Source: Candidatus Saccharimonadota bacterium (GTDB lineage: Bacteria > Patescibacteriota > Saccharimonadia > Saccharimonadales > Saccharimonadaceae). Taken from it: a stretch of DNA of 41,910 nt. Below are positions 1 through 41,910 of the stretch, one piece after another. Each line of letters opens with the position of its first letter. Position 1 is the stretch's first letter. The position numbers and the translations under genes are program-made. The DNA is taken from assembly GCA_017434345.1 (NCBI GenBank), contig JAFRFM010000035.1:1-41910 (forward strand). The letters are read 5' to 3'. The notes beneath the pieces are model-generated. The model searched no databases and was not told where the DNA came from. It saw nothing but the letters and a program-made list of their open reading frames with translations.

Positions 1-110
1 AACAGCCAAATTTATAAGGGTAAAACAGCATTTTTTACCCCATTTTTCGTGCAAAAACGGCACAATATAGCACCCTAGAATTCGTAAGGTACTTAAAGAC
101 GTTTACTACT
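1..110. other. Intergenic edge, no gene seen
   Basis: No coding or RNA gene is supported here. The stretch has a short hairpin (GGGTAAAA near 18-25 against TTTTACCC near 33-40) without a clear U-tract. It may belong to a gene outside the window. Confidence 0.4.
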
Positions 111-133
111 AAAAAAATCGGCCAAAATGCCGA
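111..133 (-). terminator. Intrinsic terminator after tRNA (CAT)
   Basis: Read on the minus strand: stem TCGGC, loop ATTTTG, stem GCCGA, then seven Ts (complement of 111-117). It lies 14 bases beyond the 3' end of the minus-strand tRNA, so it most likely ends that transcript. The stem is only 5 bp, but placement and T-run are right. Confidence 0.65.
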
Positions 134-146
134 GTTTCTTAAAATC

Positions 147-222
147 TGGTGGGGGCGGCTGGGTTCGAACCAGCGACCAATCGGTTATGAGCCGACTGCT
201 CTAACCACTGAGCTACGCCCCC
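147..222 (-). tRNA. tRNA-Met (CAT), possibly tRNA-Ile2
   Basis: The minus strand folds as a 76-nt cloverleaf with a perfect 7-bp acceptor stem (GGGGGCG/CGCCCCC), anticodon loop CTCATAA with anticodon CAT, a TTCGAAC T loop and an encoded CCA end (147-149). G1:C72 pairs normally, so it is not the initiator, which is at 13573. A CAT tRNA can be elongator Met, or Ile2 after lysidine modification. The variable and T-arm sequence TTGGTCGCTGGTTC resembles enterobacterial Ile2 tRNAs, so the identity is open. Confidence 0.93.
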
Positions 223-260
223 ACACTATTCATATTCTACCATAAAACTCGCTTTTATGC

Positions 261-266
261 TACAAT
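261..266 (+). promoter_or_regulatory. Extended -10 of divIC-like gene
   Basis: TACAAT preceded by TTTTATGC, 10 bases before the ATG at 277; no convincing -35 was found. The opposite strand carries a mirror-image TTTTATGGTAGAAT (236-249) serving the tRNA at 147-222, so the two divergent genes share a small near-symmetric promoter. Confidence 0.5.
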
Positions 267-276
267 AATAGTACTA

Positions 277-699
277 ATGAACAACCTAAAAACAAAAATC
301 CGTAGGATAAAATACAAACTCACGCATGGACTTAGCCTAAGCCAAGTCCTAGTCCTACTTTTCGTCGCGACCTGCCTATTCTGGACCTACCGCGCGATTA
401 CCTCGCTTAGCCGAAACTGGCAACTAGAACAAAATCTTATCTCTAAGCAGCGCGAAGCGAAGCTCCTCGAACTGGAGGTCGAAACCCTAGCTCTCGAAAA
501 TCAGTATTATGCTTCGGAAGAATATCAAGAACTCGCCGCCCGCGGCAAGAGTAATAAAATTCTCCCGGGGGAATCGCTAGTTTATCTTCCAAAAAACTCC
601 GATGCCGCAAGATCTAAACACAAAGAATCCGATACAACCATCACCTACAGCGAACCATCGAACTTCCGCCAATGGCTCTCCTTCCTCTTCGGTGTCTAA
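277..699 (+). CDS. FtsB/DivIC-like septum formation protein
   Basis: A 140-residue bitopic protein. Residues 22-41 form one membrane helix, residues about 46-78 a Leu/Glu-rich coiled coil, and 87-99 carry the AARGKSNKILPGE stretch typical of the DivIC/FtsB family (the region after the coiled coil). Family members act in the division septum, where they bridge FtsL and FtsQ/DivIB and control septal wall synthesis. The N-terminus is short and basic, so it faces the cytoplasm. The Ser/Lys-rich tail after residue 107 is not conserved in my recollection of the family. It is a single gene, with the convergent mscS-like gene ending 20 bases downstream. The ATG at 277 fits a promoter with a very short leader. 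Confidence 0.8.
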   Translation: MNNLKTKIRRIKYKLTHGLSLSQVLVLLFVATCLFWTYRAITSLSRNWQLEQNLISKQREAKLLELEVETLALENQYYASEEYQELAARGKSNKILPGESLVYLPKNSDAARSKHKESDTTITYSEPSNFRQWLSFLFGV

Positions 700-718
700 C
701 GGCCGCAGCGATTAAGCC

Positions 719-1540
719 CTAGCGACGATTTTTCACATTAACCTCATGATAAGGGATCGTAATCTTCTGCGCCTTAAACTCTTTCAGTATTTCCTCACGT
801 ATCATACCCTGCACGATGGGACAGTTCTCTGCCTTGCAGGGGCAGTACATCTGGTACGACACGCCCTCTGCGTCTAAATCGTCTGCCGCTGGGGTAAAGG
901 TTATTTCACTTATGGCAAGGTGCATTCGCCTAGCTACACGTTTTCTCACCTCGCCTAGCGCCGTAACAACCTTACTTTCATCGGTATCGTAGGCCGTTCG
1001 CACCTCTACCACGGCCGTCGCATTAAATTTACTGTAATTTACCAGTCCGTCTATATTATGGTTTGCGATAATTTTCACCTGTCCGTTTGAATTTTTTATT
1101 TCTGTTGTTTTTAACCCCACGCTTAGCACTGTGCCTGTAAATCCGTCAATCTCCACTACGTCACCTATGCAGAATTGCCCCTCGACCAGAATCGTCACCC
1201 CCGCGATAAAGTCCTTTATCATATCTTGAAAAGCGAGGCCCATTACCGCAGTAAGAATTCCTAGACCGGCAATCAGCGAGGACACATTTACGCCTAAATC
1301 TGCCAATATGACCAGCAGGGTTAGAATTAGCATCATATATTTTAACAAACTACTCAACATCTGCGAAACGGTTTTCACTCGTTGCCTCTGCGCCGCGTTT
1401 ATCCTCTTGCCACCGGCATGTGTCAGGGCAATCTTTAGTATCCTTCGGATAATCAGGTAAATGATAAAGATAAACAAAAGGTACAGCGCGGAATTAATTA
1501 ATTTCTTTGTGCTAATTTCTAACCCAAAAATATTCAGCAT
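719..1540 (-). CDS. MscS-family mechanosensitive channel
   Basis: A 273-residue membrane protein of the small-conductance mechanosensitive channel family, which opens under membrane tension to release solutes. Helices lie at about 15-31 and 62-82, and the glycine/alanine-rich pore helix at about 88-118 includes GLAFQDMIKDFIAG, the family's TM3 hallmark. It is followed by the beta domain (VEGQFCIGDVVEIDGFTGTV). The C-terminal domain contains three cysteines (MYCPCKAENCP, about 231-241), unusual for the family. The length matches E. coli MscS (286). It starts 8 bases after the stop of the choloylglycine hydrolase gene, so the two are probably cotranscribed. Pairing an osmotic safety valve with a bile-type hydrolase would fit life in bile, but that is inference. 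Confidence 0.9.
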   Translation of the reverse strand: MLNIFGLEISTKKLINSALYLLFIFIIYLIIRRILKIALTHAGGKRINAAQRQRVKTVSQMLSSLLKYMMLILTLLVILADLGVNVSSLIAGLGILTAVMGLAFQDMIKDFIAGVTILVEGQFCIGDVVEIDGFTGTVLSVGLKTTEIKNSNGQVKIIANHNIDGLVNYSKFNATAVVEVRTAYDTDESKVVTALGEVRKRVARRMHLAISEITFTPAADDLDAEGVSYQMYCPCKAENCPIVQGMIREEILKEFKAQKITIPYHEVNVKNRR

Positions 1541-1548
1541 AGACCGCT

Positions 1549-2496
1549 CTAAGCCGTAACTAATTCACTTCCATTTGTATCATAATCGGAAAGCGCTACT
1601 TTCTGAATCGCCGGGTCCTCGTAGGTATTCCAGTAGTATGTATTCGTTGCGCTAGAAAAGCCACCAGTATAAACGGTCTTTTCAAAATCGCCACTCGCCA
1701 TCTGCGCGCCACCATCAATCATCGCCACGCCAGTAAGCGTGTGGAATAACCTAGAAACATTTTCTTCCTCGGTAGATTTTACCGGATAATGCGTGTTCAG
1801 GTAGGCCACTCGCACAAAGCGCGACGGGGAATAATAATCACCAGGCAATCCCCGCATTAGCGAACCAGAGCCAAAAGCAGTCATCTCGGCCTTGCGCCAT
1901 AGTACTTTTTCCGGCTGCGGGCTAGCAAGGTTCATATAATTACGCAAGTTCTCCTTATGCCAACCGTAATCAGGCTGATTTGTCAAAACATCTACATCGT
2001 TATGGAAAATCTGCAGCCCTGCTTCGGTGTATTCTACGACGATACTCCTATTCTTATCACCAATAATCCAGTGGAGTAGCGATACCGGATATTTATCGTT
2101 AATCGGCTTCGCGACAATCGCCACATTTTTTAGCGCGGACTCTACCTCATCCACGGTGGAAAAGTTCATCGCCACCCAAAGTGGAAATTCATAAGCCGAG
2201 ATGTTAGTTCTTCCGTTCACCGCATTCGGCTCATATTGCGCATAGCCAGGGAAGTTTAGACCGGCAATCGCTAGACCAGCCTCATTCCCACAGTCGAAAT
2301 ATAGCGGAACATTTTCCTGAATAATCCCCATCCCGATTACCGCATATTTCGGAGCCATTTCACCGAGAAAAGCGGAGTTATATTTATAACCCTTCGGCGT
2401 AATAACGACCTTCTGCCCGTATCCCTCGGACCAGTCTAGGTTCCTACCGAAATACATATTACCTTTGTCATCGCTAAAACGCACTCCAGTGCACAT
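1549..2496 (-). CDS. Choloylglycine hydrolase (bile salt hydrolase family)
   Basis: A 315-residue Ntn hydrolase of the bile salt hydrolase/penicillin V acylase family. The enzyme removes its initiator Met so that Cys2 becomes the nucleophile. Visible catalytic residues are Cys2, Arg18, Asp21, Asn81 (NFPGY), Asn173 (LTN) and Arg226 in GLPGDYYSPSRFVR. The Asn at 81 and the GLPGD...SRFVR motif favour bile salt hydrolases over penicillin acylases. There is no signal peptide, so the enzyme is cytoplasmic. The gene has a strong AAGGAGGT ribosome site (2504-2511) 7 bases from ATG and a clear promoter (-35 TTGCAA 2545-2550, -10 TAAAAT 2523-2528). A CPR cell with such an enzyme probably acquired it from a gut neighbour. 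Acyl-homoserine lactone or another N-acyl amide is an alternative substrate. Confidence 0.88.
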   Translation of the reverse strand: MCTGVRFSDDKGNMYFGRNLDWSEGYGQKVVITPKGYKYNSAFLGEMAPKYAVIGMGIIQENVPLYFDCGNEAGLAIAGLNFPGYAQYEPNAVNGRTNISAYEFPLWVAMNFSTVDEVESALKNVAIVAKPINDKYPVSLLHWIIGDKNRSIVVEYTEAGLQIFHNDVDVLTNQPDYGWHKENLRNYMNLASPQPEKVLWRKAEMTAFGSGSLMRGLPGDYYSPSRFVRVAYLNTHYPVKSTEEENVSRLFHTLTGVAMIDGGAQMASGDFEKTVYTGGFSSATNTYYWNTYEDPAIQKVALSDYDTNGSELVTA

Positions 2497-2503
2497 AAAT
2501 AAT

Positions 2504-2550
2504 ACCTCCTTATGCTTTTTCTATTTTAGCACAACTTTTATTACTTGCAA
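2504..2550 (-). promoter_or_regulatory. Promoter and ribosome site of bsh-like gene
   Basis: Minus strand: -35 TTGCAA (2545-2550), 16-base spacer, -10 TAAAAT (2523-2528) preceded by TGTGC, then AAGGAGGT (2504-2511). The leader is about 20 nt with a near-perfect Shine-Dalgarno, unlike many leaderless genes here. Confidence 0.65.
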
Positions 2551-2557
2551 AATTAAT

Positions 2558-2587
2558 GGCAAATCCGAAATCGATTCCGGATTTGCC
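2558..2587 (-). terminator. Likely terminator of the AlbA_2 gene
   Basis: A 10-bp perfect stem (GGCAAATCCG 2558-2567, CGGATTTGCC 2578-2587) with a 10-base loop. On the minus strand it is followed by ATTAATTTTG, a weak T-rich tail. It separates the AlbA_2 gene and its 3' repeats from the bsh-like promoter. Confidence 0.5.
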
Positions 2588-2629
2588 AGAATAACCTCTT
2601 TTCTTTTAGGGATGCGCTTATAAACGGTC

Positions 2630-2704
2630 TTTATAGCGGCTTTATAGTAAGTTAGAATAACAGAGGTAGAAATAGGCTTAAGTATTTTATAGTAGCTTTA
2701 TAGT
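2630..2704. repeat. Left array of phased TTTATAGT sites
   Basis: Four near-identical octamers read on the + strand: TTTATAGC at 2630, TTTATAGT at 2641, TTTATAGT at 2686 and TTTATAGT at 2697. Members of each pair start 11 bases apart (about one helical turn), and the two pairs are offset by 56 bases. The array lies 126-200 bases upstream of the bsh-like start and just past the stop of the AlbA_2 gene. A matching array lies on the other side of that gene. Confidence 0.7.
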
Positions 2705-2723
2705 TTTTAGTGAGACGGGATAA

Positions 2724-4157
2724 TTAGTCGTTGATGAGCCAGACCGCTCGAGGGTCTGTGGCACTTTTGCCATGTCTAATGATAAGCCCTTTTTCTTCGA
2801 GTCTTTGGAGCCTAAGTGATGCAGTCGGTCTAGTCATATTTAGTGCTGTCATGATGTCGCCTGTGCCAATGCCGTTTGGATTTAACCGAATAATATTTAA
2901 TACATCTTCTGATCTATCCGGTAATTCGCTTGATAAGATTTCATTTAGTCGTAGGACCGCTTCTAGTCTCAATTGTACATTGCCACTTGATTGCGTATAG
3001 ATTGGATCTATGTAACCAATTTTACGCATTTCTGTTACCATACGCTTAATACCCTCGCCAAGCTCCTGCCCAAAGTGCAATTCAGTGCAAACTCTTGCAA
3101 TACGTGGATTCCGAGCAAAACGGCTTATTTTAAGCAGGTCGGTGGTTTTAGCGAAGCCTGGGAATACACCTGGACTAATTATCTCCACTCTAGCAGGATA
3201 TAGTTCGATATGTATATAATCTCCAGATAAACTGTATGAGCGATGGATAAAAGCGTTTACCACGCCTTCAAGCCACACGTCGCGAGGAATGATGTCCTGA
3301 AATATAAACTCTCCGTTCGGGCCGAGTGACTTTTTCTTGTAGATTATCTTCTCAATAGTTTTTATACTTTTTCGGAGAAGTGTCGGAATGTTGCCGTCAA
3401 AACGGTAATCATTATCTGCGTCTATGTTTAGGTGTGCACCAGTGCCACGTTCATCTGACAGGAAGCGAGTGATTCTGACGCTTGACTGAGGAAAGATGTC
3501 TTGAGGATGTCTTGAGAAAAGAAGATGGCATGCATTTGTTTGTTGATTTCGTGCGCCTAATAGGAAACGCGCCTTCAATACGTTGATCGGATTTTTACTT
3601 TTTGAACCAACGTTCTTCGCATATTCCTTTACTAGATTCCTGTCCAAGTCTTTAGCATTACTACCCTTGATTAGCTCACCGTCGTATTGGCGTACACCTT
3701 TATTATACTCGAGCTCAAGCCTTTCTGAGTGGCTTAGTTCACGAGATTCATCACCTATTCTAAGGAAGCACCTTCCTTTATTATCCTCGTGCACTGTGTC
3801 TGATGGAGCAATTGTCAAAACAATTATTTTGTCAGGCTTTCCGTCCGAGGTAACAATATCTACAGTATCGATTGAAACATTGATGGGTGGACGAATGAAA
3901 TCGTGAATTGCTTGCGGTAGGTCATTCTCGATTTCTGGACGTTGGCGAATTCCCTCGACTTTACCGTTACTAACACCCAACGCGATAACTCCGCCCTCCG
4001 CATTAGCAAATGCGATAATAGGACGTGCAATTGAATTCATATCTATTCCAATACTCTTACGATCAAACCATTGGTTCTCCTGACATACGTCGAGCAAATA
4101 GTTAGCGCGCTTTGTCATCGGCTGGGAAATAATATTGTCTAATGATATTGGTTTCAT
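2724..4157 (-). CDS. AlbA_2 / HATPase / winged-helix regulator
   Basis: A 477-residue protein with the Schlafen-type AlbA_2 domain at about 25-145 (FDRKSIG, then ANAEGGVIALGVSNG), a GHKL-type ATP-binding region at about 285-400 (EGVVNAFIHR with Asn301, GEGIKRM 367-373), and a C-terminal winged helix at about 418-465 (GTGDIMTALNMTRPTASLRL). Such proteins are widespread in genomic islands and are annotated as ATP-dependent transcriptional regulators or RecG-like proteins; their targets are rarely known. A perfect 22-bp palindrome lies 17 bases upstream of the start codon, and arrays of the same half-site lie on both sides of the gene, so autoregulation is likely. The gene is more AT-rich than its neighbours, consistent with acquisition by transfer. 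A role in defence is possible but unsupported. Confidence 0.85.
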   Translation of the reverse strand: MKPISLDNIISQPMTKRANYLLDVCQENQWFDRKSIGIDMNSIARPIIAFANAEGGVIALGVSNGKVEGIRQRPEIENDLPQAIHDFIRPPINVSIDTVDIVTSDGKPDKIIVLTIAPSDTVHEDNKGRCFLRIGDESRELSHSERLELEYNKGVRQYDGELIKGSNAKDLDRNLVKEYAKNVGSKSKNPINVLKARFLLGARNQQTNACHLLFSRHPQDIFPQSSVRITRFLSDERGTGAHLNIDADNDYRFDGNIPTLLRKSIKTIEKIIYKKKSLGPNGEFIFQDIIPRDVWLEGVVNAFIHRSYSLSGDYIHIELYPARVEIISPGVFPGFAKTTDLLKISRFARNPRIARVCTELHFGQELGEGIKRMVTEMRKIGYIDPIYTQSSGNVQLRLEAVLRLNEILSSELPDRSEDVLNIIRLNPNGIGTGDIMTALNMTRPTASLRLQRLEEKGLIIRHGKSATDPRAVWLIND

Positions 4158-4262
4158 GAATTCATTATAGCACGTTACTATAAAATTTTATAGTAACTTT
4201 ACAGTAAATGTATTTTTATAGGGGTAAAGTATGTAGGTATAGCCTTTACAGCTGCTTTATAG
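4158..4262. promoter_or_regulatory. Palindromic operator plus right TTTATAGT array
   Basis: A perfect 22-bp palindrome at 4175-4196 (half-site TTTTATAGTAA) lies directly upstream of the AlbA_2 gene. More copies of the octamer follow on the + strand: TTTATAGT 4187, TTTACAGT 4198, TTTATAGG 4215, TTTACAGC 4245 and TTTATAGT 4256. Pairs 4187/4198 and 4245/4256 each start 11 bases apart and are offset by 58 bases, the same layout as the left array. The geometry suggests binding by the wHTH protein encoded next door. Confidence 0.75.
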
Positions 4263-4479
4263 TGCAAAATTAATTGGTTTTGTTGCATAATCCCAGATAC
4301 AAAAAAATGAGAGTATGATAATGTTAACTTCCCGCATAAACACAAAATCCATTATCTCATAGGCAACAAAAAACCAAACGCCTAAACCCTTATGCTTGCA
4401 ATTTTTCTTCTAAAGTGCTATAATACAATCAATTGAGCAACTAGTCAACTCAGGCACATTTCAGGAAGGAGGAGTAATT
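4263..4479. other. Gene-free stretch with imperfect stem-loop and promoter
   Basis: With 4158-4262 this makes a 322-base gap without a gene. TTTTGTTGC (4278-4286) pairs with GCAACAAAA (4363-4371), and ATGAGA/TCTCAT plus TAATG/CATTA form inner stems with unequal bulges. No known RNA is recognised. The right end holds the promoter of the 4480 gene: -35 TTGCAA (about 4396), -10 TATAAT (about 4420-4425) with TGC before it. Confidence 0.45.
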
Positions 4480-5130
4480 ATGAAAGGGTTACTCAAACGC
4501 ACTATGATGGTTTTAACTATTGCAACTATATTGGCCGTCGGACTTTTCTTGTCCGCACTCACTGTGCACGCTACCTCTGAACGTCCTATGTATACCAAAA
4601 AAGCAATGAAGGTATATGAGAAGCGTTCTAAGAGTAGCAAGGTCGTCAAGAAAAACCTGTCCAAGAACAAAAAGGTAATTGTCTATGGCAGCGCCAAAAA
4701 CGGCTGGGTCGAAATCACCTGCCCGGACGGCACTAACGGTTACGTCAAGAAGGCCGATTTAACAACCAAGAAGCCCGCCGGCGTTTCGGCACAAGGCAGT
4801 GGCTCTGAAGAACAACAGGCGATTGCTCTTGCTAAGCAAGATTATACAAAATTAAAAAAGGCTGCAATTGATAATGGTTGGGAAGTTGGAGAGGCTCCAG
4901 ATTTCAAGACCGAAGCGGGAGTAACAGGTGCTATGTATTGTGCATTTGAACCAGTTTTTTATAAGGATGGATATAATTTTATAACTACTCATTGTCGTAC
5001 ATATATAAACGGTTCAGGTACTCACATATGCTGGTGGATTATGGACGGCAATAATGTAGTCGAGCGTTATTCTACAAACGACAACAAACGCGGCTTGCAA
5101 TATGCAATAGATGCTCTTTCTCGCTATTAA
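4480..5130 (+). CDS. Secreted SH3-domain protein
   Basis: A 216-residue protein with an N-terminal signal peptide (about 1-31, ending VHA) and a bacterial SH3 domain at about 38-102 (Lys-rich, AKNGWVEITCPDGTNGYV). Such domains usually bind peptidoglycan or other surface polymers. The C-terminal half (about 110-216) is an unrecognised domain with three cysteines (MYC, THC, HIC) and aromatic residues. A strong AGGAAGGAGG ribosome site and TTGCAA/TATAAT promoter suggest good expression. Base composition changes inside the gene: up to about 4800 it has C-rich third positions, while the later part is AT-rich, so the C-terminal domain may have been swapped in. A strong terminator follows. Confidence 0.75.
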   Translation: MKGLLKRTMMVLTIATILAVGLFLSALTVHATSERPMYTKKAMKVYEKRSKSSKVVKKNLSKNKKVIVYGSAKNGWVEITCPDGTNGYVKKADLTTKKPAGVSAQGSGSEEQQAIALAKQDYTKLKKAAIDNGWEVGEAPDFKTEAGVTGAMYCAFEPVFYKDGYNFITTHCRTYINGSGTHICWWIMDGNNVVERYSTNDNKRGLQYAIDALSRY

Positions 5131-5136
5131 ACTAAT

Positions 5137-5172
5137 GCCCACCCTGTCTAGAGGGTGGGCTATTGTCTTTTT
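5137..5172 (+). terminator. Intrinsic terminator after SH3 gene
   Basis: A perfect 9-bp stem GCCCACCCT/AGGGTGGGC (5137-5145, 5152-5160) with a 6-base loop, then TATTGTCTTTTT. It ends the SH3 transcript. The T-tract also contains TTGTCT (5163-5168), the probable -35 box of the next operon. Confidence 0.9.
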
Positions 5173-5191
5173 AAAACGTCTATGATTAAAT
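5163..5191 (+). promoter_or_regulatory. Promoter of the pilin operon, leaderless
   Basis: TTGTCT (5163-5168), 17-base spacer, TTAAAT (5186-5191), then exactly 6 bases to ATG at 5198. No Shine-Dalgarno is present. The same 6-base rule recurs across the window. Confidence 0.6.
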
Positions 5192-5197
5192 AGTATT

Positions 5198-5998
5198 ATG
5201 GATAATTCTCCTGAAGGTCAAAATAGTCAACAAAAGCCAGACTTAGGTGAAGGTATTAAACCCGAGGATGTTGTTTACTCTTCTCAAGATATCACCAGTA
5301 AAACCCTAGCCGGTGAAGGTCAAGATTATTTTACTCGCGTAAAGCACGAAAGGCCAGGCCTGAGAAACCGTATAAAAAATCTAAGAATACAAAAGACAAA
5401 AGTAAAAACAATAAAAAACGATAGAATTAAAAACAAACGGATGAAAATCATCATTATAGTTTTTAGTTTTCTAGTGGCTATATTATTAATTGCGGCAATC
5501 ATATTAGTAGTCTTCTTACTTAACCAACCGAAACAAGCGCCTAGCGATGCTGCTCTCCAAGAAGCTGTATCTTTGGCGGAAACTACCGATGTCAGTACGA
5601 AAGATGGGCGCGAGGATTTTTACGCCCAAGTTAATGAAGTTGCTGAATCCGATTCTGAAAATAGCTACGAAGCCGCAGAGAATCTCTACCTAGAAAAGAT
5701 TAAAATGGCAGAGGGCTCTAAAGACTGGGAGCTTGCTTACAGCCTAAGACTGAACTATATAGAATTTCTCCTTGCGCACGGCAATTTGACTTATGCGGAA
5801 AGCCTATTAGTTGAAATGGACCCCGATGATTTTCCAAGTGATCATATAAGACGTAAATACTACGCAGTTTCTGCCGACTGTTACCGTAGACTCAATAACG
5901 AGAGTATGTACCTTTATTATAGCGAACTCAACGACGAACTAACTTATCGGCTTAATCTGGAAGAAGATCATCAAGGAGTGGAGGTTTCTTATGATTAA
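5198..5998 (+). CDS. Membrane-anchored TPR-like protein, first in pilin operon
   Basis: A 266-residue bitopic protein. A very basic cytoplasmic segment (about 46-82) precedes one membrane helix (83-108). The outer domain (about 115-266) is helical, and paired helices such as YEAAENLYLEKIKMAEGSKD and WELAYSLRLNYIEFLLAHGN look like tetratricopeptide repeats, which bind protein partners. I do not recognise a named family. Its stop codon overlaps the start of the 1199-residue secreted protein (ATGATTAA), so the two are translationally coupled and probably work together. Being first in an operon with four pilin-like genes, it may be a platform or chaperone for pilus assembly; that is inference. 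Promoter spacing predicts a leaderless mRNA. Confidence 0.6.
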   Translation: MDNSPEGQNSQQKPDLGEGIKPEDVVYSSQDITSKTLAGEGQDYFTRVKHERPGLRNRIKNLRIQKTKVKTIKNDRIKNKRMKIIIIVFSFLVAILLIAAIILVVFLLNQPKQAPSDAALQEAVSLAETTDVSTKDGREDFYAQVNEVAESDSENSYEAAENLYLEKIKMAEGSKDWELAYSLRLNYIEFLLAHGNLTYAESLLVEMDPDDFPSDHIRRKYYAVSADCYRRLNNESMYLYYSELNDELTYRLNLEEDHQGVEVSYD

Positions 5999-8900
5999 AA
6001 AAAATATAATTATATCTTTTATTTTAGCTGTTATAGTTACCACCTGTCTGTCAGCACAGGTATTTGCTGACCCGCCGTCGGAAGGTGGTGGTGGTAGTAG
6101 CACCGGCGGATCTGGTACACCATGTACTACGGGATATTGTTATGGGGCGAACCGTGGGGCTTCTTTAGCTCACTACCTCGTCAATCTAGATATTTATGGA
6201 GCGACTGAGGCTGGAGGAGAAGGAAATAAAATCAGAATGCCAAAGCCTTTAGCTAATGGTGGTAGCTATTCTGACGTGCGCATAGGCCACTGCGCCCGCG
6301 TTGGCGCGACTGACCTTTATTTTCTAGGTGCACTAGGAGAAAGACCTAGCGGATTTACAGGAGAGCAGATTAGCGCCGTGAAGTTTGGGGATTTAAAGAT
6401 GTACAACGGAAATTATGTCTATCGTTCTTCCAATGAGATTGGTAGTGAACCGATTGCTAATATAGACGGCTTATCTGGCGAAACGTATGTTGATGAGGGT
6501 GAAGTAAGTGGGTTACTGAATGACTTTAGAGAGTTCTATAGAAAACTACCAGACAAACGTAAAGAAATTATGAAACAAGATGGCCTTGATCCAGAAGGAA
6601 ATCCAGAGTGGTATAAAAATACTACATGGTTCTGTATGACTGATAACCCTAGTGGTGGCGGCGAATCCGGCTGGCACTCCCAATCCTACGCCAAAGCCGA
6701 AGACAAAAAATCCGAAGGCGTCCTCGACGGTACATCTAGTCTAAACGTCACCGTCGATAAAGACAAATCTAGCGTACAGGTAACTTTCCACCATGAGCTT
6801 GCCATGATGGACCGCGACGACTATAAAGATGTCAAGGTCGAAACCTCTTGGAAAGTAACGCAGGGTTCTAGCAAACAAGTCGGTTCCGGTACCGCTAACA
6901 CTCAAGGCGGCTCCTGGAAGTCCGGTAGTGGTGGCGCAGAGGGGTATCAAGTCATCGAAGTTAATAAAAACACCGCAACCGTCAATGTCCCAAATAGCGG
7001 CTCCGTTACCGTCTGCCAGACTATCACTTATAATAAACAAGATTTCGAAGTTTCCGGAAATAAAGTTACTAAAGCTGAAGGCGATTCTCGTAAGTCAAAG
7101 GCCTGCGTAGTCGTCTCGAAAGATGATGCTCCAGAGGAGATTGACGTCTGTAGCACCTTCTTCCCGGACGTGGATATAGATGAAAACTACGGAGACACCG
7201 AGGGGCACAGTAAAGTTGTAAATTATTCTCAGACACCAGGCGCCTCCTTGACTAGCACAAACGACAACGAGTGGAAAAAATTGGTCTATGCAAAGCCTAG
7301 CGACGAAGTCCAATTCCGCCACGCACTTTGTTTTGGCGCACAAAAAGTCACCGTCGATCCTAGTGGGACGAACCGTCAAGCCGGAAAAATTACTGCGAAC
7401 GAATTTGAAATTACGGCTAGCCCCGATGATGACTATCTGTTCAATATTCTAAACGAAGGAACCACTATTAAGAAAGGCGTTGCACGCGACCCGAAAATAA
7501 AGGCCGGCAAACAGGCGGACTGGGTTAGTGATTATGGTATTGCCATCTTCTCGCCAAACTTAAAATCTAAAGGTGCATTTAACTGTAGCGACTACGGCAT
7601 CGGTAGTCTAAAGAAATATTCCTATCAAATCCCAGGTTTCGGCGACGAACGTTGTGAAGTTACCGATTCTGATGTCGGCAAAGAATTCTCTCAAACAATG
7701 GAGTATAACGAAGTCCGAGCTTGGATTAATGAAAAATACCATACAGAGGGCTCTTGCGGTTGTGACGAGGACACCGCCGAACTCGAAACCGATTCCGTTG
7801 ATAGCTACCCTAAAGGCGGCAGCATCGGAAACTTCGAATTCGGTCGTTATAAGAAGTATGAATGTAAGAAATCCGGAGAATGTAATTGCTACACCGAAGG
7901 CGAAGGAGAAGATGAAGAGGAGATATGTCCGGATCCCGAATACTCTCTAGAAGATTCCGGCGTCGTCGCCTATCCTTACGAGGACGAAGAGAAAGATGTC
8001 AGCAACACTGCTACCGTTAAAGTCCCATACAACTTTAACACTTCCGCCGAATCTAGTATTCTAACTGGTGGCGACGTCCTCTTCGGTGGCGAAGAAGTTA
8101 CCTCTAGTTTTAAAGTTAAAATTCACGCCCGTAGCAACCCGCTAGTCTCCTCGGAGGACTATATGACTATCACCCCAGACGATACAGAAATCGAAGTCGC
8201 CGAGTTCCTTATTAAACCGGACGCCGACAGCAGCTTCGTCAGCGGTAGCAACAATGCCGGTATCGGCAACCTCTGTGACTTCGTCAATTCCGAATACTGC
8301 GTTCCAATCGATTATGACGGTGGTCCGTATAACGAGAACGGTAAGCTTAAAGGTAGTAAAAAAGCCTACAGCAACGAAATCACCCGTCGCGTCCCAGACG
8401 TAGAGGTCGGCTATAAATACTGCGTTGCCGTCGGCATTTCTCACTCCGACTCGCACGGCAAGCCGGACCAGGGACTTTCCGAAAGCGACGGTGCAAACAG
8501 TTTGTCTATGGGCGACACTAACCCGAACTGGCGCGTCTCAAACGTCTCCTGCCGCACTATCGCCAAGAAGCCAAACTTCCAGGTTTGGGGCGGAGTCTAT
8601 ACACAAGGTAGCATTGGCTCCACTATCTCCAATAAAAAGTTCGACGCCTCCGGCAACTACATTAACAACCTATACGGTTCTTGGGTGGACACCCTCGCCG
8701 TCGCCGGCGGTTCAGTACGCGGTTTCGCTTCCGGTGCCGGCTACGGTTACGATCCTAGCAACGGTGGCGGCACTAGCTATAATATCAATTATTGTGGTAA
8801 CCTAGATAAAATGACCATCGCTAATAACAACTGTAGCAATTATAGCTCATCCGCCGGCTATTCCGGGAACATTCAGGCCTCAACGCAATCCCTCCTCGAT

Positions 8901-9590
8901 AGAATTCTATCTCGCTATTCCATCCCGAATACGACTAGCGCGCAAACTTTCTCGCAGGAACTTTCCGGTGGTGCGAAGTACTTCCATTCGAGAAACAGTA
9001 TTAACCTCCACGATCTACTTTCTCAAAATACCGGTACTAGCGTAGTAAAAGTTGACGGCACGCTCTACATTACCGAAAATATATGTTCCGGCGGCGGCAC
9101 CTGCCCTCAAAATAACAGCGCATTTATCATCGGCGACCGTAATAATCAGTTGCACTATAACATCACTAGTCTAGCGCAAATGATTCTCATAGCCGACAAT
9201 GTCGTGATTAGCCCTAACGTTACGCAGATTGACGCCTGGATTTTTGCCAATAATAATCTCAATACCTGCGAAGATGGTCACGCAAGCGCAGACACATGTA
9301 ATAATCCAATCATCTTTAACGGTCCAGTCTTTGCTCAAACCATTACGCTTAACCGTACCGGTGGGGCCTATCCTGGTCGCAATGCTATTGGCTCTGCGTT
9401 CAATTCTACCGATCTTTCCTCGCGAAACAGAAGCACTAGCATCTTCACTAATAATACCGCCTATGGTTCCGAAACTCCTGCCGAAATCTTTAATCTCCGT
9501 CCAGATGCTTACTTCTGGGCGCATAATCAGGCGAACCGTCTCACCCAGGCCACCGTAGTTTACATGCGCGAACTTGCGCCGAGGTACTAG
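5991..9590 (+). CDS. Giant secreted protein, possible pilus-tip adhesin
   Basis: A 1199-residue protein with a signal peptide cut near residue 26 (VFA/DPP), a Gly/Ser linker, and a long acidic, Asp- and Cys-rich body. Cysteine clusters at about 590-640 (CGCDED, CKKSGECNC) look EGF-like or metal-binding. Residues about 960-1199 contain repeating beta segments (for example IADNVVISPNVTQIDAWIFANN) that suggest a beta-helix-like fold. There is no membrane anchor or LPXTG signal at the C-terminus. No family is recognised. It sits immediately upstream of three prepilins and a PilX-like protein in one operon, so a tip adhesin or pilus-exported surface protein is the best guess. The first 660 bases are more AT-rich than the rest, hinting at a recombined N-terminus. 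Confidence 0.65.
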   Translation: MIKKNIIISFILAVIVTTCLSAQVFADPPSEGGGGSSTGGSGTPCTTGYCYGANRGASLAHYLVNLDIYGATEAGGEGNKIRMPKPLANGGSYSDVRIGHCARVGATDLYFLGALGERPSGFTGEQISAVKFGDLKMYNGNYVYRSSNEIGSEPIANIDGLSGETYVDEGEVSGLLNDFREFYRKLPDKRKEIMKQDGLDPEGNPEWYKNTTWFCMTDNPSGGGESGWHSQSYAKAEDKKSEGVLDGTSSLNVTVDKDKSSVQVTFHHELAMMDRDDYKDVKVETSWKVTQGSSKQVGSGTANTQGGSWKSGSGGAEGYQVIEVNKNTATVNVPNSGSVTVCQTITYNKQDFEVSGNKVTKAEGDSRKSKACVVVSKDDAPEEIDVCSTFFPDVDIDENYGDTEGHSKVVNYSQTPGASLTSTNDNEWKKLVYAKPSDEVQFRHALCFGAQKVTVDPSGTNRQAGKITANEFEITASPDDDYLFNILNEGTTIKKGVARDPKIKAGKQADWVSDYGIAIFSPNLKSKGAFNCSDYGIGSLKKYSYQIPGFGDERCEVTDSDVGKEFSQTMEYNEVRAWINEKYHTEGSCGCDEDTAELETDSVDSYPKGGSIGNFEFGRYKKYECKKSGECNCYTEGEGEDEEEICPDPEYSLEDSGVVAYPYEDEEKDVSNTATVKVPYNFNTSAESSILTGGDVLFGGEEVTSSFKVKIHARSNPLVSSEDYMTITPDDTEIEVAEFLIKPDADSSFVSGSNNAGIGNLCDFVNSEYCVPIDYDGGPYNENGKLKGSKKAYSNEITRRVPDVEVGYKYCVAVGISHSDSHGKPDQGLSESDGANSLSMGDTNPNWRVSNVSCRTIAKKPNFQVWGGVYTQGSIGSTISNKKFDASGNYINNLYGSWVDTLAVAGGSVRGFASGAGYGYDPSNGGGTSYNINYCGNLDKMTIANNNCSNYSSSAGYSGNIQASTQSLLDRILSRYSIPNTTSAQTFSQELSGGAKYFHSRNSINLHDLLSQNTGTSVVKVDGTLYITENICSGGGTCPQNNSAFIIGDRNNQLHYNITSLAQMILIADNVVISPNVTQIDAWIFANNNLNTCEDGHASADTCNNPIIFNGPVFAQTITLNRTGGAYPGRNAIGSAFNSTDLSSRNRSTSIFTNNTAYGSETPAEIFNLRPDAYFWAHNQANRLTQATVVYMRELAPRY

Positions 9591-9592
9591 CA

Positions 9593-10573
9593 GTGCGTAA
9601 AGGTTTTACGGTTATCGAGGTTACATTGTTTGTCGCAGTCTCTGCCTTCCTTTTCGTGGGCATCGCCGCTACTGCTAGCTTAAATGTTTCTCGTCAGAGA
9701 TATAGTAACGCAGTAAATGACTATGTTGAATTTCTAAAAAACCTTTATTCTCAAGTTGAGAATGTTCAAAACTATCACGATCCAAACGATTATCATATCG
9801 GATGCACTATCTCTAGTGGCGCTACTAACCAATCATTCAGTACTAATAACGATACCGCTAATGGTAACGGACGTTCAAACTGTGCCGTCTATGGTAAAAT
9901 AGCCATCTTTAATCAAAGACCTAGCAATAATTCTAACAACACTGATGAAATTATGGTATATGATATCATCGGAGACATCGTAGATAATAAACACCCCCTC
10001 GTTGCTAATATCGGAGATACTATTGACGCCCTCCGTGCTGTTCATGCCGAATATCTATCCTGTGATAATGTGAATGGTAGTTATATACTAAACTACGCCG
10101 GGAACACTAGTTTCTATCTCCCGAGTTGGAGTAGCCGTATAGAGATCATTGCTAGAAATTATAATTATTTTTCCGGTGCGCTACTCATAGTCCGTTCCCC
10201 TATAGACGGAACCATCCATACCTACATGCTAGACCTTAACGACGGCACAAATGACCGCATAACCGATGTCGTCTCCTCTAGGAGCATCTACGCAAGTTGT
10301 AGCGCCGCACTCGGCGCCGCAAGGACCGGCCATGCCGACCTGGCTGAATACCTTACTAATAACAATGCACAAAGATACCGTTTTAGGGCAGAAGAAGTGA
10401 ACTTCTGTGTAAATTCCGACGACATCTTCGCCTATAGTGGACTTCGCCGTAATGTTCGTATCAATCTTAATCCTAGCGACGGAGACTTTGGTAGCGATTC
10501 CTCTGCCGTTGAGTTAGTACAGCTAGATGTCCCGAGTAGTGTGAATGACCCAGGGGGCAACAAATGTCTATAA
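9593..10573 (+). CDS. Type IV minor prepilin (class III signal)
   Basis: A 326-residue prepilin-like protein. The leader MRKG is followed by FTVIE and a hydrophobic helix, with the prepilin peptidase site at Gly4/Phe5 and Glu at position +5 of the mature form (Glu9). It is much longer than a major pilin (about 150), as expected of a minor or adhesive pilin. The outer domain is Asn/Asp-rich with several cysteines. It starts with GTG two bases after the stop of the giant protein; GAGG at 9581-9584 can serve as ribosome site. The next prepilin overlaps its 3' end by 10 bases. No prepilin peptidase is seen in the window, so it must be encoded elsewhere. Confidence 0.82.
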   Translation: MRKGFTVIEVTLFVAVSAFLFVGIAATASLNVSRQRYSNAVNDYVEFLKNLYSQVENVQNYHDPNDYHIGCTISSGATNQSFSTNNDTANGNGRSNCAVYGKIAIFNQRPSNNSNNTDEIMVYDIIGDIVDNKHPLVANIGDTIDALRAVHAEYLSCDNVNGSYILNYAGNTSFYLPSWSSRIEIIARNYNYFSGALLIVRSPIDGTIHTYMLDLNDGTNDRITDVVSSRSIYASCSAALGAARTGHADLAEYLTNNNAQRYRFRAEEVNFCVNSDDIFAYSGLRRNVRINLNPSDGDFGSDSSAVELVQLDVPSSVNDPGGNKCL

Positions 10574-11289
10574 AACGTGGCGATACGATGATTGAAGTAA
10601 TGTTTGCTATTGCTGTATTTGCGTTAGTGTCCGTTTTATCTCTAATCGTCATGAATTCCGGCGTATCTACCGCCGAGGCCACACTTGAGCTTTCCATGGC
10701 GAGAAATGAAATTGATGCCCAGGCCGAAGGTATCCGCTATATCCATAACTCTTTCCTCTCCGAGCGCGAATTTCCGACGGCAAATCAAACCTATCTTAAC
10801 CTATGGCGGAACCTAAAGAGTTATATTAACGCGTACGATTCTAACGCAGTACAGGAACTGTCCGTGCGGACTTGCGAACAACGCTACACCTCTCCATCTA
10901 ATACGGAAAGCATTTTCCACAGGAAGGCTTTCGTCGTCAATACTAGAAACATTGACCCGAATAACCCTTCAAACACACTTATCGGCGCAGACCAAAGTCG
11001 TTTCAAGATGACATCCCTCTATCCGCGTATCATCTTTGGCGGGAGTAATGATTCTGACACCTCTCTTACTGAAACATATACTAATTTTAAAACTGCAGAG
11101 GGGATTTGGGTAATTCCAATAGAGAGCCAAAGTCGTGCCACGTCCTATAGTTCCGCTCTTAGCGACCAACCAGAATTCTTTGATTTTCATATCTATACAT
11201 GTTGGTACGCCCCTGGCCGAGATTTGCCGACTACCATCGGCACAATCATCCGTCTATATAATCCAGAAATGCTGGAGGTCACGAGATGA
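10564..11289 (+). CDS. Type IV minor prepilin (PilV/GspI-like)
   Basis: A 241-residue protein with leader MSIKRG, then DTMIEVMFAIAVFALVSVLS: cleavage after Gly6, mature residue 1 is Asp instead of Phe, and Glu at +5 is kept. The short helix and DTMIEVM start resemble PilV/GspI-type pseudopilins. It overlaps the previous gene by 10 bases, with GGGGG just upstream as ribosome site, and shares ATGA with the next gene. It is probably part of a four-subunit minor pilin complex that primes pilus assembly, as known for PilV/W/X/E or GspH/I/J/K. The outer domain has few cysteines and no recognised fold. Confidence 0.82.
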   Translation: MSIKRGDTMIEVMFAIAVFALVSVLSLIVMNSGVSTAEATLELSMARNEIDAQAEGIRYIHNSFLSEREFPTANQTYLNLWRNLKSYINAYDSNAVQELSVRTCEQRYTSPSNTESIFHRKAFVVNTRNIDPNNPSNTLIGADQSRFKMTSLYPRIIFGGSNDSDTSLTETYTNFKTAEGIWVIPIESQSRATSYSSALSDQPEFFDFHIYTCWYAPGRDLPTTIGTIIRLYNPEMLEVTR

Positions 11290-12194
11290 GTAGCCCTAGG
11301 ACTGAACGCGGATTTACTATCGTAGAGCTGACCCTCGCCTGTGCTTTCATCGGCGTATTACTCACTACTATCGCTTTACTTACTAATCACATCATTTCAA
11401 TTTACCAAAAAGGCCTATCCCTAAAGGCCGTAAATATCGTTGGCGAGGACCTTATTGACGACATTACTCGCGACATCGCCGGTTCTCCGATTGTTCCGCT
11501 ATCTGGCAATTCGCTTTGTTATACCTATCTCTCTGGTGGTCTCCAAAATAGCTGTATTAGTAGTGGCGACAATGGGTTTAAGCTTATCTTCCAAAAGCGT
11601 ACAACTAGCGCTCGCATTGTTAAGGGGAACACTAACCTCCCATCCGTACCTAGCGGCGGCGCGTTCTGTACCGGACATTATTCTTACCTCTGGAATAGCG
11701 GTTACGTCCTCGATGATACCGTGTATACTCGGCCAAACGGCAGCTCTCTAAGTGGTGAGCGTGCGGTCTTAACTCTCGGTTCCGGGGATAATAGACGTGA
11801 GATTAGAGATTTCCATCTCCTACGTGTCCATGACACCTCCCGCGAAGTCTGTAAATCCGCTATCAACAATGCTAATAGCTATATTACACCAGGTAAGGAC
11901 TACACAGTCAGCAATGTTAATGCCGAAGTTTCCGAGCTTCTTGGTCCTTCCGAAGATAACCTCGCCTTCTACGATTTTAATATGTTTAGCCCAATCAGTA
12001 GTTATCATGCTACCACTGGCCACGCTTTCTATTCCGGCACCTTTATCCTCGCGACCGTTCGTGGCGGCGTGAATATTATGGCTTCCGGCAACTACTGTAC
12101 CGAAACTCCAGATTTCCTAAATACAGATTTTGCTTATTGTGCAATGAATAAATTTAATTTCGCCACTCGGGCGACAGGAGAGGGAATAAGATGA
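11286..12194 (+). CDS. Type IV minor prepilin (PilW/GspJ-like)
   Basis: A 302-residue protein with leader MSSPRTERG and then FTIVELTLACAFIGVLLTTI: cleavage at Gly9/Phe10 and Glu at +5 (Glu14). The size and FTIVELTLA start resemble PilW/GspJ pseudopilins. It begins in an ATGA overlap with the previous gene, preceded by GGAGG, and its own TGA overlaps the next ATG. The strict coupling implies fixed stoichiometry. The outer domain has several cysteines (for example SGNSLC, LQNSC, GAFC), so disulphides are likely. Confidence 0.82.
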   Translation: MSSPRTERGFTIVELTLACAFIGVLLTTIALLTNHIISIYQKGLSLKAVNIVGEDLIDDITRDIAGSPIVPLSGNSLCYTYLSGGLQNSCISSGDNGFKLIFQKRTTSARIVKGNTNLPSVPSGGAFCTGHYSYLWNSGYVLDDTVYTRPNGSSLSGERAVLTLGSGDNRREIRDFHLLRVHDTSREVCKSAINNANSYITPGKDYTVSNVNAEVSELLGPSEDNLAFYDFNMFSPISSYHATTGHAFYSGTFILATVRGGVNIMASGNYCTETPDFLNTDFAYCAMNKFNFATRATGEGIR

Positions 12195-13450
12195 AACAAT
12201 TTTTAGCAAAAAACAATAAACACACTCTACGTGGCGCCGCCTCGTTCTATGTTGTAATTTTTACAACATTATTACTTAGCGTGATCACGATGAGTTTTAT
12301 CAGGATAATGATATCCGAGGCTACAAAAACTACTAACGACGATCTATCAAAATCTGCCTATGATTCCGCTCTTGCCGGCATAGAAGATGCAAAAATTGCC
12401 CTTACGAAATACCATGAGTGTATCGACCAGGGATATACTGCTAAAAACCCTACTACGAATTATTGCGAGCATATCATCTACCTCATGGAAAATTTTCCAG
12501 ACGACTGTGATTTAGTTTCATTAATGCTCGGCCGTAATAATGACGAACACGGCGAGGTAATTGTACGCGAGTCGTCGTCTAGTAGAGCCTCTACAAATAT
12601 GGAACAGGCCTATACTTGTGTAAAAATGAGCGAGGAATTAGTGGATTATCGCTCGCAGGTTTCCTCTTCTAATCGAGTACGTCTCGTCCCACTCCGCGCC
12701 GAGGACGTTTCAAGGATAACCGGAGTTGCTTTCAACTGGTATTCTACTGCAGGTGGGAGTAATAAGACCTCGGACAAGTTTATCGACTATGCCACGGCAT
12801 CCTCTGGTTATATACCAGTAGTAGTTGTAGATATCTTCCAAACCGACGCTGCATTTAGGATCGGCGAGTTGAGCACGAACAACAATAGTAAAACCGGGAC
12901 GGATCATTCTTCTCTCATTCTTCAACCGACCGGTGGAGCTGGAATTACAAAGATATCTTCTAGTGACGTCCTCAACGCATCCGATAAATACGATAATTCT
13001 CCAATTCGTGTCCAATGTGGTAATACCTATGATTTTAAGTGCCAATCTTACATTCAGTTCCCGCAGACTTTCCGCAACGAAGGCCGTAATGAGAGCACCT
13101 TCCTTCTCCGTGTAGAATTACCTTACGCTGATGAGGAGGCGGACTTCTCCGTGCAACTTTGTACCGGACATTCGTTGGACGGTCTCTGTAACAGCACAAT
13201 CGAGATGGACGGCGTCCAGGCGCAGATTGACAGTACCGGTCGCGCAAATGACCTCTACCGCCGTCTTGAAACTCGTGTCGAGCTTGTCGATACGAACTTC
13301 CCATACCCAGAATTCGCTATCCAATCAAACGGCAACACAGGTGAAACCCTTAGTAAAAACTTCTGGGTTACTCGTAACTGCTGGAGTTCGGACATTGGCG
13401 GCTCAGTTAGCAGCTGCCCGAATAGTAGTGATACGGTAGTCGGGTTTTAA
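12191..13450 (+). CDS. PilX/GspK-like minor pilin
   Basis: A 419-residue protein with a basic leader and RGAASFYVVIFTTLLLSVIT at about 14-33. As in PilX and GspK proteins, it lacks the Glu at +5 yet has a Gly followed by a small residue at the cleavage site and one hydrophobic helix (16-40). After the helix comes SAYDSALAGIEDAKIALTKY, the typical PilX-type helical linker. In type II systems and pili GspK/PilX caps the tip complex. The large Ser/Asp-rich outer domain has at least eight cysteines. It is the last gene of the operon begun at 5198. No intrinsic terminator is seen before the initiator tRNA promoter. Confidence 0.75.
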   Translation: MKQFLAKNNKHTLRGAASFYVVIFTTLLLSVITMSFIRIMISEATKTTNDDLSKSAYDSALAGIEDAKIALTKYHECIDQGYTAKNPTTNYCEHIIYLMENFPDDCDLVSLMLGRNNDEHGEVIVRESSSSRASTNMEQAYTCVKMSEELVDYRSQVSSSNRVRLVPLRAEDVSRITGVAFNWYSTAGGSNKTSDKFIDYATASSGYIPVVVVDIFQTDAAFRIGELSTNNNSKTGTDHSSLILQPTGGAGITKISSSDVLNASDKYDNSPIRVQCGNTYDFKCQSYIQFPQTFRNEGRNESTFLLRVELPYADEEADFSVQLCTGHSLDGLCNSTIEMDGVQAQIDSTGRANDLYRRLETRVELVDTNFPYPEFAIQSNGNTGETLSKNFWVTRNCWSSDIGGSVSSCPNSSDTVVGF

Positions 13451-13453
13451 TTC

Positions 13454-13482
13454 TTGCTTTTTCTGGAAAAGTTTGATATAAT
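13454..13482 (+). promoter_or_regulatory. Promoter of initiator tRNA
   Basis: TTGCTT (13454-13459), 17-base spacer, TATAAT (13477-13482). Transcription should begin near 13489, so the primary transcript starts with the partial tRNA copy at 13491 and carries about 84 nt before the mature tRNA. Confidence 0.7.
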
Positions 13483-13490
13483 AGTATTAT

Positions 13491-13572
13491 ATCGCGGGGT
13501 AGAGCAGCCTGGTAGCTCCTCTTACCTCGTAACCGCTCATGAGCCAAACGAGCTCGTGGAGCAATTTAACAT
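13491..13572 (+). repeat. Partial tRNA-fMet copy with inverted anticodon-arm segment
   Basis: Bases 13491-13518 are identical to 13571-13598 (28 nt: two flanking bases plus the first 26 nt of the tRNA). After that it diverges, but CTCGTAACC (13526-13534) still echoes the tRNA's CTCATAACC. Bases 13539-13554 are an exact reverse complement of 13594-13609, which covers the D-stem 3' arm, anticodon stem 5' arm and the CAT anticodon. Two short palindromes (GCTCATGAGC 13535-13544, ACGAGCTCGT 13548-13557) flank it, as expected from fold-back template switching. The copy cannot form a tRNA. Confidence 0.8.
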
Positions 13573-13649
13573 CGCGGGGTAGAGCAGCCTGGTAGCTCGT
13601 TTGGCTCATAACCAAAAGGTCGTTAGTTCAAATCTAACCCCCGCCACCA
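13573..13649 (+). tRNA. Initiator tRNA-fMet (CAT)
   Basis: A 77-nt cloverleaf with encoded CCA (13647-13649). Initiator hallmarks are the unpaired C1 x C72 at the top of the acceptor stem and the A11:T24 pair in the D stem. The anticodon loop is CTCATAA. The anticodon stem is TTTGG/CCAAA, so only two of the three conserved G:C pairs (30:40, 31:39) are present; 29:41 is T:A. The terminator stem begins inside its 3' end. Confidence 0.95.
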
Positions 13650-13698
13650 GGGTGGAGACATAATGACCCCCCATTGTGTCTCCACCCTGGTGTTTTTT
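13645..13698 (+). terminator. Terminator overlapping the tRNA-fMet 3' end
   Basis: A 21-bp stem (13645-13665 with 13672-13692, one G-U wobble) with a 6-base loop, followed by six Ts (13693-13698). Its 5' arm starts with CACCA, which is nucleotides 72-76 of the tRNA, so hairpin formation competes with exposure of the CCA end and RNase cleavage is needed to free it. Confidence 0.9.
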
Positions 13699-13709
13699 AT
13701 GCGCATATA

Positions 13710-15092
13710 CTATTTTGCTAGTTCTTTGGCTGCAATTCTCACTAAATCAGACCAGCTCATCGCTACGTGCGGAGTACTAGCGAGCTGCGTTACCGAAAAA
13801 CTATGCCTAATCATCACGGCAATCTCCTGTATCACCTCGGTCGCATTCGGTGCCATCACCGTAGCACCTAGTATCTTGCCGTCTTTTGCCGCAATCATTT
13901 TTATAAAGCCCATCCTAAAATCCTGCGTCTTAGACGCCATCACCTCGGAGAGGGGAATAACCACGCTATTATACTTTCTAGCACGTTTGTTGAGGTCGTC
14001 TTCCGTCATCCCTACTACCGCAATCTGTGGATTAGTATTCGTTACGCGTATAAAACCACTATAATTTACGTAATGTTTTGAGCGCCCAAACATATTTTTT
14101 ACCGCAATCCCTGCCTCATATACGGCCTTTTCCGTAGAGCTATCTCCCTGTAATACGTCTCCTGCCGCGTAAATATGTTTCAACGGCGTCTGTAGCATCT
14201 GGTCAACCTTAAACGAACCATTTTTCGAGAATCTCATCCCAGCATTTTCTAAACCTATGTCCGTAGCCGGCTTTGTCCCGGCAGCGACTACAATAGTTTC
14301 GACACGCACCATCTTCTCCTGTCCATTCCTTAGGAAAATTACCTTCGGTGAGATAGCATCTCTTTCTACCGCGATTACTCTCGTGCTTGCTAGTATTTTT
14401 ATATCAAACCTTTTAGTAAAGTATTGTTCTAGCACCTGACCGACTTCCTCATCTTCTTTTGGTAATAATCTTTCCGCAATCTCCGCAATCGCCACCTTGC
14501 TACCTAGTTCGGCATAATATTGAGCAATTTCCACTCCGCTCGCGCCGCCGCCTACAATCATCACCGTCTTTGGTGGTCTTTCTACTTTCAGCGCGTCATC
14601 CGGTGTCAGATACGGAACATTTTCCAAGCCGATAATACCAGAATCTTTTTGTTCTACCCCAGTAGCGATTAAGAACTTTCTCGCGGTTAATCGTCCCTCT
14701 TTCCCGACCGCTACTTCGTGCGGACCAACAAAATGCGCTCTACCTCTAAAACATTCTATCTTTAAATCTTCTAGTTCTTTCTTTAGCTCCGCAGCTTCTC
14801 TCGCGACCACTCTCTCTCGCCAATGCGATACCGTCGGGTAATTAAAGCGTAGCCTATCAGAAGAGAGCCCAAATCTCGAGCCGTATATTGCCTCTGCGTA
14901 TAGATGGGAGAAATTTAGCCCCGCCGCATAAGGTATATCTCGTGTATTTACTGCCGCTCCACCAATTTTTCCTTTTTCCACGATTGCCACCTTAGCCCCG
15001 GCCTTCGCCGCCGCTTCTGCCGCAGCAATACCAGCAACCCCTCCCCCAATCGCAATCATATCAAAATCATATTTCTTCACACTAATTCCCAT
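13710..15092 (-). CDS. FAD/NAD(P) oxidoreductase lacking redox cysteines
   Basis: A 460-residue flavoprotein of the dihydrolipoamide dehydrogenase/mercuric reductase family. It shows the FAD motif GGGVAGIAAAEAA (17-29), an NAD(P) motif VGGGASGVEIAQYY in mid-protein, the second FAD motif AAGDV, and the dimerisation domain. In place of GGTCLNVGCIP it has GGAAVNTRDIP (44-54): the two redox cysteines are Ala47 and Asp52. It therefore cannot reduce substrates through the usual flavin-disulphide relay. It may act as an NAD(P)H oxidase, quinone reductase or electron-transfer flavoprotein. Third gene of an operon (15445-16143, 15093-15443, this), starting directly at the upstream stop (TAAATG). Its role with the membrane protein upstream is unknown. 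Confidence 0.85.
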   Translation of the reverse strand: MGISVKKYDFDMIAIGGGVAGIAAAEAAAKAGAKVAIVEKGKIGGAAVNTRDIPYAAGLNFSHLYAEAIYGSRFGLSSDRLRFNYPTVSHWRERVVAREAAELKKELEDLKIECFRGRAHFVGPHEVAVGKEGRLTARKFLIATGVEQKDSGIIGLENVPYLTPDDALKVERPPKTVMIVGGGASGVEIAQYYAELGSKVAIAEIAERLLPKEDEEVGQVLEQYFTKRFDIKILASTRVIAVERDAISPKVIFLRNGQEKMVRVETIVVAAGTKPATDIGLENAGMRFSKNGSFKVDQMLQTPLKHIYAAGDVLQGDSSTEKAVYEAGIAVKNMFGRSKHYVNYSGFIRVTNTNPQIAVVGMTEDDLNKRARKYNSVVIPLSEVMASKTQDFRMGFIKMIAAKDGKILGATVMAPNATEVIQEIAVMIRHSFSVTQLASTPHVAMSWSDLVRIAAKELAK

Positions 15093-15443
15093 TTATATTA
15101 TTTTACCACGATTTCTATAAACATAGGCTAAATCTACATCATATTTACGAATTCTCGCTGCGGTTACCCTGTTTAAATCGGCCTCCGTTATCTCCGGTCT
15201 GTCTCCTATCCACTTTTCTACCTCATCACAAACCCTTTCCGCAATCATTTCTACTGCGCCGGTATGCCTATTTAAAACTCGCCCCTCCCGCATGATATCT
15301 CTTTTTAAGCGTAATCTAGAAAAAACCTTTCCACCTACTTTTACTTTCTTGCGGTCTATGCTTTTTGCCAACCCGCTTCTGCCTATCCTCGTCTCGCTTT
15401 TGCTTTTCACCAACTTGTTTTTGCTTTTTCCCAAAACGCTCAT
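15093..15443 (-). CDS. Small basic protein with ATP-cone-like tail
   Basis: A 116-residue protein. The first 50 residues are rich in Lys and Arg. Residues about 60-116 (AVEMIAERVCDEVEKW, then LNRVTAARIRKYDVDLAYVYR) look like the second half of an ATP-cone, the nucleotide-sensing module of NrdR and ribonucleotide reductases, which typically ends in a VRFASVYR-like motif. NrdR zinc-finger cysteines are absent. The match is by eye and partial. It lies between a membrane protein and an oxidoreductase with gaps of one and zero bases, so the three are cotranscribed. If real, it would be a nucleotide sensor; otherwise it is a protein of unknown function. Confidence 0.45.
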   Translation of the reverse strand: MSVLGKSKNKLVKSKSETRIGRSGLAKSIDRKKVKVGGKVFSRLRLKRDIMREGRVLNRHTGAVEMIAERVCDEVEKWIGDRPEITEADLNRVTAARIRKYDVDLAYVYRNRGKII

Positions 15444-15444
15444 A

Positions 15445-16143
15445 CTAAAAATCCGTCATTACCTTAAATGCTAACAAGAAAATCGCTAGGGTAATAAAAC
15501 CAACCCCCGAAATGACTTTTAAGAACTGCTTATTCTTCACTCTCCACCTCTGTATATCAACAATAGTTTTTCCGTTATTTATTAGCAATTGTGCCAGCCA
15601 CATTGGCATCGTAGCGATTAAAACATAAACTGCTATTGCTAAAAGTTGTACCGGTTGTGGTAAGTTTAATACGCTATTTGCCGCGGTGATTATTAGAAGC
15701 ATCGCAAAAGGCACTTCCGCGCAGGCTATTAGCATACCTAATGAAAACGCCTCTACCCCATCATCTGTTTTGTCTGCCCTTTCAGTTATAAACCTAGCGA
15801 AACTTCTCGGTACCCATAATTCCGTCCCCGTACTTTTCCGATAATATAAAAACCATATCCCAAACGCCATCGCCGCTATTAGCCCGACCAAAATTACTAA
15901 GGCCGACTTCGGTAACGCCCCTCCGAAGATAACTAGTGTAACAAAACAAGTGCTTGCTAATAATAAAGCTATGAACAAGGAAATTCCCAAGTTAAAATCG
16001 CGTACCAATTCGCGTGTCTTTCTCTTGACATTTTTCCCTAAACTTGCGTGGTATAACAAGAGCAAGGCCGAAATCCCTAGCTGTAAAGTCGCATGGACTA
16101 ATCCCGCTAGTGCTATAATAAACAAGTCGAGTAAGTCGTTCAT
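15445..16143 (-). CDS. Polytopic membrane protein, CcdA/LysE-like topology
   Basis: A 232-residue protein with about six membrane helices in two halves separated by a charged loop (about 103-128). The arrangement recalls CcdA/DsbD or LysE families, but the CcdA cysteines in Pro-Cys contexts are missing, so a thiol-redox role is not supported. It is the first gene of an operon ending with a flavoprotein that also lacks its cysteines. The promoter (TTGCAA 16174-16179, TATAAT 16150-16155) leaves 6 bases before ATG, predicting a leaderless mRNA. Confidence 0.5.
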   Translation of the reverse strand: MNDLLDLFIIALAGLVHATLQLGISALLLLYHASLGKNVKRKTRELVRDFNLGISLFIALLLASTCFVTLVIFGGALPKSALVILVGLIAAMAFGIWFLYYRKSTGTELWVPRSFARFITERADKTDDGVEAFSLGMLIACAEVPFAMLLIITAANSVLNLPQPVQLLAIAVYVLIATMPMWLAQLLINNGKTIVDIQRWRVKNKQFLKVISGVGFITLAIFLLAFKVMTDF

Positions 16144-16149
16144 TCTTAA

Positions 16150-16202
16150 ATTATACCATAAAAACCCTTATGCTTGCAAAAATATTTCGACTTTGCTAAG
16201 CT
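16150..16202. promoter_or_regulatory. Divergent promoters sharing one TTGCAA -35 box
   Basis: The self-complementary hexamer TTGCAA (16174-16179) can serve as -35 in both directions. Minus: 18-base spacer, TATAAT (16150-16155), 6 bases, ATG at 16143. Plus: 17-base spacer, TAAGCT (16197-16202), 6 bases, ATG at 16209. Neither gene has a Shine-Dalgarno. RNA polymerase could bind only one way at a time, so the genes may be expressed in competition. Confidence 0.6.
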
Positions 16203-16208
16203 CAATTT

Positions 16209-17888
16209 ATGAGCAAATCGCTCCGCGTACTTTACGCTATAGTTTTCGCCCTTGGGGCTAATACCCCCACGCTCCTTGCCTCAGCTACCGAAGATAACTC
16301 AGCTATCCCTACGGCTAGTTCTACGGTAACCTCCGAATCTGAAAACGAATCGCCCCCGACGGAAGATTCCTACGAGCCTATCAGTCCCGCGTCCGCCGAA
16401 GAGTCTATCGAACCCGAAAAGACCGACGTAACTACGGATTCCGACGAATCTAACGCTTCCGACCCCGACGGCACGAATCCTACCTCGTCTGATTACTTTA
16501 ATCTCCTGAAAGAGCATCTCTTTATCAAATCAATTAACCCCGGTTTTAAGATTAACGATGTATCCGAAACCGGCGAAGCGATTGAGCTGGAAAATAGTTC
16601 AAATTTCTCGCTTCCGCTAGATAACCTCTCTCTACGTTATATTAACAGTAACGGTAATGTCTATCCGATTTTTGAATTCCCGTCTGGAAGTTTTATGATT
16701 GAGAAGGACATCGTCTTACGCCTCGATAAGTCTCCGGAAATTAAGAATATTCTCGCCGAAACCGGCTCCTATCGCGAAATCGCCGATGTGATTTATAGTA
16801 AAACTCTCGCCATGAACGGTTCCCTAGAACTCGTCTATACGACCGATGACGGCGAGCAAGTCCTCGATTCTATCTGTTGGACAGGGAAGAGCGGCTGCGC
16901 CGCGAAATTTACTAACAACTCTCCCGGAACCCTCGTTCGCGATTCTAAAACCCGCGAAATAACCTTCCGAGAGAACTATATACCAAACTTCGTAGCCGGC
17001 TTCTATCTTCCCGAAGATACTGCCGAGCCCACCCCGGAGAATTCGCTAGCCCCAGTCGAGGTAAAGACGGTCACCTCTAAATGTAAAGGTCTAGGATTTA
17101 CCGAGTTGCTTTCCTATTACGAGGAAAACTCCTCCGAACAATTCCTCGAGCTATATAACCCTACGGACGAAATAATAAATATGTCCGGTTGTCAGGTCAA
17201 GTATAAAAATAAATATTATCAAATTGTTACTACTAACGCCTCTATTGAGAATAATTCGATCTCCGAACTTTACCCCTCGGAATTTTACGTTTATCGCCCC
17301 GATAAGTTTACTTTCACCAAAAATCCCAACTCCGAAAATAAGATTGAGCTAATCGATACTACTGGCGATACCCTAGATACGCTTACCTATCCGCACGGGC
17401 AGAAAAAAGGCACAGCCTATGCTCTTACCGATAATCTTTGGCGCACTACCTACACCCCCACTCCAGGCTCCGCGAATTTCTATCAGGAGTTCCAGACTTG
17501 TCCATTCGGAAAAGTCCTTAATTCTGAAACTGGCAATTGTGTTAAAGCTAGCACAATCTCCTCCGTTACGCCTTGCCCGGCAGGGAAATACCGTAACCCT
17601 GAGACCGGCCGTTGTAAGTCTGCTTCGTCCGCCAGCAGCGAACCCACTCCCTGCAAAGAGGGCTATGAACGTAATCCGGAAACAAACCGTTGCCGTAAGG
17701 TAAAGACCAATAGCGGCGCAGATTACGCCCTCGTCCCGGTTACCGGTGACCCAGATAAAACCTCTTTTATCGCTTTTTGGGCACTCGTCGCCCTCGCCGG
17801 GCTAAGCGTTCTCTACATCATCTTCCAATTCCGTAAAGACCTCTACTTCCACCTCCGCAAATTCATCGCCCGTATTAAAAGGAGCTAA
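16209..17888 (+). CDS. Surface protein with lamin-tail domains
   Basis: A 559-residue envelope protein with a signal peptide (about 1-27), a Ser/Glu/Pro-rich linker (about 28-95), and two lamin-tail-like beta domains (first about 105-265, second about 295-430, with FLELYNPTDEIINMSGCQ). Three short Cys repeats follow, of the form C-x2-G-x3-N-x-E-T-x2-C (CPFGKVLNSETGNC, CPAGKYRNPETGRC, CKEGYERNPETNRC). A VPVTG motif (509-513) precedes one membrane helix and a basic tail, like a sortase signal but with a longer tail than usual. A plain membrane anchor is equally possible. Lamin-tail domains in bacteria are common on secreted nucleases and cell-surface proteins. Likely leaderless. Confidence 0.75.
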   Translation: MSKSLRVLYAIVFALGANTPTLLASATEDNSAIPTASSTVTSESENESPPTEDSYEPISPASAEESIEPEKTDVTTDSDESNASDPDGTNPTSSDYFNLLKEHLFIKSINPGFKINDVSETGEAIELENSSNFSLPLDNLSLRYINSNGNVYPIFEFPSGSFMIEKDIVLRLDKSPEIKNILAETGSYREIADVIYSKTLAMNGSLELVYTTDDGEQVLDSICWTGKSGCAAKFTNNSPGTLVRDSKTREITFRENYIPNFVAGFYLPEDTAEPTPENSLAPVEVKTVTSKCKGLGFTELLSYYEENSSEQFLELYNPTDEIINMSGCQVKYKNKYYQIVTTNASIENNSISELYPSEFYVYRPDKFTFTKNPNSENKIELIDTTGDTLDTLTYPHGQKKGTAYALTDNLWRTTYTPTPGSANFYQEFQTCPFGKVLNSETGNCVKASTISSVTPCPAGKYRNPETGRCKSASSASSEPTPCKEGYERNPETNRCRKVKTNSGADYALVPVTGDPDKTSFIAFWALVALAGLSVLYIIFQFRKDLYFHLRKFIARIKRS

Positions 17889-17906
17889 GCTGAAAGGCTT
17901 AGCCCC
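17877..17906 (-). terminator. Probable terminator of dnaK
   Basis: On the minus strand, GGGGCTAAGC (from 17906) pairs with GCTTAGCTCC (to 17881) across a 6-base loop with one mismatch, followed by TTTT (17880-17877). It overlaps the stop codon of the convergent surface-protein gene. Confidence 0.6.
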
Positions 17907-17924
17907 TAAACGTGAGTACGGAGA

Positions 17925-19835
17925 TTATTTATCTACAACCTCACCCTCAATCGGCTCATCCCCGTCGGAAGACTTACTGTTAGAAGCCTTTTCACTAGCG
18001 CTTTCACCAGTGCCTTTATCCGAACCAGATTCTGCCTGATACATTTTTGCACCAATCGGCATAATCTTTTCGGAAAGTTCCTTCGCGGCAGCTTCTAATT
18101 TCTCCTTATCAGAATTATTTTCTTCGAGAACCTTCTTAGCCTCGGCGACCGCGTCGGTTATCACCTTCTTATCATCATCGGAGATTTTATCCTTATATTC
18201 AGAAGGCATTTTTTCCGCCTGATAAATAGCATTTTCAAGCTGATTTTTCGCGTCGATAGCCTCGCGTTTCTTCTTATCTTCTTCTGCGTGTTCTTCAGCT
18301 TCGCGCGCAGCCTTCTCGATATCTTCCTTGCTCATATTCCCAGAGTTTTGGATGGTAATCGACTGCTCTTTTCCGGTCCCCTTATCTTTTGCGGTAACAT
18401 TTAGAATACCGTTAGCGTCAAGGTTAAAGGTAACTTCAATCTGTGGAATACCACGTGGGGCTGGAGCGATTCCGTCGAGGATAAAGCGACCAAGAGACTT
18501 GTTGTCCGCCGCCATTTCACGCTCACCTTGTAAGACGTGAATTTCCACGCTAGGCTGATTATCCGCCGCAGTAGAGAACACCTCAGATTTAGATGTCGGG
18601 ATAGTCGTGTTGCGGTCAATTAGCTTCGTCGATACGCCGCCCATAGTTTCGATACCTAAGGACAACGGGGTAACATCTAGAAGCAGAACATCTTTTACAT
18701 CGCCCTGAAGTACGCCGCCCTGAACCGCAGCGCCTACCGCCACGACTTCGTCCGGGTTTACACCCTGCATCGGGTCGCGACCAAAGATTGCTTTCACCTT
18801 CTCAACGACTGCTGGCATACGGGTCATACCACCGACCATCACTACCTCATCGATATCGGAAGCCTTGAGTTTAGCGTCTTTTAATGCTTTTTCCACTGGC
18901 TCTGCTAGACGTTCGAGTAGCGGCTGAACGAGCTCTTCTAGTTTCGCACGGGAAAGAGTAGTCTCAAAGTGCTTTGGACCATCTTCGTCTGCGGTCAAGA
19001 ACGGTAAGTTAATATCGGTAGAAGTTGCGCTAGAAAGCTCCTTTTTCGCTTTCTCAGCCTCATCTTTAATGCGCTGCATCGCTGCTGCATCATCCTTGAT
19101 ATCAATCCCGCTTTCTTTCTTGAACTCATCAATGAGGTAATTAACGATAATATTATCAAAGTCCTCGCCGCCTAGGTGTGTATCGCCGTTTGTCGATTTC
19201 ACTTCAAAGACACCGTCTCCAAGTTCCAAGATTGAAACATCGAACGTACCACCACCGAGGTCGAATACGGCAATCTGCTCGTCTTTTTTACTTTCTAGAC
19301 CATAAGCTAGCGCTGCTGCGGTCGGCTCGTTAATAATACGCTTTACCTCTAGACCGGCAATCTTACCAGCATCTTTCGTAGCCTGACGCTGGGAGTCGTC
19401 GAAGTAGGCTGGAACCGTAATAATCGCTTCGGTTACCTTTTCACCAAGAAATGCCTCGGCGTCAGCTTTAATTTTCGAAAGAATCATCGCCGAAATCTCT
19501 TCCGGAGTATATTCTTTTCCGTCTAGCTCAACGCCTACACCATTACCTTTCTTGATAATCTTATAAGGCATGATATCTAGATCGCGTTGGACCTCTTTAT
19601 CGTTAAACTTACGACCAATCAAGCGTTTAATACCATAAATCGTATTTTTCGGATTAGTAACACGCTGACGCTGTGCAACCTTTCCTACTAGGCGCTCGCC
19701 CTTCTTTGTTACGGCTACTACCGATGGTGTCGTGCGGTCGCCCTCTGCATTAGTAATTACCTCAGGTTTCCCGGCTACCATATAGGCAAAAGCCGAGTTT
19801 GTCGTACCGAGGTCAATACCAATAATTTTTCCCAT
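17925..19835 (-). CDS. Chaperone DnaK (Hsp70)
   Basis: A 636-residue Hsp70 that binds unfolded proteins under ATP control with DnaJ and GrpE. It has [12 protein letters not shown] at the N-terminus, the phosphate-binding motif [14 protein letters not shown], the adenosine motif [13 protein letters not shown], the substrate domain from about 390, and an acidic, Ser/Gly-rich tail (about 600-636) that lacks the usual EEVD-like ending. The length is normal. Unlike most bacteria, grpE and dnaJ are not adjacent; dnaJ is at 29569. GGAGG at about 19842-19846 gives a good ribosome site. Transcription starts from a promoter with two CIRCE operators, so HrcA regulation is expected, although hrcA is not in the window. 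Confidence 0.98.
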
Positions 19836-19907
19836 TATTTTTCCTCCATATTATAATTTTCAATTCGCGGTTAGCTCGTCTTGCGTATCCAAGTCCGTTC
19901 TGGTGGA

Positions 19908-19934
19908 CTAGCACTCGATATGTTAGACTGCTAA
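19908..19934. promoter_or_regulatory. Second, degenerate CIRCE in dnaK leader
   Basis: CTAGCACTC-N9-GACTGCTAA, two mismatches from the CIRCE consensus, lies in the predicted 5' leader of dnaK. The same two mismatches occur in the dnaJ operator (30497-30523), which suggests they are tolerated or selected rather than random decay. Confidence 0.7.
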
Positions 19935-19945
19935 CACCTACCTCT

Positions 19946-19983
19946 ATAATAGCAAATTAGCACTCTACTGTCAAGAGTGCTAA
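19946..19983 (-). promoter_or_regulatory. dnaK promoter with perfect CIRCE
   Basis: CIRCE TTAGCACTC-N9-GAGTGCTAA at 19957-19983 is perfect. On the minus strand the -35 TTGACA (19969-19974) lies in its spacer, followed by a 17-base spacer and -10 TATTAT (19946-19951). Bound HrcA would block the -35 box. The leader is about 100 nt. Confidence 0.95.
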
Positions 19984-20014
19984 TACAGGGGTAGGAGCAA
20001 AAAACTTTATAAAA

Positions 20015-20797
20015 TTACGAACTTTTTATCAATTTTGCATGCATTACGGCATATTCATCATCGCCAACCTTCGTAGAAATCGTCAAAATTTTGTCAATAC
20101 TAGATACTGGAGTGGAAAATCCATACTTAGATTTATCTAGGACTTTCTTGATATAATCCGCAAAGTCATCATCCGTTCCAAACTTAGCAACCAAGTGTTC
20201 CGTCCCTTTCTCTTTATAGATTGAGAATACCTGCCACGTCTTACTTGCCTCGTCCGTAGAAGTCCTTATCACAAAATTAGCCCTGTCAGAGAGCCACCCG
20301 TTAGAAAGTACCTCCCTTAACTTGTCAAACATCATAGACTTGCTATTCCCATGCGCATATAAGATATTATTACTATCAGATAAGTTTCGGTCATTCCTAG
20401 AATCTAGAAAAATCCAACCATCACCGTTACTGCTCTTGTTAAAACTATGGTTTATATAAAAATCATTATTATCCGTCTGCACAAAAGGCATATCTACCCC
20501 TGTACCCGCAATTCTCACCCAGCCCGTTGCTTCCGGATTTATTTTTCTCAGCTCTGATAAATCCGCCTTTATCAGCTCCATTTTTATAAACTGCCAATAT
20601 GGATTTGTCTCCGCTATATCGCCGCCAGTGCTAATCGCCTTGCCAGGAACAGTAGTAATATTAGCCATCTCTTGGGCATTCTTTACCGCGTTTTCCGAAC
20701 CAGCCCTCTGCATATAATTCATCAAAATCATCGCCGAAACTCCCGAGGCTATACCTACAATAAACAATATAATCGCAAAAAACACCCGTTTTCTCAT
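20015..20797 (-). CDS. Sortase-B-like protein lacking catalytic Cys
   Basis: A 260-residue protein with an N-terminal membrane helix (about 5-27) and a class-B sortase-like domain (about 75-258): NPEATGWVRIAGTGVDMPFVQ, YINHSFN, GWIFLDSRND and NILYAHGN with the catalytic His149. Sortases link surface proteins to the wall using Cys and Arg. Here the LTxSTC motif reads LTISTK: Lys243 replaces the nucleophilic cysteine, and the Arg position is Glu248 or Tyr249. The translation was checked against the DNA and no frameshift is seen. It is therefore probably not an active transpeptidase, and may be a pseudo-enzyme or binding protein. The predicted promoter (TAAAAT, 6 bases before ATG) suggests a leaderless mRNA. 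Confidence 0.8.
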   Translation of the reverse strand: MRKRVFFAIILFIVGIASGVSAMILMNYMQRAGSENAVKNAQEMANITTVPGKAISTGGDIAETNPYWQFIKMELIKADLSELRKINPEATGWVRIAGTGVDMPFVQTDNNDFYINHSFNKSSNGDGWIFLDSRNDRNLSDSNNILYAHGNSKSMMFDKLREVLSNGWLSDRANFVIRTSTDEASKTWQVFSIYKEKGTEHLVAKFGTDDDFADYIKKVLDKSKYGFSTPVSSIDKILTISTKVGDDEYAVMHAKLIKSS

Positions 20798-20839
20798 GCT
20801 TCTATTTTAGCATAAACACGCTACAAGCGCACGCACTTG

Positions 20840-21421
20840 CTATTTACGCACGCGTTTGACTGGGAAAGCTATCACTATCCCGATAATACCACCAGTAGTC
20901 GCTGAAATCATATCCCACATCGTGTCTTCCACCCCAACAGAAATTAACTGTTGCATACTCTGACCGAGCAGCTGGTCGGCCGCAAACTCAAAACATTCCC
21001 ATAAAACTGCCGATAGTGCTACCATCCCCATAGCGAACAGCGCCTTAAACCATAACTTATCCGGATTCCCCGAGGCCTGCTCTAATATCTCTCTCGCCAC
21101 AAACACCATCAAAGTCCCAGAAGAGCCATGCACAACCTTATCATACCAGTACGAATGCTTATATAGTTCTAAGTCCATTCCTACGACCAATGCCGCAATT
21201 AAGAATATATAATACCAAATCTCCAGTCTCCTAGACACCTTTAGCCCAATCAGCCTTAGAAAATCTGGCAAAAATGGCAACACAATCGTCGCAATACTTC
21301 TCCAAACCTTAGAACCCTGTTCCCCCGAGGCAAACGTGATAATTAAAAACACTACCCCAGACACAGATATAGCGCATTTTAATACATAACCAAGAATTGT
21401 CAAAAACTTGCTACTTTTCAT
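20840..21421 (-). CDS. DUF2238/YjdF-like membrane protein
   Basis: A 193-residue protein with about five membrane helices. YDKVVHGSSGTLMVF, LWECFEFAADQLLG and GVEDTMWDMISATTGGIIG match the pattern of the YjdF/DUF2238 family (D-x-x-V-H, a WE-x-x-E motif, and a late DxxWDM). Function is unknown in the family. TATCAT (21428-21433) lies 6 bases from the start, part of a 14-bp palindrome TTATGATATCATAA. It is divergent from the DUF975-like gene at 21473. Confidence 0.65.
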   Translation of the reverse strand: MKSSKFLTILGYVLKCAISVSGVVFLIITFASGEQGSKVWRSIATIVLPFLPDFLRLIGLKVSRRLEIWYYIFLIAALVVGMDLELYKHSYWYDKVVHGSSGTLMVFVAREILEQASGNPDKLWFKALFAMGMVALSAVLWECFEFAADQLLGQSMQQLISVGVEDTMWDMISATTGGIIGIVIAFPVKRVRK

Positions 21422-21472
21422 AATCTTATGATATCATAAAAACATCTAATAATAAATGGAGATTTGATCAAA

Positions 21473-22204
21473 ATGGCTATAGAACGCGACAAATTAAAGA
21501 CACACGCAAAGATACGTATTAAAAATCGTATCTGGATTTTGTTTGCGATGGAATTAATCGTCTGGGCGATTTTCGGTTTTATCGGTGCGGTATTTGTCGC
21601 TGCTGCCTATACGCTAGTTACGCTTATCGCTGGCGGTCCTCTAAATTATGCCTTCGCTAAAATCTACCTAGACATAGTCGGTCCAAAAAATCGTAGCCCT
21701 AAGATTGAGGATATGTTTATCGGTTTCTCTAACAATAATTTTCTCCGCACCCTCGTTGCGCAGATTGAAATTACCGTTCTCACTTTCCTCTGGACACTCC
21801 TATTTATTATTCCAGGTATCATAAAATCCATATCGTATTCCCAGGCCTTCTTTATCCTCGCAGAACACCCAAAAATGGAAGCCGATGAAGCCATTAAGCG
21901 TTCAATGGCAATGATGGAAGGGCACAAAATGGAATATTTCATCCTCGAGCTGTCCTTTATCCCATGGATACTACTCTGTATTCTAACCTTCGGCATCGCT
22001 GCTATCTACGTGCTCCCTTATTACAATGCTGCTATGACAGGTTTCTACTACAACCTAAAAGGCGAACATGTTAAGGATGTCATCGAGGCCAAAATCAACG
22101 AAACTAAGGACGCCATCGGAACCAAAATCGACGAGACTAAAGATACCATCAAGAATAAAGCCAACGACATCAAGAAAAAAGCCGAAGACGTCAAAAAGAA
22201 CTAA
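21473..22204 (+). CDS. DUF975-like membrane protein with 11-mer tail
   Basis: A 243-residue protein with about four membrane helices (about 20-55 as two, 100-125, 150-180) and the DUF975 pattern (FWTLLFIIPGIIKSISYSQAFFILAEHP in outline, then a conserved ADEAIKRSMAMMEGHK). The C-terminal about 45 residues are an amphipathic coil of 11-residue repeats (INETKDAIGTK, IDETKDTIKNK, ANDIKKKAEDV), like LEA or apolipoprotein segments, and may lie on the membrane surface. I chose ATG 21473, with GGAG at 21458-21461, over an upstream TTG. The function is unknown. The first structured intergenic element starts 12 bases after its stop. Confidence 0.75.
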   Translation: MAIERDKLKTHAKIRIKNRIWILFAMELIVWAIFGFIGAVFVAAAYTLVTLIAGGPLNYAFAKIYLDIVGPKNRSPKIEDMFIGFSNNNFLRTLVAQIEITVLTFLWTLLFIIPGIIKSISYSQAFFILAEHPKMEADEAIKRSMAMMEGHKMEYFILELSFIPWILLCILTFGIAAIYVLPYYNAAMTGFYYNLKGEHVKDVIEAKINETKDAIGTKIDETKDTIKNKANDIKKKAEDVKKN

Positions 22205-22216
22205 TCTGGTACCAGA

Positions 22217-22338
22217 GAGATAAAACTAATAGTCTATGTCGGGCTGTGAGGCGTAGCACGCCTCACAAGCCAGAATATCACCCCTGTAAAGACAGGGGTG
22301 ATATATCTGGCGCCGACATAGGCTATTAGTTTTATCTC
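22217..22338 (+). ncRNA. Structured 3WJ element, copy 1 (122 nt)
   Basis: Three helices can be drawn. P1 is 26 bp with one G-U (22217-22242/22313-22338). P2 is 9 bp with loop TAGCA (22245-22253/22259-22267). P3 is 19 bp with one bulge and loop AAAG (22269-22287/22292-22311), ending in CCTGTAAAGACAGG. There is no ORF and no U-tract. It lies between convergent stop codons (22204 and 22347). The second copy at 34028-34149 has the same length and fold. Strand and transcription are inferred from the neighbouring upstream gene. Confidence 0.65.
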
Positions 22339-22346
22339 CCAGGGCA

Positions 22347-23543
22347 CTAGGCTAGCTTGTCTAGCACTTCACCTGCGCGCCTAATCATTTCTTCGAACTC
22401 GTCGGTCCTAATTACCCAGACCGGCTTCGAGCCATCCGCAGAGATATCTACGTGCCTTTCGGTTTGCTCTGCCACATTTTTAGCATCATCAATCGCAAAA
22501 CCTAGATACGATAGTTTCTGTGTAACCGTTCTACGAATCTCATCACTACGTTCGCCGATTGTCGCGGTAAAGACGATTGCATCCACTCCGCCAAGCGAAG
22601 CTGCCATCTGCCCAATTAGACTCTGAACCTTATAAACGAACATTGCGTGAGCAAAAGTTCCGCGTTTGTCACCCTCGTCGCGCAGGCGCAAAATCTCGCG
22701 CATGTCATCACTCTGTCCAGACACACCGAGTAAGCCACAAGACTTGTTTAGATATTTCTCAATAGACTCGTCCGCCTCGTATTTGAGATAGTGTTTCAAC
22801 CTAAGCGCTGCTGCCGGATCAATATTTCCAGTCCTCGTCGCCATCATTAGACCCTCTAGCGGAGTATAACCCATAGACGTATCAAGCGATTTGCCATCAA
22901 ATACCGCGGTCACCGAAGAGCCAGAACCGAGATGACAAACAATCAATTTCTCTGGTAAGATATCCTGAGACTTCATATAATTTACGATCGAACCAACCGA
23001 AAGCCCATGATAGCCAAAACGCTTTACGTCAGCTTTATCCGCAAGTTCCGTATCAAAAGCGTAATATTTCATCAAATCTGGACGGTCTGCATGGAACGAA
23101 GAATCCGAAATCGCGATAATCGGTGTTCCCTTAAACGATTTTACAAAATGCTCAATCTCCCCGGCTACTACCGGTACATGAAGCGGAGCACGTTTCCTCG
23201 CCTTATCTAAAACTTTTAGATACTCCTCATCGACAATATGATCCTGAGTAAAGTATTCTCCAGGGCAAGCCACGCGCGCCAAAATTGCGTCTAGCTTCGT
23301 CATGCCACCTAGATAGCCTTCTTCCGTAAGAATACGGTTAATATTTGCAACTGTCGAAGTCAATTCTTTGAATGGCTGCTTTAGAACCTTTTTAGAACCG
23401 TCCGCCTTTGCGAGTGTACAAATAATTCCTTTCCCCTCAAACTCAAAATGCAGGGAACAAACTAGCTCCTGACCTTTATAAAGTGCGTATTTTCGTGAAC
23501 TGCTACCAGGATTGGTAATCAGAATAAGCCTATTTTTCTCCAT
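22347..23543 (-). CDS. ackA: Acetate kinase
   Basis: A 398-residue enzyme converting acetyl phosphate and ADP to acetate and ATP, usual length for AckA. Motifs: NPGSSSRKYALY (11-22), HVPVVAGEI, SDSSFHADRPDL, KRFGYHGLSVGSI, HLGSGSSV, DTSMGYTPLEGLMM and TRTGNIDP. Changes from the norm include Pro in NPGSSS (usually Cys or Ala) and Leu-Ser-Val in place of the usual Thr-Ser-His after GYHG. It most likely supports substrate-level ATP production in a fermentative cell. It is a single gene with SD AGGAG and predicted extended -10, ending head-on against the structured element. No phosphotransacetylase is seen next to it. Confidence 0.93.
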   Translation of the reverse strand: MEKNRLILITNPGSSSRKYALYKGQELVCSLHFEFEGKGIICTLAKADGSKKVLKQPFKELTSTVANINRILTEEGYLGGMTKLDAILARVACPGEYFTQDHIVDEEYLKVLDKARKRAPLHVPVVAGEIEHFVKSFKGTPIIAISDSSFHADRPDLMKYYAFDTELADKADVKRFGYHGLSVGSIVNYMKSQDILPEKLIVCHLGSGSSVTAVFDGKSLDTSMGYTPLEGLMMATRTGNIDPAAALRLKHYLKYEADESIEKYLNKSCGLLGVSGQSDDMREILRLRDEGDKRGTFAHAMFVYKVQSLIGQMAASLGGVDAIVFTATIGERSDEIRRTVTQKLSYLGFAIDDAKNVAEQTERHVDISADGSKPVWVIRTDEFEEMIRRAGEVLDKLA

Positions 23544-23604
23544 TTTACTCCTTATTTTATAATTAGTATATCACAGAATAAACTATTCTCAAAACTGCAA
23601 ATCA

Positions 23605-23633
23605 TTGACTTTTTACTCCACTTGTGCTATAAT
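23605..23633 (+). promoter_or_regulatory. Leaderless promoter of repeat-rich anchored protein
   Basis: TTGACT (23605-23610), 17-base spacer, TATAAT (23628-23633, preceded by TGC), then 6 bases to ATG at 23640. This decides the start: an in-frame TTG at 23622 lies inside the -10 region and cannot be used. Confidence 0.75.
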
Positions 23634-23639
23634 ATAGGT

Positions 23640-24317
23640 ATGGATATTGTTGATAAGGTGTTTGAATCCCTAAATGTGCGCGATAGAACCGATAAGCTTC
23701 GTAAAAGTATCGCTAAAGAGCGTAAAAACGAAGCAAAGATACGCAAGAAAAACCGCCTAATACTAACTGGCGCGGTACTTTTTAGCGGTATTGTTATCGG
23801 CATCGCTACTTTTAGCATTATAAAATTAATCACGAATCAGACCCCTGAATCTACGCAAACTACCGCAGACAGCGAAATCGAGGTGAAATTCCCAGAGGTA
23901 ACCAACAACGAAACAACCAACAACGAAACAACCAGTAATGAAACAGCTAATAATGAAACGGCTAGCAACGAATCGACCGACAACGCTCAGACTGGCGAAA
24001 ACGCATCAGCTAATAATACCTCAAATTCCGGCTGGGTAATTACTAAAACTGGTGACATCGAGAAAACCACAAAATCGACTAAAACTACGAAAAAATCTAC
24101 CACTAACACAAAGAAAAACACTACAAAAACCACTCAACAAACTAAGCAATCTCAACAATCTCAGCAGCCTAAACAACCCGCACAGTCTGCCCAAACCGCC
24201 CAAACCTCTCAGGAAAAGGACAGCACCTTCGAGGGAGACATAACCTGGGACTGTTACTATAGCGCCGATGGCTGTAAAAACGGCGACAATGACGAAGTAG
24301 ATAACGGGGAACTCTAG
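23640..24317 (+). CDS. Membrane-anchored low-complexity protein
   Basis: A 225-residue protein with a charged cytoplasmic segment (about 1-42), one membrane helix (about 43-65), and an outer region of low complexity: repeats of the 5-residue unit NNETT with variants (about 88-115), then a Thr/Lys-rich and a Gln/Pro-rich stretch. The end (DCYYSADGCKNGDNDE) has two cysteines. The 15-nt units in the DNA (about 23905-23990) are degenerate, so expansion is old or selected. It may be a wall-spanning stalk; no family is recognised. The gene overlaps the convergent comEC stop by 4 bases. Confidence 0.7.
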   Translation: MDIVDKVFESLNVRDRTDKLRKSIAKERKNEAKIRKKNRLILTGAVLFSGIVIGIATFSIIKLITNQTPESTQTTADSEIEVKFPEVTNNETTNNETTSNETANNETASNESTDNAQTGENASANNTSNSGWVITKTGDIEKTTKSTKTTKKSTTNTKKNTTKTTQQTKQSQQSQQPKQPAQSAQTAQTSQEKDSTFEGDITWDCYYSADGCKNGDNDEVDNGEL

Positions 24318-25774
24318 GAAGGAATTTCTACCATGACTGTACTGGCACTACTTTTATTAAGACGTTTGTTGAAAGGAATTAGCAACGCCGGAACAAAGAT
24401 TAAATAGAGAGCAAAAACTAAAAGGTTCCCGCTCTCTATTTTTATTAGAAAAGCCGTCTGCTCGCTTAGGAAATTCACAATCGCAAAGTGATAGTCTATA
24501 ATCAAACGGGTAATATTTCCAAATATCGTAGCGAAAAACCCTAGCTCGAAGCAGGAAAACACCCCAGTCAGTAAAGTTATTATCATCACAGCCGAAATCG
24601 TCGGCAAAATCAACAGGTTCGCCAGAATAGAAATTAGTGATACTGAACCGTAAAAATAAAGCAAAATCGGCGTACAGAGTAGTGTCGCGGAAAGGCTAAC
24701 TATGATGGTATTGGCGATAAATCCCGGTTTCTGTACCTTGCCAAAAAAGAAATCTGCTAAAATCGGCGCAATAATTAAAATTCCAATATATGAGGCAAAT
24801 GAAAGTAGCCATGCCAAATCAAGTAAATTTGTCGGCGCGTAAAGTAGCGTAATCGCCATCGCTAACAGGATAATTCGCCATGCCTTCATATCTCGTCCGA
24901 GATACCACGCGACTAAACTTGTCAAAGCGACTAGCCCCGCTCTACTCATACTCGGCGTCAAACCCGTAATTCCGACGAAGCTAATCACTAATAGTCCCGC
25001 AAATGCAAATCCAGAAAATCGTGAAATTTTACCAAAAATCTTTTTCGCAAAAGAGGTTAAAATCGACAAGTGCGTTCCTGAGGCAACGATAATATGCGTT
25101 AACCCCACAATGCATAGTGCCGCTTCAAACCCTTCATCCACCCCATTTCTAATTCCGAGCAAGTACCCTAGCGCCACGCCGGATTCTTTTTCTGGTACAA
25201 ACTCGCGAATTTTACCCGCAAAAAAGTCACGAAAATCTAGAAAGAAATCTCCGGGCTCTGGCCGCGAAATTGCCTTTAATTCCGGCCGATACATCGATGC
25301 GACATAAGTTCCAAACCCTTCGCCAACTTTCCCATTTATAGTAATTTTATCCCCGCGCCGCACCTCGCTAACCCCACTGGAAAAAGTTACATAAACCTTC
25401 CCCGAAAAGCTGCTCCCGTCAATCTCTGGATTTACTAAAATTAACGACGACTTCCCCTCGGACCTATCCGGGTCTCTCTGTACATTTCCAGAAATCGTCA
25501 CGGTTTTATCAACTAAATTCTGAAAATTCTTCTCTGTAATTATATCCGGCGTAATTCTAAACGCAACTAAAATCATTCCCGCAATAAAAGCTAGCATAAG
25601 CATAAATCCTCTCGGCACTAGGATTGCAAATACTAATACCGTCAGTGCTAAAATTAACCATAACAGAGGACCAAAAAAGCTAAACCGGAAAATATGCATC
25701 AAAATATCCCCGACGATAATACCAAAAGCGCAATAGACTATCACCCAAGAAGGGTGAAAAGTCTTAGATATCAA
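24314..25774 (-). CDS. comEC: ComEC/Rec2 competence channel, core only
   Basis: A 486-residue membrane protein of the DNA-uptake channel family. The N-terminal half has two helices and an OB-like domain (about 75-165: NFQNLVDKTVTISGNV), and the competence domain has GLTHIIVASGTHLSIL and GLTPSMSRAGLVALTSLVAWYLGRD. The C-terminal metallo-beta-lactamase domain found in Bacillus ComEC (about 770 residues) is absent. With the pilus genes in this window it could import DNA, a known trait in Saccharibacteria genomes. The start is TTG at 25774, directly after the RimK stop codon (TAATTG), so it is the third gene of the RimB-RimK-ComEC operon. Confidence 0.9.
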   Translation of the reverse strand: MISKTFHPSWVIVYCAFGIIVGDILMHIFRFSFFGPLLWLILALTVLVFAILVPRGFMLMLAFIAGMILVAFRITPDIITEKNFQNLVDKTVTISGNVQRDPDRSEGKSSLILVNPEIDGSSFSGKVYVTFSSGVSEVRRGDKITINGKVGEGFGTYVASMYRPELKAISRPEPGDFFLDFRDFFAGKIREFVPEKESGVALGYLLGIRNGVDEGFEAALCIVGLTHIIVASGTHLSILTSFAKKIFGKISRFSGFAFAGLLVISFVGITGLTPSMSRAGLVALTSLVAWYLGRDMKAWRIILLAMAITLLYAPTNLLDLAWLLSFASYIGILIIAPILADFFFGKVQKPGFIANTIIVSLSATLLCTPILLYFYGSVSLISILANLLILPTISAVMIITLLTGVFSCFELGFFATIFGNITRLIIDYHFAIVNFLSEQTAFLIKIESGNLLVFALYLIFVPALLIPFNKRLNKSSASTVMVEIPS

Positions 25775-26683
25775 TTAAGCCCCGACCCTATCTTTCGTAT
25801 TACGACGTGATGAGTTATGCTCCACATACTCAATAATCTTCTCGGCGACATTTCGCCCAGTAATTTTCTCAATTCCAAAGCCAGGAGAGGCATTTACTTC
25901 TAGGACTAACGGTCCGCGATTGCTACGCATCATATCTACACCGGCTATATGTAGTCCCATAGCTTTCGCCGCTCGTACTGCCATATGCTTTTCCTGAACA
26001 GTCAATTTTATCGGTGTACCCTCGCCGCCCTTATGCAAGTTCGAACGAAATTCATCATCTAGAGACTGCCTACGATAGCTCGCGACTACCTGAGAACCAA
26101 CTACGAAAGCACGAATGTCCGTCCCCGCAGATTCCTCAATAAACTCCTGGAGTAAAATGTTTGTCCCGTCCTCATTATAAAGGTAGAAAGCTTGCAGGGC
26201 GGAGCGCGCCGCCTTCTTTGTGTCGGCAAGCACCACGCCGTTCCCGTGCGTTCCCGTAGCTAGCTTAATCACTACCGGCAGACCAATCTGTTCGAGCAGG
26301 TTATCAATGTCCGCGGTATTACGCGAAACGAGCGTCTTCGGAGTTTCTACACCAGCTCTCGCCAGAATCTGCGCCGAACGCAACTTATCTCTCGCGCGTG
26401 TGATCGCGATAGAGCTAGACGCCGTCCAAACCCCCTGCATCTCGAACTGGCGCACGATGGCGCAACCATAACGCGTCATATAATTCGCAATTCTCGGGAT
26501 AATTACATCAAAACCCGTAACCATATTTCCGTCATAGAACACATTCGGATGTTTATCATCTAGCGAAAGATAACAATTTTTATATTTTATCACACGCGCG
26601 TCATGTCCATGTTTTTCGGCCTCTTCTACTAATCTCTGGGTGGAATAATTTGCTGGGCCATTAGATAGAATCGCTATCTTCAT
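25775..26683 (-). CDS. rimK: RimK-like ATP-grasp ligase
   Basis: A 302-residue ATP-grasp enzyme of the RimK family, which adds glutamate residues to the tail of ribosomal protein S6 or related targets. Visible elements are MKIAILSNG at the start, PVVIKLATGTHGNGVVLA (ATP-binding), LLQEFIEESAGTDIRAFV, the late metal site VLEVNASPGFGIE, and ITRARDKLRSAQILARAGV. I prefer ATG 26683, preceded by AAGGAAGGAG, to a TTG 21 bases upstream. It follows the RimB-like protease with one base between, the arrangement typical of the modification system. The target protein in this cell is unknown. Confidence 0.85.
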   Translation of the reverse strand: MKIAILSNGPANYSTQRLVEEAEKHGHDARVIKYKNCYLSLDDKHPNVFYDGNMVTGFDVIIPRIANYMTRYGCAIVRQFEMQGVWTASSSIAITRARDKLRSAQILARAGVETPKTLVSRNTADIDNLLEQIGLPVVIKLATGTHGNGVVLADTKKAARSALQAFYLYNEDGTNILLQEFIEESAGTDIRAFVVGSQVVASYRRQSLDDEFRSNLHKGGEGTPIKLTVQEKHMAVRAAKAMGLHIAGVDMMRSNRGPLVLEVNASPGFGIEKITGRNVAEKIIEYVEHNSSRRNTKDRVGA

Positions 26684-26684
26684 A

Positions 26685-27146
26685 CTAGCTCCTTCCTTCT
26701 TCAAATTTTTGCTTTAATTGTTTACGGTCGACCGTAGTTTGTGCCGTATCAACTAGGAAATTATGATTTAACAACAACCGACCAAGTAATACAGGGTAAA
26801 TTTTCTTACTCCGATTTGCTAATGTAAACGGAGTTTTATAACGTCTGCCATCAATCTCGACTTCTAGCTCGACCTCATATCGGACTTCTCTATCGCCAAA
26901 AGAATTTTCTATCTCGGCAGTTTTGTATTTTTCGGCATAAGTTTCCGCCGCAAGCTCCTTCGTTACTGGATGTCCACCGAATAATGTAAAATGTAAAACA
27001 TCATTATCATCAACGTATATATTTTCCGCATGTACAGAAGAGTGATAAGCGCCGGTGTCGATTTTCGCCGGAACTTTCTCATTAGAAAAACCAACGAAAG
27101 TAAGTTCACACGAACGACCAATAATCGGTTTATTCACTTCGGTCAT
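26685..27146 (-). CDS. RimB-like retropepsin-type protease
   Basis: A 153-residue protein of the family of putative ATP-dependent zinc proteases next to RimK (RimB), related to aspartic proteases. The signature AKIDTGAYHSSVHA (about 28-41) matches AKIDTGARTSALHA, with catalytic Asp30-Thr-Gly, and a flap-like strand follows. RimB proteases are reported to trim poly-glutamate from S6 in other bacteria. The order RimB-RimK in one operon supports a reversible modification pathway. Upstream lies a divergent ATP-grasp gene with a palindromic operator between them. Confidence 0.8.
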   Translation of the reverse strand: MTEVNKPIIGRSCELTFVGFSNEKVPAKIDTGAYHSSVHAENIYVDDNDVLHFTLFGGHPVTKELAAETYAEKYKTAEIENSFGDREVRYEVELEVEIDGRRYKTPFTLANRSKKIYPVLLGRLLLNHNFLVDTAQTTVDRKQLKQKFEEGRS

Positions 27147-27184
27147 AGTAATTTTCCGCTTTAGTTGATATCAATCTAGTCTTA

Positions 27185-27213
27185 TTGAAAGAGTATCATA
27201 AGTATGATACAAT
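27185..27213 (+). promoter_or_regulatory. Promoter with palindromic operator, ATP-grasp gene
   Basis: TTGAAA (27185-27190), 17-base spacer, TACAAT (27208-27213), 6 bases to ATG 27220. An inverted repeat GTATCAT-AAGT-ATGATAC (27193-27210) fills the spacer and touches the -10 box, so a repressor could block both this gene and the divergent RimB operon 47 bases away. Confidence 0.65.
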
Positions 27214-27219
27214 GTCAAT

Positions 27220-28446
27220 ATGAGACACGCTTTAGTAATCGGTAAAAAGTTCTCTGGACTAACGAATTTTCTCCTAGAAAACGGAATCGAATATACCACC
27301 CTGACTGATATAAAAACTACTAAATACCCCGATAAAAAATTTAAACGTCGCGTCCTTTGCGACTATTCTAGTAGGGAAAAAGTCCTAGAAACCGTTCGTG
27401 ATTTATTAGAAAAGCCAGACCTGCTAATGACCGCTTATGAGAATTATATTTTGCCGATGTCTTGGATTGGAGAAGATTTAGGCACTTATACAATTCCCGT
27501 CTCCGCCGCCGAAAAATGTACCGATAAATACCTCATGCGGAAAGCCTTCGCCCTTGCCCCGGAAAAAATCAGCCCAGATTTCTACGAGATAAAAACTGAA
27601 GATGACGTAATAAATTTCGCAAAAACTCACGATTTTCCGCTAATTATTAAACCTGCGAATTTGTCAAAAAGCCTACTAGTCACAAAGTCGGAGAACTTAG
27701 ACGAACTACTAGAAAATTATCAAAAAACTCTAAAAGTTGTCGATAAAATCTATCAAAAATACGCCCCGGACCGCGAGCCGAAGCTCCTCATCGAGGAGTT
27801 CCTCAAAGGTTCCGTCCATTCCGTCGATGCTTTCGTCGATAAAAACGGCGTTCCTCACGTCATGAAAGAAATCGTCGATTATCAAACTGGCTATGAGGTT
27901 GGCTACGACGATAATTTCCACTATAGCCGTATTTTACCATCGAGATTATCAAGCGAAGACCAGGAAAAATTCCTAAACTGTGCAAAATTGGGTTGCGAAG
28001 CTCTCGGCATGAAAAACTCCCCTGCTCATATTGAAATCATCATGACAAAATCCGGCCCAAGAATCGTGGAAATCGGTGCTAGAAATGGTGGTTATAGGTC
28101 GCGTATGTACATGTTGGCGAACGGTATCGATATAAATATGAACGCTCTAAAAATCGCGACTGGCGAAATGCCAGAAATCTCCGCGAAAAAGAACGAGCCA
28201 GTCGCCGTCCTCGAACTCTTCCCGCACAACCCCGGAAATTTCGTCGAACTTAGCTCCGAAGCCGAGCTAAATGAGCTCCCTTCCCTTGAATATTTAAGCA
28301 TAAAAGTCAAACCGGGAGAATATTCCGGAAAATCTTCCGACGGCTACAAGGCCACCGCAATAATAATTCTTCATAATTCGGACGTAGAACAATTTAACAA
28401 AGATTTAGAGTTCGTCAAAAACAACGTAAAAGTAATTACGCGTTAA
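27220..28446 (+). CDS. ATP-grasp ligase (amino-acid ligase-like)
   Basis: A 408-residue ATP-grasp enzyme. MRHALVIGKKFSGL starts a preATP-grasp domain; ATP-binding motifs are FPLIIKPANLSKSLLV (about 145-160), LIEEFLKGSVHSVDAFV and the metal site EIGARNGGYRS. The layout resembles BacD/carnosine-synthase type ligases, which join amino acids through an acyl-phosphate. No family name can be fixed by eye. It is leaderless by promoter spacing and divergent from the RimB-RimK operon. A shared operator suggests coordinated control with S6-type glutamylation. Confidence 0.75.
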   Translation: MRHALVIGKKFSGLTNFLLENGIEYTTLTDIKTTKYPDKKFKRRVLCDYSSREKVLETVRDLLEKPDLLMTAYENYILPMSWIGEDLGTYTIPVSAAEKCTDKYLMRKAFALAPEKISPDFYEIKTEDDVINFAKTHDFPLIIKPANLSKSLLVTKSENLDELLENYQKTLKVVDKIYQKYAPDREPKLLIEEFLKGSVHSVDAFVDKNGVPHVMKEIVDYQTGYEVGYDDNFHYSRILPSRLSSEDQEKFLNCAKLGCEALGMKNSPAHIEIIMTKSGPRIVEIGARNGGYRSRMYMLANGIDINMNALKIATGEMPEISAKKNEPVAVLELFPHNPGNFVELSSEAELNELPSLEYLSIKVKPGEYSGKSSDGYKATAIIILHNSDVEQFNKDLEFVKNNVKVITR

Positions 28447-28448
28447 TT

Positions 28449-28688
28449 TTAGCATATCAAAGAAACTGCATTATAAAGATATTCTTCTACTAAGCCAGTA
28501 GATACATTTCTTACTACTAAATCGTTCCCGCCACGCTCGCTTCTCTCAATACGGTGCGTTACGAGGCCACTACTATTTCGTATCACTAGGGAATTGCTTA
28601 CTAGGCTTCCCTCGATATACGAGGCCGTGCCATCGGAGTTTCGGACAATCACCCCATTTCTTAGTAGCATTTCCTCTAATACGCTCAT
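28449..28688 (-). CDS. Small repeat protein, unknown
   Basis: A 79-residue protein with three imperfect repeats of the form LVVRNssgxV: GVIVRNSDGTASYIE (about 12-26), SLVIRNSSGLVTHRIE, and DLVVRNVSTGLVEEYL. They look like short beta-strand pairs. It shares a one-base overlap (TAATG) with the gene upstream, so it is third in a small operon (29062, 28688, this). No cysteines apart from the C-terminal one, no signal peptide. No function can be assigned. Confidence 0.5.
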   Translation of the reverse strand: MSVLEEMLLRNGVIVRNSDGTASYIEGSLVSNSLVIRNSSGLVTHRIERSERGGNDLVVRNVSTGLVEEYLYNAVSLIC

Positions 28689-29065
28689 TAACTCTGCTCT
28701 CCGTCTTTCAGTTCTTCCTTTGGCAAGCCTAACGCTTCGTCAGATAACGCATCTTTCGAAAACGGCTCCTGAATTTTATCTAGGTTATTTAGCTCGGTCT
28801 GATAATGCTCTAAATACTCTTCCATTGTATTTTTATTAACATCTGCATTTTCGGAAAAAGTATAATTTTCCTTCTTTACATTATCGGCTTCCGCCGCCTC
28901 CTTCTCATCCGGTAAAAAACCAGGGCGCGAACGGTCTAAATAGATATCGCCAGAATTATGATAAATAATGATGCTAAGCGAAGTCGTAGCAACTGCAATT
29001 ATAATTGCTGCCAAACCTAGTATGGAAAGATTGTAATTCATCGGCTTCTCCGATTTCTTCGTCAT
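28688..29065 (-). CDS. Small bitopic membrane protein
   Basis: A 125-residue protein with one membrane helix (about 13-34) and an acidic, Glu/Asn-rich outer region with a short coiled coil (about 85-105). It overlaps the upstream secreted protein by 4 bases (ATGA type), so it is coupled to it. No family recognised. Confidence 0.6.
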   Translation of the reverse strand: MTKKSEKPMNYNLSILGLAAIIIAVATTSLSIIIYHNSGDIYLDRSRPGFLPDEKEAAEADNVKKENYTFSENADVNKNTMEEYLEHYQTELNNLDKIQEPFSKDALSDEALGLPKEELKDGEQS

Positions 29066-29550
29066 AGACCCTCCTCTAATTTTTGTACCGCGGTATAATG
29101 ATTACCGAGTAGCGAGCGCATTTTCTTTGTCGAGGATTCTAACTTCCCGCGCGCTTCTCTCGCTTCTTCGATTTTGGCATAAAAATTCTCCGGCTCTTTC
29201 TGACAGTCCATTGCTAAGAGCTGCTCAAAAATCTGACTATAAGTCGTAAATCGGCTGTTAAACTTTGCCCTTGTATCTAGAATATCCGAATAAATACCCG
29301 AAATCGTCGTCGAAGGGCGATTATTCTTCACTAAGTTAACATTTAGTGGCGTGATATAACTAACCAAAAAATCTTGATACGCAGTTCCTAAAAACGAACG
29401 CGTACGCGAATCAGCAAGTTGGAGATTTTTAAGATGTTGTTTTATCGTTGAACAAGACTGAGAAATCTCGCTAGTCTGCTCTTCCGACAACGCCGAAACC
29501 GGCGAAACCAGAACCACCGCAACTAACGAAATCACTAACAACTTCTTCAT
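29062..29550 (-). CDS. Secreted coiled-coil protein
   Basis: A 162-residue protein with a signal peptide (MKKLLVISLVAVVLVSPVSA, about 1-20) and a helical, coiled-coil-like mature part with cysteines at about 33 and 113. I chose the ATG at 29550 because a TATAAT box (29558-29563) covers the alternative upstream ATG (29559); 7 bases separate the -10 from the start, again leaderless. It lies 18 bases after the dnaJ stop, with its own promoter inside the dnaJ 3' end. Function unknown. Confidence 0.65.
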   Translation of the reverse strand: MKKLLVISLVAVVLVSPVSALSEEQTSEISQSCSTIKQHLKNLQLADSRTRSFLGTAYQDFLVSYITPLNVNLVKNNRPSTTISGIYSDILDTRAKFNSRFTTYSQIFEQLLAMDCQKEPENFYAKIEEAREARGKLESSTKKMRSLLGNHYTAVQKLEEGL

Positions 29551-29568
29551 ATCCCCCATTATACCATA

Positions 29569-30477
29569 TTAGCGATTAAACAAACCGCGTTTTTTGGTAT
29601 TACGAAACTCTTCGAGCAGCTCTTTTTGCTTTTTCGAAAGATTTTTCGGTGTCTCTACAATGATAGTAACGATATGTGGCCCACGATCGCCATCAGCTCG
29701 GAAAGGAACCCCATGCCCAGACAGCTTAAACGGTGTATTAGACTGCGTCCCGGCTGGAACTTTCATCGTAATCGGTCCATCAACCGTCTCTACCTCTATC
29801 TCGGTACCTAATGCTGCATCAACCATGGAAATTTTTTCCTCGGAAAGGATAATAATGCCTTCGCGTGTTAAGTGTTTATGCGGTTTAACGTGAATTTGGA
29901 CATAAAGGTCGCCCTTCTCCCCACTTTTTTCCGGTGCATCGCCACCCCTGCCGGAAAGTCTAATAGACTGCCCGTCATCAATGCCAGCCGGAACTTTTAA
30001 TTTTATCTCTTGTCCATTTACATTTATCTTCCTACTCGTTCCAAAAATCGCCTCTTCGAAAGTAACTGTTAGGGAAGTACGGTAGTCCGCTCCTCGGCGC
30101 GGCCCACGTGGCCCACCACCAAAGCCAAACATTGCACCAAGAATATCGTCCAGTCCACCACCGCCAAAGTCGAAATGGAATTCCTGTCCGTTAAAGTTCC
30201 CGAACGGATTACCTCCCGCACCGAACGGGTTCCCGCCTCCAGCAGCGCCACCATTTACCCCCGCGTGACCAAACTGGTCATAGCGAGCACGCTTCTGTTT
30301 ATCCGAAAGCACTTCATGCGCCTCGGAAATTTCCTTAAACTTTGCCTCAGCTTCCTTATCCCCAGGGTTTTTATCCGGATGATACTTAATCGCCAGCTTA
30401 CGATAAGCCTTCTTAATCTCATCATCAGAGGCATTTTTACCAACGCCCAACACTTCATAATAATCACGTTTTGTCAT
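29569..30477 (-). CDS. DnaJ, zinc-finger-free (CbpA-like) co-chaperone
   Basis: A 302-residue J-protein. J domain 1-70 with His33-Pro-Asp, Gly/Phe-rich region about 73-125, and a C-terminal substrate-binding part. The four CXXCXGXG zinc repeats of classical DnaJ are absent, so it is a type II protein. It stimulates the DnaK ATPase and presents substrates. The promoter is of the CIRCE type shared with dnaK (TTGACA 30509-30514, TATAAT 30486-30491, 8 bases to ATG), suggesting coordinated heat-shock control although the genes are 10 kb apart. No other DnaJ is visible. Confidence 0.92.
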
Positions 30478-30485
30478 ATATAATA

Positions 30486-30523
30486 ATTATAATCAACTAG
30501 CACTCTCATGTCAAGACTGCTAA
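30486..30523 (-). promoter_or_regulatory. dnaJ promoter with degenerate CIRCE
   Basis: CTAGCACTC-N9-GACTGCTAA (30497-30523), carrying the same two mismatches as the second dnaK operator. On the minus strand, TTGACA (30509-30514) lies in the CIRCE spacer, followed by a 17-base gap and TATAAT (30486-30491). Confidence 0.85.
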
Positions 30524-30533
30524 ATCACGGCAT

Positions 30534-30562
30534 TTGCCGGGCTTGTCTTATTATGATATAAT
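30534..30562 (+). promoter_or_regulatory. Promoter of tRNA-Arg
   Basis: TTGCCG (30534-30539), 17-base spacer, TATAAT (30557-30562); predicted start about 5 bases before the tRNA. Confidence 0.6.
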
Positions 30563-30573
30563 AAGCATATTAT

Positions 30574-30650
30574 GTGCCCATAGCTCAGCGGATTAGAGCA
30601 CTTGTCTTCGGAACAAGGGGTCGGGGGTTCGAATCCCTCTGGGCATACCA
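30574..30650 (+). tRNA. tRNA-Arg (TCG)
   Basis: A 77-nt cloverleaf: acceptor GTGCCCA/TGGGCAT (G1-U72 wobble), D arm TAGCTCAGCGGATTAGAGCA, anticodon stem CTTGT/ACAAG with loop CTTCGGA and anticodon TCG, T loop TTCGAAT and encoded CCA. It reads CGA and, depending on modification, other CGN codons. Confidence 0.95.
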
Positions 30651-30652
30651 TA

Positions 30653-30674
30653 GGCCAAAATGGTCTTATTTTTT
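30653..30674 (+). terminator. Possible weak terminator after tRNA-Arg
   Basis: GGCCA (30653-30657) can pair with TGGTC (30661-30665) across AAA, followed by TTATTTTTT. The stem is short with a wobble pair and the loop is tight, so this is uncertain. Confidence 0.35.
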
Positions 30675-30751
30675 ATAAAAATCACACTTCCACTCACAAA
30701 AATCTTATGCTATAATTAAGCAAAAGGGTTATATAATAAAGAGGTATTTTT

Positions 30752-31837
30752 ATGGATCCACTAGTCAGCGGACAAGCACATCATAATAAACATAAAACAA
30801 AAACGCCACCAACTACTATTAAACCAGCTAATTTTAGTCATCAGCCTACCTTTGGAGTAACTAGCTCATCGCCGAGCCGTTCGATCGCGGCAGAAAGCAC
30901 TCAGCCTTCCTATCGGGTATCTACCGACGACCCTACTCCGGCCGCGCATAATTTCGAGCATAGGGAATCTACCCAGTCCGAACATCCCGCTAGCTGCAGT
31001 TGTGCTCATTGTAAAAACTCGGTTGTAAAGACCGTCTTTGCCGTCCTTATCGTCGCCATTATTCTTATTCTCGGCGTCATCGGCGGAATCTACATTGACC
31101 GTGAAATCATTTTAAAATCTAAGGTTAATACCGAGCAGACCCGCGTAAACGACGCCGCAGTCGATGCCTTCGTCGAGTCGGACCTTATCGCTAAAGTTTC
31201 TTACCTTAGCATGGCGAACTCAGAGGAGCAGCCGGCCTACACTAGCTCCTATCGCGTTTCTAACTACGAGGGTATTTTCACCCGTTTTTTAGACAATACA
31301 TTTAACGACGCTGATAGATTAGGTGTCGCCGTCCACTCCCTTATGGACGAATACCAACCAGCAGATAATTCTCCATACGAGAACTTTCCAGAATACATCC
31401 CCGCCGCGCGCGTAAAAGAACGTTTTATCTCGATTTTCGGTACCGAGCCGAATATCGTCCCGTCTAATTATTGCCCTGGCTATATTTACGATAGTAGTAC
31501 CGATGTTTTCTACGTTACGAAAAAATGTGGTAATGCTGCTACTAATCCTGACCTAGCCTATAAGTCGGACGTATCAGTCGATGGCGATACTGCTACCGTT
31601 CGTCTCCGTATCGGCTCTGTTATTACGAAGGATACAGAAGAACCCGGTATTTATAACGATATCACCGCATCCGATACTAAAACTCGCATTAAAACCCCGG
31701 AACAGTTTGAATCCGACGAAGCCATGAACGCCTTTATGATTGACGAGAATAATTATGGCGATTTTACGGAATATATTGTTACTTTCTCGAAAAATTCTAA
31801 CGGTGATTACACCTTAAATAATGTAAGCAAGGCATAA
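30752..31837 (+). CDS. Membrane protein with cytoplasmic Cys motif, unknown
   Basis: A 361-residue bitopic protein. The N-terminal 80 residues are low in complexity with many His, Ser and Pro; CSCAHC (82-87) could bind a metal. A membrane helix (93-115) is followed by an outer domain (about 130-361) with a predicted alpha/beta character and cysteines at about 251 and 266. Immediately downstream, 6 bases away, is the pilus ATPase, so cotranscription and a role in pilus function are plausible but unproven. The promoter has extended -10 TATGCTATAAT (30706-30716) and a GAGGT ribosome site (30741-30745). Confidence 0.6.
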   Translation: MDPLVSGQAHHNKHKTKTPPTTIKPANFSHQPTFGVTSSSPSRSIAAESTQPSYRVSTDDPTPAAHNFEHRESTQSEHPASCSCAHCKNSVVKTVFAVLIVAIILILGVIGGIYIDREIILKSKVNTEQTRVNDAAVDAFVESDLIAKVSYLSMANSEEQPAYTSSYRVSNYEGIFTRFLDNTFNDADRLGVAVHSLMDEYQPADNSPYENFPEYIPAARVKERFISIFGTEPNIVPSNYCPGYIYDSSTDVFYVTKKCGNAATNPDLAYKSDVSVDGDTATVRLRIGSVITKDTEEPGIYNDITASDTKTRIKTPEQFESDEAMNAFMIDENNYGDFTEYIVTFSKNSNGDYTLNNVSKA

Positions 31838-31843
31838 TATCGA

Positions 31844-33475
31844 ATGGATGAATCCGAGATACAGCGCAAACGTCGCGATAATGAGGAACAGGCTACCGCT
31901 AGTCGCGCTCGCATTCTCGGTTTTCCATACTTAGATACTAGAAGTTTTGAACACACCCTACCACTTGTCCACGGAGTTCTTGACAAGCAAGAAATGCGTA
32001 AGAACTTCATCATCCCCGTCCAAAAGGGTGCAAACGGCGAAAGTTACCAATTTATCATCACCTCTCAAACCCCGCGTAGTTTCATCCAGAAACTTCGTGC
32101 CGACTATGAAGCTGAGGGTCAACGCGTAGATTTCTTCCTAGTTAGTAATTCCGCTTTCCAGGTTTTTATGCTTCGCCACGATCCTCCGCAGGAAGTACAT
32201 TATGACGATATCCGTATCTCTGATGAGGGCGATTCCGAGACTATCGCTAGCGTTTCGCAGACTCTAGACAGCGTTTCTACCGAAAAAGTCTTCGATTTCC
32301 TTCTCGACCAAGCCGATAAACTCGGCGCCTCCGATATCCATATCGAAAATCTACGTCAAGAAATTCGCATCCGCATGCGTGTTGACGGTATTCTCCACCC
32401 CGTCGCAAACCTTTCTCGCGACCGCTACCGTGTCATTATGGGCGAACTTTCTAGCCGTGCAGGAGTTTCTTCTGCAGCAAACACCCCGCAATCTGGCCAC
32501 ATGCAAAAGGATATTACTAGAAACGGTGTAACTCACCTCTTAAACATCCGTGTCGAAACTGTCCCGACAATGTACGGTCAGGATGCTGTTCTTCGTCTCT
32601 TTAACTTCGACGAAAGCCTATTAAATCTCGACCTTCTCGGCCTTTCTAAGGAAGAGCGTAAAGAGGTTGATGAAGTCATCTCGCACCCTCGCGGCCTCGT
32701 TCTCATGGTCGGACCTACCGGCTCTGGTAAATCTACTACTCTTTACTCTATTATTAACGCTTTAAATACTACGGACCGTAAGATTATCACTCTTGAGGAC
32801 CCGGTGGAATATGGTATTACTGGTATTTCGCAAATTCCAATCGACACTACTAATGGTCAAAGTTTCGGTGACGGTCTGCGTTCCGTTCTCCGTCTCGATC
32901 CGGATGTCGTGATGGTCGGCGAGATTCGTGATGCTGATACTGCCCGTACCGCTATCCAGGCTTCTATCACTGGCCACCTCGTTCTTAGTTCTTTCCACGC
33001 TAATACTACTGCCGCCGCCTTTTCCCGTATGATTGATCTCATCGGCACCAACCCAATTTTCAGTAGCAGTATCCGCCTCGTTATCGCTCAGCGCCTTGTC
33101 CGCAAGCTCTCTGATACGAAACAGGCCTATACCCCTGATGAAGCTACCGCTAGATACATCCGCGAAACCTTTAAGGGTGTCCCAGAGGAAGTCCTCCGCG
33201 ACCATAATGTCAATTTAGACAATCTCACCCTCTATAAACCAGTTCCAAACAGCGAAGATGATCCGTTTGGCTATAAGGGACGCACCGTTATCATGGAACA
33301 GCTTATCGTTTCCGAGGAAATTCAGGCTTATATCAGGGGCGACGTCCAAGATATTAACACCGATGCCATCGAAAAGACCGCTAAAAAACTCGGTATGCTC
33401 ACTCTCGAACAGAAGGGAATACTCGCCGCATTAAGGGGTGATACCTCTCTTGAAGAAGTTTCCCGCGTAATTTAG
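31844..33475 (+). CDS. pilB: Type IV pilus assembly ATPase (PilB/GspE family)
   Basis: A 543-residue secretion ATPase that powers pilus extension. It has a short N-terminal domain (about 1-130), the N2 domain (DQADKLGASDIHIENL at about 155-170), Walker A GPTGSGKST (290-298), Asp box TLEDPVEYG, Walker B LRLDPDVVMVGEIRD (about 347-361) and the His box GHLVLSSFHANT. The four-cysteine zinc motif usual between the His box and the GYxGR signature is missing (the segment RLVRKLSDTKQAYT lacks it); the GYKGR element is kept. It supplies the motor for the pilins encoded at 9593-13450, which lack one of their own. The symbol is by family, not proven orthology. Confidence 0.9.
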   Translation: MDESEIQRKRRDNEEQATASRARILGFPYLDTRSFEHTLPLVHGVLDKQEMRKNFIIPVQKGANGESYQFIITSQTPRSFIQKLRADYEAEGQRVDFFLVSNSAFQVFMLRHDPPQEVHYDDIRISDEGDSETIASVSQTLDSVSTEKVFDFLLDQADKLGASDIHIENLRQEIRIRMRVDGILHPVANLSRDRYRVIMGELSSRAGVSSAANTPQSGHMQKDITRNGVTHLLNIRVETVPTMYGQDAVLRLFNFDESLLNLDLLGLSKEERKEVDEVISHPRGLVLMVGPTGSGKSTTLYSIINALNTTDRKIITLEDPVEYGITGISQIPIDTTNGQSFGDGLRSVLRLDPDVVMVGEIRDADTARTAIQASITGHLVLSSFHANTTAAAFSRMIDLIGTNPIFSSSIRLVIAQRLVRKLSDTKQAYTPDEATARYIRETFKGVPEEVLRDHNVNLDNLTLYKPVPNSEDDPFGYKGRTVIMEQLIVSEEIQAYIRGDVQDINTDAIEKTAKKLGMLTLEQKGILAALRGDTSLEEVSRVI

Positions 33476-33509
33476 CCTTTTACCCCTTTTCTTTTTCGTA
33501 AAAGTATGT

Positions 33510-33515
33510 TAAAAT
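33510..33515 (+). promoter_or_regulatory. Extended -10 of rplS
   Basis: TAAAAT preceded by TATGT, 30 bases before the rplS start. No convincing -35 is present. Confidence 0.4.
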
Positions 33516-33545
33516 AGGTCAAGTGTTAATATAAAAGGCTAAATT

Positions 33546-34001
33546 ATGAGTTTTTCTATTCTAAAGAAGATCGGTGACGAGCAGAAGAAGAAAGCTGTGG
33601 TGGATGTTCGTTCAGGTGATACCGTTAAAGTCACCCAAAAAATCAAGGAAGGCGAAAAATTCCGCCTACAGGTATTCGAAGGTGTCGTTATCCGTACCGA
33701 CCGTAAGGATTCCCATACCGCTAGAATTACCGTCCGTAAAATCGCAAGTGGCGTTGGTGTAGAGAAATCTTTCCTTATCCATAGCCCGCTAATCGAGAAA
33801 ATCGAAATTGTCAAGCGCGCTAAGGTTCGCCGCAAGAATCTCAGCTACCTCCGTGAGCGTTCCGGTAAATCCGCTCGTCTTACTGCGAAGAACTTCGACC
33901 GTACCGCGGTAAACGACGTTACCGTCGTCGAAGAAACTCCTGCGGAGAAACCTGAAGAAACTCCTGCTACCGAAGAAAAACCAGCAGAAGCTACTGCCTA
34001 A
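33546..34001 (+). CDS. rplS: Ribosomal protein L19
   Basis: A 151-residue L19, which sits at the 30S-50S interface. The conserved core (about 16-110) shows VRSGDTVKVTQKIKEG, FRLQVFEGVVI, TVRKIASGVGVEKSFLIHSP and KVRRKNLSYLRERSGKSARL. The C-terminal about 25 residues are an acidic Glu/Pro/Ala-rich extension not present in E. coli L19 (115). The usual partners (rpsP, rimM, trmD) are not adjacent. The structured element copy 2 starts 26 bases after the stop. Confidence 0.95.
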   Translation: MSFSILKKIGDEQKKKAVVDVRSGDTVKVTQKIKEGEKFRLQVFEGVVIRTDRKDSHTARITVRKIASGVGVEKSFLIHSPLIEKIEIVKRAKVRRKNLSYLRERSGKSARLTAKNFDRTAVNDVTVVEETPAEKPEETPATEEKPAEATA

Positions 34002-34027
34002 CTATCGCTAATTGGCAAACTGCAACA

Positions 34028-34149
34028 GACAAGCAAAGAAGAAGTCTTTTCGTAAGCGTGTGCGCCGAAGCTCGGCGCACAGCAAGCGAGCCCTGTAAAG
34101 ACAGGCGCTCGCGCAGCGGGCTTACGAAAGGACTTCTTCTTTGCTTGTC
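34028..34149 (+). ncRNA. Structured 3WJ element, copy 2 (122 nt)
   Basis: P1 is a 30-bp stem with one G-U (34028-34057/34120-34149). P2 is GTGCGCCGA/TCGGCGCAC (34060-34068/34072-34080). P3 (34086-34096/34101-34112, one bulged C) ends in the same CCTGTAAAGACAGG as copy 1. It begins 26 bases after rplS and ends 11 bases before the RNase J -35 box. It has no U-tract, so it is not a standard terminator. Strand is inferred. Confidence 0.65.
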
Positions 34150-34159
34150 GAGGCTGGGG

Positions 34160-34188
34160 TTGCAAAAAAATGTAATCTTTGCTATAAT
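34160..34188 (+). promoter_or_regulatory. RNase J promoter
   Basis: TTGCAA (34160-34165), 17-base spacer, TATAAT (34183-34188) with TTTGC before it. The leader is about 80 nt and begins with an AGTATCAA (34192-34199)/TTGATACT (34237-34244) stem right at the predicted start. Confidence 0.7.
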
Positions 34189-34273
34189 AAGAGTATCAAT
34201 AATTCTTGTACTGGTGTCTATCTGCGGAGGTAACGCTTGATACTAGTTCGATGTAAAAAAGGAAATTAATATA

Positions 34274-36478
34274 GTGAATCAACAAGAACAAGAGCGCCGT
34301 GCTCGTCTTATGGAAATGAGCAAACAGCGCCTACCAAAAATTAAAAAAGACTTCGAAGAGCGCCAGAAAAACGCTTCCGTATCTGTTGATGCCTTTGAAG
34401 AGGTTCAAAATCGCCATTTTAACAGCAATTTTGAAAAAGGTGGGAAAGATGCCCACTTAACGACTAAAACCTCTAAAAAGGCCCGTAAAACGCCTCAGAA
34501 GGCAAATTCGGCTAAAAAACCTGTTAAAAATCCGCCAAAACAGCCGAAAAAGGCCTCTAAAAAGTCAAAAAAGGCTAAAGTCCCAGAGGAGCGTAAGGTA
34601 AATCTCTCTGTTTCTACTAGAAAAGGCGAGATGGTACACCACCAGCGTATGCTTTCGCAAGATGTAAATGCCCAGGCAACGCAGCACATTATCGGTATCC
34701 CTGTTAATAAAAGCCGTTATAACGGTTATGAGGGAACACAAGTTACTCACGCCCGCCTAAAATCTAGCCGCCCAGACCCTGACGCGGTCAGAATCATCCC
34801 TATCGGCGGCGTTGGCGAGTTTGGTATCGGTAAAAATATGACCGTAGTCGAATATAAATCTGAAATGATTATTATCGATATGGGCGTTCTCTTCGCCGGA
34901 GATGATTACCCAGGGGTAAATTATCTAATCCCTGATATAAAATACCTCGAAGATAACCGCGATAAGGTAAAGGCGATTCTCTTCACTCATGCCCACCTCG
35001 ACCATATCGGCGCCTGCCGCCACCTTCTCCCGAAGTTTGATCCGCTCACCCCTATCTACGGCACGGAATATACTATCGGCATGATTAAGAAACAGATGTC
35101 CGAGCTAGATGATGTCCCGGAGCTTAATTATCAGACCGTAAAACCTCTCGAGCATGTAAAATATCAAGTTTCCGAGCACATGTCCGTCGAATTTATTCAT
35201 GTACTCCACTCTATTCCTGGCTCTACCGCCATCGTAGTCCGTACGCCTAATGGCACTATCTACTTCTCTGGGGACTGGCGCGCCGAATCTAACCCTATGG
35301 GTACTCAGGCTGACTATGCGCGTATGGACGAAATCGTAAATAAAGAGGGAATTGCCCTCATGGTCAATGAATCGACTAATATCGAGTCTCCCGGCCATCA
35401 TCCGCACTCCGAGTACGATATTCAAGATAGCTTCGGCCGTGTCATGGACCATTACGCTAGTGGTCGCATCATCGTTTCTTGTTTCTCGTCCCAGGTTTCT
35501 CGTATCCAATCTGTCCTGAAAGATGCCGCCGACCGCGGACGTAAAGTTGCCTTCGCTGGTTTTTCTATGATAAATAACGTTGAAGTCGCCCTCCGTGCCC
35601 GTGAAATTAAAGTTCCAAAAGACACAATCATGAAAATGGAAGACATCGTCAAACTCCCAGACGATAAGGTTACCATTGTTTGTACCGGTTCTCAGGGTGA
35701 GCTAAATGCTGTGTTAAACCGTATGGTTACCGGTGCGCATAAGTATATCAAGATTAAACCTACCGATACTATCGTCTTTTCGTCTAACCCCATCCCCGGC
35801 AATGAACCTCATGTCACGAGTACTGTTGATGGTCTACTTCGCGAGGGCGCTCAGGTTATTCAAAATGGTAAGACTCAGCTTACTAATATCGGTCCGCTCC
35901 ACCTTTCCGGCCACGCCTACTACGAGGAACATGTCGATTTAATCGAACGCTTGCAACCTCTAAATTATATGCCATATCACGGTGAATTTCACATGCTTGA
36001 ACATAGCGCCGAGATGGCAGAGAATGTTATTGGTATCCCTCGCGAACGCATTATCGTCTCGGATGATGGCGATATTGTTGAACTATTGCCTAATAAGACT
36101 ATCCGTAAAAATGGCCGTATCCACTCTGGGAATAAACTTTACGACGACGCCGACCAACCTGTCCATGAAGCTGTCGTAAAAGACCGTATCCATATTTCTC
36201 GTGAAGGTATTTTCGTGATTATTCTTACCCTATCAAAGAAGACCGGTCATCTAGTAAAGACCCCGGATATCGTTTCCCGCGCCTTTATCTATCTCGATAA
36301 TTCTGAGGAACTTATCGGTAAAATCCGCCACTATCTCCGCCAAAAGACCGATAAGTCTATCTCTTCCGACCCTGACCTAAAGGTATTAAAAGACGAAATT
36401 AAAGACGACGTTACGCATATCCTCTTCGATGCTACTGGTCATACCCCAATTGTTATTCCGGTTATCAATAAGGTCTAA
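34274..36478 (+). CDS. rnj: Ribonuclease J with long basic N-terminus
   Basis: A 734-residue metallo-beta-lactamase/beta-CASP nuclease that trims and degrades RNA from the 5' end and can cut internally. Residues 1-170 are a Lys-rich extension with a KKPxK-type repeat region (about 65-105), not part of the standard enzyme of about 555 residues, and are likely an RNA-binding tail. The catalytic core starts at about 171 (VRIIPIGGVGEFGIGKNM) with HAHLDH at 239-244; the beta-CASP domain and a C-terminal domain follow. The start is GTG at 34274, preceded by AAGGA. It is single-gene, with its own promoter and a structured leader that may allow self-control. Confidence 0.93.
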   Translation: MNQQEQERRARLMEMSKQRLPKIKKDFEERQKNASVSVDAFEEVQNRHFNSNFEKGGKDAHLTTKTSKKARKTPQKANSAKKPVKNPPKQPKKASKKSKKAKVPEERKVNLSVSTRKGEMVHHQRMLSQDVNAQATQHIIGIPVNKSRYNGYEGTQVTHARLKSSRPDPDAVRIIPIGGVGEFGIGKNMTVVEYKSEMIIIDMGVLFAGDDYPGVNYLIPDIKYLEDNRDKVKAILFTHAHLDHIGACRHLLPKFDPLTPIYGTEYTIGMIKKQMSELDDVPELNYQTVKPLEHVKYQVSEHMSVEFIHVLHSIPGSTAIVVRTPNGTIYFSGDWRAESNPMGTQADYARMDEIVNKEGIALMVNESTNIESPGHHPHSEYDIQDSFGRVMDHYASGRIIVSCFSSQVSRIQSVLKDAADRGRKVAFAGFSMINNVEVALRAREIKVPKDTIMKMEDIVKLPDDKVTIVCTGSQGELNAVLNRMVTGAHKYIKIKPTDTIVFSSNPIPGNEPHVTSTVDGLLREGAQVIQNGKTQLTNIGPLHLSGHAYYEEHVDLIERLQPLNYMPYHGEFHMLEHSAEMAENVIGIPRERIIVSDDGDIVELLPNKTIRKNGRIHSGNKLYDDADQPVHEAVVKDRIHISREGIFVIILTLSKKTGHLVKTPDIVSRAFIYLDNSEELIGKIRHYLRQKTDKSISSDPDLKVLKDEIKDDVTHILFDATGHTPIVIPVINKV

Positions 36479-36624
36479 TATATAACTTCACCGGCGAAAA
36501 CCGCACCGATACTTCCGATCCAGCCTGGCAAAGACTAGGTAGTAATACTAACCCCGTCCGTTGCGTAGTCTACAAAACTCTAACTAAGACTTCCTACCCC
36601 GTTGCCTTTTCGCCTCGCTCCTAA
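36472..36624 (+). pseudogene. Decayed 3' end of a surface-protein gene
   Basis: An open frame without a start codon encodes about 50 residues with biased composition (YNFTGENRTDTSDPAW, then GSNTNPVRCVVYK) and runs to a TAA at 36622-36624, directly after the RNase J stop. The VRCV ending is typical of the FISUMP-type domain (Fibrobacter succinogenes major paralogous) on many CPR surface proteins. The fragment lies on the strand opposite to the CmpB-like gene and overlaps its 3' end by about 40 bases. Likely a relic left after deletion. Confidence 0.45.
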
Positions 36625-37231
36625 TCTCATGAAACTTTTTCTCAAACGCCTTCGAATCTTCCTCAGAAACAGTCTTCCTATTCCTTAGCATCATTCTTAT
36701 TACGCCTTGCCGTTTCTTGCCCTCAAGTGCTACTTTCCATGCGAAAAACGTATCTATCAGCATTATCGCCAACCCGGAAAACGCGATAATCAGTACTGCC
36801 GCCGGCGAAAGCCACGCCATAAAATTATTAACCATTGGCTGTAACACATAAATTATTACACATCCCCCGAAGCCAAACGCAAACGAATTCCTCGCGCAGA
36901 TTCTTCCGTTTAAATTATATTCATCAGAATCCGTATAGTCCCATAACTTTAGCTTAAACAGTTTCTCTAATAAATAACTCGCAAAATATTCTATGCTTGA
37001 GCATATTAACATTGCCGCAAGATATACCAATACAACATTATCTCGAAATGGCCACATTATCGCGACTAACAAAATGCTTCCAAATCCATAAATCGGACAC
37101 CACGGTCCGAATAGCATGCCCCTCCCAACTAACTTCTTCTGCCTTAGCGAGCACCATATCACCTCTAAAATATATCCCCCGATTGAGTAAATAAAGAAGT
37201 ACAAAATCCATTTAGAGATTTCTTCTAGCAT
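36584..37231 (-). CDS. CmpB-like (PF06541-type) membrane protein
   Basis: A 215-residue protein with about five membrane helices. GMLFGPWCPIYGFGSI and the later NGRI sequence (about 109-112) with EYFASYLLEKLF match the family annotated as putative ABC-transporter type IV/CmpB. No ATPase partner is adjacent, so transport is unproven. TTGTCA (37261-37266), 17 bases, TATAAT (37238-37243), 6 bases, ATG: a leaderless promoter divergent from iscS. Confidence 0.75.
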   Translation of the reverse strand: MLEEISKWILYFFIYSIGGYILEVIWCSLRQKKLVGRGMLFGPWCPIYGFGSILLVAIMWPFRDNVVLVYLAAMLICSSIEYFASYLLEKLFKLKLWDYTDSDEYNLNGRICARNSFAFGFGGCVIIYVLQPMVNNFMAWLSPAAVLIIAFSGLAIMLIDTFFAWKVALEGKKRQGVIRMMLRNRKTVSEEDSKAFEKKFHEIRSEAKRQRGRKS

Positions 37232-37308
37232 ATCTATATTATACCCTAATTATAGGTAATTGACAAGTCCTAACTCTAACAGGGAAAAAGTGGTATAATA
37301 AAGGTATA

Positions 37309-38460
37309 ATGATTTACCTAGACTATGCCGCAACCGTCCCGATGTTACCAGAAGTCTTAGAAGCTATACATAAGGCCGAGGAAAAATATTTCGCAAACGC
37401 CTCCGCTCTGCATACTCCTGGACATCTCGCTATGAACGAAATCGAACACGCTCGTGAACTCTTAGCAAAAGCGATTAACGCCGAGCCGTCGGAAATTATT
37501 TTTACCTCTAGCGCTAGCGAATCTAATAATACCATCATTCGTACTTTCTCCGGCCACAGAATTGAAACTTCTCCTATTGAGCATCATTCCATTATTGAAG
37601 TTGCGCAAAAGTCTTCCGGCGATAAACTTCCGAAATTATATTCCTATATGCTCGCTAATAATGAAATCGGCGAAATTCAAGACCTTAGTAAAATCATTGA
37701 AGAAGCTGAAAAAATCCCTACTCCGCAACACTCGGAGCTTTTCGAGCCAAAGACCGAATGGGGGAAACCTCTTGTTACCGACCGTCGCGGTGCCTATCTC
37801 CACTCCGACCTTACTCAGGTTCTCGGTAAGATTCCGATTGACGTCAAAAAATTACAGCTCGACTACGCAACTTTCAGCGCACATAAAATCGGTGGACCGG
37901 TCGGTGTCGGCGCACTTTATGTAAAAAATGGCGTTCCGTTCACTCCGCTCATCATCGGCGGGAATCAAGAACATAAGCGCCGTGGTGGCACCTATAACAC
38001 AATCGGCATTATTGGTTTCGGCGCGGCTCTAGAGGAGATGTTAGAAAAGAAAACTTGGGAGCAATATAACACGCGTATCCGTAATCTTCGTGATAAACTC
38101 GCAGCCGAAATTTTACAAAAAATCCCTGGCAGTAGCCTTAATACTAATCTCGAGCCGGGAAAATCACTCCCGAATATATTGAACGCTTCTTTCCGCGCCG
38201 CCGAAGGTGAGTCTATCCAACTTTACCTCGATGCCGAAGGGGTTATCGTTTCTACTGGTTCCGCCTGTGCTGCTGGCGATATCAAGCCTAGCCATGTCCT
38301 CATGGCAAAAACTGGTGATGCCGAAGTTGCGCACTCTTCTATCCGTTTCTCCTTTGGACTTGACAATACTGAAAAAGATGTTAAAACAGTTATGCAAGTT
38401 TTGCCAGGAATCGTCAAGCGTTTACAAGAAATTAGCACTATTAACATGGAGGAAAACTAA
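37309..38460 (+). CDS. iscS: Cysteine desulfurase
   Basis: A 383-residue PLP enzyme that releases sulphur from cysteine for Fe-S clusters and thiolation. Landmarks: DYAAT near the start, SPIEHHSI, NNEIGE, PLP-lysine in SAHKIGG (Lys193) and catalytic Cys320 in STGSACAAGD. It overlaps the start of the IscU gene by one base. An internal stretch of about 15 residues (about 138-155) between the NNEIG motif and the PLP region is longer than in E. coli IscS. No IscR, HscA or ferredoxin is next to it, so this is a minimal two-gene cluster. Confidence 0.95.
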   Translation: MIYLDYAATVPMLPEVLEAIHKAEEKYFANASALHTPGHLAMNEIEHARELLAKAINAEPSEIIFTSSASESNNTIIRTFSGHRIETSPIEHHSIIEVAQKSSGDKLPKLYSYMLANNEIGEIQDLSKIIEEAEKIPTPQHSELFEPKTEWGKPLVTDRRGAYLHSDLTQVLGKIPIDVKKLQLDYATFSAHKIGGPVGVGALYVKNGVPFTPLIIGGNQEHKRRGGTYNTIGIIGFGAALEEMLEKKTWEQYNTRIRNLRDKLAAEILQKIPGSSLNTNLEPGKSLPNILNASFRAAEGESIQLYLDAEGVIVSTGSACAAGDIKPSHVLMAKTGDAEVAHSSIRFSFGLDNTEKDVKTVMQVLPGIVKRLQEISTINMEEN

Positions 38461-38852
38461 TGGAAAATCAAGATTGGGTATATTCGGACATCGTAAAAGA
38501 GCACTTTTTACATCCAAAAAATTATCTAATGGGCGACGAAAGCAAGTTCGATTATGACGCCGTCGGCATCGTTGGCAATCCGATTTGTGGCGATCAGATG
38601 AAGATGTATATCAAGGTAAAAGATGATAAAATTGACGATCTTCGCTGGAAGACTTACGGCTGCGCCTCGGCCATCGCTTCCACTTCTGCCCTGTCCGAAC
38701 TCGCGAAAGGGAAGACTCTAGACGAAGCCCTAAAAATTGACGCGAAAGATATTGACGATTACCTCGGCAACCTGCCGAAACACAAGTTCCACTGCTCCGT
38801 CCTCGGCCACGAGGCCCTCGCCGACGCCATAAAAAATTACCGTGAACGGTAA
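38460..38852 (+). CDS. iscU: IscU/NifU-type Fe-S scaffold
   Basis: A 130-residue scaffold on which Fe-S clusters are built. All ligands are present: Cys43 and Asp45 in NPICGDQM, Cys68 in TYGCASAIASTSALSEL and Cys112 in HCSVLGHEAL. It is coupled to IscS by an ATG within the iscS stop. It ends 2 bases before the 3' end of the convergent tRNA-Leu. Confidence 0.93.
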   Translation: MENQDWVYSDIVKEHFLHPKNYLMGDESKFDYDAVGIVGNPICGDQMKMYIKVKDDKIDDLRWKTYGCASAIASTSALSELAKGKTLDEALKIDAKDIDDYLGNLPKHKFHCSVLGHEALADAIKNYRER

Positions 38853-38854
38853 CC

Positions 38855-38941
38855 TGGTGCCCGGAACAGGATTTGAACCCGCACTCTATTACTAGAACTA
38901 GTACCTGAAACTAGCGCGTCTACCAATTCCGCCACCCGGGC
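38855..38941 (-). tRNA. tRNA-Leu (CAG)
   Basis: An 87-nt class II tRNA on the minus strand. Acceptor GCCCGGG/TCCGGGC (G7-U66 wobble), anticodon stem CTAGT/ACTAG with loop TTCAGGT and anticodon CAG, an extended variable arm, T loop TTCAAAT and encoded CCA (38855-38857). Its promoter shows TATAAT (38951-38956) with ATATGG before it. Reads CTG. Confidence 0.95.
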
Positions 38942-38977
38942 AATACTTATATTATACCATATCTTAATTTCTATCTA

Positions 38978-40660
38978 TTACCTGTTTTTATCGATATAAT
39001 CCATCACTTTACTCCAGAATCTCTCAGACTCATCTACTAGCCGTCTATCTGCGTCATTACCGTTTAATGGCATTTTATCATCAAAGCTGAATTCAGGGCC
39101 AGTTTTCTTGCTGGTATCTCCGTGATTACCTACATAAATACCATTCCCGGCAAGCGTTTCAGCTACTGCTGCTTCTGGGTCGCCATTATAATATATAATG
39201 TGAGCTGGCTTTTCTTCTGGGTGTTTTTTGAAATAGTTTTCCCAGTATTCTTCTGCCGGTATGCCACCATTCTCCTTGGTCATCACATCCATAGTTCTAG
39301 TTTTCAAATCGAAATCATTATATTTTGATCCAGTGCTTGGGTCTACTAAAGTGTCTTTAGGAATAAATACTAAGCCAGCATCAATCGGTAAACCATCATC
39401 TACAAAAATACTAACATCATTATGGTCTTCCTGTGAGTCGTAAGGGATTTTTCTAGTTTGCTCGCCGATCTTTACTTCTTTGTGTCCGCCATATAACAAG
39501 TTCTGATCTACGCTACTTTGCGACATGACTACATCTGCCGGAAAAACATAAAAGATTTCATTCCCCGACTCTGCTCCGTAATGACTATTTAAGACATTAT
39601 TTTTAGCTACGTGTACCGAAGTCCGATCGCGCCAGAAACCGCCTGGCTTACTTAATATTTCGTGTCCTCCGCCCATTTCTGATGCTACTATAATTGGTGA
39701 TAAGTCTTTAGAGCCTAATAGTGATTCTGGTATCCCATCCTTGAAATAGATTTTCTCCATATAAGAATTAAAAGCATCCTCGTTTTTGAGTAAATCGCTC
39801 TTTGAATGCCCTGTTTTTATGCCAATATTAGAACGCAATATTTTATCAGATTTTAACGAATCGGTAAAACTCGTGGTCATTTCGCCCAAACCAGCAGTAT
39901 GATAAAACATGGCAGCGTGATCGCGATAGCCTTGCCTTGTTACGTGTGAAACATAGTGAGGGTCCAAGTGTCTCCAAAGCCGTAAATATTCATCGGTAGA
40001 TAACTCCGCCAGAGTGTCGTAATCTAGGAGCCTGTCCTTCTGCTCACGACTTAAAGGAGTTTCAAAATTTTCCAAAAACTCATCTTCGTTAGTAGCTGTT
40101 TTTGCAAGCTTATCGATGGCTCTTCTTATTTTCTCGACTCCTTTTTCGTTCGAATAGCCACGAGTAGCTAACTCGGTCTCTCGATCTTTTATCTTGTCCA
40201 CTTTCTCTAGCTCAGCATTGATTTCGTCTAATTCCTTATCTGGCCTATGAAAAAATGCCAAAATTTTATGCACACGGCTTTTCTCACGGTTATTTCTCTC
40301 ACGTATAAGATTAGCGTATCTTCCGCTTTCCGCATATTCGTCGCTCGCTTTTTCTAACGTATCATACTCTGCTACTCTATTTTCTAACTCTTTGAGTTGT
40401 GAATCGCACGAAGCGAGAATGCTTAAATCTTTCTCACGGGCTTTGGCTAATCCTGCTGGGTCATTGTTTTGAGCTATTGATCTCGTATCAAGAATTTTTC
40501 TAATTTCCGCCAAATTTCCTTGGATATCGACCTTTTCAGCATTTTTAGTGTGGTTTTCTGGGTTCTCAAAAAACTTACCGCCTGCAAACTCTACATCGGA
40601 GAGGCCTTCCCATTCACTAGTTTGCACATTTCGCGGTCGTCCTAATGTTTCGTCAAGCAT
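38978..40660 (-). CDS. Large protein of unknown function
   Basis: A 560-residue protein without signal peptide or membrane helix. The N-terminal third (about 45-190) is highly charged and coiled-coil-like; the C-terminal part (about 210-560) looks globular with many aromatic and Gly residues: LWRHLDPHYVSHVTRQGYRDHAA in outline, SEMGGGHEILSKPGG, IFYVFPADVVMSQ. I do not recognise a family or a catalytic motif. The DNA is clearly more AT-rich than the flanking iscU and pgi genes, so the gene may have been acquired. It stands alone, with AAGGA before ATG, between tRNA-Leu and pgi. A role as a secreted or host-contact effector is possible but is only inference. Confidence 0.65.
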   Translation of the reverse strand: MLDETLGRPRNVQTSEWEGLSDVEFAGGKFFENPENHTKNAEKVDIQGNLAEIRKILDTRSIAQNNDPAGLAKAREKDLSILASCDSQLKELENRVAEYDTLEKASDEYAESGRYANLIRERNNREKSRVHKILAFFHRPDKELDEINAELEKVDKIKDRETELATRGYSNEKGVEKIRRAIDKLAKTATNEDEFLENFETPLSREQKDRLLDYDTLAELSTDEYLRLWRHLDPHYVSHVTRQGYRDHAAMFYHTAGLGEMTTSFTDSLKSDKILRSNIGIKTGHSKSDLLKNEDAFNSYMEKIYFKDGIPESLLGSKDLSPIIVASEMGGGHEILSKPGGFWRDRTSVHVAKNNVLNSHYGAESGNEIFYVFPADVVMSQSSVDQNLLYGGHKEVKIGEQTRKIPYDSQEDHNDVSIFVDDGLPIDAGLVFIPKDTLVDPSTGSKYNDFDLKTRTMDVMTKENGGIPAEEYWENYFKKHPEEKPAHIIYYNGDPEAAVAETLAGNGIYVGNHGDTSKKTGPEFSFDDKMPLNGNDADRRLVDESERFWSKVMDYIDKNR

Positions 40661-40733
40661 CTATCGTAATTCCTTTATTTGCCTACCATTATTTTATATT
40701 TTTCATAATAAAAAAACAAGTTTCTTCTCATGT

Positions 40734-40759
40734 TATAATATAGACATCACTAAGTGGAG
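40734..40759 (+). promoter_or_regulatory. pgi -10 box and ribosome site
   Basis: TATAAT (40734-40739) with TG two bases before it, and GGAG (40756-40759) 7 bases before the ATG. The -35 is not evident. Confidence 0.5.
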
Positions 40760-40766
40760 TTAAACT

Positions 40767-41910
40767 ATGGTAAAGTTTACAACCGACAAAGCAAAACAAA
40801 TCGACCTCGAGCCGATTAATCAGGCTGTTGCCGAAATTAAGCAGGACGATATGTCCGGCTGGCTGGAGATTCCTACACCCGAAACGAATCTCGGGGAGAT
40901 AAATTCTGCCGCGAAAAGGATTAACGAAACCTCCGATTATCTCGTCTGTATTGGTATTGGCGGTTCCTATCTCGGCCATCGTGCAGTTATTGACGCTCTT
41001 GACGGAACTTATAAGAAAACTCGTACAAAAATCCTCTATTCCGGCAATTCTATGAGCTCGTACGCACTAAAACAAGTACTCGAAGAAATCGGCGATAAAG
41101 ATTTCTCTGTAAATGTCATTAGTAAGTCTGGTACTACGACCGAACCCGCGGTCGCTTTTCGTATTTTTAAGCAGGCGCTAATTGATAAATATGGTGAAAA
41201 AGAGGCCTATTCTCGCATTTACGCCACTACCGACGGCAATAAAGGTGCGTTACATGACGAATCCGTTGCAAACGGCTATACGATGTTCGTCGTCCCGGAC
41301 AATGTTGGTGGCCGCTATTCCGTACTCACCCCAGTTGGGCTACTCCCAATCGCCGTTGCGGGCATAGATATTGACACTCTTATTAAAGGCGCAAAAGAAC
41401 AGACAAAAGATACTGAAGGCATTTACGCCTATGCCTCTCTCCGCTCGGAACTCGCAAAAAACGGTTATGATGTCGAGATTCTTGCTACTTTTGAACCTCG
41501 CCTCGCCTATTTTAACGAGTGGTGGAAACAACTTTTCGGCGAATCTGAGGGCAAGAATAATCAGGGTATCTGGCCATCTTCTACTGTTTATACGACCGAT
41601 TTACACTCGCTCGGGCAATACATCCAGCAAGGTCGCCGCAATATCATTGAAACTGTTGTAAAAATTGCAACAACACCAGAACATGAAAAAGTTGAAGTTC
41701 CAAAATTCGGCGAAGATCAAGACGGTCTCGGCTATCTCGAAGGCAAATCGCTAGATTATATCGCTAGTAAAGCTCTCGAGGCTACTGTCGATGCGCACCG
41801 TTCCGGCGGCATCCCAGTTTTCGAGCTAGAAATCGAAGGACTCTCCGCCGAAACTCTCGGCAATCTAATCTTCTTCTTCGAATATGCCTGCGCAATTTCC
41901 GCAAAGCTCC
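40767..41910 (+). CDS. pgi: Glucose-6-phosphate isomerase, partial
   Basis: The 5' 381 codons of a glycolytic isomerase interconverting glucose-6-P and fructose-6-P; the 3' end lies outside the window. Motifs: CIGIGGSYLGHRAVID, VISKSGTTTEPAV, NVGGRYSVLTPVGLLP, NNQGIWPSSTVYTTDLHSLG and QYIQQG. The style is that of the Firmicutes-type enzyme (about 450 residues), so about 70 residues are missing. It starts at ATG 40767 with a GGAG ribosome site. Confidence 0.95.
   Translation, partial: MVKFTTDKAKQIDLEPINQAVAEIKQDDMSGWLEIPTPETNLGEINSAAKRINETSDYLVCIGIGGSYLGHRAVIDALDGTYKKTRTKILYSGNSMSSYALKQVLEEIGDKDFSVNVISKSGTTTEPAVAFRIFKQALIDKYGEKEAYSRIYATTDGNKGALHDESVANGYTMFVVPDNVGGRYSVLTPVGLLPIAVAGIDIDTLIKGAKEQTKDTEGIYAYASLRSELAKNGYDVEILATFEPRLAYFNEWWKQLFGESEGKNNQGIWPSSTVYTTDLHSLGQYIQQGRRNIIETVVKIATTPEHEKVEVPKFGEDQDGLGYLEGKSLDYIASKALEATVDAHRSGGIPVFELEIEGLSAETLGNLIFFFEYACAISAKL

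Follow-up and report, generated by a model that had tools for sequence, protein, structure and literature searches.

What do two 122-nt palindromes with mostly unrelated stems and one shared hairpin tip represent? Both lie in the window, by which we mean the whole 41,910-nt stretch of Saccharibacteria DNA analysed, and both fold into a three-way junction of an outer stem (P1) and two hairpins (P2 and P3). The earlier note had read the preserved pairing as selection on RNA structure and had argued against a mobile element.

Element 1 is flanked by a DUF975 gene and, convergent with it, an acetate kinase gene; element 2 lies between rplS (encoding L19) and an RNase J-like gene that are co-directional. 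The predicted fold of element 1 had an energy of −88.7 kcal/mol, compared with a shuffle mean of −29.1 (z −16.0), and that of element 2 had −87.9 kcal/mol, compared with −40.0 (z −13.7); in both cases, 0 of 200 shuffles were as stable. The length of 122 nt for each element, the P1 stems of 26 and 30 bp with one G-U pair apiece, and the position 12 and 26 nt past a + strand stop codon (TAA in both cases), all described in the earlier note, were confirmed. The same is true of the tip hairpin CCTGT-AAAG-ACAGG common to both elements, for which 0 of 100 shuffles gave an equal number of matches. The palindrome of element 1 extends over 22212–22242 on its 5' side, with 90% complementarity. The absence of a U-tract also held, and a test for intrinsic terminators (a G+C stem plus a T tract) yielded no terminator-like site in either element. 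Other parts of the description needed correction. The P2 loops do contain AGC, but folding gave stems of 10 rather than 9 bp. Each P3 does have a bulge, but the two bulges are non-homologous, the A of element 1 following 13 bp and the C of element 2 following 5 bp. The proposal that every base pair differs while pairing is kept was upheld as covariation in larger alignments; the two-copy comparison on which it had been based mixes two sub-types.

Table 1. Coordinates of the two palindromic elements and of the adjacent promoter-like sequence in the window.
Feature	Positions	Strand	Basis or remark
Element 1, core type A, whole three-way-junction palindrome	22217..22338	+	sequence, folding, covariance-model match
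Element 1 P1 5' arm, 26 bp	22217..22242	+	folding
Element 1 P2 hairpin, 10 bp, AGC loop	22245..22267	+	folding
Element 1 P3 hairpin, A bulge at 22305	22269..22311	+	folding
Element 1 conserved tip GTAAAGAC	22286..22293	+	pattern scan
Element 1 P1 3' arm	22313..22338	+	folding
Element 2, core type B, whole three-way-junction palindrome	34028..34149	+	sequence, folding, covariance-model match
Element 2 P1 5' arm, 30 bp, 97% complementary	34028..34057	+	folding
Element 2 P2 hairpin, 10 bp, AGC loop	34059..34081	+	folding
Element 2 P3 hairpin, C bulge at 34106	34082..34117	+	folding
Element 2 conserved tip GTAAAGAC	34095..34102	+	pattern scan
Element 2 P1 3' arm	34120..34149	+	folding
Promoter-like TTGCAA-17-TATAAT, extended -10	34160..34188	+	directly after element 2

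The two elements belong to a dispersed family. With up to two mismatches allowed, the tip pattern CCTGTAAAGACAGG occurred 38 times in the 527-kb assembly, compared with four occurrences of the reversed control, and the folded sites had the same P1-P2-P3 arrangement, with constant polarity in nearly all of them. The family architecture comprises a P2 plus P3 core of 60–70 nt with the tip GTRNMGAC, heading a near-perfect P1 palindrome of mostly 20–45 bp. Core type A measures 69–70 nt (element 1) and includes a coding variant; type B, that of element 2, measures 61 nt. Type A and type B copies served to build covariance models (R2 being the type B model), with 38 R1 and 51 R2 matches in the window's genome, which overlap and correspond to about 50 distinct places. 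Both-sided changes were present in 24 of 37 and 22 of 36 pairs in the two model alignments, a level reached by 0 of 500 shuffles, and shifting the partner by one column reduced pairing from 94–96% to approximately 36–47%. Across copies, the conserved part was the core with its tip, and the long P1 was locus-specific. Because most of the genomes were assembled from metagenomes, and several contigs break off inside elements, all copy numbers are lower bounds. The family had no match in an Rfam covariance-model search, in agreement with the earlier view that no named RNA family has this layout. The argument against a mobile element was not supported, given about 50 dispersed copies in this genome and, elsewhere, copies located mostly in frame within genes.

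The distribution of the family was assessed by scanning 393 genomes of the class for a 22-base core pattern. The pattern was present in 64 of about 104 genomes of the same genus and in two genomes from other genera of the family; it was detected in none of the remaining sampled genomes of the class, and its reversed version in none at all. The R2 model had matches in 35 of 40 same-genus genomes, with 0 to 51 per genome; thus, the search of related genomes with covariance models that had been proposed earlier found further structured relatives. Of the 80 loci listed for named records with the tip pattern, about 75 were from Candidatus Saccharibacteria, mainly from the ruminant gut, and a long P1 was present at 117 of 124 tip-pattern sites from such records. 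In the few other records (e.g., Polaromonas and Actinomadura), the folds were weaker and laid out differently, and these matches are probably due to chance. None of the viral contigs searched contained the tip pattern, which speaks against carriage by viruses. Our literature search, which covered few subscription papers and no bioRxiv preprints, returned no palindromic or structured element for Saccharibacteria, Patescibacteria or CPR. The family of approximately 120-base palindromes is apparently undescribed and is restricted almost wholly to one genus of ultra-small Saccharibacteria.

Placement of the copies differed between genomes. In the window's genome, 24 of 29 scored copies were outside any clear gene, whereas in other genomes 122 of 144 sampled copies, most of them gathered with one exact pattern, were inside genes (an open frame of >150 codons with >20 codons on each side of the element), in frame and stop-free, and the genes were mostly housekeeping ones. 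Going by names read from sequence, the genic copies of the window's genome were in AlaRS, PheRS beta (twice), aminopeptidase N and a methyltransferase, and those of its relatives in ValRS, IleRS, LepA, TsaD, TruB and others. Orthologues lacking the element had a short loop at the site, and those carrying it were about 31–42 residues longer. The genic tip was read in five frames and in both orientations, the sixth frame containing a stop, which indicates that selection acts on the nucleotides and not on a peptide. At two sites, in tsaD (L044/L046) and in the methyltransferase gene (L008/L043), the element pointed one way in one species and the other way in another; an inversion through recombination of the two P1 arms, or more than one insertion event, would give this arrangement. 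At the valS site of locus L089, a core-less orthologue retained GGGCTCTAgaaTAGAGCCC, a short and perfectly palindromic sequence that a lost element may have left behind.

Taken together, we favour, with a probability of roughly 0.7, an explanation in which the elements are dispersed, non-autonomous DNA palindromes belonging to a single Saccharibacteria genus, resembling the Rickettsia palindromic elements (RPE), with arms that arise during or after insertion. Both copies in the window would then be intergenic insertions, and any effect on termination or insulation would be incidental. Host function is not required to account for the data. Several observations count against this explanation, including the failure to find a mobilising enzyme or to define a target-site duplication, the comparison of empty and full sites, and the locus pair L229/L235, all described below. 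In addition, the share of genic copies elsewhere (122 of 144, most gathered with one exact pattern) exceeds what neutral insertion followed by loss of frame-breaking copies would suggest, and a promoter-like box downstream of scored intergenic type B copies could point to function. Eight scored type B copies of the window's genome had a TGNTATAAT-like box on the tip strand, 12–42 nt past the 3' arm, including the one adjacent to element 2; one of the eight, L031, was typed by reading its core, the script label having gone by core length. No box was found at the mirror position. The association of type B with the box may reflect insertion preference or function.

Function at the DNA level is the strongest competitor, although we regard it as unlikely. 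According to this explanation, the elements are sites, in cruciform or single-strand hairpin form, to which a host protein binds, for example in replication, nucleoid organisation, competence uptake or promoter control, and are under selection as DNA. The extended -10 box (eight scored copies, none at the mirror) would be accounted for, as would the conservation of the tip irrespective of reading frame and the persistence of elements at the same site across many species (e.g., in valS and tsaD). Such a site should hardly vary from 0 to about 50 copies among congeners, however, and the frequent empty sites and the unrelated nature of the genes hit also weigh against it.

A structured non-coding or cis-regulatory RNA, that is, a transcribed three-way junction serving ligand binding, processing or the formation of transcript ends, is less probable still. 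Strong covariation, very stable folds, a conserved tip, fixed polarity and the location of the window's copies after stop codons are all what such an RNA would show. The kind of imperfect pair offers a distinction. Selection on RNA predicts a large excess of G-U over A-C among departures from Watson-Crick pairing. We counted departures on the tip strand in P1 and P2, on which the test rests, as the fixed bulges of P3 bias the count. Across 173 elements, P1 contained 225 G-T and 219 A-C departures (p-value 0.81), and the parity held whether the tip strand was sense, antisense or non-coding; P2 contained 11 and 10, respectively. We conclude from this parity that P1 is kept palindromic as DNA, and the covariation, strong as it is, does not carry the meaning of selection on RNA structure that had been given to it. 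The RNA explanation is further weakened by the location of most copies elsewhere within open reading frames in either orientation, by the absent U-tract and by the absent Rfam match.

The origin of the arms was examined by comparing copies within and between genomes. For 12 pairs of copies in the window's genome with cores at least 95% identical, the identity of the outer arms averaged 0.36, whereas an arm matched its own partner at a median of 85%, measured over a constant length of 20 nt, which may extend past the end of the palindrome. Similarly, three intergenic copies in genome G018 had near-identical cores and unrelated arms. Arms are therefore not inherited from the parent copy. At orthologous sites of different species, 146 Watson-Crick changes were both-sided and 59 one-sided (38 non-independent pairs). 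Locus-specific arms together with concerted change at orthologous sites fit arms that are made locally and then kept matched. An exception was genome G013, in which dispersed copies had about 240 bp in common, arms included; thus, the whole palindrome can be copied too. The same genome contained a second palindromic family, with arms GGAGCTTTGTACCTAGTTTTGGTTGGC, nested in the remains of a first-family element (L269 and L272), and several of its contig ends were located in nested palindromic repeats. In one pair of loci (L229/L235), the element was far more alike than its flanks (85% identical), which suggests constraint or recent transfer. Tandem partial repeats of one element half and arm, resembling products of slippage or template switching, were observed in L013 (near 762) and L037 (near 1506).

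Three other accounts of the arms were considered, none of which gained support. Inverted copying of the target was unsupported, since in the closest pairs of empty and full sites (flanks 88–92% identical) the insertion appears to include most of both arms; the empty-site alignments did not fix the insertion boundaries, and no target-site duplication could be defined from them. Borrowing from elsewhere was not supported by the arms of 173 elements, which mostly matched the same or orthologous sites in a comparison covering a small part of each genome. As for pre-existing palindromes serving as targets, the 42-kb window holds only one strong core-less hairpin, at 13645–13692. This hairpin (21 bp, 95% complementary, 6-nt loop, no family core) begins at the 3' terminus of a tRNA gene (13573–13646). 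Finally, template switching that made imperfect hairpins longer and more perfect with no mobile core, as proposed for nematomorph mitochondrial genes (PMC6649704), would explain the perfect locus-specific arms, the core-less palindrome remnant at the empty valS site of L089 and the half-element duplications in L013 and L037, but for dozens of unrelated loci to share one core, one tip and one polarity, dispersal from a common source is needed, and this already disfavoured idea is very improbable.

For the favoured explanation of RPE-like insertion, we propose the following course of events. The core would be the part that spreads, recognised by a putative enzyme as an extruded hairpin, a cruciform or folded single-stranded DNA. 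The P1 arms would be built at or after insertion and would be kept matched by replication template switching or by arm-to-arm conversion. Within genes, the surviving copies would be those that are in frame, stop-free and situated in tolerant loops, where they would be translated as disordered linkers. Long palindromes would be tolerated because the palindrome nuclease SbcCD appears to be absent. SbcD belongs to this nuclease, by which long palindromes are destroyed, and a profile search for it yielded 0 of 40 Saccharibacteria above the cut-off, compared with 8 of 14 controls, the absence being one by profile only. A Y1 HUH transposase (PF01797) was detected in one of 40 same-genus genomes and not in the window's own genome; this near absence speaks against an enzyme of the RAYT/IS200 type as the mover. 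No mobilising enzyme or autonomous copy was found. More specifically, and only as a tentative suggestion that we rate below even odds, the two-hairpin core may make a fresh locus-specific stem at each site, with conversion keeping it matched, so that the terminal inverted repeats are made and not carried.

The family resembles several known systems in part. MITEs are characterised by terminal inverted repeats that are conserved and, usually, by target duplications. Like them, the elements described here are small, non-autonomous, multicopy, palindromic and sometimes genic, but their outer stem is the least conserved part, except in the G013 sub-family with shared arms. Integron attC sites act as folded single strands in which structure is conserved over sequence, with conserved boxes at the base of the stem. 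Structure outlasts sequence here as well, but it is the tip that holds the conserved boxes, and the regions read showed no cassette arrays. REP and BIME sequences are short palindromes, dispersed in bacterial genomes, whose signature and polarity are conserved. REPs are described as bearing a terminal GTAG or CGTC tag (PMC3733652), and their name marks them as extragenic. The present family differs from the REP/RAYT system in having the signature in a loop, a third stem and almost no Y1 transposase.

The closest parallels are found in two other systems. RPEs, selfish palindromes of about 100–150 bp, occur in a reduced genome both in frame within unrelated housekeeping genes and between genes, and their families encode a conserved peptide (PMC10969869); they are described as losing repeat identity over time (PMC6649704). 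In-frame insertion into unrelated protein genes of a reduced genome is shared with the family described here. Unlike RPEs, this family has no conserved peptide or frame, and every locus has a P1 of its own, which remains matched; its head is a two-hairpin core with the tip GTRNMGAC, a distinction drawn from descriptions of RPEs only. The coding palindromes of Nematomorpha mitochondria are long inverted repeats in genes, species-specific and with matched arms, for which template switching or conversion has been proposed (PMC6649704). The arms of the present family are likewise matched within coding sequence and different between species. However, nematomorph arms encode native conserved protein, with no common core described, whereas here a shared core has been inserted and multiplied. 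The family is thus like RPEs in placement and like the nematomorph palindromes in its arms, and fits neither definition fully.

These elements add a second, independent bacterial lineage, besides Rickettsia, with large-scale in-frame entry of palindromes into essential genes. They also separate base-pair covariation from RNA selection, combining covariation of textbook strength with zero strand bias, which calls for caution in covariance-based RNA discovery. They offer natural material for studying how long palindromes originate and are maintained in cells seemingly without SbcCD, and how aminoacyl-tRNA synthetases tolerate 30–40 additional residues. If our suggestion is true, spread carried by a core, with the stem built anew at each site, would be a new logic of transposition.
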